Source: Magnetococcales bacterium WMHbinv6
Lineage (GTDB): Bacteria; Pseudomonadota; Magnetococcia; Magnetococcales; Magnetaquicoccaceae
Reading direction: 5' to 3'
Assembly (NCBI GenBank): GCA_002753135.1
Contig: PDZV01000020.1
Span: forward strand, 1-64,000
DNA: 64,000 nt
Position 1 is the stretch's first letter. Every line of letters begins with the position of its first letter. Positions 1 through 64,000 of the stretch are shown here, in pieces. The translations under genes and the position numbers were made by a program. The notes under the pieces are model-generated. The model saw only the letters and a program-made list of their open reading frames with translations. It did not search any database and had not been told where the DNA came from.

Positions 1-42
1 GTTACTCATGAAACGTGCTTGCCCGTCACAAAGTGGAAAATG

Positions 43-1224
43 TTACCGGTCGATCTCACCAAAGACAATATCGACCGTCCCGACCAGGGTGGTCACATCG
101 GCGAGCATATGTCCCAAGGCCATCCGTTTGACGGCCTGCAGATGGTTAAAGCCCGCTGCCCGAATTTTTACCCGATAGGGTTTGTTTTCGCCATGGGAAA
201 TGATGTAGACCCCGAACTCACCTTTAGGCGATTCGGTTGCCACATACACCTCGCCCACCGGCACCTGGAACCCTTCGGAAAAGAGTTTGAAATGGTGAAT
301 CAGCGACTCCATATCGCGCTGCATCTCTTTGCGGTACGGTGGCGAAATTTTGAAATCCTCATAACGCACCGGACCCGGTTTCATCTGTTCCAGGCACTGA
401 CGAATAATGCGATTGCTCTGGCGGATCTCATCGACACGCACCAGATAACGATCATAGCTGTCTCCATTTTTGCCGACCGGAATATCAAAATCGAGCCGAT
501 CATAGGCATCGTAGGGTTCCGCCTTGCGCAGATCCCAGGCAAAACCGGAGGCGCGCAGCATGGGACCGGCAAAACCCATATCCAACGCCTCTTCCGGGCT
601 GACCACGCCGATATCGACCAGACGTTGTTTCCAGATACGGTTTTCGGTCAGCAAGGTCTCATATTCATCGATCTTGCTGGGGAAAGAGTCGGTAAAATCC
701 TTGATCCGCTCCGCCAACCCCTCCGGCAGATCACGCGCCACACCGCCCGGTCGAAAATAGGCAGCGTGCATGCGGGCACCAGAGACCGCTTCGTACATAT
801 CGAAAATCTCTTCCCGTTCACGGAAGGCATAGATGAACATGGTCATGGCACCCACATCAAGGCCATGGGCACCGAGAAAGAGCAGATGGTTCAGAATGCG
901 GGTCAATTCGGCAAAAATGACCCGGATATATTGGGCCCGTTCCGGGGCCTGAATACCGAGCAGTTTTTCCACTGCCAAAACCCAGGAGTGTTCCTCTGAC
1001 ATCATGGACATATAGTCCAGACGGTCAAAATAGGGAACACCTTGCAGATAGGTTTTGTGTTCCAGCAGTTTTTCGGTCCCTCGATGCAGGAAACCGATGT
1101 GCGGATCTGCCCGTTCGACCACTTCGCCATCCAGATCCAACAACAGGCGCAACACACCGTGCGCCGCTGGATGCTGCGGGCCAAAGTTGACGGTATAGTT
1201 CTGAAACTCCTTCTGTTGGGCCAT
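43..1224 (-). CDS. nuoD: NADH-quinone oxidoreductase subunit D (NuoD, 49 kDa)
   Basis: Peripheral-arm subunit of respiratory Complex I that forms, with NuoB, the quinone-binding pocket. The 393-residue protein has the N-terminal [11 protein letters not shown] segment, the [12 protein letters not shown] stretch and the C-terminal [10 protein letters not shown] ending typical of full-length NuoD, so the gene is complete. A GTG lies three codons upstream (1233), but the ATG at 1224 follows a GAGAG ribosome-binding sequence and is preferred. It is the last visible gene of nuoA-B-C-D; the operon probably continues below position 43. NuoC and NuoD are separate genes here, unlike the fused NuoCD of enterics. 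Confidence 0.97.
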
Positions 1225-1236
1225 CGGAACCACTCT

Positions 1237-1785
1237 CTACGACGGGTTGACTTGGTAGGGCTCCCGGTTGGGATGCACCATCTGCAACGGTTGACGGATC
1301 ACCCGTTTTTGCGCCGGGTCATAACGGACTTCGCTCAAGCCACTCAGCGGAAAATCCTTGCGTAACGGGAATCCCTCAAAATCATAATCGGTCAACAGGC
1401 GGCGCAAATCCGGGTGTCCGGCAAAAAGGATGCCGAACATTTCGTAGGCTTCCCGTTCATACCAGTCGGCACACCACCAGACCGGGATCACCGAGGGAAC
1501 CGGTGTCTGCTCGTCAATCGCCATTTTGACGCGCAGGCGGTGATTTTTGTGTACGGAAAGCAGTTGATAGACGATTACAAACGGTTTTTCCCGTTCCGGG
1601 TAGTGAACACCGGCCAGATCGATCATCTGTTTGAAATCGAGATCGGGATCGTCGCGCAGACGGGTCATGGTCTCCACCAGATTTTCTGGTGTTACCCACA
1701 CAACAACGGCATCGGCCAGACGTTCTCTTTGCAGATGGGGCAGCCGATCGCTGAGCAATTGCTCCAAATGATCCAATTTTTCCAT
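1237..1785 (-). CDS. nuoC: NADH-quinone oxidoreductase subunit C (NuoC, 30 kDa)
   Basis: Hydrophilic Complex I subunit that packs against NuoD. The 183-residue product carries the family signature region DWYEREAYEMFGILFAGHP followed by LRRLLTDYDFEGFPLRKDFPL. An open frame extends 16 codons further upstream but overlaps the 3' end of nuoB. The ATG at 1785 leaves a 2-nt gap to the nuoB stop and matches the usual N-terminus. Only about a dozen bases separate it from nuoD, consistent with cotranscription. Confidence 0.95.
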   Translation of the reverse strand: MEKLDHLEQLLSDRLPHLQRERLADAVVVWVTPENLVETMTRLRDDPDLDFKQMIDLAGVHYPEREKPFVIVYQLLSVHKNHRLRVKMAIDEQTPVPSVIPVWWCADWYEREAYEMFGILFAGHPDLRRLLTDYDFEGFPLRKDFPLSGLSEVRYDPAQKRVIRQPLQMVHPNREPYQVNPS

Positions 1786-1787
1786 AG

Positions 1788-2324
1788 TCAGGTCCGAATG
1801 CCACGGGTTTGGGTCACGCCATTGACACCCCATCCGTGATAAATGGTATGGGTGCGATGAATTTTTTTATGCAGCTGCAGAATGCCATAGAGAAAGGCTT
1901 CGGCAGTCGGCGGGCAACCCGGGATAAAAATATCGACCGGCACGATGGTGTCACAGCCGCGCACCACCGAGTAGCCATGGTGATAGTAGCCACCACCATT
2001 GGCACAGGAACCCATGGAGATCACCCAACGGGGTTCCGGCATTTGATCATAGAGTTTGCGCAGGGCAGGTGCCATTTTGTGGGTCACGGTACCGGCCACG
2101 ATCATCACGTCCGACTGGCGGGGAGAACCACGAAAGACGATACCGAACCGGTCCAGGTCGTAACGACTGGCCCCGGCGTGCATCATCTCCACGGCGCAGC
2201 AGGCCAAGCCGAAGGTCATCGGCCACATGGAGCAAGTCCGGGCCCAGTTGACCAGTTTATCGGCGGAAGCCAGCAGAAAACCGCGTTCTGCCACCTCTTG
2301 CCGAACTTCTTCGATCACTCCCAT
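1788..2324 (-). CDS. nuoB: NADH-quinone oxidoreductase subunit B (NuoB, N2 cluster)
   Basis: Complex I subunit holding the terminal [4Fe-4S] cluster N2, which passes electrons to quinone. In the 178-residue protein the adjacent cysteines 42 and 43, plus Cys107 and Cys137 (in the IPGCPPT motif), are the expected four ligands. The start overlaps the end of nuoA by 10 nt, indicating translational coupling. The length is normal for the family. Confidence 0.97.
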
Positions 2325-2671
2325 TCCAACGCTCCTTTTTTCCAGATGTAGGCATATCCGACCAGAAGCACCATAAGGAAAAGCAACATCTCCACCAGGC
2401 CGGTCAGACCGATATCTTTAAAAGCAACTGCCCACGGGAACAAAAAGGCCGCCTCAATGTCAAACACCACGAAAAGGATGCTGAGCAGATAGAAACGCAC
2501 GTCAAACGGCAGGCGCACCCGGCTGAGTGGAGCAAAACCGCACTCGTACTGGGCCACTTTTTCGGCATAGTTGCGTTTGGGACCAACCAAAAAGGAACCT
2601 GCCATCATCACGACAGCGGTTGCCAGAGCCACAGCCAACAGAAGCAAAATGGGAAAATAGTTCTCGAGCAT
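2315..2671 (-). CDS. nuoA: NADH-quinone oxidoreductase subunit A (NuoA)
   Basis: Small membrane subunit of Complex I. The 119-residue product starts [10 protein letters not shown], has three hydrophobic helices (about residues 5-27, 60-82 and 88-110), and contains the YECGF and [12 protein letters not shown] motifs that define NuoA. The frame is open for 39 codons upstream, but that extension is not NuoA-like, so the internal ATG is chosen. It is the first gene of the nuo operon seen here. Confidence 0.95.
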
Positions 2672-2753
2672 GTGACGAACACCAAAATGTGACAAATGTG
2701 AAACCCTTTTTGTAACGCACCGAGCGATCAGATCGGGTACGTCCTTAAGAAAG

Positions 2754-2782
2754 TGTGTAGCACGTTGATTGCCCTTCGTCAA
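2754..2782 (-). promoter_or_regulatory. candidate sigma-70 promoter for nuoABCD
   Basis: On the minus strand TTGACG is followed after 17 nt by TACACA, about 85 nt ahead of the nuoA start. The -35 is a 5/6 match and the -10 is weak. This is pattern matching only. Confidence 0.3.
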
Positions 2783-2794
2783 CCGCACTGCGAC

Positions 2795-2831
2795 AAAAAA
2801 TTTTTTATTTCTTTTTTGATAAAAAATTTTT
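2795..2831 (-). terminator. A/T-rich inverted repeat behind trmL
   Basis: AAAAAATTTTTTAT (2795-2808) and ATAAAAAATTTTT (2819-2831) are near-perfect inverted copies in the spacer between trmL and nuoA. The pure A/T stem gives long U runs on the minus-strand transcript, so it may end the trmL message. It lacks the GC-rich stem of a standard intrinsic terminator and could equally be a curved upstream element for the nuo promoter. Confidence 0.3.
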
Positions 2832-2899
2832 AATTGAGCAATAATCCATTTATCTAAAACCTTGTCGTAAAAATTTGCGTTTTGTACAAATTATTGACG

Positions 2900-3373
2900 T
2901 TACATCAAGGCAGGAAATGACAATTGCCGCAATGCTTCATAGAGAACGATTGAGACGCTATTGGCCAAATTGAGACTGCGGGCCTGGGGCACCATGGGTA
3001 TGCGGATCAGAGTATCCCGGCAGGCGGTGCGAATGGCCTCCGGCAAACCGGCACTTTCGGAGCCAAACAAAAAACGGTCCCCCGGTCGATAAGAGCAAGC
3101 GCAGTAACAACGCTCGGCGTGGGTGGAAACAGCAAACAGTCGGCTCTCCGGTGGATGTTCGGTCAGATAGCTTGGCCAATCCTGCCAGCGGCGCACCTCC
3201 GCCCACTCGCGATAATCCATCCCTGCCCGACGCACCGCAGCACCATCCAAACGAAAACCCAATGGCCCGATCAAGTGTAACATTGTACCGCTGGCGGCAC
3301 ACAAACGCACGATATTCCCGGTATTGGGAGGAATCTCCGGTTGAAATAAAACAATATGCAAGTTGTCGTTCAT
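2900..3373 (-). CDS. trmL: tRNA (cytidine/uridine(34)-2'-O)-methyltransferase TrmL
   Basis: SPOUT-class methyltransferase that 2'-O-methylates the wobble base of certain tRNA-Leu species using S-adenosylmethionine. The 157-residue protein has the three SPOUT motifs: EIPPNTGNIVRLCAA near the N-terminus, FLFGSESAGLP in the middle, and IPMVPQARSLNLANSVSIVLYEA forming the trefoil-knot cofactor site. The length is typical of TrmL/YibK rather than the longer TrmH. It is divergent from petA and upstream of the nuo operon on the same strand, separated by 228 nt. Confidence 0.93.
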   Translation of the reverse strand: MNDNLHIVLFQPEIPPNTGNIVRLCAASGTMLHLIGPLGFRLDGAAVRRAGMDYREWAEVRRWQDWPSYLTEHPPESRLFAVSTHAERCYCACSYRPGDRFLFGSESAGLPEAIRTACRDTLIRIPMVPQARSLNLANSVSIVLYEALRQLSFPALM

Positions 3374-3638
3374 CCCAGTGCCAACCTATTATTTGCCCGA
3401 CCGCCAATCGGGGTTTGCATGACCGCAACCAAGTTGCCAAAAAAACTGCTCCGTCAGGGATAATTTAAGCATGAAAACGGTTGACGAACCCCCTGTGGAT
3501 TTGAAATATTAGCGGACTCTGATACAAACGGATATAGACAATATTTTATGACACTGTTTTGAGATTTGTCACACAAAGCTGTGCGTGGCAGCGTATTCGC
3601 GTAGACCCTTGGTTTCCCCAACAGAGGTTGGAAGAGGC

Positions 3639-4160
3639 ATGGTTACAGAATCAGATGAAAGCCGCCGGGATTTTTTGACCCTGGCAACCGGTGCCGTCGG
3701 AGCGGCGGGCGTCGCCGGGGCCGCTTGGCCATTTGTAAAATCCTGGAGCCCGTCCGCCGACGTGCTTTCCCAGGCCACCACCGAAGTGGACGTTAGCGGG
3801 CTAGCTCCCGGTCAAATGATCACGGTACCCTGGCAGGGAAAACCGGTCTTTGTCTTGCGTCGCACCCCGGCACAGATTGAAGCCGCTCGCAAAGCCGATA
3901 ACGAAGCGTTACCGGACCCCGCCAAAGATGCGGATCGGGCCAAAAAACCGGAATATCTGGTTCTGCTGGCACTCTGCACCCATCTGGGTTGTGTGCCGCA
4001 ACCGATCGGAACGGGCAATTTCGGTGGTTTTCTCTGTCCATGCCACGGCTCCCATTATGATACGTCGGGCCGCATTCGTCAGGGACCTGCACCGAAAAAT
4101 CTGCCGGTTCCTCATTACGAGTTCAAGGACGAGAAAACACTGGTGATCGGTAAAGTCTGA
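3639..4160 (+). CDS. petA: ubiquinol-cytochrome c reductase Rieske iron-sulfur subunit
   Basis: Rieske [2Fe-2S] subunit of the cytochrome bc1 complex, taking electrons from ubiquinol. From the ATG at 3639 (GGAAGAGG just upstream) the protein is 173 residues. A twin-arginine signal (SRRDFL, residues 8-13) precedes a hydrophobic Gly/Ala-rich anchor at about 15-34. The cluster ligands are in CTHLGC (Cys113, His115) and CPCHGSHYD (Cys133, His136), with Cys118 and Cys135 forming the usual disulfide. An in-frame ATG at 3585 would place the Tat motif unusually deep and has no clear ribosome-binding site. First gene of petABC. Confidence 0.96.
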
Positions 4161-4228
4161 CACCAACCCGGTCCATGGGTCGTTCGCGACCTGTTGCAAT
4201 CCTACAGAAAACCAAGGAGAGTTTTCCC

Positions 4229-5440
4229 GTGTCGAAGATTATGGAGTGGGTGGATGCCCGTCTGCCCGTCACTGAGTTGCTGAAAAGCCAGGCAACGGAG
4301 TATCCCACCCCGAAAAACCTGAATTACTGGTGGAACTTCGGTTCATTGGCTTTGCTGGTCCTGATTATCATGATTGCCACCGGGTTGTTTTTGGCCATGC
4401 ATTACAAGGCGGACGCCAATCAATCCTTTGATGTGGTTGAGCACATCATGCGCGATGTCAATTATGGTTGGTTGTTGCGTTATGCCCATGCCAATGGAGC
4501 TTCCTTCTTTTTCATGGTGGTCTACGTCCACATTCTGCGTGGCATGTATTATGGCTCCTATCGCCAACCCCGTGAAATTTTGTGGTGGTTTGGTATCATC
4601 ATCTTTTTCATGATGATGGGCACCGCGTTCATGGGTTATGTGCTGCCTTGGGGACAAATGTCCTACTGGGGCGCGGCGGTGATCACCAATCTGATGAGTG
4701 CCATTCCGGTTATCGGGGAGGATCTGGTGGTATGGATCTGGGGTGGTTTTTCGGTGGGCGATCCGACCTTGAACCGCTTTTTTGCCTTGCACTTCCTGCT
4801 GCCTCTGGTCATCTTCGGTGTTGTTATCCTGCACTTGTGGGCCCTGCATGCCGTTCACTCCAACAATCCAGACGGTATCGATCTGCACGATGCCAAAGAT
4901 TCCATCCCCTTTCATCCCTACTACACGATCAAGGATTTTTACGGGTATGGCATCTTCATGATCATCTTCTGCATCTTCGTGTTTTATGCCCCCAACTTTT
5001 TCCTGGAACCGGATAACTATATTCCGGCCAACCCGATGCAAACCCCGGCTCATATCGTTCCGGAATGGTATTTCCTGCCCTTTTATGCCATCCTGCGTTC
5101 GATTGACTTTTTGGGTTCGTTCAGCAAACTGGCCGGTGTTCTGGCCATGGTGGGTGCCATCATGATTCTGTTTGTGCTGCCCTTTCTGGATCGTTCCCCG
5201 GTTCGCTCCTTCCGCTATCGCCCGCTCAGCAAACAGCTGTTCTGGATCTTTGTGGTGGACTGCATTGTCTTGGGTTGGGTTGGTTACAATCCGGCGGACG
5301 CAACAATCTTTAATGGTGCCTTGCCGTTGATCATCATTGGCCGGACCTGCACGGCCATCTATTTTGGCTATTTCTTCCTGTTGTGGGCGATCACCGCTCT
5401 CGACATCGAAAAGCACCAACCCGTACCCAAGAGCATTTAA
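4229..5440 (+). CDS. petB: cytochrome b of the bc1 complex
   Basis: Membrane subunit of the bc1 complex carrying both b hemes and the Qo and Qi quinone sites. The product is about 403 residues with eight or more hydrophobic helices, so it is a full-length (unsplit) cytochrome b. The Qo-site PEWY motif is visible in [15 protein letters not shown], as is the [14 protein letters not shown] stretch. The GTG at 4229 is chosen because AAGGAGAG lies 7 nt upstream; a longer in-frame ATG at 4175 has no ribosome-binding site. Between petA and petC in one operon. Confidence 0.95.
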
Positions 5441-5454
5441 GGGGAGCAAGAACC

Positions 5455-6342
5455 ATGAATTGTCAGGAAGTTATCAAATTCCGTTCCGTGGTCAAGCGGG
5501 TAAGTCGGATGGTGCGGTCTGCGGCGGTACTGCTGGTGGCAGCAGCGAGCTTGACAGCAGCAGTGCCGGGTGATGCCCAGGCTTCCAGTGGTGCTGCGGT
5601 TCCGCCCAAGCAACCCTGGTCTTTTCTGGGTGTGTTCGGGCAGTTTGACCAGGCGGCCCTGAAACGGGGTGCGCAAGTGGCCGTGCAATCCTGCCTGACC
5701 TGCCATTCGATCAAATACATCAAGTTTGACCAGTTGCGTCAGTTGGGCTTTTCCGAACTGGAAGTCAAAGCCATGGCGGAAGGTACAGGCCGGACCAAAA
5801 AGGATCCTCTGACCTCCAGCATGGATCCGACAGCGGCCAAAGAGTCGTTCGGTGTGGTGCCTCCGGATCTCTCCTTGATCACCAAAGCCCGCAAGGGTTA
5901 TGAAGATTATGTTTACGGAATCCTGGTCGGCTATGCTTCCGACAGCGATCTGGCGTTGGCCAATCGGGTGATGGCCGATGGCAAAATCGGCGCTGAAGAG
6001 GCCAAAGAGGTCGCCTCGGCGCTGCTTCTGGATGGCCATTATCCCGACAAAATGGCAGAAACCTTGAAGCGGATGATTGGTGGTGAAAATTTTAACCGTT
6101 ATTTCCCCGGCAATTTTTTCGCCATGCCACAACCGTTGATGGATGGTGCTGTCGCTTATACCGATGGCACGGAAAACAGCAAAGTGCAGTTGGCCCGTGA
6201 TGTGGTCACCTTTCTGGCCTGGGCCGCCGAGCCAACGCAAATGGAACGGAAATCACTGGGCATCAAAGTGATTCTCTATCTGGTGGTCTTGACCATCATG
6301 CTCTATGCCGTCAAACGGCGCATCTGGGCCAAAGTGCATTGA
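5455..6342 (+). CDS. petC: cytochrome c1 of the bc1 complex
   Basis: Membrane-anchored heme c subunit that receives electrons from the Rieske protein. The 295-residue product has an N-terminal signal peptide (hydrophobic about residues 20-43), one c-type heme site CLTCH (Cys80, Cys83, His84), a probable Met ligand in FFAMPQPL, and a C-terminal anchor (IKVILYLVVLTIMLYAVKRR). The ATG at 5455 follows AAGGGGAGC and lies 14 nt after the petB stop; an overlapping upstream start is less likely. Last gene of petABC, followed by a strong terminator. Confidence 0.95.
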   Translation: MNCQEVIKFRSVVKRVSRMVRSAAVLLVAAASLTAAVPGDAQASSGAAVPPKQPWSFLGVFGQFDQAALKRGAQVAVQSCLTCHSIKYIKFDQLRQLGFSELEVKAMAEGTGRTKKDPLTSSMDPTAAKESFGVVPPDLSLITKARKGYEDYVYGILVGYASDSDLALANRVMADGKIGAEEAKEVASALLLDGHYPDKMAETLKRMIGGENFNRYFPGNFFAMPQPLMDGAVAYTDGTENSKVQLARDVVTFLAWAAEPTQMERKSLGIKVILYLVVLTIMLYAVKRRIWAKVH

Positions 6343-6368
6343 GCAACCGCTTGATCTGAGCAACACGA

Positions 6369-6408
6369 AAAAAAAAGGTTCCCGTAGCAAACGGGAACCT
6401 TTTTTTTT
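6369..6408. terminator. bidirectional intrinsic terminator between petC and purE
   Basis: GGTTCCCGT (6377-6385), loop AGCAA, ACGGGAACC (6391-6399), flanked by an A run on the left and nine Ts on the right. It works on both strands, ending petABC (plus) and the purD-purE operon (minus), which converge here. Confidence 0.93.
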
Positions 6409-6428
6409 CCTTGATGCCCCTGCCATTC

Positions 6429-6950
6429 TCAGGAGTGCAAAAACTCCTGCAGGCGTACCTGCAATTTATCATTCTTTTTCTGCACTTCATCGGCCATGTT
6501 ACGCTGAAAGGCGGCCAATTTTTCCGCCAGTTGCCGATCATGCAGGGCCAGCATGCGCACGGCAAACAGGGCTGCATTGCGGGCACCAGCCTCGCCGATG
6601 GCCATGGTGGCCACCGGAATACCACCCGGCATTTGCACGGTGGCCAGCAAGGCATCCAGACCCTGCAGGCCGGTTGCCGATAACGGCACACCGATCACCG
6701 GCAATGGAGTGGTTGCCGCCACCACACCGGCCAGATGGGCCGCCGCTCCGACTCCGGCGATAATCACCTGCACACCCCGCTCTGCCGCTGTGGCCGCGTA
6801 TTGATGGGTACGTTCCGGGGTACGGTGGGCGGAAGAGACCAACATTTCAAAGGGAATGGCAAACTGACGCAAAATCACGGCAGCCGCTTGCATCACATTC
6901 CAGTCCGAATCCGATCCCATCAAGATGCCTACCAACGGTTTTTCGTTCAT
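6429..6950 (-). CDS. purE: N5-carboxyaminoimidazole ribonucleotide mutase PurE (class I)
   Basis: Moves the carboxyl group of N5-CAIR to C4 of the ring in purine synthesis. The 173-residue protein shows the nucleotide-binding signature GILMGSDSDW, the SAHRTPER motif with the catalytic His, and GVGAAAHLAGVVAATTPLPVIGVP. It overlaps purD by 4 nt (ATGA), so the two are translationally coupled. A PurK partner, expected for class I PurE, is not in the window. Confidence 0.96.
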   Translation of the reverse strand: MNEKPLVGILMGSDSDWNVMQAAAVILRQFAIPFEMLVSSAHRTPERTHQYAATAAERGVQVIIAGVGAAAHLAGVVAATTPLPVIGVPLSATGLQGLDALLATVQMPGGIPVATMAIGEAGARNAALFAVRMLALHDRQLAEKLAAFQRNMADEVQKKNDKLQVRLQEFLHS

Positions 6951-8227
6951 CCCTGCTCCCTTTTGATGGCTCGATAGCCAATATCATGGCGATAATAGAC
7001 ACCACTCCAGTGAATGGTTTGCACTGTGGCATAGGCGCGTTGTTGGGCCTCCGCAACAGTGGAACCCAGTGCCGTTACCCCTAAAACCCGTCCGCCGGCG
7101 GTGACCACTTCACCCGCTTGCAAGCGGGTACCGGCATGAAAAACCTGCAGTTCTGCCTGGGGATTCACGGTTGGCAAACCTTGGATCACCTCTCCCTTGC
7201 CATAAGGACCGGGATAACCACCTGCCACCATGCAGACACACAAGGCTGGACGGGGATCCCATTCGATCTGCATCCCGTGCAGGGAACCATGGGCACAGGC
7301 AGACAACAGCGGCAGCAGATCGGAGCGCATGCGCAGCAGCAACGGCTGTGTTTCTGGATCACCGAAGCGGGCATTGAACTCCAACACCTGGATCTCATCG
7401 CCATCGATCATCAAACCGGCATACAGAACCCCCCGATAGGGATACCCTTCTGCAGCCATACCCCGCACGATGGGGTACATGATCTCATCCATGATCCGTT
7501 GTTCCAGGGCCGGGGTTAACAGCGGTGCCGGAGAATAGGCACCCATACCGCCGGTATTGGCCCCGGTATCCCCATCACCAACCGCTTTGTGATCCTGACT
7601 GCCAGCCAGGGGTAAAACATGTTCCCCGTCGACCAGCGCCAGGAAGGAGAGTTCTTCGCCACGCAGGCAGCTTTCAATCACCACCTGATCACCGGCGGTA
7701 CCAAAGGCCCGCTCCACCATAATCTGCTGAATGGCCTGTTCCGCCTCCGCCAGGGTATGGCAGACGATTGCCCCTTTACCTGCTGCCAATCCGGAGGCTT
7801 TGACGACAATCGGTGCCCCCTGGCTGCGCAGATAGGCCAACGCCGGTTCCGCCTGTTCAAAAACCTGATAGGTGGCCGTGGGAATCTGATGACGGGCACA
7901 AAGCTCTTTCATGAACACTTTGGAACCTTCGATGGCCGCTGCCGCCTGGGAAGGGCCGAACACGGCAATCCCCTGTTGCCGAATCCGGTCGCTCAACCCG
8001 GAGACCAACGGCCCTTCCGGGCCAATAACCACCAGATCGACCGGATGTGCTTGCAACCAGTGCAGAATGGCACTCTCTTCTTCCACAGCAAAAGGCAAAC
8101 ATTCGGCCATCATGGCGATACCGGCGTTGCCTGGTGTACAATAGAGTTTGTCAAGCAAAGGAGAGCGGGCTATTTTCCAGGCCAGGGCATGCTCCCGTCC
8201 GCCACTGCCGATCAACAAAATTTTCAT
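6947..8227 (-). CDS. purD: phosphoribosylamine-glycine ligase PurD
   Basis: ATP-grasp ligase making glycinamide ribonucleotide, the second step of purine synthesis. The 426-residue product begins with MKILLIGSGGREHALAWK, contains the ATP-grasp segment IVVKASGLAAGKGA, and has the PurD signature LEFNARFGDPETQPLL near residue 290. It overlaps both neighbours by 4 nt (ferredoxin-like gene upstream, purE downstream), making a fully coupled three-gene operon. Confidence 0.97.
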   Translation of the reverse strand: MKILLIGSGGREHALAWKIARSPLLDKLYCTPGNAGIAMMAECLPFAVEEESAILHWLQAHPVDLVVIGPEGPLVSGLSDRIRQQGIAVFGPSQAAAAIEGSKVFMKELCARHQIPTATYQVFEQAEPALAYLRSQGAPIVVKASGLAAGKGAIVCHTLAEAEQAIQQIMVERAFGTAGDQVVIESCLRGEELSFLALVDGEHVLPLAGSQDHKAVGDGDTGANTGGMGAYSPAPLLTPALEQRIMDEIMYPIVRGMAAEGYPYRGVLYAGLMIDGDEIQVLEFNARFGDPETQPLLLRMRSDLLPLLSACAHGSLHGMQIEWDPRPALCVCMVAGGYPGPYGKGEVIQGLPTVNPQAELQVFHAGTRLQAGEVVTAGGRVLGVTALGSTVAEAQQRAYATVQTIHWSGVYYRHDIGYRAIKREQG

Positions 8228-8532
8228 GCGATCTGCAACCGTTGCACGGCACCACGCTCTTGCACATGGCTTTCCAGCAGTTCGGCAACATCTTCCGCCT
8301 GCACCCGTCCATACCAGACCCCTTCGGGATAGACCACCACCGTCGGTCCCTGATCACACGGGCCCATGCAGAATGTTCCGGTCACCTGCACGGTACCGAA
8401 CAGACCACGCTGTTCCACCTCGTTCATGAAGGTTTCAAAGAGCGGACGGGCACCCAATGCGGAGCAGGAACCACGGGGGTGACCTTCCGGGCGTTGGTTC
8501 ATACAAACAAAAAAATGATGTTTCGGTTTCAT
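8224..8532 (-). CDS. thioredoxin-fold [2Fe-2S] ferredoxin
   Basis: A 102-residue protein of the thioredoxin-like [2Fe-2S] ferredoxin family (related to NuoE and the Shethna/2Fe-2S protein group). The four expected cluster ligands are visible: Cys10, Cys23, Cys55 and Cys59, in the pattern C-x12-C ... C-x3-C. It starts the ferredoxin-purD-purE operon and its stop overlaps the purD ATG by 4 nt. Its electron partner is unknown. The tight coupling to purine genes is unusual; neither purE nor purD needs an iron-sulfur donor. Confidence 0.85.
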   Translation of the reverse strand: MKPKHHFFVCMNQRPEGHPRGSCSALGARPLFETFMNEVEQRGLFGTVQVTGTFCMGPCDQGPTVVVYPEGVWYGRVQAEDVAELLESHVQERGAVQRLQIA

Positions 8533-8909
8533 TGCACTTGTTCTCCTCTATCCAATTACCGTAACTTACTGCTGAAATCACCCAAGGCAAGCGTGCAGAG
8601 CGCATTGTGAAATTCCTTGAGGCGTCTGTCAAGTTTGCGATATAAGCGATAAAGATGGTTTGCAGCACCAGGTCCGGAAATTTTTGTCTGCAGGTGGCAA
8701 GGCGAGTCTTGCTTTATGGGAAAATTATGATATGCTAATGTTCCCTTCGCTGCTCTGGGAAGCAATTACGGACAGCGATACATAAATCAAGCACTTAGAA
8801 GCACATCTGGCAGCCCGGGTCGGGTCATGTTGGCCACTTTTTCCCGCTGTCCTGTTGGCAAGTCAAATTTTTTTGCAAATCAATCCTGACACGTGAAGGA
8901 GAAGCAGTT
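8533..8909. other. divergent intergenic region upstream of dsrC
   Basis: 377 nt between the divergent ferredoxin-purDE and dsrC-dsrMK units, with no coding signal. On the plus strand TTGCTT (8708-8713) and TATGCT (8730-8735) are 16 nt apart and could be a promoter, which would leave a dsrC leader of roughly 165 nt. A ribosome-binding sequence GAAGGAGAAG precedes dsrC. No recognised riboswitch was seen. Confidence 0.4.
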
Positions 8910-9245
8910 ATGCCGAGTTTTGAATTGAATGGACACACCTATGAAACCGACGAAGATGGCTACCTCATCAATCTGAGCGATTGGAGCGAAGATGTTGCCA
9001 AACATCTCGCGGTTACCGAATCGGTGGAAATGTCCGAAGCGCACTGGGAAGTGGTCAATTTCCTGCGTGAGTATTATGAAGAGTACAAGATTGCCCCCAT
9101 GATCCGCATTCTGACCAAAGCCATCGGTAAAAAGCTGGGCAAAGAGAAGGGTAACACCAAATATCTGTATGATCTCTATCCCGGCGGACCGGCCAAGCAG
9201 GCCTGCAAAATCGCTGGGTTGCCCAAACCGACCGGTTGCGTCTGA
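8910..9245 (+). CDS. dsrC: DsrC sulfur carrier protein (TusE/DsrC family)
   Basis: Small sulfur-carrier protein that, in dissimilatory sulfur metabolism, carries a trisulfide or persulfide between the siroheme sulfite reductase and the DsrMK membrane complex. The 111-residue protein keeps both redox cysteines on its flexible C-terminal arm: Cys99 in KQACKIAG and the penultimate Cys110 in PTGCV, ten residues apart between them. TusE-type relatives keep only the last one, so this is a true DsrC. Next on the same strand are DsrM- and DsrK-like genes. No DsrAB is in the window, so the direction of sulfur flow cannot be read here. Confidence 0.93.
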   Translation: MPSFELNGHTYETDEDGYLINLSDWSEDVAKHLAVTESVEMSEAHWEVVNFLREYYEEYKIAPMIRILTKAIGKKLGKEKGNTKYLYDLYPGGPAKQACKIAGLPKPTGCV

Positions 9246-9316
9246 TTTTTTTTGCTCCGGTGGTTGTCAGCAGCATCAGCACCATCCCGATCCGTACCGT
9301 ACTTGCAATGGCACCT

Positions 9317-9340
9317 GTGCCGGAATTTTTATTCCGGCAC
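9317..9340. repeat. perfect inverted repeat between dsrC and dsrM
   Basis: A 10-bp perfect inverted repeat, GTGCCGGAAT and ATTCCGGCAC, with a TTTT loop. No T run follows, so it is not a standard terminator; it may stabilise or attenuate the dsrC message relative to dsrMK. Confidence 0.7.
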
Positions 9341-9385
9341 GGTGTTGATTGCCCATTCCATCACCCTTTTTGATGGGGAGGCCGG

Positions 9386-10099
9386 ATGCTTACTGTCCTT
9401 GCTTACCTCGTGGTAGGGATTTTTTTGATCGGCTTTGCTCACCGCATCTGGCTGTATGCCAGTTGCCCGGCACCTTTGAAAATTCCTACGACACCCGCAC
9501 CCGTCACCACGACTGGCGTGGTATGGCGTCTGTTTACGGAAGTCGCTTTTTTCAACAGTCTGTTCAAAGGGGATAAGTGGGCCTGGGCGGGTAGTTATGC
9601 CTTTCACGGTGCCCTGGTGTTGGTATTGATCCGGCATCTGCGATATTTTGTCGACCCCCTGCCCGAATTTTTTGCCCATGTGCAAATTGCCGGGATTGTT
9701 GCCGGTCTGGTCATGGTGGGTGGTCTTGGTTTGTTGCTGTTGCGACGTTTGATCATTGACCGGGTGCGCTACATCTCTTCGCCCGCCGATTATCTTTGGC
9801 TGTTGCTGCTGTTGGGAATCGGCGGCAGTGGATTGCTGATGCAGTTTTGTGTGCGACCGGATATCGTCCACATCAAAGCAGGCATGATGGAAATGTGGCA
9901 TTCGACCGAAGCCTCTTTGCCGACGATGATGGCGGGTGATTTTATTTTCCTGGCCCATCTGATCATGGTAGCGGCTCTGATCGTGCTGTTTCCCTTCAGC
10001 AAGTTGATGCATTTGGGGGGCATCTTCTTCAGTCCGACCCGCAATCAGGTCGATAATCCCAGAGAAAAGAGACATGTCAACCCCTGGGCATCCAACTAA
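9386..10099 (+). CDS. dsrM: DsrM-like heme b membrane subunit (NarI family)
   Basis: Integral membrane protein of the nitrate reductase gamma/NarI family, which binds heme b and exchanges electrons with the quinone pool. The 237-residue product has about five hydrophobic helices (first at about residues 3-25) with histidines within or near them as candidate heme ligands. It starts after GGGGAGG and is followed 11 nt later by a DsrK-like gene. It is shorter than many DsrM proteins, so a TmcC- or NarI-like identity is possible; the neighbouring dsrC favours DsrM. Confidence 0.8.
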   Translation: MLTVLAYLVVGIFLIGFAHRIWLYASCPAPLKIPTTPAPVTTTGVVWRLFTEVAFFNSLFKGDKWAWAGSYAFHGALVLVLIRHLRYFVDPLPEFFAHVQIAGIVAGLVMVGGLGLLLLRRLIIDRVRYISSPADYLWLLLLLGIGGSGLLMQFCVRPDIVHIKAGMMEMWHSTEASLPTMMAGDFIFLAHLIMVAALIVLFPFSKLMHLGGIFFSPTRNQVDNPREKRHVNPWASN

Positions 10100-10110
10100 G
10101 GAGTCGATTC

Positions 10111-11610
10111 GTGGCTGACTATTCCGTTCCGGAACTTCAGGAGGATATCAAAACCCCGGCCCTGGCGGTCGGCACCATGGAACACCTGAAGCCCTATCCG
10201 GCCATCGAAAAACATATGGTGCCGTTGGGTTTCCCAGATAAACGGGTCGACAATTGGCAGCAAAAAGGGATCGAAAAACTGGGGGATATGCTGAAAAAAT
10301 ATCGCTCCCTGCAAGTCTACCTGGATATTTGTGTCAAGTGCGGTGCCTGTGCCGACAAATGCCACTATTATCTCGGCACCAAAGATGCCAACAACATGCC
10401 GGTACAGCGTGCCGAATTGATGCGCAGCGTCTATCGCCGTTATTTTACCCCGGCGGGCAAACTGTTTCCCGGCGTGGTGCGTGCCGCCGATTTTGATGAA
10501 GAGACGCTCAACAAATGGATCACCTATTACCATCAATGTTCGCAATGTCGGCGTTGTTCGGTCTTTTGCCCGTATGGTATTGATACCGCCGAAATCACCA
10601 TGGCGGCCCGTGAAATCATGGATGCCATTGGTGTCGGACACAAATACAGCACCGAAATCATCTGCAAGGTTCATGATGTTGGCAACAATCTGGGCATTCC
10701 CAAACCGGCCCTGAAAGGAACGCTGGAGTTTCTCGAAGGGGATATACTGGAGACTACCGGCCATGAGGTGCGTCTGCCATTGGATGAAGAGGGTGCCGAG
10801 GTGTTGTTGGTGGCTCCTTCGGCAGACTTTTTCAGTGAGCCGCATATTCAGTCGTTGATGGGTTATGCCAAGGTGTTTCACCAGGCTGGTATTCGTTACA
10901 CGATCAGTTCCATCGGTGCGGAAGCGGCCAATTTTGGTATGTTTATCGGCAGCTTTGCCCAAAAACAGAAAATTGCCAAGCGTATTGCCGACCAGGCCAG
11001 AGAGTTGAAAGTAAAACGGATTGTGGTTGGCGAGTGTGGTCATGCCTGGCGGGTGGCCTACAGCTTCTGGAATACCCTCAACGGTCCTTTTGATTTTCTT
11101 GATCCACGCTACCCGGTACCCCAGCATGTCTGTGAGTTTACCTATGACCTGCTGAAGCGGGGTGCCTTGACCCTGGATAAAGAGGCCAATGATCAATATG
11201 TCGTGACCATGCACGACTCCTGCAACGTAGCGCGGGCCAGTCGCATGGGGGATCAACCGGGAGGACAGTTTGAAATTCCCCGCGCCTTGATCCGTGCCGC
11301 CTGTCACCATTATGTGGAGATGGATCCGGACACCACCCATGAAAAAACCTTCTGTTGCGGTGGTGGTGGTGGCGTCTTGACCGATGAATTGATGGATCTG
11401 CGCGTGGCCGGAGCCCTGCCCCGCGTGACGGCGCTCAAACAGGTGATGAAAAAGGATAAAGTCAATTTTATGGCCCTGATTTGCGCCATCTGCAAAGCGC
11501 AATTTACCAAAATATTGCCTTTGTATCACATTCCGATGGAGACGGTGGGCGGGGTACATCAGTTGGTCAGCAATGCCATTCAATTGGGAGCCAAAAAAGG
11601 TATTGTCTGA
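10111..11610 (+). CDS. dsrK: DsrK-like iron-sulfur subunit (HdrD family)
   Basis: Cytoplasmic iron-sulfur subunit related to heterodisulfide reductase HdrD, thought to reduce or oxidise the DsrC trisulfide. The 499-residue protein has two ferredoxin-type [4Fe-4S] motifs, CVKCGACADKC (Cys74/77/80/84) and CSQCRRCSVFC (Cys143/146/149/153). The C-terminal part carries CCG-type cysteines in GECGHAWR, HDSCN and CCGGGGG, expected for the unusual catalytic cluster. The start is GTG after AAGGAG. No DsrJ, DsrO or DsrP gene follows; rph comes next after a hairpin. Confidence 0.88.
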   Translation: MADYSVPELQEDIKTPALAVGTMEHLKPYPAIEKHMVPLGFPDKRVDNWQQKGIEKLGDMLKKYRSLQVYLDICVKCGACADKCHYYLGTKDANNMPVQRAELMRSVYRRYFTPAGKLFPGVVRAADFDEETLNKWITYYHQCSQCRRCSVFCPYGIDTAEITMAAREIMDAIGVGHKYSTEIICKVHDVGNNLGIPKPALKGTLEFLEGDILETTGHEVRLPLDEEGAEVLLVAPSADFFSEPHIQSLMGYAKVFHQAGIRYTISSIGAEAANFGMFIGSFAQKQKIAKRIADQARELKVKRIVVGECGHAWRVAYSFWNTLNGPFDFLDPRYPVPQHVCEFTYDLLKRGALTLDKEANDQYVVTMHDSCNVARASRMGDQPGGQFEIPRALIRAACHHYVEMDPDTTHEKTFCCGGGGGVLTDELMDLRVAGALPRVTALKQVMKKDKVNFMALICAICKAQFTKILPLYHIPMETVGGVHQLVSNAIQLGAKKGIV

Positions 11611-11642
11611 TTGGCCTGTCCGTGCTATTGCATACAAGCGTC

Positions 11643-11670
11643 GGGGGATCTTCTGATCCCCCGCCTTGTT
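11643..11670 (+). terminator. probable terminator after dsrK
   Basis: GGGGGATC (11643-11650), loop TTCT, GATCCCCC (11655-11662), followed by GCCTTGTTTTC. The stem is strong but the T run is short. Confidence 0.65.
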
Positions 11671-11736
11671 TTCAGCTTCTGCTCTTTTTGCCTCTCTTGT
11701 TACCAGACTTCCTTAATTCCGTAGGAGAAACGAACC

Positions 11737-12468
11737 ATGTCCAGAGCGAATGGACGACGCGCTGATCAGTTGCGTCCAGTCACCTTGACACGCCATGTCA
11801 GCGCCCATGCGGAAGGCTCGTGTTTGATCGAGTGTGGCGCGACACGGGTATTGTGTACCGCCTCGGTGGAAGAACGGGTACCCAGTTGGATGCGGGAGCA
11901 AAATCGGGGTTGGGTGACCGGTGAATATGGCATGTTGCCCCGTGCCACCCATGATCGTACGCCCAGAGAATCTTCCCAAGGCAAACAGGGGGGGCGCACC
12001 CTGGAGATTCAACGGTTGATTGGCCGGTCGTTGCGTTCGGTAGTCAATCTGGAAATGCTGGGCAAGCGTACCATTTGGATTGATTGTGATGTGTTGCAGG
12101 CAGACGGCGGAACACGCACGGCCTCGATCACCGGTGGTTTTGTCGCTTTGATGGATGCCTGTTCCTGGCTCAAAGAGAAGGGCCGCATTAAAAATTTGCC
12201 GGTCAGCGATTTTCTCGCCGCCATCAGCTGCGGTTTGGTCGATGGCCAGCCGATGCTGGATCTGGACTATGGCGAAGATTCCCGTTGTGGTGCCGACATG
12301 AACTTTGTGATGAACGGCGCGGGACGTTTTGTTGAGGTACAGGGCACGGCGGAAGGGTATCCTTTCTCCCGCGAGGAGTTTGAACAGTTGGCCAAAATGG
12401 CGGAAAATGGCATCGGCCAGTTGATCGCCATCCAGCGCCGTGTGCTTTTGCAGTCGGTAAGCGGCTAA
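11737..12468 (+). CDS. rph: ribonuclease PH
   Basis: Phosphorolytic 3' exoribonuclease that trims tRNA precursors. The 243-residue protein has the N-terminal [15 protein letters not shown], the [13 protein letters not shown] active-site region, and [19 protein letters not shown], all diagnostic. The length is standard. The start follows GTAGGAGAAACGAACC. trmFO, also a tRNA gene, begins just after its stop. Confidence 0.97.
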
Positions 12469-12491
12469 TTTTATTGGTGATCAACAAACGC

Positions 12492-13814
12492 ATGGCAAGC
12501 ACAGCAACCATTCATATCATCGGTGCCGGATTGGCCGGTTCCGAAGCTGCCTGGCAACTGGCACAACGGCAAATTCCGGTCATTTTGTATGAGATGCGCC
12601 CGGCGCAAAGCACACCGGCCCACCAAACAGGCTATTGTGCGGAGCTGGTCTGTTCCAACTCCCTGCGCGCCGATGACCCGCAACGCAACGCCGTCGGCGT
12701 GTTGCATCAGGAGATGCGTCTGCTGGATAGTCTGATCCTGCATACAGCCGATCGCCATCGTCTGCCAGCAGGGGGCGCTTTGGCCGTCGACCGGGAGGGA
12801 TTTGCTGCGGCAGTCAGCGAACAGTTGCAACAACACCCTTTGATCACCCTGGTACGCCAGGAGCTGCCGGCCCCCCCGGCAGAGGGTGTCACCCTGATTG
12901 CTTCCGGTCCCCTGACCTCCCCCGCTTTGAGCCGTTGGCTGGAAGAGCTGTTGGGGCCGCAACTCTCCTTCTATGATGCCCTGGCACCGATCGTTGCCTA
13001 CGATTCGATCGATTTTAGCCAATGCTGGAAACAGTCCCGCTACGACAAAGGAGGAGACGATTATATCAACTGTCCCCTGGATAAAGAACAGTATGAAACC
13101 TTCGTTGCGGCGCTGCTGGCTGCCGAGCAGGTGCCCTTTAAATCCTTTGAGAAGGTCAACTATTTTGAAGGTTGCCTGCCTATCGAGGTAATGGCCGCTC
13201 GTGGCATACAGACGTTGCGCTTTGGTCCGATGAAGCCGGTCGGGCTGTTCAATCCGCACCAGGGCGGCAAAACACCCTATGCGGTGGTGCAGTTGCGTCA
13301 GGATAACCGGTTGGCAACCCTCTGGAATATGGTTGGTTTTCAAACCAAGTTGACTTGGCCGGCACAAAAAGAAATTTTTCGCATGATTCCCGGTCTGCAA
13401 CAGGCGGAATTCATGCGCCTGGGGGCCATTCATCGCAATCTGTTCATCGACAGCCCCCGCTTATTGACACCCCATCTTGCCCTGCGTAGCCACCCCAATC
13501 TGTTTTTTGCCGGTCAGATTACCGGCGTCGAAGGGTATGTGGAATCGGCTGCCTGTGGTCTGTTGGCCGGTCTTTTTCTGGCGGAATGGGTAGAGCATGG
13601 TAGCGTCAGCCGTTTTCCGCCGGTCACCACCGCGATTGGTGCTTTGTTGACACACATCACCTCCGGTGCCATCGGCCCCTCCTTTCAACCGATGAATATC
13701 AATTTTGGTCTGTTTCCGGAATTGCCGCAAACAACCCGTAAAACAGACCGCAAAGCCGCACTCAGTCAACGTGCTTTGCAGGATCTGCAGCAGTGGATCG
13801 GGAAAAATGCTTGA
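12492..13814 (+). CDS. trmFO: methylenetetrahydrofolate-tRNA (uracil-5-)-methyltransferase TrmFO
   Basis: FAD- and folate-dependent enzyme that makes ribothymidine 54 in tRNA. The protein opens with an FAD-binding Rossmann motif ([16 protein letters not shown]) and contains the family stretches [32 protein letters not shown] and [18 protein letters not shown]. The start is uncertain: TTG 12474 and GTG 12477 are in frame, but the ATG at 12492 places the Rossmann fold at the usual distance from the N-terminus. None has a strong ribosome-binding site, which suggests coupling to rph. Confidence 0.94.
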
Positions 13815-13819
13815 CACCG

Positions 13820-13839
13820 CTTCTGTTATATAATAGAAG
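13820..13839. repeat. short dyad between trmFO and the M23 gene
   Basis: CTTCT and AGAAG flank a ten-base centre containing TTATATAA. It may be a weak hairpin or a protein-binding site. A TTGACA lies close by, but only 12 nt from a TATAAT, too near for a sigma-70 promoter. Confidence 0.3.
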
Positions 13840-13965
13840 GGGGTCTGCCGGTCAGTAATCTGGTGGGGCATCTTTCGCACCGCAAACATACGTTAATTAC
13901 AAAATTGGATCGAAACTTGCTTTACAAGAGACTCGGTCCATTTTTGTGTAAGTTACGTCAATCTG

Positions 13966-15894
13966 ATGACTGTGAGAACGAAGATCATGCTCGTTTCCCG
14001 GAAGAATCGTTTGCCCTTGTTGAGTGACTCTGCTCTGCTTACCGAATCCAGCCTGCTCTCGCAGCGCACCATTCGTTATATTCGCCTGCGTCGCTTTTTA
14101 TACCTTCTGCTGGCCATGGGTCTTTTGACTCTGGTTGCCGTGCAACAGGTTTCTGACGCCAGCACCCGCAACCATCAGACCGCCTCCGATTATTTGACCT
14201 GGTTGTTGCGTGGTGATGAGTCGCAAAACAGCCTCAAGACGGAGCGCGCCGTTCCGGGAGCCCCCCTGCTGGCCTCCCTGCCACGCACCTTGAACAGCGG
14301 TGAAGAGAGTGCCTCTTTGCGCATGGATTTTGGTATGACCCGTGCGGTCATCGAACAGGTGCAAAGTGGTGATACCATTTTTAGTGTCCTGCATCGTCAT
14401 GGCGTGGTACGTCCTCTGGCCCTGGCTGCCGCCAGAGAGGGCAAGGCGGTGGCAAAACGCAATAAGGTCTATCATCTGACCAGGGCCTTTCGCTTGGGCC
14501 GCCTGTTGAAGCTGACCTATGATTCGGCCAACCATCTGGCCGCCATGCAGTATCCTCTGGACAATACCCGCACCTTGCACGTGTTGCGCAAAGAAGATGG
14601 CTCGTTCGGCAGTGAGGTTCGCCGTGTTCCCCTGGGAGTTCGCGCCAAGGAGAGCGCCGAAGAGGCAGAAGCATCGGTGGTAACCCGTCCCCTGCCCCCC
14701 CCTGCTCCGCCACAGAATATGCCTTTGGCGGTACGGGATCTGTTCAGCGGTGCAGCCCGGCAAATTCGCGATACCGTCCGTTCCGGCGATCTGTTGACCA
14801 CCCTGCTGGCCCGGCATGGCATCAATCAGACGACTGCCTATCAAGTGGCTACAGCCTCCCGCCCGGTGTTCAATCTGGCCAAAATGATCAAGGCGGGTCA
14901 GGATGTGCGCCTGGCCATGGATGAGCAGGGAGAGTTGATCGGTCTCTCCTACTCGATGAACCCCGACTCGCTGCTGTGGGTCATGCGACGGGCCAATGGT
15001 ACGGCTTTCAAGGCCCATGTGCAGAAAAAGCAGTTGGATGTTCAGGTCAAACATATTGCCGGCACCATCGGTGAAGATGGATCGCTGTTTTTGGCGGGCA
15101 AAAAGGCCGGTCTTGCGCAGAGCATGGTGGTCAAACTGGCCAATCTGTTTGAATGGGATTTGGACTTTACCCGTGATATTCACGCCGGAGATCAATTCCG
15201 GGTCGTGTTTGAGAGCAAATATTTTCAGGGCAAGCGGGAACGGGATGGAGAGATTGTCGCCGCTGAATTTGTCAACCAGGGTCGGGTGTTGCAGGTGTTC
15301 CGTTACACGGATCCATCCGGCAACGCCGGCTATTTCGACGCCAAGGGGCAGAGCATCCGTAAAATTTTCATCCGGACTCCCGTGGATTTTACCCGTATCA
15401 CCTCCCTGTTCAGCAAACACCGCAAACATCCCATCTATGGCTTTACCCGCGCCCACAAAGGGGTGGATTATGCGGCTCCACAAGGTACGCCGGTACGCGC
15501 TTCCGGTGATGGCAGGGTTACCTTTATTGGTCGCAAGGGCGATTATGGTCAAATGATCACCGTCCGCCATAACGACACCTATAGCACTGCCTATGCCCAT
15601 TTGAGTGCCTTCAACCGTAACCTGCGCGTCGGCTCTCCGGTCAAACAAGGGGACGTGATCGGTCGGGTTGGCACCACGGGGGCTTCAACCGGTCCGCATC
15701 TGCATTATGAGGTGCGTGTCCATGATGAGCCGGTCAATCCCCTTTCCATTCAGCAAATCATGGCCAATCCGGTCTCAGCCCGCTTCGCCGAAGATTTTCG
15801 CCAACACAGCAAACGTGCCATTGCTTTGTTGCACAGCCCGAGCGCCCCTCAGGTGGCCGCCGTTTTCCCCAAAGCAGACGAGCTTGACGATTGA
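13966..15894 (+). CDS. M23 family metallopeptidase (OapA/MepM-like), membrane-anchored
   Basis: Probable cell-wall endopeptidase that cleaves peptidoglycan cross-links. The 642-residue protein has a cytoplasmic N-terminus, one membrane helix (about residues 43-60) and an envelope part with two LysM/OapA-like segments (around TIFSVLHRHGV and LLTTLLARHGI). The C-terminal LytM/M23 domain carries zinc ligands in AHKGVDYAAPQGTPV and HLHYEVRVHDEPVNP. It has the size and domain order of MepM-type enzymes. Several in-frame ATGs near the start make the exact N-terminus uncertain. Confidence 0.88.
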   Translation: MTVRTKIMLVSRKNRLPLLSDSALLTESSLLSQRTIRYIRLRRFLYLLLAMGLLTLVAVQQVSDASTRNHQTASDYLTWLLRGDESQNSLKTERAVPGAPLLASLPRTLNSGEESASLRMDFGMTRAVIEQVQSGDTIFSVLHRHGVVRPLALAAAREGKAVAKRNKVYHLTRAFRLGRLLKLTYDSANHLAAMQYPLDNTRTLHVLRKEDGSFGSEVRRVPLGVRAKESAEEAEASVVTRPLPPPAPPQNMPLAVRDLFSGAARQIRDTVRSGDLLTTLLARHGINQTTAYQVATASRPVFNLAKMIKAGQDVRLAMDEQGELIGLSYSMNPDSLLWVMRRANGTAFKAHVQKKQLDVQVKHIAGTIGEDGSLFLAGKKAGLAQSMVVKLANLFEWDLDFTRDIHAGDQFRVVFESKYFQGKRERDGEIVAAEFVNQGRVLQVFRYTDPSGNAGYFDAKGQSIRKIFIRTPVDFTRITSLFSKHRKHPIYGFTRAHKGVDYAAPQGTPVRASGDGRVTFIGRKGDYGQMITVRHNDTYSTAYAHLSAFNRNLRVGSPVKQGDVIGRVGTTGASTGPHLHYEVRVHDEPVNPLSIQQIMANPVSARFAEDFRQHSKRAIALLHSPSAPQVAAVFPKADELDD

Positions 15895-15925
15895 CAGCGT
15901 ATCAACGGTTTGATTGCGGAGTGCA

Positions 15926-16801
15926 ATGACAACGTTGTGGACCATTCAAACACTGCAAACGTGGGGGGTTCCCTGGTTGCAGCAACGTGGGGTCGAGGCA
16001 GCGCGTCTGGATTGTGACCTGTTGCTGGCGGAGGCGCTTGGTATGGCGCGTCTCGATCTGTTTCTGGATCCGCAACGCCCGGTGGTCGGTGCAGAGCTGG
16101 CCACCTTCAAGCAGTTCATGCAGCGACGCGCCCGTCGTGAGCCGGTGGCCTATATTTTGGGAAAACGTCACTTTTGGCGTCACGAATTTTTTGTCTCCCC
16201 CGATGTGTTGATCCCCCGCCCGGAGACGGAACTGTTGCTGGAAACTGTTCTCGACCTGTTCCCCCCGCCTGAACAGAAGCAACCGCTGTCGATTCTGGAG
16301 GTCGGTGTGGGTAGCGGTGCTTTGCTGTGCAGCCTGTTGTTGGAATATCCGGAAGCGATGGGAACAGGTATCGACATCTCGCCCGGCGCATTGCGCGTTG
16401 CCGAAGAGAATGCCCGCCGTCTTGCTTGTCAGCATCGTCTGACCCTGTTGCAGGGTGATTTGCTGCAACCGCTTGACCTGCAGCCTGCGGCCCACACTTT
16501 TTCCATTGTTGTGGCCAATTTGCCCTATATTGACCCTGCCGAATGGCCCAGCCTGCAACCGGAGGTGGCGCACTGGGAGCCTCGCCTGGCATTGGATGGG
16601 GGTGACAACGGTCTTGCCGTGCTGCAACGTCTGCCGGCAGCGGTTTTTCCCTGGCTGGCAGATAATGGTTTGTTGGCCATGGAGATCGGTGCCAGTCAAG
16701 GGGACAGCATGGCAGCCATCATGCGGGCAGCCGGTTTGCGGGAGGTCATGTTACGTCTGGATTATGGGCGTTTGCCGCGGGTATTGACCGGGCGTCGTTG
16801 A
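15926..16801 (+). CDS. prmC: peptide chain release factor N5-glutamine methyltransferase PrmC
   Basis: SAM-dependent methyltransferase that modifies the GGQ glutamine of release factors RF1 and RF2. The 292-residue protein has the PrmC N-terminal helical domain (YILGKRHFW, VLIPRPETELL), the SAM-binding motif LEVGVGSGALLCSLL, and a catalytic loop reading NLPYI in place of the common NPPY(I/V). The ATG at 15926 follows GCGGAG. It directly follows the M23 gene, and the flagellar operon converges on it. Confidence 0.92.
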   Translation: MTTLWTIQTLQTWGVPWLQQRGVEAARLDCDLLLAEALGMARLDLFLDPQRPVVGAELATFKQFMQRRARREPVAYILGKRHFWRHEFFVSPDVLIPRPETELLLETVLDLFPPPEQKQPLSILEVGVGSGALLCSLLLEYPEAMGTGIDISPGALRVAEENARRLACQHRLTLLQGDLLQPLDLQPAAHTFSIVVANLPYIDPAEWPSLQPEVAHWEPRLALDGGDNGLAVLQRLPAAVFPWLADNGLLAMEIGASQGDSMAAIMRAAGLREVMLRLDYGRLPRVLTGRR

Positions 16802-16805
16802 GAGC

Positions 16806-17156
16806 CTACGCTTTTTGGCTCCACTGGGAAGGACGGGCCGATTCAACGGCATAGTGGCTGTGTAACGCCCTGTTGCGGCGATTTTCTGAAAAGAGCTGTG
16901 CGGCCACTTCCGCTTTATGGGCCTGCAACGCGGCCTGGATTTCCGGCAGGCGTTGCATCAATCTGTGCAGCCAGGTACGCAGATAGAGCCGTTCTCCTGC
17001 CGAGGCATCCTGCATGGCAGCAGCGGGCAACTGCTCCAAGGTGGTCATCTCCTCATCCCATTCACGGGCCAAAAAACCGACCTCTTCTGCCGACAAACGA
17101 CCCGGGTCGTGCAGACGGTCGAGAATGGTCTCCATACGGGTGAGAATGGCTCTCAT
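16806..17156 (-). CDS. FliT-like protein, probable flagellar export chaperone
   Basis: A 116-residue, largely helical acidic protein starting MRAILTRMETILDRL, with no catalytic motif. It overlaps the fliS stop by 4 nt (ATGA) and ends the flagellar operon. Position, size and helical character match FliT, the export chaperone of FliD, but similarity in this family is always weak, so the name rests mostly on context. Confidence 0.55.
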   Translation of the reverse strand: MRAILTRMETILDRLHDPGRLSAEEVGFLAREWDEEMTTLEQLPAAAMQDASAGERLYLRTWLHRLMQRLPEIQAALQAHKAEVAAQLFSENRRNRALHSHYAVESARPSQWSQKA

Positions 17157-17590
17157 GCGATGCCACCGCCAACCAGGCGACGGTTGACATCCGGTTCGGC
17201 AGCCGCATTATCTTGCGTCTGTTTGACTTGCCGCACCGCCTCCCGCCACCCTTCCAACAGGGTATTCATATTGCTGATCACGATGCGTATGTGGGAAAGA
17301 TCCTGGGTGATATTGGCCTGGGTCAGTCGATTGATCATGAAACCATAGAGTTCAAAAAGCTGGACGGCCAAATCTTCGCCTTTTTCAAAATCGAGGGTAT
17401 TTTGCAACTCAGCGATAATCGCCAGACCGCGGCGCAGATACATTTTGTGTTCGGAGAGATTTTTGGCTTCCATTTCGCTGATGGATCGCTCCAAAAAGCG
17501 AATCGCACCCTCATACAAGAGGATGAGCAGATCCTCCCGCGAGGCAGTATTGGCCCGGGAAGTTTTATAACTGCGCAACCCATACGACAT
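17153..17590 (-). CDS. fliS: flagellar export chaperone FliS (copy 1)
   Basis: Cytoplasmic chaperone that binds the flagellin C-terminus and prevents early polymerisation. The 145-residue protein has the FliS hallmark LLILLYEGAIRFLERS near residues 21-36 and helices ending with FELYGFMINRLTQANI. A second FliS-like gene lies immediately upstream in the same operon. Confidence 0.9.
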   Translation of the reverse strand: MSYGLRSYKTSRANTASREDLLILLYEGAIRFLERSISEMEAKNLSEHKMYLRRGLAIIAELQNTLDFEKGEDLAVQLFELYGFMINRLTQANITQDLSHIRIVISNMNTLLEGWREAVRQVKQTQDNAAAEPDVNRRLVGGGIA

Positions 17591-17603
17591 GGCAAGCCTT
17601 TAA

Positions 17604-17987
17604 TTACCCTTCCGCCTGACTACTCTCGAGCCCCCGCCAACCATCGAGCAGAATGCGCAGGTTGGTAATCACCTGTTGCACATACTGGACATCATGGGTG
17701 AGATCGGCCTGAGCCAAATTTTCCAGCATGAAATTATACAGCTCATTCAATTGATTGGAAACAGCGGATCCTTGGCTGAAATCCAAAGTGCGCTGAAACT
17801 CTTCAATGATGCGCCGACCACGACCGAGAGCCTCTTTGAATTCATCCACCATTCCCCCTTCGCAGGCAGTGGCTGCCTGTTCCAGGAAACGTATGGCTCC
17901 CTCATAGAGTTGGATCAAAATTTCCAGGGGGGAAAGATCGTCAACCTCCGATGTTTCCACCTTGCGGCCAGTTACCTCCATATCCAT
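17604..17987 (-). CDS. FliS-family chaperone (copy 2)
   Basis: A 127-residue FliS paralogue: EILIQLYEGAIRFLEQAA aligns with the first FliS, and the C-terminal half keeps NELYNFMLENLAQADL. Thirteen bases separate it from copy 1. The operon encodes two different flagellins, so each chaperone may serve one of them; this is inference. The N-terminus differs from copy 1, the part that normally contacts flagellin. Confidence 0.85.
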   Translation of the reverse strand: MDMEVTGRKVETSEVDDLSPLEILIQLYEGAIRFLEQAATACEGGMVDEFKEALGRGRRIIEEFQRTLDFSQGSAVSNQLNELYNFMLENLAQADLTHDVQYVQQVITNLRILLDGWRGLESSQAEG

Positions 17988-18024
17988 TTCTTATACCATT
18001 TCTGCCTGTTGGTCACTAAAAAAA

Positions 18025-19545
18025 TTACGACAACTTGCTCAACGCGGAGGTCATGGCAGAACCGGCACTGTTCAACTGACTGACCAACTGCTCCAGGTTG
18101 GAATATTTCAGGGTAAGTTGCTGACGCACCTTTTCCAGACGAGAATTTTCACGGGCAATATCCTTGTCGAGGCGATTCATGCGCGACTGGATGCCACTGC
18201 TTTGGGCAGTAAAGCTGCCGGTCACACTGTTGGTCATGCCATCAAAGGTACTTTTCAGGCGATAGGCCAGACCGGCGTTATAACCGGTGCCAACCTGCGC
18301 TTGCGTGTTGCTGAACAGGGATGCCAGACCACTGTAATCCGATTGCAGCGCCGAATCGAGAGCGGTGCTGTCAAAACTGATCAAGCCGGTTTTGGAGTCG
18401 GTACGCAGACCGTATTCGGCCAAGGCGGAGCGGGTCAGATAATCGGTGGCACTGGTTGCTCCGACCTTGTGGGTACGGGTATTGAGCGCGTTGCGCATCT
18501 GCGTGACGGTGGTGCGCGCCAGAGAGACACCGGACAAGGATCCTTCCCGGTTATCGTTGACATATTTGACCACCGTATTGTAGGCATCGACAAACGCCGT
18601 CAGATTATTCTTGACGGTGGTGGTATCGTTGGCAATGGAGAGGGTAATTGCTGTTGAGCCGGTGGTATCGACAGCGCCGGCAACGACGGTCGCCCCGGTG
18701 GTTGCTTTAAGCTGCAAGGAGACACCGCTCAAGGCGGTAGAGGTTGTATTGCTGGTACTGCTGACATCCACCCCATTCAGTTTGAACAAGGCATTTTGTG
18801 CCGGCACGGTGTTGTTGAAGCTGGTCAACGTACCACTGCTGGCAAAGTTGAGACTGGTGCTATTGGTGACCGAAATGCGGGCCACATCGCCAGTTCCGGG
18901 ATTGTACATGCCGCTGTCGCGGGCGGTCAGCACCAGGCGGTAGGCTGACCCGTCATACATCACGCCGGCAGAGACCCCATCCTCCGCGGTGCCGTCTGCT
19001 GCCTGATAGGTGATGTTGTTGATCATCGAGGCAATATCAGAGAGCGTTTTGCCATCCAGATCGGCTGCAGAAAAGCCACTGGTATTGGCATCCGTACCGT
19101 AGGTGACGCCATTGTAGGTAAAGCTGAAGTTGGAGGCGGAGCCACTGATCGAATCGCTGCTGCTGGTGACACCGGAGCTGGCACCCAGGGAGGCATCACC
19201 CAACACCCAGGTATCATTGGTGGCCAGACGGGCCACATGCAGGGTGTGGGTACCGGAGATGGCGGCACTGCCAGCGGTCGCGGTCAGCTTGTCCGTATCG
19301 GACGAAGAGACGGTATGGGGAGCCCAGGAGCTGGAATATTGCAGCGTGGCGACCTTGCTGGCCAAATCGGTCAATTTGGATTTAAAGGCGGCCAGGGTGG
19401 TTTTTTGCTCGGCCAGTTTGGCCTTGGCTGTCTGATAGGAGGTCAATTGGCCCTGCTGGGCTTTCATCAATTGATCGACCATATCGGAAGGCAAACCGGA
19501 TGCTAAACCTCCGAAGGAGATACTGCCGGTTGAGGATGTTGCCAT
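18025..19545 (-). CDS. fliD: flagellar hook-associated protein 2 (filament cap) FliD
   Basis: Cap protein at the filament tip that guides flagellin insertion. The 506-residue protein has the N-terminal FliD domain (SFGGLASGLPSDMVDQLMKAQQ) and a C-terminal domain with the LSGVSLARTTVTQMRNAL and EYGLRTDSKTGLISFDS stretches, ending in a long coiled coil (RMNRLDKDIARENSRLEKVRQQL). The Ser/Thr-rich centre is the exposed part. It lies between a FlaG-like gene and the fliS pair, the usual order. Confidence 0.93.
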   Translation of the reverse strand: MATSSTGSISFGGLASGLPSDMVDQLMKAQQGQLTSYQTAKAKLAEQKTTLAAFKSKLTDLASKVATLQYSSSWAPHTVSSSDTDKLTATAGSAAISGTHTLHVARLATNDTWVLGDASLGASSGVTSSSDSISGSASNFSFTYNGVTYGTDANTSGFSAADLDGKTLSDIASMINNITYQAADGTAEDGVSAGVMYDGSAYRLVLTARDSGMYNPGTGDVARISVTNSTSLNFASSGTLTSFNNTVPAQNALFKLNGVDVSSTSNTTSTALSGVSLQLKATTGATVVAGAVDTTGSTAITLSIANDTTTVKNNLTAFVDAYNTVVKYVNDNREGSLSGVSLARTTVTQMRNALNTRTHKVGATSATDYLTRSALAEYGLRTDSKTGLISFDSTALDSALQSDYSGLASLFSNTQAQVGTGYNAGLAYRLKSTFDGMTNSVTGSFTAQSSGIQSRMNRLDKDIARENSRLEKVRQQLTLKYSNLEQLVSQLNSAGSAMTSALSKLS

Positions 19546-19561
19546 GTCTTGCTCCTTGCCA

Positions 19562-19957
19562 TCAATCTTGAGAGGGGGTTACCCACTCGGAAGCGGATGA
19601 TTGCTCACCCGTCAGCATCTGTTGTAATGCCCGCATTTTTTCCAGCAATCCCCATGCCTGTTCGCCGGGAAGAGAGGCACAGGGCGCTGCCCCTGCCACG
19701 CTGATCAGCACACCTTTGCCATTTTCTGCCGAAAGGGCCACTTCTACCGAGGAGAGACGGGCCAGCAACAGATTGGCCTCATCCACCAACGAAGCGACGG
19801 TTGCCACGCCTGCTCCCCACTGGGTGGGCTGCAGGCCATACTCTTCACTCTCTCGCTGCGACACAGGCTGTGCTTCGCCACGCCACCCGGCAAATGTTGC
19901 CGCTTTGACGGTTTTTCTTTCCCGTGACCGCCGACAGGCGGCACCAGACATACCCAT
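19562..19957 (-). CDS. FlaG-like small flagellar protein
   Basis: A 131-residue protein from the ATG at 19957, preceded by GAGGAG. A basic, low-complexity N-terminus is followed by a region around VEVALSAENGKGVLISVAG and a helical EKMRALQQMLTG segment that loosely resembles FlaG. FlaG commonly sits between flagellin and fliD, as here. The frame is open further upstream, but that extension looks non-coding. The identification is tentative. Confidence 0.45.
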   Translation of the reverse strand: MGMSGAACRRSRERKTVKAATFAGWRGEAQPVSQRESEEYGLQPTQWGAGVATVASLVDEANLLLARLSSVEVALSAENGKGVLISVAGAAPCASLPGEQAWGLLEKMRALQQMLTGEQSSASEWVTPSQD

Positions 19958-20084
19958 GATCGACTCCTCTCGACTGTTACCACAACGATACTTGAATGAC
20001 CACCCTGTCTGCAAGCGGTATCGGTCGGAAAAAGGCAACACCTGAGCAAAAAAAGCCGTCTGGTGCCGTACTTTACATAACTTT

Positions 20085-20121
20085 ACCGCTCCGATCCGCC
20101 GCAGGCGGATCAAGGAGCGGT
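20085..20121. repeat. long stable hairpin after the short flagellin gene
   Basis: ACCGCTCC-GATCCGCC (20085-20100), loop GCA, then GGCGGATC-AA-GGAGCGGT (20104-20121): a 16-bp stem broken only by an AA bulge. It lies about 40 nt past the flagellin stop on the minus-strand message, with no immediate U run. It probably acts as a processing, stability or partial termination element that keeps flagellin mRNA above fliD mRNA. Confidence 0.8.
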
Positions 20122-20162
20122 ATTGACCGTTACCGAGTCGCTTGTCTTATGACAACACCCTG

Positions 20163-21131
20163 TTATTGGAGCAGCTGCAAAGCCAGCTTCGGCAGCTGAT
20201 TGGCCTGCGCCAACACGGCTGTCCCCGCCTGTTGCAGAATGGTTTTTTGCGTCAGATTGGCGGTTTCCGAGGCAATGTCCGCATCCAGAATACGGGAACG
20301 GGCTGCCGACATGTTTTCCACCACATTGTTCAGGTTGGCAATCACCGCGGCGAAACGATTTTGCAGCGCCCCCAGATTGGCCCGCTCACGGGATACTTTG
20401 TCCAAAACCGTATCGATCAGACCAATGGTACTCTCGGCGGCGGAACGGGTACCGATCAGATTGGGATAGGCCAGCTTTTTGGTGACCCCATCGGTACTCA
20501 AGGCTGTTGTGCTACCACTCAGGTAACTGGTTTTGGCCAAACGGTAGCCGAAAAGCAACGTGGAACCATCACTGCTCAGCTTCTGCGCACTGCCGCTCAA
20601 TATGCTGTACTTACCCAACGCACTCAAGCGCATATCCATGATTGAAAAAGAGATGGCCTGCCCCTCTTTCGCCCCCACCTGAAGCACCATTTTCGGTTCG
20701 GTGAGAAAATTGCCGGTCAACATGGAAAAACCGTTGAACTGGGTATCGTTGGCAATCCGGTTGATCTCGCTCAACAACTGGTTTAATTCCAATTGCAGAT
20801 CCACGCGATCACTGGAGGTCATGGTACCGTTGGCGGACTGCACAGCCAACTCGCGAATCCGCTGCAGGGCATTGACGCTCTCGTTCAGTGCCCCTTCCGC
20901 CACCTGGGCCATGGAGATGCCATCATTGGTATTGCGCACCGCCTGCGACAGCCCTTTGACCTGGGCGGTCATGCGGGTCGAGATGGCCAGACCGGCGGCA
21001 TCATCCGAAGCGGTGTTGATCCGCATGCCAGAGGCCAACCGTTGGAAAGTGCGGGTCAAGGATTCGTTGACAATGCCGATATTGCGCTGGGCATTGATCG
21101 AATGAATGTTGGTATTGAGAATCAGAGCCAT
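20163..21131 (-). CDS. fliC: flagellin (short form)
   Basis: Filament protein. The 322-residue product has the conserved D0/D1 N-terminus (INAQRNIG...LASGMRINTASDDAAGLAI) and C-terminus (NVVENMSAARSRILDADIA...ILQQAGTAVLAQANQ), with a short variable centre of about 100 residues. It lies 32 nt behind a fliW copy and about 570 nt beyond the end of the long flagellin gene. The N- and C-terminal thirds are closely related to the long paralogue, but the centres are unrelated. Confidence 0.95.
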   Translation of the reverse strand: MALILNTNIHSINAQRNIGIVNESLTRTFQRLASGMRINTASDDAAGLAISTRMTAQVKGLSQAVRNTNDGISMAQVAEGALNESVNALQRIRELAVQSANGTMTSSDRVDLQLELNQLLSEINRIANDTQFNGFSMLTGNFLTEPKMVLQVGAKEGQAISFSIMDMRLSALGKYSILSGSAQKLSSDGSTLLFGYRLAKTSYLSGSTTALSTDGVTKKLAYPNLIGTRSAAESTIGLIDTVLDKVSRERANLGALQNRFAAVIANLNNVVENMSAARSRILDADIASETANLTQKTILQQAGTAVLAQANQLPKLALQLLQ

Positions 21132-21163
21132 GATTTCATTCCTCTTTCGGCTGCCAATGTGTT

Positions 21164-21655
21164 TTAAACCGCCATCATTTGTTGCTGTTGGGCAAATTCC
21201 CGCATCGCCTTTTCTTTTGCCTGACGCCGCATATCAACCGGTATCAACGGTTGCCGTGCCGAATAATCGGGGGCCAAAATCTGTTTGCCACGTCGATTAT
21301 GCACATTCACCAGCACCGGCGCCGCCAGATTGGTGCGTACCGCTTCCGGCTGGCCATCCGGCACGTTGACCAGACTGAAAACCTCCACATCTTCGCTCCG
21401 TTCCAAGGCAATCCGTGCGGAATCTTCATCCGAAATCGTGAAATCCAGATTGGTGAAAAATTCAAACGGATTGATCACGATAAACGCCACCTCCGGTTCA
21501 TCAACCGACTGCAACCAGTAGAACGCCGACTCCTCAGCATAAGGAAAGAGGAGGAACCGCTTGCTCGCCGGAAAACCCATCAAGCCTTCTTCCAGACAGA
21601 TCAGATCCTCTTCCCCAAAGTTCAGAGAACCAAACCGAGTGCCTTGAACCTCCAT
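21164..21655 (-). CDS. fliW: flagellar assembly factor FliW (copy 1)
   Basis: FliW binds newly made flagellin and, when free, binds CsrA, thereby relieving CsrA repression of flagellin translation. From the ATG at 21655 (GGGGAGAG upstream) the protein is 163 residues and has the family features GLMGFPASKRFLLFPY, DEPEVAFIVINPF and NLAAPVLVNVHNRRGKQ. It directly precedes the short flagellin gene. An upstream in-frame start at 21688 lacks a ribosome-binding site. Confidence 0.92.
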   Translation of the reverse strand: MEVQGTRFGSLNFGEEDLICLEEGLMGFPASKRFLLFPYAEESAFYWLQSVDEPEVAFIVINPFEFFTNLDFTISDEDSARIALERSEDVEVFSLVNVPDGQPEAVRTNLAAPVLVNVHNRRGKQILAPDYSARQPLIPVDMRRQAKEKAMREFAQQQQMMAV

Positions 21656-21705
21656 TGAACTCTCCCCAGATACTGAGTGACGATCCATTCACATTGCCAA
21701 TGATA

Positions 21706-23709
21706 TTACTTCAACAACTGCAGCGCCAACTGCGGCAACTGATTGGCCTGGGCCAAAATGGCGGTACCGGCCTGCTGCAGGATCGACAGTTTGGTCAGGT
21801 TGGCCGTCTCTGCCGCGATATCGGCATCGAGAATGCGCGACCGTGCGCCGCTTAAGTTTTCCACCACATTGTTCAAGTTGGCAATGTTGGAGGTGAAACG
21901 ACCTTCGATGGCACCCAACTCACCGCGGGTGCTGGAAACCCGGTTGATCGCTTCCAGAACGATGCTCAACATCCGACCGGCTGCTTTCTGGCCAGCCAAA
22001 GGCGGGTTGTAGGGTTTGGTACCACCGGCATCGGTATTGGGCGGATCAAACTCCAGCGTCGGATCGGTGGGAATGGTCTTGCCGGTCACATCGATCAACG
22101 GCACGGGCGGATAGCTGTTTTGGCCATCGGTATTGACCATCCACCGCGGCACGGTCACTTTTTCACCGGCTTTGGGTTGCGGTGCCGCAGCAGCGGCGGC
22201 ATCACGTGCAGCCAGCACTTTGGCCATGTTGGTGGCAGCGGTTTGCGCATCCGCAACCGTACCACCGGAAGCAGCGGCGGCCACACCGGCGGCGGCAATG
22301 ACTTTGGCATTTTCAAAGGTCAGATTTTTTTTGCCATTGGTTCCGGCATCGGCCTCTACTGCCGCACGGGCAATGTCATCGATAGCCCGACCTTTGCTGA
22401 TCTGTTCGCTGAAGGTACGGATCACTTTCAGAATGTTGCCCACCGGCACATCCTTGATCACCAGATTGCCACCGGAATCCTTGAAACGAACCGCCTGGTT
22501 GACCACGTCGGTGGCATCGGCTGCATTTTTGATGCTGCCGGAAGTGTCACCGGCCAACAGCACATAGCCGGAGGGAACCCCTTCCGTGCTGGAATAATCC
22601 CGGTTGGCCACATACATGCTCACCGCCAGCACCCGTGCTTTGTCGGTATTGTCGGCAAAAACCTGATAGCTCATCAGGGACTCAGCGGCCACCACGGCAC
22701 CGATCACATTATCGATGCTGGCACCACCGGCAATTTTGGTCACACCGTCAACGGTCAACCCTTTGGCCGCATTGATTGCCGCCTCCAGGATCGGGTCGCC
22801 TGAGGGCACACCGGCACCGGTCAGAATGGTGGTCACTTCAGCCACCGTCGGCGGCTCACTGAGGGTATTGCCTGCCCGTGCTGATTCCAGAGCCTGCACA
22901 GCCGTCGAAGCAATCGAGGTGGAGACCGCTCCAGAAATAGCCGTCGCATCGGCAACCGTTGCACCGGCAACAACGGCCATGTTGCGCGTCACGTTGCTGG
23001 CCAACAGGGTGTGGGTATAGGGCTGCGTGGCGGCCTGGCTGTTGTCACCACTGGCCACGGCATTGACCATGGTGGCCAAGGCGGAGGAAAACAGTTTGGA
23101 ACCTTCCAGCGGCGGATTGGGAACCGTGATGGTCAACCCTTCAACCTTTTTATTGTTCAGCGAGGCAGGGCTGTTGGGATCCACGGCAACCGGCTGTGCC
23201 ATCAGGGTTCTTGCCCGGGCATCGGCCAGGTTGACCTGAATGATCTGACCCTCTTTGGCACCAACCTGGAACAACAACGGATCCTGACCACCTTTCAGCA
23301 TGGCCCAACCGTTGAACTCGGTCTCCTGGGAGACCCGGTCGATTTCCGACAACAACTGGTTGACCTCTTCCTGCAGGCTCTGCCGGTCGGAATCACTGTT
23401 GGTGGCATTGGCCGCCTGCACGCTCAGCTCACTGATCCGTTGCAGCATGTTGGCATCTTCGGCCATGGCCCCTTCGGCCACCTGGGAGACGGAGATACCG
23501 TCGTTGGCGTTACGGATTGCCTGGGTCAAACCACGGATTTGCGCAGTCATACGGTTGGTGATACCCAGACCAGCGGCGTCATCGCCTGCCGAATTGATGC
23601 GCAACCCGGAGGAGAGGCGTGCATAAACCTTGTTCAACGCACCGGTGCCAGTGGCCATGTGCCGCTGTACGGTAAGGGAAGGAACGTTGGTGTTGATATA
23701 AAGTGGCAT
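21706..23709 (-). CDS. flagellin (long form with about 400-residue central domain)
   Basis: A 667-residue flagellin. Residues 1-170 (INTNVPSLTVQRHM ... LLFQVGAKEGQ) and 573-667 (NVVENLSGARSRILDADIA ... LALQLLK) are standard D0/D1 halves. Between them is an Ala/Val/Thr-rich domain of about 400 residues with repeated short helices, which would be exposed on the filament surface. The short paralogue downstream lacks it. No cysteine is seen. It follows the second fliW by 71 nt. Confidence 0.93.
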   Translation of the reverse strand: MPLYINTNVPSLTVQRHMATGTGALNKVYARLSSGLRINSAGDDAAGLGITNRMTAQIRGLTQAIRNANDGISVSQVAEGAMAEDANMLQRISELSVQAANATNSDSDRQSLQEEVNQLLSEIDRVSQETEFNGWAMLKGGQDPLLFQVGAKEGQIIQVNLADARARTLMAQPVAVDPNSPASLNNKKVEGLTITVPNPPLEGSKLFSSALATMVNAVASGDNSQAATQPYTHTLLASNVTRNMAVVAGATVADATAISGAVSTSIASTAVQALESARAGNTLSEPPTVAEVTTILTGAGVPSGDPILEAAINAAKGLTVDGVTKIAGGASIDNVIGAVVAAESLMSYQVFADNTDKARVLAVSMYVANRDYSSTEGVPSGYVLLAGDTSGSIKNAADATDVVNQAVRFKDSGGNLVIKDVPVGNILKVIRTFSEQISKGRAIDDIARAAVEADAGTNGKKNLTFENAKVIAAAGVAAAASGGTVADAQTAATNMAKVLAARDAAAAAAPQPKAGEKVTVPRWMVNTDGQNSYPPVPLIDVTGKTIPTDPTLEFDPPNTDAGGTKPYNPPLAGQKAAGRMLSIVLEAINRVSSTRGELGAIEGRFTSNIANLNNVVENLSGARSRILDADIAAETANLTKLSILQQAGTAILAQANQLPQLALQLLK

Positions 23710-23780
23710 TGTCGTGATCCTCTATCGTTGCTCTGTTCGTTATGACTGCATGTCCGTTTAAATAATGTCGGTGCCGCGGG

Positions 23781-24314
23781 TCAGCCCGCTGCGGCCATTC
23801 TTGCTGGGGCTTGCTCTGTGCGATTCCGTGCCCGTCGGCGTTGTTGGCTAACGCGCCGTGCCTCCCGTTCCTTCAGGTAGGTCGCCTGCATGTGCGGCGG
23901 AATCAACAGCTGCCGCGGTGAATATTCTTTGACTAAAATTTGCCGACCCTGGCGATTTTGCGTGTTCACCACCACCGGTCCGGCCAAATTGGTGCGCATC
24001 TCTTCGGGGCGTCCCTCCGGAATGGTCACCAGGGTAAAAATTTCCACATCCTCCGGACGTGCCAACTGCAAAATCAAGGCATCCTCGTCCTGCACCACAA
24101 ACTCCAGGTGGGCAAAAAAGTCGAAAGGATTGATGACGATAAACGCAATCTCCGGCTCGTCGATCGACTGCAACCAGAAGAACGAAGAGTTTTCGCCATA
24201 AGGAAACAGGATGAACCGACGGCTCATGGGAAAACCCAACAAGCCCTCATTGATCAGGATGATCTCTTCCTCCTTAAATTCCAGAACGCCAAATCGGGTT
24301 CCCTGAATTTCCAT
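23781..24314 (-). CDS. flagellar assembly factor FliW (copy 2)
   Basis: A 177-residue FliW paralogue: GLLGFPMSRRFILFPYG, DEPEIAFIVINPFDF and NLAGPVVVNTQNRQGRQILV align closely with copy 1. It carries an Arg-rich C-terminal tail (about residues 150-177) that copy 1 does not share. It precedes the long flagellin, giving two fliW-flagellin pairs in tandem. No csrA is present in the window. Confidence 0.92.
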   Translation of the reverse strand: MEIQGTRFGVLEFKEEEIILINEGLLGFPMSRRFILFPYGENSSFFWLQSIDEPEIAFIVINPFDFFAHLEFVVQDEDALILQLARPEDVEIFTLVTIPEGRPEEMRTNLAGPVVVNTQNRQGRQILVKEYSPRQLLIPPHMQATYLKEREARRVSQQRRRARNRTEQAPARMAAAG

Positions 24315-24436
24315 AACTTCTTCTCCACACCCAGATTGTTAGCCCTTTTGTACCGCCACCCGCCTGATTTGCTCGGAGGCGAGTTCCCGTTTTTACACCC
24401 TGCTCGCCCGGGAAAGAGGGCGACTTGATCCTGCCG

Positions 24437-25972
24437 TTAACTGATAAAATCCAGCAGAGAGATATTCAGTACCTGCCGTTCCACGCCGGTCAGCATCTGC
24501 AGCGACTGCGAAGCCTTTTGCAACCGGCTCAACACTTCAAAGGCGTCGGCCTCCGAGTTGCCGGTTTTGAGGGATTGCAAGCTCACTTCGTCGGTGGCCA
24601 GAATGGAATTGGTGGCATCCATCTGTGTGGAACGCACACCGGTCAGCGATTGATAATCAGAGGTTTGCCCCCGACCTGCATCGAGACGGGCCAACTGAAT
24701 ACCGACATCATTGGCATCGCCGCGCAACAGGGCACCACGCAAGGCGGCCAAGGCACCCAAGACATTGATACCACGACCAACGCTGCCACCCCCTTCGATC
24801 AACTCCGCACCAGAAACATTGCCCGGCAGGGTACGACCACCGGTGACCTGGATCGGACGATCCTGTTTGCCACCCTGGTAGGTCGGAACAACTTCAAAGA
24901 AAAACACATCCCCCTCTTTGGGCGGGTTCACAATGGTGAAGGTGACGCCATTGCCCAGATCCACGTAGGCGGGTTGACCGGCGACGGCAGCTTTCGCTTT
25001 GGCAGGAGATTGGTCGATCCCATTGATATTGATAGCATACTCACCCGTGCTGGCCAGATAGCTCATCTTGATGCTTAAGGGGAGATCATTCATTTTGGTT
25101 CCTGCCGCCACCTGCGCCGAAAAACCGGTGGTCACATCGACAGTGGAAGGGGTGGTGGCACCATCGGCGGCCAACAGTGTCGGCGTTGCTTTGTAGTGGG
25201 CACCATCCCGGACGACCGAGAAGGAAAGATTTTCCCCATTCAGTAACGTACCGCCCATATTGAAAGTTACGCCATTACCCAGGTCCAGATAGTCGGACAT
25301 ACCGGAGCGACTGATCGGGCTGACCGGCAAAGCTTGCCGCACACCATTGACATACACATCGTAGCTGCCGGTGGTCGTCGGTGAGATGGTATAGGTGGTG
25401 GCTGCACCGGTTTGGTCAGTCGGCACGGTAAACGAATCGCTGACTGAGGCGACAAACCCTTCTGGAGCGGTATGGTCCGAACCGGTCCCTTTGCCCTGCA
25501 CACGGACAGCGGTTGCTGCCAGATTGCCATCGTCAAACGGGGTAACGGTCCGACTGCCGCCGAACAGCGGCACGCCGTCCATCTCCTGGTTGGCAATGGT
25601 TAAAATGTTCTGATAGATGCCCAGGGCAGAAATGGCCGCCCCTTTGAGCAGCTCAGGGTCATTGGCCGCCGTACCCGGCGAAAACTGCATGGCCAGTTCA
25701 TAAGCTGCCATCATGCTGTCGTGCATGACACCGATACTTTTGTCACCATTCTGCAGACGCTGCGCAGCCAGATCGGTGGTCCGTTTCAAGCTGGTCACCC
25801 CGGAAAGATCGGCAGAAAAGAGCAGATCCCGGAAGGTACCTGACGGATCATCCGACGGTCTTTGCATGCGCAGTCCGCTGGTGCTTTGCAGTTGTGCCTG
25901 CAGCAACTCCTGCTGCTGGGCTTGCAGAGCAGTCATGCCGGCGGAATACATCATATTACTGGTAACACGCAT
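24437..25972 (-). CDS. flgL: flagellar hook-associated protein 3 FlgL (enlarged)
   Basis: Hook-filament junction protein. The N-terminus (MRVTSNMMYSAGMTALQ, SGLRMQRPSDDPSGT) and C-terminus resemble FlgL/flagellin ends. At 511 residues it is longer than the common 300 or so. The extra length is a central insert containing two related modules, about residues 195-254 and 303-362. Each has TG(S/E)Y...(V/I)NG(V/I), then Y(L/V)DLGNGVTF, then a (F)SVV/FEVV strand. It lies 24 nt after flgK. Confidence 0.9.
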   Translation of the reverse strand: MRVTSNMMYSAGMTALQAQQQELLQAQLQSTSGLRMQRPSDDPSGTFRDLLFSADLSGVTSLKRTTDLAAQRLQNGDKSIGVMHDSMMAAYELAMQFSPGTAANDPELLKGAAISALGIYQNILTIANQEMDGVPLFGGSRTVTPFDDGNLAATAVRVQGKGTGSDHTAPEGFVASVSDSFTVPTDQTGAATTYTISPTTTGSYDVYVNGVRQALPVSPISRSGMSDYLDLGNGVTFNMGGTLLNGENLSFSVVRDGAHYKATPTLLAADGATTPSTVDVTTGFSAQVAAGTKMNDLPLSIKMSYLASTGEYAININGIDQSPAKAKAAVAGQPAYVDLGNGVTFTIVNPPKEGDVFFFEVVPTYQGGKQDRPIQVTGGRTLPGNVSGAELIEGGGSVGRGINVLGALAALRGALLRGDANDVGIQLARLDAGRGQTSDYQSLTGVRSTQMDATNSILATDEVSLQSLKTGNSEADAFEVLSRLQKASQSLQMLTGVERQVLNISLLDFIS

Positions 25973-25996
25973 GGTCTGATCTCCGTATTCAGCTCG

Positions 25997-27838
25997 TTAA
26001 CCCACCATATTGATGATGGTTTGCATCATCTGGTCGGCGGTGGTGACCATTTTGCTGCACCCTTGGAAAGTCCGTTGGTAACGCAACAAATCGGTCAACT
26101 CTTCCTCCATGGAAACGCCGGAAGTGGATTGGCGTAATGTTTCCAGAAAATCCTGGGCCGCTTGTTGTGCGCTCATGGACTCTTTGTTCTGATTGATCAC
26201 CGCTCCCAATGCACCACTGACAGCGGCATAATGGCCGGTCAACGTTGCCGTTTGGTTGCCGATCAACACCTTCACATCACGCAAGCGGCTGTAGGCCAAG
26301 GCCCCCAGGTTATCGCCATCATCGAAAGTGGCGCTGGTGATACGGGTGGGATCGTTTGGATCACCATAAACCGCCACCATGCGGCCAACGCCCAAGGTAT
26401 TGGAATCATCGATCAGCGCCGGATTAACCCCCATATCGCGTGCCGCCGTACCACTGAACAGCACACCCATACCGAAGGCGGTCAACATATTGGAACTATC
26501 CGACAAGGTTCCATAATATTGACCCGTTGCCGACTGAATGCGCAGATGGTTGTCCGTGGTGACCGAAGCACTCATGTAACCGGTGTTGCCATCCTGATCC
26601 GTGGCATTATTAATCGCATCCACCACATCTTGTATCGTCATCGATCGGGTGACACTTATCCGAACGATATGGTCCAAATGATTAGCGTCTTTACCGACCG
26701 CGAAAACCATCTCGCCATCCTGGCTACGGGAAAAATCGACCGGGGCTCCTGAATAGAGCGGTGAGGTGGCGTCGGTTACCAGGGCATTGATCGGCGTCTG
26801 CAGGCTGGTGCCCAAAGCAAACGCCCCGGTTTGGCTGGTGTTCATGTTCTGGCCAACGGTCGTGCTGCCGATCAGATTGAACTGAAAGCGAATTTCGTCA
26901 GCCAAATCCTGCAACTGGGTGGCAAAGCCATTTTTGCCGTTGATCAGGGTATCCCGCACTTCGATCAGACCACCCAGTTCACCACCCTGGATGCGCAGCA
27001 CATCCCGACCATCCAGGGTAATGCCTTTAAAGTCGGTGGTTTTGCTTGGATCGGTCGGGTCCAGGGCATTTTTTACCGTACTGCGGGCCAAAGTCGCCGC
27101 ATGCACGGAGTCAGCCAGCAAACCTTGCCCACCGCCCATCATGATCTGCATGCCGTTGTTGGGCATATCCAAGGTTTGGATATTGACCAGCTTGCCCAGC
27201 TCCAGCACCATCTGGCGGCGTTGATCCAGCAAATCAAGCGGCGCATCGCTGCCACCGCGACCGGTGATCACGGCACTGATATCGCGAACGGCTTTCAAAC
27301 GGGCGTTGATATCGTCGAGCAGGACATCCACTTCCTTATCCACCGGGGTCAACAGACCGGTCAGGGTGGTATCCATCTTCTGGATATAGTTGGCAACACT
27401 CTGGCCACGGGTAATAAATTCCTCCCGGTTGACCGGGTTGGTGGGATTATCCACCAGATAATCGGCGGCGGTGAACAGATCACCCAAGCGGCTGTTCAGC
27501 CCCTCTCCTGCCGACTCATTGAAAATATTTTCCATCTGCTCCAGAAAGCGGGATTTGGCATCCAGGCTGCCTGTCTCCGACATGCCCAACTCCTGGCGGC
27601 GGTCCAGCAAATGGTCCAATTGCCGGGAAATATCTCTGATTTGAACACCCAGACCCATCGGGGCATTGACTTGGGTCACTTTCTGCCGCGAATAGCCCGT
27701 GGTATTGGCATTGGCAATATTGTGGGAGATGGTCTGCAATGTGGTTTGCGACGCATATATTCCCGATTGCGATGTGTTCAAAATGTTATTGACAGACATG
27801 CTGAACTGGACTCCCATTCGTTTCGTTTCTCCATCCAC
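25997..27838 (-). CDS. flgK: flagellar hook-associated protein 1 FlgK
   Basis: First junction protein between hook and filament. It has the rod-type N-terminal motif (YASQTTLQTISHNIANANTTGYSRQ) and the FlgK C-terminus (TLRQSTSGVSMEEELTDLLRYQRTFQG). Three in-frame ATGs are possible: 27838 (AAGGTG 7 nt upstream), 27817 and 27799. The last gives the shortest N-terminus before the conserved helix and matches family alignments better; the first has the best ribosome-binding spacing. It is the first gene of the flagellar operon. Confidence 0.93.
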   Translation of the reverse strand: MDGETKRMGVQFSMSVNNILNTSQSGIYASQTTLQTISHNIANANTTGYSRQKVTQVNAPMGLGVQIRDISRQLDHLLDRRQELGMSETGSLDAKSRFLEQMENIFNESAGEGLNSRLGDLFTAADYLVDNPTNPVNREEFITRGQSVANYIQKMDTTLTGLLTPVDKEVDVLLDDINARLKAVRDISAVITGRGGSDAPLDLLDQRRQMVLELGKLVNIQTLDMPNNGMQIMMGGGQGLLADSVHAATLARSTVKNALDPTDPSKTTDFKGITLDGRDVLRIQGGELGGLIEVRDTLINGKNGFATQLQDLADEIRFQFNLIGSTTVGQNMNTSQTGAFALGTSLQTPINALVTDATSPLYSGAPVDFSRSQDGEMVFAVGKDANHLDHIVRISVTRSMTIQDVVDAINNATDQDGNTGYMSASVTTDNHLRIQSATGQYYGTLSDSSNMLTAFGMGVLFSGTAARDMGVNPALIDDSNTLGVGRMVAVYGDPNDPTRITSATFDDGDNLGALAYSRLRDVKVLIGNQTATLTGHYAAVSGALGAVINQNKESMSAQQAAQDFLETLRQSTSGVSMEEELTDLLRYQRTFQGCSKMVTTADQMMQTIINMVG

Positions 27839-28251
27839 TCACACCTTATTCACCAGGCAGGAGTGGCGATGCCTTCCCTTATGCACCCAGTATGCCAATC
27901 ACAGAATGGGGTGTTTTATCCGTAGTGGATGCTGAATTTCATCTTTGCAACCATATGATTTTATACGATAAATTTAGACTGATAAATTTCACTAACCATG
28001 GCATGGGTCGCTTTTTTCCCACCGTGGTGGGCAAAATCCACGAATAGGACCGAATCTGCCCGGGGCTTGTCGGCAATTCTTGCCCGATCTCAATAACCTC
28101 TGAAGTTCCGTAATCATGGACCATTTGTTCCCACACCCCATGCAGGGATGACGTGTTGCCGGGATCGTGCTATGGTGGGCAAAGGCTGGGGTATCGGCAG
28201 GATACCGCCGGGCCTGGGCGTGTTGACCTTCGATTTGCGGTGAAACTTCTC
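27839..28251. other. divergent spacer between flgK and suhB
   Basis: About 410 nt without a gene. It holds the sigma-54-like site for flgK, an AT-rich stretch at 27950-28000, and a small CCCAC/GTGGG dyad near 28018-28031. No clear promoter for suhB was found. Confidence 0.5.
27882..27898 (-). promoter_or_regulatory. sigma-54-type promoter upstream of flgK
   Basis: On the minus strand TTGGCATACTGGGTGCA has the -24 GG and -12 GC separated by exactly 10 nt, within TGGCA and TGCA blocks. It is about 45 nt before the furthest flgK ATG. Sigma-54 control of hook-filament junction genes is known in polar-flagellated bacteria. Confidence 0.5.
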
Positions 28252-29097
28252 ATGAATTATTCTCCTCACACCAATGTGGCCATCCGGGCTGCCCGACAGG
28301 CAGGCAACCGTGCGGCTGAACTTTTTTCCCGGCGGCATGAACTGGAAGTGCGCAACAAGGATCATGGCGAATGGGTCAGCAACGCCGATACTGCCGTCGA
28401 ACGGGAAATTTTGTATCACCTGAAAAAAGGTTACCCGCAGTATGGAATTGTCGCCGAAGAGAGCGGGCGGCAGGGAGAGGGGTCAGAACGGTATTGGATT
28501 GTCGATCCCATCGATGGGACAGACAATTTTATCCATGGTATCCCCCATTTTGCCCTGTCGATTGCCTTGGCGGAAGCAAATGTGCTGTTGACCGGTGTGG
28601 TCTTTAATCCGATCAGCAACGAAATGTTCGTCGCGGAACGGGGACGGGGTGCCTATCTCAACGACCGGCGTATTCGCACCGGGCAAAATCGTCTGTTATC
28701 GAAAGCCCTGTTGGCAACCGGCTTCCCGGCCAAGCACAAAGAACATTTGCCTGCCTATCTGGATTCCTTCCGGATTCTCTGTGCAGCCAGCCACGGCATT
28801 CGCCGCCAGGGCAGCGCCGCGCTGGATCTCTGTTTTGTGGCCGATGATCGTTATGATGGTTTCTGGGAGCAGGGACTCTCCGCATGGGATGTGGCGGCGG
28901 GTGCCTTGGTTCTGCAGGAGGCAGGGGGGTTCATTACCGATTTTGCCGGAGAGGATGGGTATCTGCGTTCCGGCAATCTGGTTGCCGCCAATGCGGCCAT
29001 TCACTCCCGTCTGCTGGAAAAAATTCAATCCTCTGCTCTGTATCGTCCGGCCAAAGAGTCGGCTCTTGTCAGAGAGCCCCCGCCTGCTGCGGGATAA
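28252..29097 (+). CDS. suhB: inositol-1-monophosphatase family protein SuhB
   Basis: Mg2+-dependent phosphatase of the IMPase family; in bacteria SuhB also acts in rRNA transcription antitermination. From the ATG at 28252 the protein is 281 residues. Metal-binding motifs are clear: EE in IVAEESG, DPIDGTDNFIHGIPHFALSIAL, and the C-terminal WDVAAGALVLQEAGG. The length is slightly above the usual 265 because of a C-terminal tail. It converges on the mechanosensitive channel gene 15 nt downstream. Confidence 0.93.
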   Translation: MNYSPHTNVAIRAARQAGNRAAELFSRRHELEVRNKDHGEWVSNADTAVEREILYHLKKGYPQYGIVAEESGRQGEGSERYWIVDPIDGTDNFIHGIPHFALSIALAEANVLLTGVVFNPISNEMFVAERGRGAYLNDRRIRTGQNRLLSKALLATGFPAKHKEHLPAYLDSFRILCAASHGIRRQGSAALDLCFVADDRYDGFWEQGLSAWDVAAGALVLQEAGGFITDFAGEDGYLRSGNLVAANAAIHSRLLEKIQSSALYRPAKESALVREPPPAAG

Positions 29098-29111
29098 GGA
29101 TGTGTTGGCTC

Positions 29112-32100
29112 CTAACCAACCAAAGCCGCCACATCTTCCCGGCGGATGCGCACCTCCTGTTGCGGGAAGGGAATTTCGATGCCCATGCTGGCAAAGGTTT
29201 GATTGATGGCGCTATTCAGGCGGTCACGCACCACCCAGCGCAGACTGGGATCCGGCAAAAAGGCCCACAATTCAAAATCCAGCGTACTGGTACCATGCTG
29301 CATGAACAGTGCCTCCGGGGCAGGATCAGATAATACGCCGGGCTGCTGCAGGGCCAGATCCAACAGGGCACGTTTGACCGCTTCCACATCGGAACCGTAG
29401 GCCACGCCAATCTTGATGACAATGCGCAAGGTGGTATTGGCCAGGGTCCAGTTGGTCACCTCTTTGGTGATCAAATCCCGGTTGGGGATCAACTGCTCCT
29501 GATAATCGGTATTGACCACGGTTGTGGCGCGAATGTTGATGCGGGTAATGCGTCCGGTAATGGTATTGCCGATGGTGATCATATCCCCGACCCGCACCGG
29601 TCTTTCCAGCAGCAAAATAATCCCGCTGACAAAGTTGGCAACAATTTCCTGCAAACCAAAACCGATGCCGACGCTGATGGCCGCCACCAGCCAACCCACC
29701 TTGGCGATATCCAGATGCAGTTCATTCAACGCCGAAAGCAGGCCGACAATAAAAATCAGATAGCGCGAGATGGTCAAGACCGCATAGCGGGAACCGGCAT
29801 CCAGAGAGAGCCAGGAGTAGAGCAACAGCTCATAAATGCGCGGCAAATGTTTGATCACCCAGCCAACCACCAGCAAGGTAATGGCAAAACGGAGCAGATC
29901 GACCAAAGAGACCAACACCAATTGACCATCACTGCCGGTGGTGCTGAAAATGGTCAAACCTTTGAGTGCCTGAAAAAGCTGTTCGTGAATGCCCCAATAG
30001 TTGCCCAGCAACAACAAGCCGCCCAGAATGAACAACATGCGCAGCGAATCATTGATCTGACGGGCAATTTGTGTCCGACTGAGGGTGCCGCGCGCCCCGG
30101 GTGCCAACACCGTCGGGGCCCGACGGCGGCGGCGGATCAACGATTCGATGGCTGACGCGGTCAGGCGATAGAGGCCGATCATCAGGAAAAAGGTCAACAC
30201 CGAACGGATTCCGTTATAGGCCAGCCAGGTGGCACCAAAACGATAGCCGGAAATATCCAATACCACCACTACCACCATGAACAAGGTCAACAGGCGACTG
30301 ACCAACCCCCAATGGCGGGTAAAACGGGCGGTCAGAGAGCGGCGGCCCGGATGATTGGCTGGCAGGGTGTTGAGTTGGGCGTGCGCCAGGGCATGGTGCG
30401 GCAAGGGGGCATTGGGATGAATCAAGCGATAGATCACCCAGGCGATGATACACTCAAACAGGGTATATCCCAAACGAGGCAACACCTCATAGTGAAACGG
30501 CGGGCCACGAAAGATGACCCAGAGCGGCAAAAAGAGCAGATAGGCCGCCAAGGCCAAACGAATGGAGGCGGACAGAGTGTGGGTCACGGCAAGCGGCAGT
30601 TTCAGCACCCGTTGCGCCAAACCACCCGGAGCCAGCAACAACCGGTTGCTCTCCCACAACAGAATAAACAGGGCAATAATCAACACCCCTTCCGTCAACA
30701 ACAAGCGCAGGACGGGAGGAAACAAAGTGAGCAGGGCCGCTGGCCAGGGAAGCCACTCTCCGGCCAACAGCAGCGTCGCCAGCCAAAGAGGCACAGGCAG
30801 CGGCAACAACAGGGTTGCCAGTATGGTGGGTATGGGTACGGATGCAGCCGATGCGGCATGGTTTGCCGCCGGGGCATCCAGCGCCAAACGGCGCAGAGAC
30901 CGTTTTACCTGCCATAACAGAGGCGGCAACAACAGAAAAAGAGACAGCATGCTCAGCAGAGGCCAGGGTTCCTGCAACGCCAGCCAGGCGGCTTGCCACT
31001 GTTCATCGCTGATCGTATAACGCAGCAGAGTGCGCAAGCCGCTGTTGCGGGAGGTGGAAAAAAGCTCCTCCAACAGTTGCTGAAAGAGGGCCATGCTGGG
31101 CGGCGGGGCATCCTGAATCCAGAAAATGCGCGACAACAAAAAACTTTCGGTGCGATTCAAGGTGTTGGTCCTCTCCAGGATCAACAGCTGCAATCGTTGT
31201 CCCTCCGCTTGCAGATCAAACAGCAACCGTTTTTCTTCACTGAGCAATTGCCGATAGCTGTTGCGCAGTTGCGTGGCCTGTTGGGCAAAGATTTCCCGCT
31301 GACGTTCCGGCAAGCCATTTTGCACCTCGGCCAGGGAGGCGGCCCAGGAGCTGTTCAGTTCAGCCAGAGCCGAATCCATCACAAACAGGCGGGGCTGCAG
31401 ATCGGTCAACTGGCGCAGCAACTCCGGATAGAGCGGCTCGCGCAGATCCCAACGACGGCGATTGAGACGTTTATAATTTTCCTTGAGAATATCTGCCGCC
31501 AACCCCTGTGTGCCGAACTGCTGGGTCAAGGTTTCCAGACTTTTCAAGTCGCTTTTTTCATTCTGCAGCAGATGTTCCTGTTCGGAAGCGGCACTGACCA
31601 CCTCCGTTTGCAATTTGCTGAGATCGGCCCGTTCTTTTTGCAGGCGGGCAATGGTCAACTCCCAACCGGCCAAAAATTTTTGTTCCGGCTCTGTCGCCTG
31701 TTGGGCGGCCAACTCTTTGCGGCGCAACACCTCTTGCGAGTTGGTCACGGCAGCAGCCTGCTGATTGTTGAGCGCCTCTTGATAGAGCGTAAATATCTTC
31801 TGCTGATATTGGCGGCTGTTTTGCGCCACCTCCAGCTGTTTATCATGCAAGGTGACGGTGGCCATGGCCATATTTTGTTCCGCTTCCCAACGGGCAATGC
31901 TGTTTTGGGTCAACAGCAATTCAATACGGGCATTTTCTGCCTGCAGGGTCAGGGAACGTTTTTTATTGCCCTCCGCTTTTGCCGACAAATCACGAATTTG
32001 TTGGTAACGGTCCTGCGCCTGCTTCAACCGTTCTTTGGCTGTGATGGTTTTTTCTGGAATTTGTCCCAAGAGCAGTTGCCGTTCTTTGGCCTGTGCCGTC

Positions 32101-32600
32101 AGGGTATCGACCGCCTGGGTTGCTTTTTCCAAGGCCTCCTGCACCTGTTTGAATGCTTCCGGTGTTGGTTTTTCCGGTGGCCTGGGTGTCTGTTGCTGGG
32201 CAAGCTGGTCCAAGGTTTTTTTCAGGCTCTCTTCCTGGGCCTTCCAGTCGGTATGACTGCTGCGCAAGCTCTGCAGCCGCTCCATGGTCTCCAGATATTC
32301 CTGCAACAGGGCAACCCGTTTTTGCAACAAAGCCCGCTGCTGTTCCAGGGTTTCCTCCTTGCTCTCTTTGGGCAAACCGTTCAACTCGCTGGTTACGCCC
32401 TCGAGCAAAGTACGTAACAGCGTCGGCGGCGGTGACGGATTATCCCACAGGGAGGCCAGCGACAGGGGTGCGGTGGCCGTGCCGCTGCTCCCGGTGGTGG
32501 TCGCCGAGACCGGCAAGGTGCCAACCCGTGCCGGAGTGGCTGCCCAGGCTGGAAAAATGGATCCCAAAGCGACCAGCAGCAAAAAAGCGAAACGATACAT
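29112..32600 (-). CDS. large mechanosensitive channel, MscK/KefA type
   Basis: Mechanosensitive channel of the MscS superfamily, releasing solutes under hypo-osmotic shock. From the ATG at 32600 (GGAAG upstream) it has 1162 residues: a signal peptide (FAFLLLVALGSIFPAWA), a periplasmic coiled-coil region rich in Gln/Leu/Glu to about residue 500, roughly ten membrane helices, then the MscS pore and beta domain (GLQEIVANFVSGIILLLERPVRVGDMI, LIPNRDLI). The size and order match MscK rather than small MscS. Confidence 0.92.
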   Translation of the reverse strand: MYRFAFLLLVALGSIFPAWAATPARVGTLPVSATTTGSSGTATAPLSLASLWDNPSPPPTLLRTLLEGVTSELNGLPKESKEETLEQQRALLQKRVALLQEYLETMERLQSLRSSHTDWKAQEESLKKTLDQLAQQQTPRPPEKPTPEAFKQVQEALEKATQAVDTLTAQAKERQLLLGQIPEKTITAKERLKQAQDRYQQIRDLSAKAEGNKKRSLTLQAENARIELLLTQNSIARWEAEQNMAMATVTLHDKQLEVAQNSRQYQQKIFTLYQEALNNQQAAAVTNSQEVLRRKELAAQQATEPEQKFLAGWELTIARLQKERADLSKLQTEVVSAASEQEHLLQNEKSDLKSLETLTQQFGTQGLAADILKENYKRLNRRRWDLREPLYPELLRQLTDLQPRLFVMDSALAELNSSWAASLAEVQNGLPERQREIFAQQATQLRNSYRQLLSEEKRLLFDLQAEGQRLQLLILERTNTLNRTESFLLSRIFWIQDAPPPSMALFQQLLEELFSTSRNSGLRTLLRYTISDEQWQAAWLALQEPWPLLSMLSLFLLLPPLLWQVKRSLRRLALDAPAANHAASAASVPIPTILATLLLPLPVPLWLATLLLAGEWLPWPAALLTLFPPVLRLLLTEGVLIIALFILLWESNRLLLAPGGLAQRVLKLPLAVTHTLSASIRLALAAYLLFLPLWVIFRGPPFHYEVLPRLGYTLFECIIAWVIYRLIHPNAPLPHHALAHAQLNTLPANHPGRRSLTARFTRHWGLVSRLLTLFMVVVVVLDISGYRFGATWLAYNGIRSVLTFFLMIGLYRLTASAIESLIRRRRRAPTVLAPGARGTLSRTQIARQINDSLRMLFILGGLLLLGNYWGIHEQLFQALKGLTIFSTTGSDGQLVLVSLVDLLRFAITLLVVGWVIKHLPRIYELLLYSWLSLDAGSRYAVLTISRYLIFIVGLLSALNELHLDIAKVGWLVAAISVGIGFGLQEIVANFVSGIILLLERPVRVGDMITIGNTITGRITRINIRATTVVNTDYQEQLIPNRDLITKEVTNWTLANTTLRIVIKIGVAYGSDVEAVKRALLDLALQQPGVLSDPAPEALFMQHGTSTLDFELWAFLPDPSLRWVVRDRLNSAINQTFASMGIEIPFPQQEVRIRREDVAALVG

Positions 32601-32725
32601 AATGAGCTTCCACAAGCAAAACAAATGAGACAGATGAGTTACTATAATATAGAAGAGGTGGCGCGCGCCTGTATACCCGGGATGAACGCCGCCAGAGGCA
32701 ATCCACCGCCCGGCACGGCAAAGGA

Positions 32726-32754
32726 TTGCATTTTGCCGATGAGATTGTTACAAC
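32726..32754 (+). promoter_or_regulatory. possible copA promoter
   Basis: TTGCAT, 17 nt, TACAAC in the divergent 283-nt spacer between the channel gene and copA. The elements are only partial matches. No CueR- or CsoR-type palindrome was recognised near it. Confidence 0.25.
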
Positions 32755-32883
32755 TCCGGCGCATGGGTTGGGAAACCAAATCGGCACCGCACTGTCCAAG
32801 AAGCGGTATTGCCCGAATCACCCCGGTTGCCGCCCGGCGTTGCCGCCGGTCTGCATGCCTATCCTGCGAAAGTTGTTGTCGCC

Positions 32884-35310
32884 ATGTCTGCATCCTCCAT
32901 GACGCTGCCGGTCAGCGGTCTCTCCTGCGGCTCCTGTGCCGCCCGTTTGCAACGCCATCTGCTGCAAACAGCGGGCATTGAACAGGCGCAAGTCAATCTG
33001 GCCACCGCACAAGCCACCCTGGCCACCACCTTGCCCTTGGATAACATCATCGCTGCGGTGGAAAGCGCCGGCTTCCGTGTCCCGGAACAGACAACCACCT
33101 TGACCATTCGCGGTCTCTCCTGTGCTTCCTGCGTGCGCCGGGCGGAAACAGCTTTGGCGCAACTTTCCGGCATTCGCCAGGTGAGCATCAATCTGGCCAA
33201 TGCCACCGTACAGGTGCGCTATATCGCCGAACAGGTCGCTTTGCAGCAGATGCAAGAGGCGGTGCAAGCCATCGGCTTTCAACTGCTCCCCTCGTGCGAA
33301 GAGAGCAGCCCGGAGGATCGGGCGGAGAGCGAACGGCAACAGGAGTATCGGGATCTGCGCCAACGCCTGATCATCGGTGCCCTGCTCCTGACCGGGGTGT
33401 TGATTCTCGACCACGGCAGCATGATGGGTTGGCACGATCATGGCCTCTCCGTTTCCCTGAATCACGCGCTGCAGGCGGTGCTGACAACACCCTTGCAATG
33501 GTGGGTAGGGTGGTATTTTCACCACAGCACCCTGACTCTGTTGCGCCATGGCGCTGCCAACATGCACACACTGGTCACCATCGGCACCTTCAGCGCCTAT
33601 GGCTATTCGTTGCTGGCCGTCTTGTTGCCGGAGCTGTTTCAGGGCAGCGGCCTGCAGGCAGAGGTCTATTTTGAGACGGCAGGATCGATCATCGTCCTTA
33701 TTTTATTGGGTCGCTTTCTGGAAGCCCGCGCCCGTGGCCGCACCTCGCAGGCGATTCGTCAACTGGTCGGGCAGGTGCCCAAACAGGCACGGGTGATGCG
33801 CGGTAGCGAAGAGGTGGCCATTCCCCTGAGCCATGTGTTGCCGGGGGATCGGGTGGTGGTGCGGCCCGGTGAACGGTTGCCGGTGGATGGCGTGGTGCTG
33901 GAAGGGGAGTCGAGTGTCGATGAATCGATGATTACCGGTGAATCGTTGCCGGTATGGCGTCGCGCCGGAGATGCGGTGATCGGTGGTACCATCAACGGAC
34001 AAGGGGCCCTGCTCTGCAGTGCCACACGGGTCGGACAAAGCACGGTGTTGGCGCAAATTATCGCCATGGTACGGCAGGCCCAGCAGGCCAAACCACCGAT
34101 CGCCCATCTGGCGGATCGTATCGCCGCCCTCTTTGTGCCGACCGTTCTGGTCATTGCTGCCGTCACTTTTCTGGCCTGGTGGATCTGGGGACCGGAACCG
34201 GTCTTGACCCATGCCATGCTCAGCGCCGTTGCCGTTTTGATCATCGCCTGCCCTTGCGCCCTGGGCCTGGCCACTCCCACCTCCATTCTGGTCGGTACCG
34301 GACGTGGGGCGGAGATGGGTATTCTGATTCGCGGCAACGCCGCTCTGGAGACGGCCCACCGCTTGACCTGCGTGGTCTTCGACAAAACCGGCACCCTGAC
34401 CAACGGCAAACCCAGGCTGACCGACTGGCATGGCAGCCGCGACGATCTGGCCCTGGTCGCCACCGCTGAGCGGGCTTCGGAACATCCCATCGCCATGGCC
34501 ATCGTCGCCTACGCCAAAGAGGAAAAAATCCCCTTGGGCAAAACGGAAAGCTTTGCCGCCATTCCCGGACAGGGTGTGCAGGCCCGCATCGACGGACGGG
34601 AGATACTGGTTGGTACCCGTCGTCTGTTACAGCAACAGGGCGTGGCCATCGCAACCGACGCCGAGACCCAACTGCAGCAACTGGAACAGGAGGGCAAAAC
34701 GGCCCTGCTGGCGGCTGTAGAGGGGCAGGTGGTCGCTGTTCTGGCGGTGGCAGATACGGTGCGTCCCGGCAGTCGGGCAGCGGTGGCGGCCCTGCAGCAG
34801 GCTGGCATTGGCGTGGCTTTGCTCACCGGTGACAATCAACGCACGGCCCAGGCCATCGCCCGGCAATTGGCCATACCCCAGGTGTTGGCCGAGGTGTTGC
34901 CTGGCGACAAGGCTGCAGAAATTGCCCGTCTGCAACAGGCGGGCGAGGTGGTCGCCATGGTGGGTGACGGCATCAATGATGCCCCTGCCCTGGCCCGCGC
35001 CGATGTGGGCATCGCCATGGCTGCCGGAACCGATGTGGCCATGGAGGCCGCCGACATCACCCTGATGCACAGTGATCCGCAAGGGGTGGCAACGGCCATC
35101 CAGCTGTCACGGGCCACCATGAACAACATTCGGCAAAATTTGTTCTGGGCCTTTGCCTACAACGTGTTATTGATTCCGCTGGCAGCTGGTGCCTGGTATC
35201 CTCTGTTTGGCATACAACTGTCACCGGTGATCGCGGCGGCGGCCATGGGACTCTCCAGTGTCACGGTGGTCAGCAACGCCCTGCGCCTGCGCCGCTTTCG
35301 CCATGGATAA
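32884..35310 (+). CDS. copA: copper-translocating P1B-type ATPase CopA
   Basis: Cu(I) efflux pump of the inner membrane. From the ATG at 32884 it has 808 residues. Two N-terminal metal-binding domains carry [11 protein letters not shown] and [12 protein letters not shown]. The membrane metal site [12 protein letters not shown], the actuator TGES, the phosphorylation site DKTGTLTNG, the SEHPIA nucleotide-binding signature and [16 protein letters not shown] are all intact. The frame is open for 25 codons upstream of the chosen start. It overlaps the following Nudix gene by 8 nt. Confidence 0.95.
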
Positions 35311-36214
35311 AGAGGCGGTCATCGCACAACTCAACGGTCTGTTTCAGCATACGCTGGGCGAAGCACGCCTGTTGGCCATCACCAACCAGGTTCCCCCTCT
35401 GCAACAGGATGCCAGGCAGCCTGCCTATCTGCCAGCCCCGGCAGAGTGGCCGGATCCGCCCCTCAACGATCTGCATGCCATCATCCCCGATTGGCACTAT
35501 CCCTGCCCGCAACTGTGCTATCAGGAGATTGATTACAAGGGCATTTTGTGGCTGCGGCGGCAACGGCAACTGGGGCATCAACAGCCAGATCAGCGCGGTG
35601 GTCCCCTTTTGCTCAGCGCCGCCACCTTGCCCTATTGCGTCGAAAGTGAAGCGTTGCTCCTGCAACACCGCAGCCCCCGCTCTGCCACCTTTCCCGACAG
35701 CTTGCACATCATCGGCGGCTCACTGTCACCACGACAGCAGGAGAGGCCACTGGATCGCAGCTTGCGGGATACCGCCCTGCGGGAGAGCCGCGAGGAGACG
35801 GGATTGACCCTCGCCCTGCCGGAAAACAGCACTGTTTTTTTGGCAATTGAATATAAAACCGGTTGCTTCCAGGCGGTATTTGTACCACAACCGGTCACCG
35901 CCCATGCCCTGACGACCAGGCACACCACCTGGGAAGGGGAGCTGCTGTGCATTCCCTTTCGACAGCTGGATCGCTTGCTGCTCGATACCTGGCACAGCTT
36001 TGGTTACCGGCTGGTCCCCTCCTGCCTGCTGCACCTGTTGGCCTGGCTGGCAAGCGGTGGCCCTGGTCCATCGATTCGTTTGGGCAGTCAAGGCGTATCC
36101 GCTCACGCGTTGTATCAGACGGTTATGGATGCGTTGCAACAACAGGCTGCAGAGCAGCCGGAAATATTTGCGGCACAGTTTGCTACCACTGCCGTGGCAC
36201 CTGTGCTGATTTAA
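35303..36214 (+). CDS. Nudix hydrolase domain protein
   Basis: A 303-residue protein with a C-terminal Nudix hydrolase domain. The Nudix box can be read from IIGGSLSP to RESREETGL, with the catalytic REx2EE residues intact but about four extra residues near its start. The N-terminal 120 residues resemble no family I recognise. Its ATG lies inside the last codons of copA (8-nt overlap), so the two are cotranslated. The substrate cannot be predicted; the link to copper export is unexplained. Confidence 0.72.
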
Positions 36215-36233
36215 CCTTGTGGAGAGTGTGGTC

Positions 36234-36575
36234 ATGATTCTGGAAAGTTTTGCCAACCCGAATCCGGAACGGGATTATCGTATCGAAATGCACTGCCCGG
36301 AGTTTACCTGCCTCTGCCCGAAAACCGGTCAGCCCGATTTTGCCGAAATCGTCATCTCCTACATTCCAGACAAGCTCTGTGTGGAGTTGAAATCGTTGAA
36401 GCTCTATCTGTGGAGTTTTCGGGATCAGGGCGCGTTTCATGAGGCGGTCACCAACCGCATTGCGGATGATCTGGTGGCGGCGGTCGCGCCCCGTTATCTG
36501 TCGGTGACCGGCAAATTTTTGGTCAGAGGCGGTATTTCCACCTCGGTGATGGTGGAATATCGTCAGCCGACCTGA
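36234..36575 (+). CDS. queF: NADPH-dependent 7-cyano-7-deazaguanine reductase QueF
   Basis: Reduces preQ0 to preQ1 in queuosine biosynthesis. The 113-residue protein is the short, single-domain QueF type: the catalytic Cys is in [14 protein letters not shown], and the QueF signature is [16 protein letters not shown]. The ATG at 36234 follows GGAGAG; a GTG five codons upstream is possible. It sits 19 nt after the Nudix gene. No preQ1 riboswitch is present in that short gap. Confidence 0.94.
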
Positions 36576-36610
36576 CGGCAAGGCAGGGATCTCTTGCCGT
36601 CAGATGGCCG

Positions 36611-38635
36611 TTAAATGGTAAACCGGACCAGGGCCTGATTCAGCTCTTTGGCGATGCGGGTCAGATCCTTTGCCCGGCCACTGACGGTACCACTCAGAGA
36701 GCGCACGTCCCGCGCCGTCTGGTTGACGCCAGACATATGTTCGGCGACTTGTGACGAAGCCTGGGAGACACCCTGTACATTGCGGGTAATATCCAACACC
36801 CCATGGGTGGCCTCTTCGAGATTGCGGGAAATTTCGTTCATCCCGGCAGAAGAGTTGGTGACATTGCGGGTTACCTCGCGAATGCCGGAGGAAATTTCGC
36901 TCATGCTGCGGAAGACGTCATCGATGCCCCGCGTCGCTTCGCTGACCCGATGGGTGACCTCATTGGCCTCCCGGGCCACGTCGCTGATCGAACGATTGAT
37001 CTCCTCCAAAGCGCTGTTCTGTTCGGTCACCGAGGTTAAAATATCGCTGTTGGCCCCCCGCAGACGGACAATGCTGTCGCCCACCCGGTTGATCGCCTCG
37101 CCCACATTGTGGGAGTAGGAACGCACGGTTTCAATTCTGCCGGAGATGGTTTTGGTGGCTTCGCTGGTCTGACGGGCCAACTCTTTGACTTCGTTGGCCA
37201 CCACGGCAAACCCTTTTCCTGCCTCACCGGCACCCGCCGCTTCGATGGCCGCGTTGAGGGCCAACAGGTTGGTCTGCGTGGCAATATTGTTGATAACCAT
37301 GACAATTTTGCCGATTTCCTGGGTCGCCTTGGTCAACTGCTCCATGACCCCCAAGGTTTCACGGGATTGTTTGGTCGCCTCGTCGGCATCGGTTGAGGCA
37401 ATCTGGCAGCGATCACGAATTTCCCGCAGGGAGGCACCAATCTCTTCCACCGCTGCCGCCACCGTGCCCACATTGTGGCTGGCACGGGCGGCTGAATCGT
37501 TCATGTGCTGCAGGCTGACGCTGGCCTTTTCCCCGGAGGCAGCCACGGTGGAGAGGTTGATGGTCGCCTCTTCCGCCGAAGCGGAGATGGTGTGCATGGT
37601 GCTGCTTAAGGTTTCCGAAGCGCCGGAAATGGTCTGCATGTTGGCATCCATCTGTTCGGCTGAGGCCGAGACGGTATGGACATTTTGACTCATCTCCTGC
37701 GTAATATCCGCCACCTTGCCGGCCTGATCGGTCAGAGTGACCGAGGAGTCACTCATCGAAGTGGCCGTCCCGGTCAGTTCGCTGGCACTCTGCTCCAACT
37801 GACGGGCCTGTTCACTGATGCGCAGAAACATCTGTCGTAAATTGGCGGCCATCTCATCCATGGTTTGCGCCAGGATACCAATTTCATCCTGGCGCGCACT
37901 GGCAGCCTCATGATGGACGGTCAAATCGCCTTCGGAGATACGACGGACAAAACCCATCACTTTGGTCAGCGGTTTGGCAATCGAAGAGGCGATCAGGGAA
38001 GAGAGCGACATCACCAGCAGCACGGCAACAATGCCGTTGATCAACAAATAGAGCGAACGCCGCTGGTTCAACTCTTCGGCCTGCTTTTCGTTGGCTGCAC
38101 TTTGCTGTTGCGCCTCTCGCACCAGGGTATCGACTGCCTGCCGGTGTTCCTCATAACGGTTGCGCAACGGCCCGAAGGCCAGCAAGCCGGCCTTGCTGCG
38201 ATTCTGCGCCTGCAGTGCCGGAATGTATTCACGGAAGATGATTTCATAAAACTGTTGCGCCGAGCGGTGAACCGCACCGGTCAACAACTCTTTTTCCCGA
38301 CCTTGCGGCAAGGTTTTGTGCCAAAACTCGAAACGGGTTTCATACTCCTTGCGCAAATTTTCCAGGCGTTCGATGGTTGCGCGCAAACGGTCCGGTTCCA
38401 TTTCACCCAGCGACTGCAAAGAGAGGGCATATGACTCCAGAATATAGAGGGGCGGGGGTAGAATATCGGCCAAAAAATCTTTGTCTTGAACAATTTCTTT
38501 ATAAACCGGCCCATGCACCTGGACCAGCTTCAGGGTACTGTAGGTCAGGAAGCCAAAAACCGCAAATCCGGTCAAAAAGAAGGCCATCAGCATATGCAGC
38601 TTGGAGGAAATTTTAATATTATCCAGATAGCGCAT
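36611..38635 (-). CDS. methyl-accepting chemotaxis protein
   Basis: Transmembrane chemoreceptor of 674 residues. Membrane helices at about 14-34 and 198-220 bracket a periplasmic helical ligand-binding domain of about 160 residues, without PAS or Cache motifs that I can see. A HAMP domain follows ([20 protein letters not shown]), then a long coiled-coil signalling domain with the CheA/CheW-binding hairpin tip in [32 protein letters not shown] lies 9 nt before the ATG. The ligand is unknown. No che genes are nearby. Confidence 0.92.
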
Positions 38636-38695
38636 CCGGGTTATCTCCTTGATCGACTTGAAATCAGATGATCGTCATGCACCTTGGCGCACGAA

Positions 38696-39826
38696 TCAAC
38701 TGGGGACGGGTTGAGCGACTGCGGCCTCATCGGCTTGACCGGTCAGCAATTCACGAAAAATATCGCTCACATGGCTCATACGGGTATGGCGCACTCCATT
38801 GGTGCCGGTAAAAATCAGCCCCCGCTCCAAATCCCCCTGTTGGGCCCGATGCAGGGCTTCGGCGATACAGAAGGCATCTTTGGCTGCCCGACAGGTACAC
38901 TCTTCCAGACAGGTGGCAAAACATTTATTGGCCACTTTGCCCCCCTGAAACAGGGTACGGGTAAAGGGGGTATTCAACGCCCGACCGGGCAAACCGGCAG
39001 GAGAATCAATGATTACCACATCACTCTCCTTGGCATCGATGAAGGCCTGTTTGTAGCGTTGGTCGGCATCGCACTCATAGGTACAGAGAAAACGGCTGGC
39101 CATCTGCACCCCTTTGGCACCCAGGGCAAGGGCACGATCAATATCGGCGCGGTCCCAGATTCCTCCGGCGGTGATGATGGGAATTTCGTCATTGTATTCG
39201 CTGCGCGACCACTCTGCCAGTTGGGGCACCACCTGTTCGCTGGCATACTCTTCGGAGAAAAGTTGATTGCGGCGCACGCCCAAATGGCCTCCGGCGGTAT
39301 TGGGATCTTCAAAGAGGATGGCATCCGGCAAGCGGCGATAGAGTTTGCGCCAACGGGCCGCCAACAAACGGGCCGCACGCAGGGAAGAGACAATGGGAAT
39401 CAAGGCGGTGCTTGGCCGACTGGCGGCAAATTCCGGCAAGCGCAAAGGGAGTCCCGCCCCGGAGATGATCATGTTGGCCCCATATTCGACCGAGGTGCGG
39501 ACCATGGCTTCAAAGTCGCGGATGGCCACCATGCAGTTGGTACCGATAATCCCTTGCGGGCTGGCCTCTCTGGCCAGATGCAACTCATCGATCAGGGCTT
39601 TGACGTTGGCTTGATAATAATCTTTGCCCTTCTTGTAATATTTGGAGGCCAGGGAGAGGGCAACGGTGGCAATGATGCCGACACCACCTTCGTTGGCAAC
39701 GGCACTGGCCAAGCGGTGTGCTGAAACACGGACACCCATGCCGCCCTGAATGATGGGAACGGGAATGGTATATTCTCCGATCTGTAATGAGGGCAAAGGG
39801 GGCAGCACAGGGGTGGATGCGGTCAT
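38696..39826 (-). CDS. nitronate monooxygenase family FMN oxidoreductase
   Basis: A 376-residue TIM-barrel flavoprotein of the nitronate monooxygenase (2-nitropropane dioxygenase) group. FMN-binding and core motifs include PIIQGGMGV, GTNCMVAIRDF, AGGHLG and PIITAGGIWDRADIDRALALGAKGVQMASRF. A cysteine cluster (CFATCLEECTCRAAKDAFC) near the C-terminus is a feature of one subgroup and may bind metal or a cluster. An upstream TTG at 39844 is in frame, but the ATG at 39826 is preferred. The substrate is not known; some relatives are enoyl-ACP reductases (FabK). Confidence 0.82.
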   Translation of the reverse strand: MTASTPVLPPLPSLQIGEYTIPVPIIQGGMGVRVSAHRLASAVANEGGVGIIATVALSLASKYYKKGKDYYQANVKALIDELHLAREASPQGIIGTNCMVAIRDFEAMVRTSVEYGANMIISGAGLPLRLPEFAASRPSTALIPIVSSLRAARLLAARWRKLYRRLPDAILFEDPNTAGGHLGVRRNQLFSEEYASEQVVPQLAEWSRSEYNDEIPIITAGGIWDRADIDRALALGAKGVQMASRFLCTYECDADQRYKQAFIDAKESDVVIIDSPAGLPGRALNTPFTRTLFQGGKVANKCFATCLEECTCRAAKDAFCIAEALHRAQQGDLERGLIFTGTNGVRHTRMSHVSDIFRELLTGQADEAAVAQPVPS

Positions 39827-39871
39827 GATCAGTCCAATCGTCAATAAAATAAGAACAGGGTCCGGCTCGTA

Positions 39872-40933
39872 TTATTGCCACGAGGCCCAGGATGGTTTTT
39901 CCGCCGTGACCGTTTGACCTGCAATCAGCAGGGCAGCATGCGCATGCTCCACATCGGCGCTATGCAGTATCGCCAAACCTGCACCACTTTGTGGACAATA
40001 GCTGGTCAGTTGACCAATCTCTTTGCCATCCGGTCGTTGTACGGCAAGCGGTGTTGCCCAAGAGAGCCCTGGCGGAGCGGATAACCGGAACAAACGTTTC
40101 TTGAGTGTGCCACGGTGGTGCGTCCGGGTGGTTGTCTCCTGCCCCACATAGCACCCTTTGCTGAAATCGACACCGTTCAATTCCAGCAAACCGGCTTCCA
40201 GCGGCAGCGTGACATTGGGCGTCCATTCATTACCGCCTCTGGGCAGAGCGTGATGGATGCGATAGCGTTGCCATGCTGTCCATCCGGCAGGTGGCAAAAG
40301 TTTTGCAAACCGCTCGCTCATGGTACTCCAGCCCTCTTGTGGAAGCAACAGCCGCCAGCCAAATTTTTCATGACGAGGATCCAGCCACAAACGCCAACCT
40401 GGAGCAGGAATCCAGGTTTGGCCCAAAGTCGCCTCTGTTACCTGCAAAGCAGGAAAGAGGGCACGCACGGCAGCCGTCGCCTGGGGTCCGATCAAACCGA
40501 GCAACAACAGTGACTGGCTGCACGCTTCCAGTTTGATTTTGGTGCGCAAACGGTAAAAAAGAATCTGCTGCTGCAGTTCGGCCAGTCGATCCGGTTCACT
40601 GATCAGCAGCAGTTGCTCGGCCTGTTCTTGAAAACCATAGTCCAGAAGGGTTAAATCCCACAGAAAACGGCCCTGGGGGGTGAGCAGGGCGGAATAGAGA
40701 GAGCGATCTGCAGCCAGACGATTGAGCTGATTGGTGGTCAGACCACCAAAAAAACTCACTCTTTCCGGACCGGTGATGCTGATTTTTCCCATGTGGCTGA
40801 AGTTGACCCACGCCGCCTGCTGCTCCAGTTGGAGATACTCTGCAGCAGGATCACCAAAATCGGCAACCACGGTCGCACCCCGATCAGTGGTCCAGTTGAG
40901 GGGAGAGGCAAGAGAGGCATAATAGTGCTGCAC
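39872..40933 (-). CDS. ygfZ: folate-binding Fe-S cluster maintenance protein YgfZ
   Basis: GcvT-like folate-binding protein that helps assembly or repair of [4Fe-4S] enzymes. The 353-residue product carries the YgfZ signature KGCYVGQE (in GVDFSKGCYVGQETTTRTHHRG), which separates it from the glycine-cleavage T protein. Start is GTG with AAGGAG 8 nt upstream. It is divergent from thiC, whose product is an Fe-S radical SAM enzyme. Confidence 0.92.
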   Translation of the reverse strand: MQHYYASLASPLNWTTDRGATVVADFGDPAAEYLQLEQQAAWVNFSHMGKISITGPERVSFFGGLTTNQLNRLAADRSLYSALLTPQGRFLWDLTLLDYGFQEQAEQLLLISEPDRLAELQQQILFYRLRTKIKLEACSQSLLLLGLIGPQATAAVRALFPALQVTEATLGQTWIPAPGWRLWLDPRHEKFGWRLLLPQEGWSTMSERFAKLLPPAGWTAWQRYRIHHALPRGGNEWTPNVTLPLEAGLLELNGVDFSKGCYVGQETTTRTHHRGTLKKRLFRLSAPPGLSWATPLAVQRPDGKEIGQLTSYCPQSGAGLAILHSADVEHAHAALLIAGQTVTAEKPSWASWQ

Positions 40934-41061
40934 AGGAAAAACTCCTTGTCAAGCCATGGGTAGGATAAGCACAATGGCACCTGAAGATTGCATTCCCGAA
41001 CAAGACGGGCGGTAGACCGCCAGACTTGTCAGCCTGCTTTATTGCGAAAGGTGTAACCATC

Positions 41062-42465
41062 ATGAATACATTTCGTTCTGCCTGGATTCAAGGGCGCACA
41101 GGCAACGTGACGCAGATGCACTATGCCCGGCAGGGAGTCATCACCGAAGAGATGGCCCATTGTGCCCGGGAAGAACAGTTGGATGCGGAACTGGTCCGCG
41201 CCGAAGTGGCACGGGGCCGCATGGTCATTCCCGCCAATATTTGCCATCCCGAACTGCGGCCATTGGCCATTGGTATTGCCGCCCGTTGTAAAATCAACGC
41301 CAACATCGGCAACTCGCCGATCTCTTCGGGCATGGATGAAGAGCTGAATAAATTGCAACTGGCATTGCGCTATGGTGCAGATACGATCATGGATCTTTCG
41401 ACCGGTCGGCAGATTCCGGAAATTCGCCAGGCCCTGTTGCGCCATGCCCCGATTCCCTTGGGAACGGTGCCGATTTATGAAGCGGTGGAGCGCGTGCCCG
41501 ACGTACGCAAGCTGACGCCGGAAATTATCCTGCAGGTGATCGAAGAGCAGGCCCGGCAGGGGGTGGACTATATGACCGTCCATTGCGGGGTGGTCTGGGA
41601 GGTGTTGCCGTTGATCGAGTCGCGCATCACCAAGATTGTCTCACGCGGCGGTGCCTTGATGGCGCAGTGGATGTTGTACCATGAACAGGAAAATCCGCTG
41701 TTCACCCATTTTGATCGTCTGTTGGACATTTGCACCCGCTACGATGTGACCTTGTCACTGGGTGACGGTTTGCGGCCCGGCTGTCTGCATGATGCCTCGG
41801 ACGCAGCCCAATTTACCGAATTGCGCGTCTTGGGTGAACTGACCAAACGGGCCTGGGAACGGGATGTCCAGGTGATGATCGAGGGACCGGGTCATGTACC
41901 CCTGGATCAGATCGAAATGAACATGGAACAGGAACGGCTGCTCTGTCACGAAGCCCCCTTCTATGTGTTGGGACCGCTGGTGACCGATATTGCCGCCGGT
42001 TATGACCATATCGCCTCGGCCATTGGTGGCGCGGTTGCTGCCTGGAAAGGGGCCTCCATGTTGTGCTATGTGACCCCGAAGGAACATTTGGGACTACCCA
42101 ATGCCGAAGATGTGCGCAACGGCATCATTGCCTATAAAATTGCCGCGCATGCCGCCGATATTGCCCGCAAACGACCCGGAGCCCGGGATCGGGATGATGC
42201 CATGAGTCGGGCACGTTATGGTTTTGACTGGAACCGCCAGTTTGAGTTGGCCCTCGATCCGGACCGGGCGCGGGAATATCACGATGAAACCTTGCCCAAC
42301 GAAGCCCACAAAACAGCCGAATTTTGTTCCATGTGCGGACCGCGTTTTTGTGCCTACAAGCTGTCGCGGGATGTGACCGCCCGTTATCAAGGGGTCGCGG
42401 CCCGTCTGGTACCCGATTTTTGCCCGGAATCTGCCGGTGGCGGTACGGTCGGTAACGCCGCTTGA
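41062..42465 (+). CDS. thiC: phosphomethylpyrimidine synthase ThiC
   Basis: Radical-SAM enzyme that converts aminoimidazole ribotide to the HMP-phosphate moiety of thiamine. The 467-residue protein has the core ThiC stretches [32 protein letters not shown] and [14 protein letters not shown], plus the C-terminal cluster motif CSMCGPRFC (CxxCx4C). It lacks the long N-terminal extension of enteric ThiC. The ATG at 41062 follows GAAAGGTG. The 128-nt leader shows no TPP (thi-box) sequence. Confidence 0.96.
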
Positions 42466-42525
42466 GCGACAGATGGTTTTGCTTCACTCCGCCGGTCCGG
42501 GGCCATCCCTGGATCCGGCAGCCTT

Positions 42526-43281
42526 TCACTCCCCTTTGACAAAGATGCCGTAATAAATCACATAGGTCACCTGCATCCCCTCCCGGCTGGTCAGAGAGCG
42601 CAGAATGCGGCGCAACCCGCCTGCCGACAGGGGGTGATAACCGGGCGCAGGCAGATGGGCACCAACGGCCCGCAAGTGTTGTAAAAAAGCCAGTCCGGAA
42701 GGGTGGTGTACGGTGATGCGCTCTTCCTGCAGCTGCCTTTCTCCGTCGCTTGGCCAGGCGTTAAACCAGCCATCTGCCAGCGGATAGTCGGCAATACCGT
42801 GCGGCAGGCCAAGCGCCTGGCAGGTGCCCCGCCACTCATGAAACGTGCCAGGTGCCAAGGTGGCAAAGGCCACCCTCCCCCCCGGTCGCAGCAGATCATG
42901 CCATTGGCGCAGGGTCAGCAGAGGCTCTGTAAACCACTGCATCACCATACTGGCAGCAATCAGATCAAAGGCTGCTGTGGCAAAGGGAGGCTGTTGGCCA
43001 TCGGCCACCAGATAGCCAATGTTTGCCGTCGCACCACAAACGGTCCGACAGCGCTGCACCATCGGCCAGGCCAGATCGCTGCACAGCAGCCTGCCTTGCG
43101 GCCAACGCTGCTGCAACAATCGGCTGAGAAAACCGGTACCACACCCCCACTCCAGCATGTGTGGCTTGGCCATCGGCAAACAGAGTCGAGCGGCCAGCCG
43201 TTCGGCCACCTGACGTTGCACCTCGGCCTGCTCGGCATACTGTTCGGCCTGTGCAAAAGCGTGCAAAATGGATGGGTTCAT
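42526..43281 (-). CDS. bioC: malonyl-ACP O-methyltransferase BioC
   Basis: SAM-dependent methyltransferase that methylates malonyl-ACP to prime biotin synthesis. The 251-residue protein starts with the BioC-type FAQAEQYAEQAEVQRQVAERL, has the SAM motif MLEWGCGTGFLSRLL, and contains ADGQQPPFATAAFDLIAASMVMQWF. It lies 21 nt after a BioH-like gene, which removes the methyl ester at the end of the same route. This pairing strengthens both calls. Confidence 0.9.
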   Translation of the reverse strand: MNPSILHAFAQAEQYAEQAEVQRQVAERLAARLCLPMAKPHMLEWGCGTGFLSRLLQQRWPQGRLLCSDLAWPMVQRCRTVCGATANIGYLVADGQQPPFATAAFDLIAASMVMQWFTEPLLTLRQWHDLLRPGGRVAFATLAPGTFHEWRGTCQALGLPHGIADYPLADGWFNAWPSDGERQLQEERITVHHPSGLAFLQHLRAVGAHLPAPGYHPLSAGGLRRILRSLTSREGMQVTYVIYYGIFVKGE

Positions 43282-43302
43282 CGCCTATTCCGGAGGGCTG
43301 TT

Positions 43303-43998
43303 TCAGCAGAAAACACCGCATGATCCCGGCAGAAACTGTTGCACAAAGCGGGCGCAAGCCTCTGGCCGGGTCAACGGCAGCAGATGGCCCCCCTCCTGCA
43401 GCCAATGCTGTTGCGCTGGGGTAAAACAGCGTTCGCTCAAAAGGGGCGGCACAACCTGGTCATCGCGTGCCGCCAGATTGGCGACGAGTCCCGGCCATTG
43501 TTGCAGCGTCTGCCGCCCATCCCATTCGGCAAGCCAGGCCAGCCCCTGCAACAATGCCGTGGGATCGGCCACTTTGTCCGGCGGTGTGATCGCCATGCCG
43601 CCTTGTTGCGCAAAGGCCTGCAACACAGCAGCCGGATCTTCCGGCAGCCGTTGCCGCATGCGCTGCAGCAGGCGGGGAGGCACCCCTTCGTCAAAATCTG
43701 CCGCCCGGGCAAAACGGCTGAAGGCGGCAATCCCCAATAAACCGAGACAATGCGACCGCCAGGGGGCCGCAGGCAACTGGCGCAGCAACCACAAAAAGCC
43801 CAAGGAGTGACCCACCGCCAACAGCGGTCGATCGTCGGGAATCTGCAGCTGAGGCGTGCTGAAAAAGCCCAGGTTTACGGTCAGGCATGGCCAGGAGGGC
43901 AACAGGCGGCGCATCGCCTGCCACACACCCGGTCCCAGGCCCCAGCCATGCACCAGCAGCAACAAGGGGGCGTTGTGATGGTCGGTGGCGAGACTCAT
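43303..43998 (-). CDS. bioH: BioH-like pimeloyl-ACP methyl ester carboxylesterase
   Basis: Alpha/beta hydrolase that would cleave pimeloyl-ACP methyl ester. The 231-residue protein has [15 protein letters not shown] (oxyanion region), the nucleophile elbow VGHSLGFL, an acid residue in AARDDQVVP and a catalytic His in EGGHLLP. The ATG at 43998 overlaps the argB stop (ATGA), so it is translationally coupled to argB. A longer frame inside argB is not needed. Assigned mainly by pairing with bioC. Confidence 0.85.
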
Positions 43999-44882
43999 TG
44001 GCGAAACAGGGTGCCAATGCCTTGATCGGTAAAGATCTCCAATAACAACGCATGTTCGATGCGACCATCGATGACGTGGGCAGCCTTGACACCGGCTTCC
44101 AGGGCCCGGCGGCAAATTTCCACTTTGGGAATCATGCCCCCGGTAATGACCCCATCAAAGACCATTTGGCTGGCCTGTTCCAGAAACAGTTGACTGATCA
44201 GGCTGCCCTGTCCATCCAGCACCCCGGCCACATCGGTCAACAGGATCAATTTTTCCGCCTTCAGGGCCATGGCCACGTGACCGGCAACGGCATCGGCGTT
44301 GATGTTGAACGTTTCGCCGTTGGCCCCGACTCCCACCGGGGCCAGCACCGGAATAATGTCGGACTGTTTGAACAGTTCGAGCAGCTTGGTATCGATATGC
44401 TGCACATCGCCCACCCAGCCCAGGTCGATCAATTCCGGCTCTTCGTTGTCGGGTCCGGGACGCACATGGGTCCGTTTGCGGGCCAGAATAGTGGCACCAT
44501 CCTTGCCGGAAAGACCAGCAGCCCGCCCGCCGTTGCGGTTGATCAGGTTGACAATCTCCTTGTTGACCTGCCCGGCCAGCACCATCTCCACCACGTTGAC
44601 CGTCTCCTGATCGGTCACCCGTTGCCCGTCGATGAATTGGGGCACCAGACCCATTTTTTTCATCGTTTGCCCGATCTGTGGACCACCGCCATGGATGACC
44701 ACCGGATTGATACCCACCTGGCGGAGCAAAATGACATCCTGAGCATATTCCTCTTTCAGTGCATCATCCACCATGGCATGGCCGCCATATTTGATCACGA
44801 AGGTTTTGCCTTCAAAGCGGCGCATGTAGGGTAAAGCCTCGATCAAGACACGGGCCTTTTCAATTCGGACCGGTAAACTCAT
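43995..44882 (-). CDS. argB: acetylglutamate kinase ArgB
   Basis: Phosphorylates N-acetylglutamate in arginine biosynthesis. The 295-residue protein shows [10 protein letters not shown], the substrate loop [16 protein letters not shown], and [10 protein letters not shown] with [10 protein letters not shown] near the C-terminus. AGGAGG precedes the ATG. The N-terminal helix ([20 protein letters not shown]) is of the type found in arginine-inhibited, PII-binding hexameric ArgB proteins. Two biotin genes follow in the operon. Confidence 0.96.
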
Positions 44883-45008
44883 TTTGTTCCTCCTGGACGT
44901 ATGGTCATGTTTTCTACTAGACTATCAAGCGTTTTTCATGCTCTTGCCGTTTTTGCTCACAGCAAGCGCCGATGTTTTTTTCCCACCCCTGTTTGGTATG
45001 CAAAAACC

Positions 45009-45701
45009 ATGATCGACATTTTCTCCACGACAGCAACGGATTTTTTCTCATGGCATCGGCCAGTGGTGCGTTTGTTGAGCCCTCTGCTCCTGTTGCTGGC
45101 GTGTGCCACGGCAACCCCTCTGCAGGCAGAAAATGGTTATGCAGTGGACGATTGCCGCATTTTGATGCGGCGCGGACCAGAGACGCGCTATAAAATAGTC
45201 CAGATGCTCAAGATTGGCGAGGAAATGGAAATTCTGGAAGACGATCGGGAGTCTGGCTGGGCTCGCGTGCGGGCAACAGCCTCCGGTCTGGAGGGGTGGG
45301 TATTGCGGCGTTTGATTTCGCCCGAGATGCCGCCTCAGGTACAACTGGATACCATACGCGAAACCCTGCGCCGGGCAGAAGAGGAACGAACCCGTCTGCG
45401 CGTCGAAAATGAAGAGTTGCGCAAACGGGTCGGTTCACAGGAAAAACTGGAAGCGGAATTGGCACGGATTCGTAAAATTTCACAAAATGCCCTGGAAATT
45501 GAGCGGGAAAATGAATCCCTGTCGCAAAAAGTCCGCCACCAGGAACAGGAGATGAAACAGCTGGCTGACGATAACCGGATTCTGGAACGGCAAACCGACA
45601 CCTCCTTTTTTCTGGCCGGATCGGCGGTATTGGTTGTCGGCATGATTACCGGTGCCGTTCTGGCCAGACGGCGGCGTACCACTTTCGGCTCGTTGGAATA
45701 G
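45009..45701 (+). CDS. SH3-domain, coiled-coil, membrane-anchored protein (YgiM-like)
   Basis: A 230-residue envelope protein. After a signal or membrane segment (about residues 18-38) there is a bacterial SH3 domain (YAVDDCRILMRRGPETRYKIV ... GWVLRRLIS, about 42-105), a coiled coil of about 90 residues rich in Glu/Arg, then a C-terminal membrane helix with a RRRR stop-transfer. This is the architecture of the YgiM/TIGR04211 group, whose role is unclear. The ATG at 45009 is preferred over upstream frames. Confidence 0.8.
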   Translation: MIDIFSTTATDFFSWHRPVVRLLSPLLLLLACATATPLQAENGYAVDDCRILMRRGPETRYKIVQMLKIGEEMEILEDDRESGWARVRATASGLEGWVLRRLISPEMPPQVQLDTIRETLRRAEEERTRLRVENEELRKRVGSQEKLEAELARIRKISQNALEIERENESLSQKVRHQEQEMKQLADDNRILERQTDTSFFLAGSAVLVVGMITGAVLARRRRTTFGSLE

Positions 45702-45738
45702 CCGATTTTTCAGCAGACGGATGCTCAAGGAGTCCGCT

Positions 45739-46086
45739 ATGGGATGGAAACTGGTGGTGGTCACCGTGCGCCCCCAATTGACGGAACGGATTATTCTGAT
45801 CGCCCAGCGCTCAGGTGCCGTGGGTGCAACGGTGATTCCGGCCCGTGGCATCGCCACGCCGGAAAATCGTTCCTTTTTGGGTCTGGCACTGGACAATCAA
45901 CGCGATTTGATCCTCTTTCTGCTGGAAGAACCTCTGGTTCCTGGTGTCACCCGCGCCGTCCATCTCGACGGCGACCTGGACACACCCGGTACGGGCATGT
46001 TGTTTGTGCTGGATGTGGAACAGGCACTGGGGTTGCGCGAGCAGTTGGCAGGCGTGGAAACGGAAATTCGCGAACAGTACAACTGA
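45739..46086 (+). CDS. PII-like nitrogen regulatory family protein
   Basis: A 115-residue small ferredoxin-like-fold protein resembling PII signal transducers (KLVVVTVRPQLTERIILIAQRSGAVGATVIPARG). The usual T-loop with the Tyr51 uridylylation site and the following conserved PII C-loop motifs are absent or replaced, so it is PII-like and probably not uridylylated. AAGGAG precedes the ATG. It lies upstream of dusB-ntrB-ntrC on the same strand, suggesting a link to nitrogen control that is inferred from position only. Confidence 0.68.
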   Translation: MGWKLVVVTVRPQLTERIILIAQRSGAVGATVIPARGIATPENRSFLGLALDNQRDLILFLLEEPLVPGVTRAVHLDGDLDTPGTGMLFVLDVEQALGLREQLAGVETEIREQYN

Positions 46087-46139
46087 ATAGGCCACAGCCG
46101 CCTTTGCAACCACTGCCAGCAGATGACGACGGATGATTG

Positions 46140-47153
46140 ATGGCTGAACCGGATCCTTTGGCTCTTCTTTTTTCTCCGCAGCGCCGCACCGTTCCGTTGT
46201 TGCTGGCACCCATGGCGGGGATTACCGATTGGCCTTTTCGTGCCTTGGCGCGCCATTACGGCGCAGACTTGACGGTTTCCGAGATGATCGCTTCGCAGGC
46301 GATGATTCGCCACACCGCCAGGAGTTTAAAAATGGCTGCCCCCTCTGTCGTTGCCAGCGACAGCAGCGAGACGGATCTGCTTGCCGTACAGATTGCCGGT
46401 GCCGACCCGGAGGTGATGGCGGAAGCCGCCCGGATGAATGTGGCACGGGGAGCAACCCTGATCGATATCAACATGGGCTGTCCGGTAAAAAAAATTGCCA
46501 AGAGCAACGCCGGTGCGGCGCTGATGCGCGATGAACGGTTGGCGGGTCGCCTCATGGCTGCGGTGGTGCAGGCGGTTGCGGTACCCGTCACAATAAAAAT
46601 TCGTTTGGGTTGGGATGATCGTCAGCGCAACGGTTTGACCATTGCCCGCATTGCCGAAGATTCCGGTATCCGCGCCGTTACCGTGCATGGTCGCACCCGG
46701 GCACAAATGTATCACGGCAGCGCCGACTGGCAGGCCATCGCCGAAATCAAAGCGGGTATTGCCATTCCGGTCATCGGCAACGGCGATATTACCTCACCGC
46801 AGACGGCACGGCAGATGTGGCAACTCTCCGCCGTGGATGGCATCATGATCGGACGGGGTGCCATCGGCAGACCGTGGCTGTTCCGGGAGATTGCCCATTA
46901 TCTGCAGACGGGGGAAACGTTGCCCCCTCCGCCATGGCAGGAGAGAAAACAGATCATTCAGCACCATTTCAGCCAAATCATTGCCCATCATGGTCCGCTA
47001 CTGGGCAATCGGTTGGCGCGCAAACATTTGGCCTGGCACACCCATGGCCTGGTCGGAGGCGCACGCTTTCGTGAACAGGTCAATCGTTCCCCGGATGCCG
47101 CCAGCACCGAACAATTGTTGACAGCCTTTCTGGCAGGAGTTCAGGAGCCGTAA
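46140..47153 (+). CDS. dusB: tRNA-dihydrouridine synthase DusB
   Basis: FMN-dependent reductase that makes dihydrouridine in the tRNA D-loop. The 337-residue protein has LAPMAGITDWPFR at the N-terminus, NMGCPVKKIAKSNAGAALM with the catalytic Cys, VTIKIRLGWDD, and VHGRTRAQMYHGSADW. dusB upstream of ntrBC is a common arrangement in Alpha- and related Proteobacteria. Its TAA stop overlaps the ntrB ATG by 1 nt. Confidence 0.95.
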   Translation: MAEPDPLALLFSPQRRTVPLLLAPMAGITDWPFRALARHYGADLTVSEMIASQAMIRHTARSLKMAAPSVVASDSSETDLLAVQIAGADPEVMAEAARMNVARGATLIDINMGCPVKKIAKSNAGAALMRDERLAGRLMAAVVQAVAVPVTIKIRLGWDDRQRNGLTIARIAEDSGIRAVTVHGRTRAQMYHGSADWQAIAEIKAGIAIPVIGNGDITSPQTARQMWQLSAVDGIMIGRGAIGRPWLFREIAHYLQTGETLPPPPWQERKQIIQHHFSQIIAHHGPLLGNRLARKHLAWHTHGLVGGARFREQVNRSPDAASTEQLLTAFLAGVQEP

Positions 47154-48214
47154 TGGTGCAATTCACCCCGGAAATATTGTGGGACCAGTTGACAACCGGT
47201 GTGGTCGCGGTCGATCCGCAGGATCGGGTGCAAGCAGTCAATACGGCAGCCGAACGGATGCTGGGACGGGCCCGTCGCCATCTGTTGGGCATTCCTTTGG
47301 AACAGCTGTTGCCCGGCCATCCGGTGGCTTTGGATTTGATTCAGCGTGCGCGCAATCTGGCGATGCCCTGCCGGGTGCGCACGGCGCAACTGACCCCCTC
47401 TCCCGGGGTGACCTTATCGGTCTCCTTGACCGCCGTCCCTTTGGAAGATGCAGAAGGCAATGGTGTCGGTGCCCTGTTGCAGTTGGAAGAGGTCGGCACT
47501 CTGGAACGTATAGAAGAGGGCAAAAGGCTGCATGATACCCTGGATTCGCTGGAAACTCTGGCGTTGACCGTGGCGCATGAGGTGAAAAATCCACTGGCCG
47601 GTATCCGTGGTGTTGCCCAACTGTTGGAAATGGAAGGTGGTGACGGGTCAACCGCCACCTGTACGGCCTTGATCTGCGCCGAAGTGGATCGTATCAGCCG
47701 CCTGTTGGATGCCTTGTTGGGCCTGGCCGATCGTCATGCCACCCCGACCGAGGCGGTCAACATTCACGAGGTGTTGGATCATGTGGTGCGCCTGTGCCCT
47801 GGCGATCAACCACGGATGCACAAGGATTATGACCCCTCCCTGCCCGTCATTCGTGGTGATCGGGATCAGTTGATTCAACTGTTCCTGAATTTGGTGCAAA
47901 ATGCACGGGATGCTGCCGGAGCGACGGGCCAGGTATCGTTGCACACGCGCATCTCTGCCCAGGTCCGCCTGGAACAGGGCAGACGGCAGCGCCATCTGAT
48001 CATTGAAGTGCGGGATAACGGCCCCGGTATCGCGGAGTCGGTACGACAGCGCATGTTTTTGCCTTTCGTCACCAGCAAACCGAAAGGAGTCGGCAACGGT
48101 CTGGGCCTGGCCATCGTGCAAAAAATTGTCCACGACCATGGAGGCCAGGTCGAGGTGGTGGAACAGACCGGACAAACCATTTTTCGCGTGTTGCTACCTG
48201 TCAATGTGCCCTGA
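47153..48214 (+). CDS. ntrB: nitrogen regulation sensor kinase NtrB (GlnL)
   Basis: Cytosolic sensor kinase of the nitrogen response. The 353-residue protein has an N-terminal PAS domain (about 1-115), a HisKA domain with the phosphorylated His in VAHEVKNPLAGIRGVAQLLE, and a HATPase domain with N (LVQNARDA), G1 (DNGPGI) and G2 (NGLGLAIVQKI) boxes. No membrane helix. It phosphorylates NtrC, whose gene starts 3 nt after its stop. Confidence 0.94.
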   Translation: MVQFTPEILWDQLTTGVVAVDPQDRVQAVNTAAERMLGRARRHLLGIPLEQLLPGHPVALDLIQRARNLAMPCRVRTAQLTPSPGVTLSVSLTAVPLEDAEGNGVGALLQLEEVGTLERIEEGKRLHDTLDSLETLALTVAHEVKNPLAGIRGVAQLLEMEGGDGSTATCTALICAEVDRISRLLDALLGLADRHATPTEAVNIHEVLDHVVRLCPGDQPRMHKDYDPSLPVIRGDRDQLIQLFLNLVQNARDAAGATGQVSLHTRISAQVRLEQGRRQRHLIIEVRDNGPGIAESVRQRMFLPFVTSKPKGVGNGLGLAIVQKIVHDHGGQVEVVEQTGQTIFRVLLPVNVP

Positions 48215-48216
48215 TC

Positions 48217-49713
48217 ATGAATAACCGTTTTGCAGCCGCAGGCAATCCGATGCTTCGCACCATTCTGGTCGCCGATGACGACCACGCCATGCGCTACGTT
48301 CTGGAACAGGCACTGGGTCGGGCCGGCTATCGCGTACACAGTTTTGCCAACGGCAAGGCGTTGTTGGACTTTGCCAGCGAAACACCTGCCGATCTGGTCA
48401 TTACCGATATTGTCATGCCCTCCGGCTCTGGATTGGATCTGCTGCAAACCCTGCACGCCCGACAACCGGAGTTGCCAGTGATCGTCATGACGGCACAAAG
48501 TACCTTGAGCCACGCGGTACAGGCCTTTGAACGGGGTGCTTTTGAATATCTGGCCAAACCGTTTGACATTCGACGCATGATTGACCTGGTGGCCCAGGCG
48601 ATGGAACGGCATCAAAGCAGCCGCCCCCGTCCGGCCACCACCACCGAATTCAGCCGTTTCGGTGGCTTTGTCGGTCTTTCGCAAGCGATGCAGGAGCTGT
48701 TTCGCACCATAGGCCGTCTGGCCAATTCAGAGATGACCGTGCTGATTCACGGTGAATCGGGTACCGGCAAAGAGTTGGTGGCACGGGCTGTTCACGACCA
48801 TTCACCGCGCCGACAAGGTCCGTTCACCGCCATCAACATGGCTGCCATTCCGGCCAACCTGATCGAAAGCGAACTGTTTGGCCACGAAAAAGGGGCGTTT
48901 ACCGGAGCCGTTGCCCGCCACCACGGCCATTTTGAACGGGCCAAAAGCGGTACACTGTTTCTGGACGAAATCGGCGATATGCCGATGCAGGCCCAAACCC
49001 GTTTGTTGCGGGTTTTACAAGGCGGATCCTTTACCCGCGTCGGCGGCACGGAGACGCTGAAAGCGGATGTGCGCATTGTTGCCGCCACCCACCAAAATCT
49101 GCCCTCGGCCATTGTGGAGGGACGTTTTCGCGAAGATCTGTTTTATCGTTTGAATGTGGTGCCCTTGTACGTCCCTTCCTTGCGGTCGCGGCGGGAGGAT
49201 ATCCCTTTGCTGGTGGACTATTTTCTGGCCAGGGCGGCGCAACGTCTCGGTCTGCCGTTAAAACGCCTCTCCGCCGACAGTCTGGCAGAATTGATGGCCT
49301 ACGATTGGCCCGGCAATGTGCGGGAATTGGAAAATCTTATCCATCGTTTGATGGTTTTGACCCCGCAGGAGATTATTCAACGTGAACATTTGAATCTGCC
49401 ACGAGCCGGTAAATTATCCGGCACTTATGAAAACACACGAGAGGTGATTGCTCCTCTCATTGCCACCAGCACGGAAGAGAATAACCCGGAACATAATCTG
49501 CAGCGCTTTCTGGATACATTTTTTGCCTCTCCCGGTTGGAAAAATTGTGATAATCTTTACGATCTTGTGGTCAATCGAATTGAAAAGGCATTATTTGACC
49601 GTGTTTTGACGGAAACTTCCGGCAATCGGGTCATGGCCGCACGTCTGTTGGGTATTAATCGCAACACGTTGCGAAAAAAAATTCAGGATCTTGACGTGGA
49701 AGTGAAAAGATGA
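48217..49713 (+). CDS. ntrC: nitrogen regulation response regulator NtrC (sigma-54 activator)
   Basis: A 498-residue sigma-54 enhancer-binding protein. Receiver domain with Asp64 (VITDIVMP) and the conserved KPFD lysine; AAA+ domain with Walker A GESGTGKE, GAFTGA sigma-54-contact loop and Walker B TLFLDEIGDM; C-terminal Fis-type helix-turn-helix (NRVMAARLLGINRNTLRKK). The spacer between AAA+ and the DNA-binding domain is somewhat long. A sigma-54-like site is present upstream of flgK in this window, but a link to this regulator is not shown. Confidence 0.95.
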   Translation: MNNRFAAAGNPMLRTILVADDDHAMRYVLEQALGRAGYRVHSFANGKALLDFASETPADLVITDIVMPSGSGLDLLQTLHARQPELPVIVMTAQSTLSHAVQAFERGAFEYLAKPFDIRRMIDLVAQAMERHQSSRPRPATTTEFSRFGGFVGLSQAMQELFRTIGRLANSEMTVLIHGESGTGKELVARAVHDHSPRRQGPFTAINMAAIPANLIESELFGHEKGAFTGAVARHHGHFERAKSGTLFLDEIGDMPMQAQTRLLRVLQGGSFTRVGGTETLKADVRIVAATHQNLPSAIVEGRFREDLFYRLNVVPLYVPSLRSRREDIPLLVDYFLARAAQRLGLPLKRLSADSLAELMAYDWPGNVRELENLIHRLMVLTPQEIIQREHLNLPRAGKLSGTYENTREVIAPLIATSTEENNPEHNLQRFLDTFFASPGWKNCDNLYDLVVNRIEKALFDRVLTETSGNRVMAARLLGINRNTLRKKIQDLDVEVKR

Positions 49714-49724
49714 GACGTTCCACA

Positions 49725-49753
49725 TTGACAGGAGAGACGGCTTTTTTTAGCAT
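49725..49753 (+). promoter_or_regulatory. sigma-70 promoter of the F0 operon
   Basis: TTGACA (49725-49730), 17 nt, TAGCAT (49748-49753), located between the ntrC stop and atpI. The -35 is perfect. It would place the transcript start about 12 nt before the atpI ATG. Confidence 0.55.
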
Positions 49754-49771
49754 GTAGTCAGGCGCGGGGTG

Positions 49772-50044
49772 ATGGTGCAGAACACCGATGAGACCGGAAT
49801 TGAGAAACCGGAAATAACCACCCAGACCAAACAACAGCCCGGTCAACAGGGCATGGGTTTGGGTATGCGCATGGCCACAGATATGGTGGCTGCCACTTTG
49901 ATCGGGGTGGCAATGGGTTATTACCTGGACCAATGGTTGGCAACCCGCCCCTGGCTGACGATCCTGTTTTTTTTCTTCGGGGCTATCTCCGGTTTTCGGA
50001 TGATGTATCGAATCGCCAACGAAAAGCCGCCGGAAGTTTCGTAA
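49772..50044 (+). CDS. atpI: AtpI/AtpZ-family ATP synthase assembly protein
   Basis: Small membrane protein helping c-ring assembly or Mg2+ supply for ATP synthase. The 90-residue product has a polar Gln-rich N-terminus and two membrane helices (around MVAATLIGVAMGYYLD and LTILFFFFGAISGFRMMY). The first gene of the F0 operon, which supports the name since sequence conservation is low. A GTG one codon upstream could also start translation. Confidence 0.8.
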   Translation: MVQNTDETGIEKPEITTQTKQQPGQQGMGLGMRMATDMVAATLIGVAMGYYLDQWLATRPWLTILFFFFGAISGFRMMYRIANEKPPEVS

Positions 50045-50085
50045 CCCATTCGTACTCCATTTGGATTGACTTGGGGAGTTTGAAC

Positions 50086-50880
50086 GTGTTCTTGACCGCC
50101 ACCGCCATCAGTGCCGAAGCCGCACAAGCTGCAGCCGCAGCGGCACCTCGCATGGATCCCCTGCACCATTTCCAGGTGATCAGATATGTGGAGATTGCTC
50201 CGTTCGGTTTGGACCTTTTCTCTATTTCCAACTCCGTCTTGTGGATGTGGATTTCGGTTGCGGCGGTTTTTGCTTTCTTCCGTTATGCCATGCGTCAACC
50301 GGCACTGGTTCCTGGCCGTCTGCAAAGCATTGCCGAGGCCGCTTATCTGTTTATTCGGGGCATTGTGGATGAAAACATCGGACATGGCGGCAAGCCCTTT
50401 TTTCCGATGGTTTTTTCGTTATTTTTCTTTGTCCTGTTCTGCAACTGGACCGGGTTGATACCCGCCTCTTTCACCGCCACTTCGCAACTGATTGTCACGG
50501 CGACGCTGGCGTTGGGGATTTTCTTTTTGTCGATTTTTTTGGGCTTTTACAAACATGGCCTGAAATTTTTGGGCTTTTTTGTCCCGTCAGGATTGCCGGT
50601 CTTGTTGCTGCCCTTGATGGTGCCGATTGAGATTATCTCCTTTTTGGCCCGTCCGGTCTCATTGTCGGTCCGTTTGTTTGCCAATATGACGGCTGGTCAC
50701 ACGGTGTTGGGCGTGTTATTCTTTTTCTCTGCCACGCTGCCTTGGATCGGCTCTTGGTTGCCGTTTGGTTTTTCGGTAGTATTTACAGCGGTGGAAATTT
50801 TTATCGGATTTATCCAGGCATATATTTTCACCATTTTGACGTGCGTTTATATTAACGATTCGTTGCATCTGCATCATTGA
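50086..50880 (+). CDS. atpB: F0F1 ATP synthase subunit a
   Basis: Membrane subunit forming the proton half-channels against the c-ring. From the GTG at 50086 (GGGGAG upstream) it is 264 residues. The essential Arg is in PVSLSVRLFANMTAGH, and the C-terminal helix is FTAVEIFIGFIQAYIFTILTCVYIN. A start at 50152 (MDPLHHF) is also plausible because the intervening stretch is Ala-rich and poorly conserved. Confidence 0.94.
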   Translation: MFLTATAISAEAAQAAAAAAPRMDPLHHFQVIRYVEIAPFGLDLFSISNSVLWMWISVAAVFAFFRYAMRQPALVPGRLQSIAEAAYLFIRGIVDENIGHGGKPFFPMVFSLFFFVLFCNWTGLIPASFTATSQLIVTATLALGIFFLSIFLGFYKHGLKFLGFFVPSGLPVLLLPLMVPIEIISFLARPVSLSVRLFANMTAGHTVLGVLFFFSATLPWIGSWLPFGFSVVFTAVEIFIGFIQAYIFTILTCVYINDSLHLHH

Positions 50881-50952
50881 TGCCGTTGCGGCGGGTCAGG
50901 TTTCAGCCCGCGAGACTCGCGACTTGCTATTTTGTTTAGGAGAGATGACACG

Positions 50953-51180
50953 ATGGAAAGCCTACCTGCCTCCTTTATAGGTATGGGATTGGCCGCCGCA
51001 GGGCTGGCTGGTTCTGGCATTGGACTGGGGTTCATGTTCGGCAAGGCAATTGAAGCGTTTGCGCGTCAACCGGGAGCCGAAGCCCAACTGTCCAAGTATG
51101 TGTGGATCGGCGCCGCCTTCGTTGAGGCCATTGCGCTGTACGGATTGGTGTTGGCGTTCATCATCATGGGCAAAGGTTGA
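50953..51180 (+). CDS. atpE: F0F1 ATP synthase subunit c
   Basis: Proteolipid forming the rotor ring. The 75-residue hairpin has helix 1 (GMGLAAAGLAGSGIGLGFMFGKAIEAFARQP contains the turn) and helix 2 with the ion-binding Glu in AAFVEAIALYGLV. The residues around the Glu look like a proton-type rather than a Na+-type site. The ATG at 50953 lies behind AGGAGAGATGACACG. Confidence 0.96.
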   Translation: MESLPASFIGMGLAAAGLAGSGIGLGFMFGKAIEAFARQPGAEAQLSKYVWIGAAFVEAIALYGLVLAFIIMGKG

Positions 51181-51185
51181 TCTCA

Positions 51186-51752
51186 ATGATCTCTAGCGCA
51201 TATGCCGCTGCGGAGGGTCACGCCCAGTCATCGGGCTTGCCGCAGTTTGAGTCGAGTGTGTTCGGCTCGCAGATGTTCTGGACAGTCGTATCCTTTTTTG
51301 TCCTGATGTACCTGTTGAACCGGTACGTCATACCGGCAATCAATGATATTCTGGACAGCCGCAGCAAAAAGATTGGCGAGGATATTCAGCATGCGGAACG
51401 GGCTCGCCAGGATGCGGAACGTTTGTTGGCCAATTATCGTGATCAGATTGAACGGGCACGGCAATTGACCGCGACCACCCTGGACGAAGCACGCATTGAG
51501 GCTGCTGCCATTCGTGAGCAGGCGCTTGCTGAACTCAACGAGGAGTTAAGCAAGAAAAAAGCATCGGCGGTTGAAGAGATTGAGCGCATGCGGGTTCAGG
51601 CAATGGAAGAGATTCGCGAAGCTGCTGTCGAGTTGGCCATGCTCGCCACCGAAAAGCTGATCGCCAAAACGGTCACCAAGCCGAAAGCGGAAAGCATGGT
51701 AAAAGAGGCGCTGGATCACATGGAACAGAATCGGGTAGGTATGCGGCACTAG
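51186..51752 (+). CDS. atpF: F0F1 ATP synthase subunit b (b or b' type)
   Basis: Peripheral-stalk subunit. The 188-residue protein has one N-terminal membrane helix (MFWTVVSFFVLMYLLNRYVIP, about residues 30-50) followed by a long charged coiled coil. The extended N-terminus before the helix is like b' subunits. It is the only b-type gene here, although b/b' pairs are usual in F0-only operons. Its start is 6 nt past the atpE stop, and a strong terminator follows. Confidence 0.9.
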   Translation: MISSAYAAAEGHAQSSGLPQFESSVFGSQMFWTVVSFFVLMYLLNRYVIPAINDILDSRSKKIGEDIQHAERARQDAERLLANYRDQIERARQLTATTLDEARIEAAAIREQALAELNEELSKKKASAVEEIERMRVQAMEEIREAAVELAMLATEKLIAKTVTKPKAESMVKEALDHMEQNRVGMRH

Positions 51753-51894
51753 AGTCTCATGGCAGCAATTTCCGCCAAATGTTTGCGCCGGCTTCACGAG
51801 TAAATCCAGCTGGTTGGTGCATGGTCAGCGGGCGTAGATTTTTTCAAGAAAGCACTGGCAGGTGGCAAGGCAGCCGTACCCTGCTTTGTCAAGG

Positions 51895-51928
51895 GGCCGA
51901 ATTCCGGGAGGAGTTCGGCCTTTTTTTT
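51895..51928 (+). terminator. intrinsic terminator of the F0 operon
   Basis: An 11-bp stem, GGCCGAATTCC (51895-51905) with GGAGTTCGGCC (51910-51920), one G-U pair, a GGGA tetraloop (GNRA type) and eight Ts. It shows that the operon stops after atpF, so F1 genes are elsewhere. Confidence 0.93.
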
Positions 51929-51971
51929 CTTTTTTCTCTTCGATTGCTGACCGGCAGCATACCGTCTTCTG

Positions 51972-53681
51972 CTACTGGGCCTGAAGATGAATGGGCTGAT
52001 GCAACAGGATATGGTTACGCCCATTCCGTTTCACATCATACAGTGACTGGTCGGCAAGCTTGAGCAGTGTCTCTGTATCGTTACAATGAGCTGGATAAAT
52101 TGCTGCTCCGATACTCACACCAACGTGACATTCAATATTGTTCAAGATGAAAGGGAAAGCAATGCTGTGAATGATTTTTTGACCGATGGCGATTACATCC
52201 TCCTCCTGGATGATGTCTAGCAACAATACGCAAAACTCATCACCACCAAACCGGGATACCACGTCTGTAGCACGCACTGCATCGAGAATGCGTTGCGATA
52301 CCTGCCGCAACAGTTCATCTCCTGTGGCGTGGCCATAGTGATCGTTGATTGGTTTGAATTGATCCAAATCAAGGAACAGGATGGCAATGGATTGCCGCTT
52401 TCTTCTGGCAATCGCCATACTGCGTTGCAAATGTTCCTGAAATGAATGTCGATTGAATACCCCAGTCAGGCTGTCGTAGCGGGCGAGCCGGGCTATCTCT
52501 TCTTCAACCGATTTGCGCTCTATGATGCCTGCCAGCGTATTGGCCACGGTTGTCAAAAATGCTCTTTCTTCCGGATTCTCCTTGTAGCCATCTTCAACAT
52601 ACAAATTAAGAACACCCAACAACCGTTTTTGCACCATGATGGGAACGCAATAGTGCCCATGCGGCTTGATACCCGCAAAAGTTACCTCGTGCTGCGCATC
52701 GACCGAGGAACGGAACACAACCTCCTGGCTTGCAGCGGCGCGCCCGCACAAACAGTAGCCATAGGAAATGGTGTGGCACTGTGTCAGCAGGGGCGTGGCC
52801 AGGCCATGTTGTGCCTGCAGAGTCAAGGTCCGACTGTTTTCATCGGCCAAAAAAATGGACCCTTTAGATTCTATGGATAACCAGGGAATCGACAAAATGG
52901 TATGAAGCGCCATTTCCAGCTGCCGAGTGAGAGGGACCGGTTCCAGGGAACTCTCCAACAGTTTGGCAATTGCATGGCGAGATTGATGTGATTTTTGCAG
53001 ACGGGCCTCTTCTTGCTCACGCATCTGATTTTCACGAAGCGTATAGATACCAAAGGCGGTATGCTCTGCTACTCTTGAGAGCAGAGCCACGCGATCGGCA
53101 TTGAAGTCGTTGGCGGTAGATGAATACAAATTGAACGCGCCAAAGGTTTTTTGTTGGAAAATCAGTGGTATTGCTACCGATGATACCAGACCGTGCCGTT
53201 TTGCCTGCTCTTTCCATGGAACGAATGCCGGATCATCGGCGATTTGATGACAATGCTCAGGATGCCCGGAGCGAATGGCACGTCCCGTGGGACCATTGCC
53301 GGAGGGTGTTTCTGTCCAGGTAATCGACAAATTTTCCAGATATTCTTTGCCAATCCCTGCGCTGGCTGCTGGATACACCCGTGTATCTTCTTCATCCTGA
53401 TGCAACAGCCCAATCCATACCAGTGGATAACCGCCACTCCGCACAGTTGATTCACAAACATGGTTGAGATATTGTGCCTCAGATGCACTCATTGACAATG
53501 AATTTTGGCAATTTGCAATTACCTGCACCATTTTCTCCGTGTGATACAAATCTTGCTTGATTCTTTTCCTGAGTCTTTTCTCCCTTTTTGCCAATTTTTC
53601 AAAACCACTTAAAGCGGTGCTTACTTTATTATCCAGTTTTTTTATTTCAAATAAAATTTTTCTAAATCCATTATCGTCCAT
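51972..53681 (-). CDS. double-GAF diguanylate cyclase
   Basis: A 569-residue cytosolic signalling protein. A coiled N-terminus leads to two GAF domains (roughly residues 70-220 and 250-400), then a GGDEF domain with an intact active site SRFGGDEF. The allosteric inhibitory site RxxD is present as RATD, exactly five residues before GGDEF, so product inhibition by c-di-GMP is expected. No EAL domain. The ATG at 53681 follows GGAG; an upstream open frame to 53840 looks non-coding. Divergent from a repressor gene across a 540-nt spacer. Confidence 0.9.
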   Translation of the reverse strand: MDDNGFRKILFEIKKLDNKVSTALSGFEKLAKREKRLRKRIKQDLYHTEKMVQVIANCQNSLSMSASEAQYLNHVCESTVRSGGYPLVWIGLLHQDEEDTRVYPAASAGIGKEYLENLSITWTETPSGNGPTGRAIRSGHPEHCHQIADDPAFVPWKEQAKRHGLVSSVAIPLIFQQKTFGAFNLYSSTANDFNADRVALLSRVAEHTAFGIYTLRENQMREQEEARLQKSHQSRHAIAKLLESSLEPVPLTRQLEMALHTILSIPWLSIESKGSIFLADENSRTLTLQAQHGLATPLLTQCHTISYGYCLCGRAAASQEVVFRSSVDAQHEVTFAGIKPHGHYCVPIMVQKRLLGVLNLYVEDGYKENPEERAFLTTVANTLAGIIERKSVEEEIARLARYDSLTGVFNRHSFQEHLQRSMAIARRKRQSIAILFLDLDQFKPINDHYGHATGDELLRQVSQRILDAVRATDVVSRFGGDEFCVLLLDIIQEEDVIAIGQKIIHSIAFPFILNNIECHVGVSIGAAIYPAHCNDTETLLKLADQSLYDVKRNGRNHILLHQPIHLQAQ

Positions 53682-53893
53682 AACAATACTCCGCAATACA
53701 AACGAATTAATAAATTTAGATATTCTCGTCACCTTGCCGCACGCTGGCGGATGGAACAGAGCAAGCGAGCGGTCACTTTGGTTGGAATCATGTACGGCAG
53801 TACGTTGTCGCATGGACCACGAAGATTGTACTGAAGACACACAAACACAGCAATCAAATTATTGATAGATATTGTAGAGATGGAAATATATTG

Positions 53894-53915
53894 TCTGTAG
53901 CAATCAAGCTACAGA
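53894..53915. promoter_or_regulatory. operator-like dyad 1 (TGTAG-N8-CTACA)
   Basis: TCTGTAGC and GCTACAGA form a perfect 8-bp inverted repeat around AATCAA; its core is TGTAG-N8-CTACA (53896-53913). On the plus strand the dyad is followed by TATACTTTTT, so a hairpin role cannot be excluded. Confidence 0.5.
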
Positions 53916-54117
53916 TATACTTTTTCCATTGCATTACTTATGTATATTTACGGTTTGCTGGCCTGCACATCCTAGCGAAAGCGGATCAATAAATATAATT
54001 ATTTTTATATTTATTGCAATACAATATTTCACATTATATTGATGCATATATGAAAATATTAAATGTTTACAAATAGTAGTAGCACATGGCAACCGGTGTG
54101 AAGCGACCAACCACACA

Positions 54118-54135
54118 TGTAGAGATTCAGCTACA
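54118..54135. promoter_or_regulatory. operator-like dyad 2 (TGTAG-N8-CTACA)
   Basis: Second occurrence of TGTAG, 8 nt, CTACA. The centre differs from site 1 (AGATTCAG versus CAATCAAG), while the half-sites and spacing are identical, as expected for a protein-binding site and not for a simple duplication. Confidence 0.5.
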
Positions 54136-54165
54136 AAAATGCCTTGTGTTGGCAAACATACTTCG

Positions 54166-54183
54166 TGTAGAATGCGCGTGTAG
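54166..54183. promoter_or_regulatory. operator-like site 3 (TGTAG-N8-TGTAG)
   Basis: Two TGTAG half-sites in direct orientation with the same 8-nt spacing, ending 38 nt before the repressor ATG. A position suited to autoregulation. Confidence 0.4.
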
Positions 54184-54221
54184 TGTGTTGATACCTTCCC
54201 AAATGTCATTGGATCAAGCGA

Positions 54222-54896
54222 ATGAGCAGCCTCAATGAGCGGATCAATTTAGCCCGCAAACAAGCAAGACTGACCCAAAAAGAGTTGGCAGACCGTATCC
54301 ATGTCAGTCAAACTGCGATTCACAAACTGGAATGTGGCAGGTCCAAATCATCCAGACGTACCGTTGCCATTGCTCTGACCTGTGGAGTGGATCCCATCTG
54401 GCTGGATACCGGACGTGGCGAAATGTCTCTGCATGGTGCCTCAGCGGGATTGTCCACAGCGGATCCGAACAAGATGGTTGAGGGTGGTGAACTGTACCGC
54501 TACCCTCTCTTTGCACGACTGCCATTGATTGCCTGGGAAAATGTCGGGGGTTCGTGCAACCAATCCATTGAGTCATTTCATGCCAAAGCGGAAGCCTGGC
54601 TACCCATTGCGCCCAGGTCCAGTGATAAAAGCTTTGCGTTGCGTGTTCCTGATGATTCCATGGCACCCGAATTCCAGGAAGGTGAAGTCATTATTGTCGA
54701 CCCGACGTTGCCAGGAAAACACAACCAATTTGTTATTGCTCAATTGGAAGATGAGAGCGTGGCGACCTTCAAACAGTTGACCATCATTGGGAGCCAGGTT
54801 TTTCTGAAACCTTTGAACACACGCTACCCATTGCTTGATGTGCAGGAAAAGATCAAAATTTGTGGTGTGATTGTCAGTAAATATAAAGAGTATTAG
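54222..54896 (+). CDS. CI/LexA-like repressor (XRE helix-turn-helix plus S24 peptidase domain)
   Basis: A 224-residue transcriptional regulator. Residues 1-65 are an XRE-type helix-turn-helix (LTQKELADRIHVSQTAIHKLECGR). Residues about 95-215 are an S24 self-cleaving peptidase fold with the Ser/Lys dyad at Ser146 (VPDDSMAPEF) and Lys184 (TFKQL). Where related phage repressors have the scissile Ala-Gly (as in PLISW..AGEW), this protein has PLIAWENVGG, Val108-Gly109. Self-cleavage may therefore be slow or lost. It is phage-repressor-like, but no phage genes adjoin it. Confidence 0.85.
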   Translation: MSSLNERINLARKQARLTQKELADRIHVSQTAIHKLECGRSKSSRRTVAIALTCGVDPIWLDTGRGEMSLHGASAGLSTADPNKMVEGGELYRYPLFARLPLIAWENVGGSCNQSIESFHAKAEAWLPIAPRSSDKSFALRVPDDSMAPEFQEGEVIIVDPTLPGKHNQFVIAQLEDESVATFKQLTIIGSQVFLKPLNTRYPLLDVQEKIKICGVIVSKYKEY

Positions 54897-55051
54897 GGAG
54901 TTTTCATTCGACCCACCCGCCCTGATGCGGTGTTGCTGGACTGCCACGCTGACTTGCAACCCGGCACTTTGTCTGAAGGGGGTTGGCACGACGGACTCTT
55001 CCCGCCTGTTGTCGACGCCGTCATATGCTGATTATTTGTGACAACAGGCTG

Positions 55052-55693
55052 CTATTGGCTCAAATTGTGTTCCAACACATAGCGAATCAGATCGGCATTG
55101 CTTTCCAAGTCCATCTTTTCCAGGATTCGTGCCCGATATGTGGAGATGGTACTGGGGCTTAAATGCAGGGAATTGGCAATTTCGGCAATGCTTTGGCCCG
55201 ATCCAATACGGCGCAATACCGTAAACTCTCGATCAGAGAGCATTTCGTGTGGTAATTGATCATTGTTTTGTCCTGCAAGTTTACTGGCTATAATTTCGGA
55301 AACGTTTGTCGAAAAATAGCGCTTTCCTTTCATAATTGTTTTTACTGCCTGCACAATTTCATCCGCCTTTGCTGTTTTGGTAAGATAGCCGGATGCTCCC
55401 GCCTTAATGAACCGCATAATCAAGCTTACTTCATCACTGACGGTAAGAACCAGCACCTGCAATTTAGGCTTGACGGCTTTAATGCGCAACAAGATCTCCA
55501 GGCCATCCATGTCAGGAAGGTTGATATCCAGGAGGAGAATCTCCCAATCTCCGTCCAGAAGACGGCGCACCCCCTCCCGTCCACTACCAGAGGAACCCAA
55601 TTCCTCTTCTGCACAACCAAGACCTCCCATGAGAAGGACTCTGATTCCTTCTCGCACCACAGGATGATCTTCAATAATAAAGATCCGAGGCAT
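55052..55693 (-). CDS. NarL/FixJ-type response regulator
   Basis: A 213-residue two-component response regulator. The receiver domain has the acidic pocket (IIEDH), the phosphoacceptor Asp56 in LLLDINLPD and the conserved Lys in GYLTKTAKADE. The C-terminal LuxR-type helix-turn-helix is LSDREFTVLRRIGSGQSIAEIANSLHLSPSTISTYRARIL. No kinase is cotranscribed; the nearest candidate is the hybrid kinase at 56448, whose HPt domain suits a phosphorelay to a separate regulator. Confidence 0.93.
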   Translation of the reverse strand: MPRIFIIEDHPVVREGIRVLLMGGLGCAEEELGSSGSGREGVRRLLDGDWEILLLDINLPDMDGLEILLRIKAVKPKLQVLVLTVSDEVSLIMRFIKAGASGYLTKTAKADEIVQAVKTIMKGKRYFSTNVSEIIASKLAGQNNDQLPHEMLSDREFTVLRRIGSGQSIAEIANSLHLSPSTISTYRARILEKMDLESNADLIRYVLEHNLSQ

Positions 55694-55732
55694 GTTCCAT
55701 ATCATCCTTGAAGACACCCGCCGAAAAGCAAT

Positions 55733-55752
55733 GATATTATTAGTATAATATC
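55733..55752. promoter_or_regulatory. perfect AT-rich dyad upstream of the response regulator
   Basis: GATATTAT, TAGT, ATAATATC: 8-bp inverted repeat 40 nt before the response regulator ATG. It also contains -10-like TATAAT/TATTAT on both strands, so it may be promoter and operator at once. Confidence 0.45.
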
Positions 55753-56170
55753 AGTAAACAACAAAGATTGCCATTCAGGGGTCTGTTTTCAGACAATCGC
55801 CAGCAAGAATAGACCTATGGATTCCCTTGAATAATTTCCATTATTTAAAAAACAACAAACACACTTTCCTTAAATGGAAGGGATATGGAAAACTTGATGG
55901 CGGAGTTTCTAATTCCTGAACATGTTTAATACTATATTTTCGCTCATAATGCAATATTTTTTATCGGCAAACACAATTTCAACAACATCATTTGGCCAAT
56001 ATCACATGACAGCAATCTCTTTATGGAAATGATTCTATATCCATTCTTTGTTGGGCATTGCTTTTTCTTCTTACTCATTGGCTATAGAATGCCAGTGCAA
56101 TCAAGAATATCTAAAAAGCGCATGCACAATACGATGTTAAATAAAAATTTGTGCGCCCTAATATTTTTTA

Positions 56171-56200
56171 TTGCATTTTACACCCTGCCAGCTCTACAAT
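56171..56200 (+). promoter_or_regulatory. possible promoter of the RNA candidate
   Basis: TTGCAT (56171-56176), 18 nt, TACAAT (56195-56200). The -10 is a 5/6 match, the -35 weak. It would start a transcript near 56207, ending at the T run at 56392, about 185 nt. Confidence 0.35.
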
Positions 56201-56206
56201 GAAAAA

Positions 56207-56392
56207 CAGGGGAATAGAACACCTTCATCAAGCGGCACCCACAATAACTCTGTGGAATGTATAGGTATTCAATGCTACGAGGTTTGACTCGTGTATCGAT
56301 TGCCGGGTGGGTTACGGTCATACAATACCTGTCACAACAGGAAAAACCGTAGCTCCGCACTTGATGGCGGGTTTCTACCACCCGGTTTTTTT
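56207..56392 (+). ncRNA. candidate structured small RNA with intrinsic terminator
   Basis: A plus-strand segment with dense complementary pairs and no reading frame. Stems: CCACA/TGTGG (56239-56243, 56251-56255); ACGAG/CTCGT (56277-56281, 56288-56292); an 8-bp pair CCGGGTGG/CCACCCGG (56303-56310, 56378-56385) closing a region that contains TACGGT/ACCGTA (56313-56318, 56346-56351), within which CCTGT/ACAGG (56328-56332, 56337-56341) forms a hairpin, and then CCGC/GCGG (56355-56358, 56367-56370). The closing stem runs directly into seven Ts (56386-56392). CATCAAG (56226-56232) can also pair with CTTGATG (56360-56366). No known RNA family was recognised. The 5' end is a guess from the promoter-like sequence. 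Confidence 0.5.
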
Positions 56393-56447
56393 GTCGGAAC
56401 AATGACTTCTGATCACACAATCAATCGTCTGGCTGTTCGCGCACTTG

Positions 56448-58730
56448 CTATTGTGGCGTCGCCAGCAGTTGTTCAAACTGGTCGCAAGAGGTATTGACCA
56501 GTTCTGAACAGCGCTTGATCTGCGACGAAAGCTGCTGACAATCCGCCATGTGATCCTGCTTTTTGGCAACCGCATTGATTTGGCTGCTCAACAGGTAGAG
56601 ATGCTCCATCCCCATAAAACCAGCTGCCCCCTTTAAACCATGTGACAGTTGGGCCAGCATCGGATGGTTGTTTGTCTCCAGACAGGTCGCCATTTCAAGA
56701 CAGACCCGCTGTTCTTCTTCTCTGAATTTGTTTAATAAAATACGTATTTTATCTTCACCAATGGCCTGCTGCAGAAGCCCTGCTTTTGTCATATCCAACA
56801 CATTTTCATGGTTAATTTTTTCCTCTGGAGCGAGATTGCCCACCGCATGCACGGAGGGGGCTTCCCCCGGCATGGCACAGAACGGATCAGGCAATTGCAG
56901 AGCGAGGGCGCGGGCCAATTTGTCGCGCAGTATGGGCATCTCAAGCGGTTTGGTAAGAACGGCATTGCAACCGGCTTGCATCGCCTTGTCGTGAGAAGAT
57001 TGGGTAATATCGGCTGTCATGGCCAGGATGGCAATGCGGGCGATGGGTTCTGACCATGATCGGATGCGACTGGTGGTGGTAAAACCATCCATATCCGGCA
57101 TGTGCAAATCCATCAATATGGCGTCAAAGGGGATGTGCTGCAACAACTGCAAGGCAGCAAAGCCATTTTCTGCCATGGTGACCGTATGGCCATCGCTCTC
57201 CAGAAGATAGCGGATAACCATTTGATTGACCACCTCATCTTCCACTACCAAAAGGGAAAGGGGTGGCAGAATAGGGTGTTGTGTCATCGTTTCCGACTCT
57301 TTTCCCAGAAAGAACGGAATACGCACGGAAAAAACAGCCCCTTTTCCCTGACGACTGGAGACGGTAATTTTTCCCTCCATCGCTTCAACCAATTGTTTGC
57401 AAATGGAAAGACCAAGGCCGATACCGGCAGCATTGCGTGAGGTTGACGAATCTGCCTGCACAAACATCTCGAAAATGCGTTTCTGATCCTGTTGTGCGAT
57501 ACCACAACCACTGTCTTCGATCTGAAACAGAATTGCCCTTGCTCCATTCTCTGCCACAGCTCCATCACTCTGCACATGCAGGCGGACAAAACCTTGCTGA
57601 GTAAATTTGATGGCATTGGATACCAGGTTGGTAAGAATCTGGCGCAGACGCAGTACATCGCCAGACAAGTATGGCGGCATGTGACGATCTACCTGCCAAG
57701 AAAAAGAGATTCCCTTGGCGGTTGCCTGATGCAAGAAAAGATTTCCCACCTCATCGACCAGACGGGAAACAGAAAATATATTTTGTTCTATCGTTAATTT
57801 TCCTGCCTCAATTCTGGAAAAATCCAGAATATTCGTCAAAATATCCAGCAAAATATTGCTTGTATTTACTGTGACATGCAAAATATCTCTTTGTCTCGGA
57901 TTCAACTCGGTTCGGGAAAGCACTTCCAGCATACCGATCAGACCACCAAGAGGTGTACGTATTTCATGGCTCATCTTGGCCAGAAATTCACCTTTTATCT
58001 GGTTTGCACGTTCCGCATCCGCTTTTTCCAGCTGCAAGGCATGGTTGAGTTCCGCCATCTGTTTGATGGCATTCTCGGTGGTACTCAGCCAACTGTTGGC
58101 ACTGCGGGAGAGCAAACCGATTTCATCCAGGGCATGGCTGCGCTCAATCACCAAACGGTTACACTCCCCTGGCTGCAGGGCCACCATTTGGTGTGCCAGC
58201 AAAGAGATTGGTTTGCTCAGCAAGTGGCGTGCAAGAATGATCAACATGACGGTGGTAAAAAACAGCTGCGCAATCAGTCCACCCGTATAATAGAGCGCCT
58301 TGAATGTGGCCTCATTTTGGATCGCTCTTTTATCGACAACAATCTTTAGCAATCCGATCATCTCACTGCTGTTGACGGGTGATGGCAGTGGATGGAGCAT
58401 GGCGGAGGAAAAATCCAAACCAGGCTGTTTGCTTTTGATCATGCGAAACTGTTCGTTTGATTCGATAGAGGCAGCCAGAATAACCGGCGCAGCCAGCAGA
58501 CCCTGCAGCACTTCCTCGCTAATCATCTCATTATTGGCATAGACGCCAACGCCTGCTTGCGCAATCACTGTCTGTACCAGTTGCTGCTCCAGGGCCAAAG
58601 CGTTTTCTATTTCATTGACAGAAAAATGGTGGTAGGTCGCGGTTCCGACCAGGATCGAAAAGAGCAACATCCCCAATCCAACATAGGTGGCAAAACGGTA
58701 TTCCAGTCTTGTTCGTATCCGATTAATCAC
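56448..58730 (-). CDS. hybrid sensor histidine kinase with receiver and HPt domains
   Basis: A 760-residue membrane kinase of the BarA/TorS tripartite type. Membrane helices at about 14-33 and 148-168 bracket a periplasmic domain of about 110 residues; then HAMP, HisKA with His255 (KMSHEIRTPLGG), HATPase (N box SNAIKF, G boxes DSGCGI and GIGLGLSIC), a receiver with Asp541 (ILMDLHMPDMDG) and an HPt domain with His697 (LSHGLKGAAGF). Its start overlaps the binding-protein gene by 8 nt, so the binding protein probably reports to this kinase. Output likely goes to a separate response regulator. Confidence 0.93.
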   Translation of the reverse strand: MINRIRTRLEYRFATYVGLGMLLFSILVGTATYHHFSVNEIENALALEQQLVQTVIAQAGVGVYANNEMISEEVLQGLLAAPVILAASIESNEQFRMIKSKQPGLDFSSAMLHPLPSPVNSSEMIGLLKIVVDKRAIQNEATFKALYYTGGLIAQLFFTTVMLIILARHLLSKPISLLAHQMVALQPGECNRLVIERSHALDEIGLLSRSANSWLSTTENAIKQMAELNHALQLEKADAERANQIKGEFLAKMSHEIRTPLGGLIGMLEVLSRTELNPRQRDILHVTVNTSNILLDILTNILDFSRIEAGKLTIEQNIFSVSRLVDEVGNLFLHQATAKGISFSWQVDRHMPPYLSGDVLRLRQILTNLVSNAIKFTQQGFVRLHVQSDGAVAENGARAILFQIEDSGCGIAQQDQKRIFEMFVQADSSTSRNAAGIGLGLSICKQLVEAMEGKITVSSRQGKGAVFSVRIPFFLGKESETMTQHPILPPLSLLVVEDEVVNQMVIRYLLESDGHTVTMAENGFAALQLLQHIPFDAILMDLHMPDMDGFTTTSRIRSWSEPIARIAILAMTADITQSSHDKAMQAGCNAVLTKPLEMPILRDKLARALALQLPDPFCAMPGEAPSVHAVGNLAPEEKINHENVLDMTKAGLLQQAIGEDKIRILLNKFREEEQRVCLEMATCLETNNHPMLAQLSHGLKGAAGFMGMEHLYLLSSQINAVAKKQDHMADCQQLSSQIKRCSELVNTSCDQFEQLLATPQ

Positions 58731-59172
58731 GAAGACGTAACACCTCCTTCACCGAGTCATTTAACTGCGAACTGTCGATGTAGCCAATCGCTGTTCGATG
58801 GGTTGTGACCTTTTTCAGCACCTCCTGATCATCTTGAATTGCATCCGGAGGTTGCACCCGGCCACTAAAGGCCAAGCGTGCCCAATAGGCATTCACCTGG
58901 TTTAATGACATGCCGTTGAGGGTGTGATAGAACCTTTGCCGAATGGCACTTGCGCGCGTTTGCTCGATGACTTGGGCATAATTCCCGTCAGGAAACGTGC
59001 GGGTTCGCCCCAAATAGAGGTCAGAAACCTGAGCTTGACTCAGATTTGCCAAGAGATTTTCCGGGTTGATGATAACCACTATCTCGCCTGCCTGCAAACA
59101 GCCGGGAAGGCTCATGTGTATGCTGTAAAAGAAGGTGGCACGCCATAGCCATTGCAGGATAGTTTTCATCAT
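58723..59172 (-). CDS. periplasmic PBP-like (PstS-type) substrate-binding protein
   Basis: A 149-residue secreted protein. A signal peptide (about residues 1-27, ending LQA) is followed by EIVVIINPENLLANLSQAQVSDLYLGRTRTFPDG and a C-terminal IGYIDSSQLNDSVKEVLRL. These are features of the small, one-lobe-rich PBP-like family often labelled phosphate ABC transporter substrate-binding. No ABC transporter genes are near. Its ATG is 2 nt after the barrel gene stop, and it overlaps the kinase start by 8 nt. Probably a ligand-sensing partner of the kinase. Confidence 0.78.
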   Translation of the reverse strand: MMKTILQWLWRATFFYSIHMSLPGCLQAGEIVVIINPENLLANLSQAQVSDLYLGRTRTFPDGNYAQVIEQTRASAIRQRFYHTLNGMSLNQVNAYWARLAFSGRVQPPDAIQDDQEVLKKVTTHRTAIGYIDSSQLNDSVKEVLRLRD

Positions 59173-59174
59173 GG

Positions 59175-60482
59175 CTAGAACACAAAATCCAGGGCAGCAG
59201 ACAACAGATTGACGGTCAACTCTTGGTTGACCTTCGTGCTTGGGCGAAGCAGATAGCTGTTGGGGCGGACATGGGTGGTATCCCACTGCCATTTCAGCGC
59301 GGTTCTGCTGGTCAAATCCCAACGGACGCCAAGGGTGAATGTCTCCTGATTCATGCGGGTGGAATTAAGTGCCATATAGGCACCACTCTGCAGACCATTG
59401 AGCATTGCTCTGTCGGCGGCAGTGGCAGCTGCCGGTAAGGTATCTCCCCAATAATAAGAAGCGCTGCGCACATCTCCCTGTGGACGGATGGCACTGACCA
59501 TGGCATAGGGCGTCCAATCGTCCAATCTTCTGGCCAGACCCAGGTAGGCCATATCACTATTAATTGCCATAGCGATGGATGAAGAGACCCGTCCCCATTC
59601 TGCCTGCACAAACCAATCCGGGGTATCGTAGGTCATGCCAAGATTGAAATAGTTCATCCGAGCATTTTTCCAGGTCATATGGTGACGCAAGTCGGCGGCT
59701 TCATTGCGCACGCTCTGGGGTATGCCAGGCATGCCAGCTGCAACCGTATCCAATCCAGAAAACAGCCCCATTCTGGATAACGGATCAGCCTCTGTACCAA
59801 CCGAAAGATTGGCATATCCTGCTTTGAGCAGCCACGGCCCCTCCTGGCGTGTCAAGGTGGCGGTTGCGATTCTATCGCTTTCAAAATAATAGACATCTTT
59901 ATCAAAAGGAATGCCCATTCCAGGGCTGCGCCCTCCCTGCAGTTTAAAACGCCATTGCCCCTTTCCCTCTTTCAGCGTGTAGGCAAGATCAACTCCATCG
60001 ATGGAATGCAGTGGAATCCAGCCATAAAACTCAACGGGTGGCCGCAGCCATGGATAGGAGTAACCAACATTGCGTTGTTCCGACATCAAAAACACGTCAA
60101 AGCCGATTCGACCAGCGCGAAAATCCATTTCCGGCAATGGATTCAAGGAGAGATACATCCAGTCAACAAGATGGTTGACACGAGACGACACCTGGTCGCG
60201 AAGCACCACCTGGCTGGTAACAGAAGTTGCAGGAGCAAGCTGGTAGCTCAGTTGCAGCCCCAGACGTGTATCTCGTTGCCAGGCGTCCTCACTCCACCAG
60301 GAATTGCTTGTCTGGGAAAAATCTTTTGGGCGCTGGGTAATGTCACGAGTAAACGCGCTTTCCCGGCTGTCATCATGGTTTAACCCCAGCGTTCCATAGC
60401 CTGAAAAGGTCAAACGCCCCCCGTCGTCTGCCTGAGCAAGAGCAGCCATGAGAGAAAAGAGGACGAAAAGAGATAAACGCAT
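59175..60482 (-). CDS. outer-membrane beta-barrel (porin-like) protein
   Basis: A 435-residue protein with a signal peptide (MRLSLFVLFSLMAALAQA) and a series of alternating amphipathic strands ending in the aromatic C-terminal signature LSAALDFVF, which is recognised by the BAM machinery. N-terminal LTFSGYGTLGLNHDDS and internal strands such as VDWMYLSLNPLPEMDFRAGRIGFD resemble porin-like barrels of unknown specificity. First gene of a three-gene operon with the binding protein and hybrid kinase. Confidence 0.82.
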   Translation of the reverse strand: MRLSLFVLFSLMAALAQADDGGRLTFSGYGTLGLNHDDSRESAFTRDITQRPKDFSQTSNSWWSEDAWQRDTRLGLQLSYQLAPATSVTSQVVLRDQVSSRVNHLVDWMYLSLNPLPEMDFRAGRIGFDVFLMSEQRNVGYSYPWLRPPVEFYGWIPLHSIDGVDLAYTLKEGKGQWRFKLQGGRSPGMGIPFDKDVYYFESDRIATATLTRQEGPWLLKAGYANLSVGTEADPLSRMGLFSGLDTVAAGMPGIPQSVRNEAADLRHHMTWKNARMNYFNLGMTYDTPDWFVQAEWGRVSSSIAMAINSDMAYLGLARRLDDWTPYAMVSAIRPQGDVRSASYYWGDTLPAAATAADRAMLNGLQSGAYMALNSTRMNQETFTLGVRWDLTSRTALKWQWDTTHVRPNSYLLRPSTKVNQELTVNLLSAALDFVF

Positions 60483-61004
60483 ACAATCACCAGAAACAAA
60501 GTCAAAACCATTTTACATAGTTGAGTAATTGCAACAGCCTGGAACGGATAAAAATGGAAGAGCGTGACCCCTCTGTTGACAGTATTACAGTTATTTACGC
60601 ATCATCAACGACCGATAATATTATTAAATTTATTAATATAACAATTTTATTTGTCAAAACAAGCAACACAATGCACAAAATCATTTCATTTAAACATCAC
60701 AACAACTCACAGACCACCAATCCCATCAAACCGATCCATGGTCAGCAGCATAAACCTTCTTGTATCATCATGCCCATGCTCTACATCTGCCGGGTCAACC
60801 TTAGCAAATTGAAAAAGCAGGGGAAAGCCTTTTTGATATTTTCCTGCCAAGCCAAGCGATTTTTCTTGTTCCCTGACAAAAAGAGCGGAGTTGGCAACTC
60901 TTGCTGCCAGCCGGGTAGAACTGTACAATGGCAGCCTGTGCCGCAAGGATACCAGATTGGTTGGTTCCGGGCTGCGCATCCCTGTTTTGCTGATTGCCCC
61001 TTGT
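60483..61004. other. spacer between the barrel gene and tRNA-Arg
   Basis: 522 nt. The first part (60570-60670) is AT-rich with TTGACA on the minus strand at 60652-60657, a possible -35 for the barrel operon. The rest shows no convincing gene; the open frames on both strands lack family features and ribosome-binding sites. The right end holds a promoter-like sequence for the tRNA. Confidence 0.5.
60901..60929 (+). promoter_or_regulatory. possible promoter of tRNA-Arg
   Basis: TTGCTG (60901-60906), exactly 17 nt, TACAAT (60924-60929), about 75 nt before the tRNA 5' end. Confidence 0.4.
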
Positions 61005-61081
61005 GTCCTCGTAGCTCAGCCGGATAGAGCAACGGATTCCTAATCCGTAGGCCGTGCGTTCAAATCGCGCCGGGGACACCA
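61005..61081 (+). tRNA. tRNA-Arg (anticodon CCT)
   Basis: A complete 77-nt cloverleaf. Acceptor GTCCTCG pairs with CGGGGAC (one G-U); D arm around GCTCAGCCGGATAGAGC; anticodon stem ACGGA/TCCGT enclosing TTCCTAA, anticodon CCT (reads AGG); T arm GCGTTCAAATCGC-type; discriminator A and an encoded CCA end at 61081. tRNA-Arg(CCT) is a frequent integration target, and mobile-element genes lie beyond its 3' end. Confidence 0.95.
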
Positions 61082-61129
61082 ATATTTTCAAATGGTTACG
61101 GTCACTAACAAGGTGGCTGTTTTTGTTCC

Positions 61130-61149
61130 AGTAAGCAAATAGTAAGCAA
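61130..61149. repeat. tandem AGTAAGCAA repeats beside the tRNA
   Basis: AGTAAGCAA occurs at 61130-61138 and again at 61141-61149, an 11-nt period, 49 nt past the tRNA end. Phased short repeats next to an attachment site are typical of integrase arm-binding sites. Confidence 0.35.
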
Positions 61150-61202
61150 CAGGAGAAAATTCGACTCTTTCCTGTTCTCCAGCCAGAGAGAGTTCCACCC
61201 AC

Positions 61203-61230
61203 AAAAAAACCCCGGCCAACTGCTCCGGGG
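61203..61230 (-). terminator. intrinsic terminator of the mobile-element operon
   Basis: On the minus strand CCCCGG ... CCGGGG (61225-61230 and 61210-61215 on the plus-strand numbering) followed by seven Us. It ends the leftward transcript of the three element genes before it reaches the tRNA. Confidence 0.85.
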
Positions 61231-61252
61231 GATCTGCCAACTGCCAGCCGGG

Positions 61253-61753
61253 TCAAATTGCCGCTGGTCGGAGCTGGCCGTCAATAATGGTGTACGACAC
61301 GCCAGACGGATCGATATAGACCTGTGGCATGCTCGGAGGGGTAAAGGGTGGTGGCGGTGCCGGGGGTTGGTATGCCGTTCGGAAAGATGGCCGGTGCGCC
61401 CTCAGAAGAGCCAACAACAAGCTGTCCGAATATCTGACAGTGTGGCCCACCAATTCACCGCCTTGGAAAACCGGCTCTTGAACACCTTCAACAGCCCGCT
61501 TCCGTGCGGCACGCTCCAACTGGTCTGCCGCATGTTCAAGAGCTTCCTCAACCGCTTCATCAAAAACCGGGTCATTGTGTCGCCATTCGTGAACAGCCTG
61601 ACGTGAAACATCAACTGCCCGGCAAGCATGGCCAAGACAGCCGGTTTCAGCCAGCGCCTCCAGAAACGCCCGTTTTCGTGCCGGGGTCAGGTGGCGAGAT
61701 TTGCCCCTGCCCGTCACGCCTGCGCGTTGGGGGTTCAAGTTTTGCCTGCTCAT
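61253..61753 (-). CDS. terminase small subunit-like DNA-binding protein
   Basis: A 166-residue protein with an N-terminal helix-turn-helix (LTPARKRAFLEALAETGCLGHACRAVDVSRQAVHEWR) followed by a helical domain (VFDEAVEEALEHAADQLERAARKRAVEG) and SDSLLLALLRAHRP. This is the arrangement of phage terminase-small-subunit-like proteins, which recognise packaging sites. The C-terminus is Pro-rich. No large terminase or capsid gene follows towards the tRNA, so it may belong to a satellite-type element. It overlaps the next gene by 4 nt. Confidence 0.72.
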   Translation of the reverse strand: MSRQNLNPQRAGVTGRGKSRHLTPARKRAFLEALAETGCLGHACRAVDVSRQAVHEWRHNDPVFDEAVEEALEHAADQLERAARKRAVEGVQEPVFQGGELVGHTVRYSDSLLLALLRAHRPSFRTAYQPPAPPPPFTPPSMPQVYIDPSGVSYTIIDGQLRPAAI

Positions 61754-62205
61754 GCCGCCCCCCGTAAAATCGCCACAAGCTCAGGATGTGTTCCGGGTTG
61801 CACAATCACCCGTGTCAGATCCTCGAAACCCCCGAACGGTCGGCTGTCTGGAACTTCGGGAGTTGGATCTGCAAATGCGGCCCATCCTGGCTCATCGATA
61901 GAACCAATTCTTTGCTTGACGATGTAGAGTACCCCCTTTGCCGCCAGAGGAATGCGCCCAACCAGCAAGGGGAATTTCATGTAGTGCGTAACGCATTCGA
62001 TCATGGTGCCAACCTCGGAGCCATCCAGGTAGAAGGTCCATTTTGTCAGCTTCGGCGACCGCTGCTTTGCGCCTGCAACGATCAGCACGTTTTGACCTCG
62101 CCATTTCCCAGCAAGAGCCGTGCGCCCGCTAACCTCGGTTCGCTCAAACAACCGCCCAACAGGGTGCCGCCGGTCGTTAACGTAATATTCATCATTAGGA
62201 TTCAT
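61750..62205 (-). CDS. conserved hypothetical protein of the mobile element
   Basis: A 151-residue protein of unknown function, starting at the ATG 62205 behind AGAGGTAAAT. It is soluble, moderately basic at the N-terminus, and has no motif I recognise. It overlaps the terminase-like gene (ATGA) and lies downstream of the primase-helicase gene across a 188-nt spacer. Confidence 0.6.
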   Translation of the reverse strand: MNPNDEYYVNDRRHPVGRLFERTEVSGRTALAGKWRGQNVLIVAGAKQRSPKLTKWTFYLDGSEVGTMIECVTHYMKFPLLVGRIPLAAKGVLYIVKQRIGSIDEPGWAAFADPTPEVPDSRPFGGFEDLTRVIVQPGTHPELVAILRGAA

Positions 62206-62327
62206 ATTTACCTCTATTGTCAAAATAGTAACATGCCATTTACTGCCCAGCAACGCCTCGTTTTAGAACGATTCATCCTCGTAGCTCCTACCTATTGCCG
62301 CCCCATGAACGCGCCCTGCAGCTCGTT

Positions 62328-62360
62328 CTGTGCGGTCTGTGCGGTCTGTGCGGTCTGTGC
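62328..62360. repeat. 9-bp tandem repeats downstream of the helicase-primase gene
   Basis: CTGTGCGGT (ACCGCACAG on the other strand) repeated 3.7 times without interruption, in the short non-coding gap between the helicase-primase stop and the next gene. Resembles iterons in size and phase, though it may be only a slippage tract. Confidence 0.75.
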
Positions 62361-62393
62361 GCCAAGGCTCCAACACATTCCAGCCAGGATAAA

Positions 62394-64000
62394 TCAGTTC
62401 ATCCATTCTTCATCAAACCCCGCAAAAGGATCATGGCCGCCTGGGTCTGTGCCATATGTGCTGTCTGCAACACCTTCTGCACATATAACACCCGCAACAC
62501 CCGCAACATGTTGCACCTGTTGCACCTGTTGCATATGTAGCACCTGTTGCACCTGTTGCAGTGGAATTACATCATCTCTCCCCCCAGAAGTGGGAATATC
62601 ATATCTGCTATTCCTATGGGGTCCGACTTTAAGAAGCAGTCCCCCTTTCACCATACGTATGATACAGAACCGGATGGAATCTTGATCTTTGCCGATAAAG
62701 GAAGCTATCTCCTGGCGGGTTAGTGATCGGCAAGCATGGCGAATTGCCTCTATGATTTCGGATTGCTCCGGGGTCAATCTTGCCCGTGCCGCTTCTTGCT
62801 CGTCCATCAAACTCCAGGTCATGTTCTCACGGTCCCACTTGATTTCAAGCGGCGAGTCGTCCACAAGGTCACGGCCAGTACGGTGCAAGGTCAAATGGCT
62901 GTCAGAGCCTGCTTTGCGTTTTACAATCAAGGTTCCGTCGCAGCCGCCAGCCAGGCCGGTGGTGCCGCTGATTTCGTTAGCTGGTGATTCGGCATCGGTC
63001 ATTTTCCTGGTGTGGTGAACAATCAGCACGGTAACGCTGTGTTTTTCTGCCAGAGCCTTGAACACTGCGACAACAGCATAGTCTTCGCCGTACAGGTCGC
63101 CATTCCGTCCCCGTGGTGGACGAATACGTGCCAGGGTGTCAAGAATGACGACCTTTGTTCCTGGATGGCTGGTCAACCATTCGTCTAATAGATCAACGCC
63201 GCCTTGGTCGATTCGCGGCCATTCCAACGCAAAATGGACATTGCCCGTTGGCTGATCATGACAAACCTGTGAGATTCGGTTCTGTAGCCGCCGCTGGTGA
63301 TCTTCCAATGAGACATAGAGCGCCGTTCCTTGTGCGGCAAACAGGCTGCCGAACACTCGCCGCCCATAAGCCACTGACAACAGCAAGTGAAGACACAGCC
63401 ATGATTTGCCAGCCTTTGGAGCGCCTGCCATAAGATAAACGCCTGGAGTTGATAGCAGGCCCGTGACGCACCATTCAACCGGATCAAAAGTTTTCGCCAT
63501 CAATTCCGTCATGGTGAAGGTGGGCGGCTTGTCCGGTGCCGGTGCCCCTTCCGCCTGCGGTGCCTCAATCAACTGTGCCTGTTCTATCAGTTGTCGCGCA
63601 GCATTAAGCCCATGCAGTTGGTGAAAGTCGTTTACATCTTTGCCCTGCTCACCAGGGTCAAACCTTGGCACGGCCAACCACCCACCAACAGCCTGCGCCG
63701 CTGCAACCGCGTGATGATTCGGGGTGCCATCTGGCTTGATGTCTGCCAGAACAACCAGCCTTGCCGATGGATATTTGCCCCTCAGCCACTGGCAGACAGC
63801 AGGCAAGTTTTTGTCGCTCAGTGCAGCAATACCGATTGCTCCAGATGCCATGCTGCCGCTGGTGACGGTTGCAACGCCTTCCCCAACCAGGAAGGTTTGC
63901 CCGGTGCCGTCGCCCTGTGGCGAGTCGCTTGTTGCCCACCAGCCGCCTTTGATGGTTCCTCCCAGAAGGAAAGCCTTCAAACCCTGCTCATCGATCATGG
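62394..64000 (-). CDS. Toprim/AAA+ helicase-primase of a mobile element (5' end beyond window)
   Basis: At least 534 residues, running off the right edge; an in-frame ATG at 63998 is within the Toprim region (LGGTIKGGWW), so the true start and probably a zinc-finger primase part lie outside. Toprim motifs GEGVATVTSG and VVLADIKPDG come first. A RecA/RepA-like helicase domain follows, with Walker A GAPKAGKSW, Walker B KVVILDTLARIRP and LIVHHTRK. The C-terminus has a helix-turn-helix-like segment, then a repetitive QQVQQV tail. Typical replication protein of integrated phages or satellites. Confidence 0.82.
   Translation of the reverse strand, partial: MIDEQGLKAFLLGGTIKGGWWATSDSPQGDGTGQTFLVGEGVATVTSGSMASGAIGIAALSDKNLPAVCQWLRGKYPSARLVVLADIKPDGTPNHHAVAAAQAVGGWLAVPRFDPGEQGKDVNDFHQLHGLNAARQLIEQAQLIEAPQAEGAPAPDKPPTFTMTELMAKTFDPVEWCVTGLLSTPGVYLMAGAPKAGKSWLCLHLLLSVAYGRRVFGSLFAAQGTALYVSLEDHQRRLQNRISQVCHDQPTGNVHFALEWPRIDQGGVDLLDEWLTSHPGTKVVILDTLARIRPPRGRNGDLYGEDYAVVAVFKALAEKHSVTVLIVHHTRKMTDAESPANEISGTTGLAGGCDGTLIVKRKAGSDSHLTLHRTGRDLVDDSPLEIKWDRENMTWSLMDEQEAARARLTPEQSEIIEAIRHACRSLTRQEIASFIGKDQDSIRFCIIRMVKGGLLLKVGPHRNSRYDIPTSGGRDDVIPLQQVQQVLHMQQVQQVQHVAGVAGVICAEGVADSTYGTDPGGHDPFAGFDEEWMN
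62508..62562. repeat. 9-bp repeats encoding the helicase-primase C-terminal tail
   Basis: TTGCACCTG-type units (with variants CACCTGTTG) repeated several times inside the 3' end of the gene, giving the QQVQ(Q/H)V tail on the minus strand. The period is a multiple of three, so the reading frame is kept. Confidence 0.7.

Follow-up and report, generated by a model that had tools for sequence, protein, structure and literature searches.

The window, that is, the whole stretch of 64,000 nucleotides that was analysed, carries a candidate RNA on its plus strand (56171–56395), flanked by a response regulator gene and a hybrid kinase gene. The neighbouring genes are as follows:

54222–54896, plus strand: CI/LexA-like S24 repressor (phrog_4, E 5.8e-42), left of the RNA
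55052–55717, minus strand: response regulator, left of the RNA
56448–58730, minus strand: hybrid kinase, right of the RNA

The S24 repressor gene lies on the strand of the RNA, 1.3 kb upstream of it, and is possibly a leftover of the same immunity region. In another part of the window (61005–63998), a small-terminase-like gene (phrog_4044) and a gene for an AAA_25/Toprim replication-type protein come after a tRNA-Arg (CCT); this arrangement suggests an element that integrated at the tRNA-Arg (CCT).

The plus-strand RNA 56200–56395 was folded and compared with dinucleotide shuffles. Its minimum free energy was −71.7 kcal/mol, against a shuffle mean of −50.1 (SD 3.9), giving a z of −5.59, and none of 200 shuffles was as stable. 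For the minus strand of the same region, z was −2.56. Judged from this predicted stability, the folded product of 56200–56395 is a real structured RNA. An initial annotation had described it as lacking a reading frame and as convergent with the kinase gene. The latter is true and the former essentially right, since the RNA is overlapped by mechanical ORFs only (68 aa on the plus strand; 80 and 66 aa on the minus strand).

The same annotation had stated that the RNA matches no known RNA family, and here it was mistaken. When the short stretch was searched against Rfam, the sole significant match was to sRNA-Xcc1 (RF02221), on the 3′ half of the RNA (56302–56394; 41.4 bits, E 5.7e-6 / 2.7e-6), the score being below the gathering cut-off of 53 bits. 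This match was missed when the whole window was searched at the default threshold. The window copy spans model positions 1–87 of 87 with a three-way junction, and the alignment contains the ATACAA(T/G)ACC core of sRNA-Xcc1. Our own model, R1, scored the window copy at 56.6 bits, the copy itself being among the 30 training sequences of R1. By these matches, the window RNA belongs to the sRNA-Xcc1 family as a divergent copy.

In Xanthomonas, sRNA-Xcc1 is a stable RNA of ~88 nt, mapped by RACE (PMC2996969). Matches to RF02221 were present in 34 of 100 relatives and, across the phylum, in 57 of 398 genomes, with up to nine per genome, and a model built from 30 copies returned 66 matches from 100 viral contigs preselected with the core pattern. 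A search with R1 found the window RNA to be a single copy in its own genome; a second candidate there (C31:899-987; 26 bits, E 0.07) had an unconvincing guide match. A DNA search of 100 relatives, plasmids and phages returned no close copy of the locus but itself.

The family set comprised 94 copies, no two of them alike in the guide region; most came from phage contigs and Magnetococcales. When the loci were compared side by side, a layout of three parts was observed: U, an upstream element; X, the sRNA-Xcc1 three-way junction; and D, the leader of a gene. U has promoter-like boxes, a short stem-loop, a 7-mer of variable sequence, usually with GCGG after it, and a terminator. D is a leader with a Shine–Dalgarno sequence that repeats the variable sequence of U, and the gene follows. 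X shows two short guides, which vary by locus and match both U and the leader at the Shine–Dalgarno sequence. For example, L018 has CCGAAAA..CAACAAG in U, CTTGTTG..TTTTCGG in X and CCGAAAAGGAGCAACAAGACC-ATG in D, and L161 (Chromobacterium) has CTACTAG in U, CTAGTAG in X and CTACTAGGAGG in D.

The guides match the targets of their own locus. Perfect complementarity of at least 7 nt was found between X guide and own U in 82 of 92 copies (19% for swapped partners), and between X guide and own leader in 69 of 94 (12% for swapped partners). The longest guide match averaged 8.78 for U and 7.14 for D, while 2000 permutations never gave means above 6.25 and 5.71, respectively. An identical target of at least 6 nt lay both upstream and downstream of X in 56 of 94 copies, compared with 2.5% for swaps; since the copies are related and not independent, all these swap figures are effect sizes and not p-values. 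The stems were examined by strand-swap tests, because RNAalifold on an automatic alignment missed stem P2a, apparently by misalignment. The pairing energies were −18.1 kcal/mol with the own partner versus −14.1 with swapped partners for P1, and −12.1 versus −6.4 kcal/mol for P2a. The P2a strand of the window copy paired best with its own partner (rank 1 among 91 copies). It may be noted that one subtype (L029–L032) has the RNA without U; two of its downstream ORFs were inspected, and one matches phrog_2480 (unknown function).

The genes downstream of the relatives are often those of phage anti-repressors. Among 79 downstream ORFs, AntA (12), Bro-N (10), Rha (8), KilA-N (2) and ORF6N (1) were found, and 28 of the 79 matched phrog_63 (anti-repressor Ant). 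At one locus (L227; G327:C1:3158244-3158331), the downstream gene is SymE (E 1.7e-13), and the guide CTGTGAG is complementary to the SymE leader CTCACAG, which adjoins GAG. This gene fits the SymE/sRNA-Xcc1 cassette that occurs in Xanthomonas integrons (PMC12444791), and the guide match suggests a possible mode of control for such cassettes. Small ORFs that have no Pfam match follow several of the Magnetococcales copies. Related ORFs of ~120 aa (MTT..RTI.I.V..KGK.R..DA), also without a Pfam match, lie downstream of L009, L010, L017, L018 and L024, all from Magnetococcales. Downstream of the copy L022 / L219 (G015:C288) lies an ORF whose product has a type I restriction HSDR_N domain; an integrase gene is nearby.

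Read against this layout, the window copy consists of the following parts, the stems being taken from the fold:

56171–56200, plus strand: promoter-like TTGCAT (56171–56176), 18 nt, TACAAT (56195–56200); 8 nt before GGGG and placed relative to U as in relatives
56209–56235, plus strand: element U with a1b1-like targets, TAGAA (56215–56219) and CATCAAG (56226–56232), the latter followed by CGG; both pair with the guides of X
56239–56255, plus strand: residual terminator hairpin of U, CCACA/TGTGG, its T-run lost
56302–56394, plus strand: X, the sRNA-Xcc1-like three-way junction (RF02221 match, R1 and fold)
56302–56310/56378–56386, plus strand: stem P1 of X
56311–56318/56346–56353, plus strand: stem P2a of X
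56328–56332/56337–56341, plus strand: stem P2b of X
56354–56358/56367–56371, plus strand: stem P3 of X
56360–56366, plus strand: guide CTTGATG in the P3 loop (b′-like), unpaired in the X fold and complementary to CATCAAG of U
56372–56377, plus strand: guide TTTCTA in the P3–P1 joint (a′-like), unpaired in the X fold and partly complementary to TAGAA of U
56386–56392, plus strand: T7, directly 3′ of the P1 3′ strand and terminator-like with the hairpin 56368–56384

Several of these elements had been picked out in the initial annotation and were found as described: the promoter-like boxes, the complementarity of CATCAAG and CTTGATG, the T7, the stem formed by CCGGGTGG (56303–56310) and CCACCCGG (56378–56385) with 67 nt between its strands, and the local hairpin CGGGT (56368–56372)/ACCCG (56380–56384). 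The promoter-like pair agrees with the consensus at only 8 of 12 bases, and the promoter scan does not list it. The CATCAAG match is by itself unexceptional (rank 34 of 92 against swapped partners), and its weight comes from its position; by a rough estimate, a chance 7-mer would lie no more than 5 nt from the expected place with a probability of ~11/4^7, or 7 in 10,000.

Other parts of the family layout are missing. The longest T-run in the tail of U is 3 in the window copy and at least 5 in 57 of 94 family copies. No downstream leader match was present (rank 30 of 30 for D), nor was there an ORF for a target gene at that place. On the other hand, a T-run of at least 5 ends X in only 4 of 94 family copies, and the window copy has T7.

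We consider the window locus, with a probability of about 0.8, to be an orphaned, fused C4-type antisense RNA of the sRNA-Xcc1 kind that has lost its target gene. At complete loci, the promoter would make a short RNA, U, and read-through would yield U, then X, then the gene. The two guides shown by the three-way junction of X would pair with the gene leader around the Shine–Dalgarno sequence and block translation. U, having the same targets, may hold or titrate X, a decoy role proposed by analogy with a1b1 of P1 and IsrK of Gifsy-1. In the window copy, which may be transcribed, the T-run of U has decayed, and both leader and gene have been lost. With these three parts lost, the expected product is a single U–X fusion RNA of ~190 nt that ends at T7. 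Such an RNA could close into a rod by folding in cis, or leave X as a junction. These two states would explain the two alternative folds proposed in the initial annotation, which correspond to the U–X pairing (CATCAAG/CTTGATG) and to X alone (the three-way junction). The analysis thus bears out that annotation in so far as it described a terminated, structured RNA with alternative folds that may stand alone.

There is a somewhat less than even chance that a prophage or mobile immunity region was lost and that the locus is its dead remnant, which decayed recently and still folds, and is untranscribed or functionless. The missing T-run of U, leader and gene agree with such a state, as do the single copy and the want of a clear trans target in the genome. 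A pattern search for trans targets in the own genome gave 4 matches versus 1 in the reversed control, and the two that were examined (L174 and L176) were unlike gene starts. However, P1, P2, P3, the ATACAATACC core, both guides and the promoter-like boxes are intact, and a T7, unusual for the family, is present.

It is rather unlikely, though less so than the readings taken up below, that the host has kept the copy as a stand-alone trans-acting RNA, e.g., for immunity against phages or elements with a CATCAAG anti-repressor leader. The self-terminated form and the exposure of both guides speak for it, and there is a precedent in the C4-derived stand-alone sRNAs of Acinetobacter, for which an immunity role was proposed (PMC5320573), but a target in the own genome was not found. 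The window copy may thus be either a relic or a stand-alone RNA that acts in trans. More doubtful still is a wider proposition, namely that sRNA-Xcc1, instead of being a free virulence sRNA, makes up a large branch of the C4-type guide-RNA switches that has gone unrecognised and whose guides are hypervariable and self-matching. The window copy would then be a domesticated member, its decoy and antisense RNA fused into a single self-terminated guide RNA that works in trans, e.g., in immunity against phages with CATCAAG in the anti-repressor leader.

The initial annotation had also proposed that the RNA regulates the adjoining kinase and response regulator as part of a signalling island. The position between the two genes is all that favours this proposal, which we regard as highly improbable. 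The relatives of the RNA adjoin unrelated genes, namely small ORFs and genes for anti-repressors. In addition, the nearest homologues of the kinase and the regulator (L179, in G014), adjacent to each other in the opposite order, have no RNA copy nearby. Response-regulator homologues within the genus are only 37–45% identical. Finally, the length near 190 nt and the rod-like whole fold recall 6S RNA (RF00013), but this candidate is refuted, the only match in the genome being a proper 6S RNA elsewhere (C19:1560-1742, 86.9 bits) and the window locus matching sRNA-Xcc1.

Published accounts describe homologues of sRNA-Xcc1 as RNAs controlled by HrpG/HrpX, carried by integrons and associated with vesicles, and predict a great many targets for them. 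The match between guide and leader points to a simple, testable target in their place, namely the leader of the next gene downstream, which is often a phage anti-repressor gene and sometimes SymE. RF02221 would then be grouped with C4 and isrK and bring with it a large number of natural guide–target pairs, and the window copy itself would be a modest case, an orphan form of the switch family. In the literature searched, the scope of which stopped short of Chen et al. 2011, no paper joining sRNA-Xcc1 to C4-type control was found.

Compared with sRNA-Xcc1 as defined by RF02221, the window copy has the full-length model match, the three-way junction and the conserved ATACAATACC core; it differs in its score below the cut-off, its fusion to U, its own T7 and the lack of a downstream gene. 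With the SymE/sRNA-Xcc1 cassette it shares the RNA family, there placed upstream of a gene, but the window has no SymE.

The comparison with C4 of P1/P7 (RF01695, RF03163) extends to how targets and RNA are ordered and spaced, and to the two guides in a three-way junction. In the annotation of phage P1, a1 is at 48255, b1 at 48269, c4 at 48343–48419, a2 at 48423, b2 at 48452 and icd at 48470. The P1 order is thus a1b1–c4–a2b2–icd/ant, and complete sRNA-Xcc1 loci likewise often carry anti-repressor genes. In the window, the upstream targets complementary to the guides (TAGAA and CATCAAG, a1b1-like) are present, 87 and 76 nt before X; a1 and b1 of P1 lie 88 and 74 nt before c4. In contrast, the a2b2 targets and the anti-repressor gene, present in most relatives, are absent from the window. 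The Rfam models for C4 (searched up to E 10) and c4-a1b1, the Rfam name for the first part of the P1 region, gave no match to U or X, and the isrK model (RF01394) gave no significant one (12.1 bits, wrong strand, E 2.2); the relation to C4 therefore rests on layout and logic. The isrK model has a sub-threshold match (35.1 bits, E 5.3e-6) to the a1b1 region of P1 as well (L211, 48230–48311). The terminator of P1 a1b1, CCGCA..TGCGGTATTTTT, resembles the U terminator of Magnetococcales copies.

In P1/P7, the 5′ end of C4 is made by RNase P, and the C4 loops bind the target message, partly covering the ribosome-binding site (PMC5320573). In Gifsy-1, the terminator of IsrK is partially read through into orf45-anrP, and short IsrK opens the message in trans (PMC4825925). 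IsrK (RF01394) thus resembles U in being a short upstream RNA with a terminator, with read-through into a complementary message and an anti-repressor gene (PMC4825925), but U of the window keeps its hairpin without the T-run, and so has no terminator of its own before the antisense part. Because of the shared order and spacing, together with the precedents of C4 and IsrK, complete sRNA-Xcc1 loci very probably work, by analogy, as these two systems do, with the same logic in a different sequence family.
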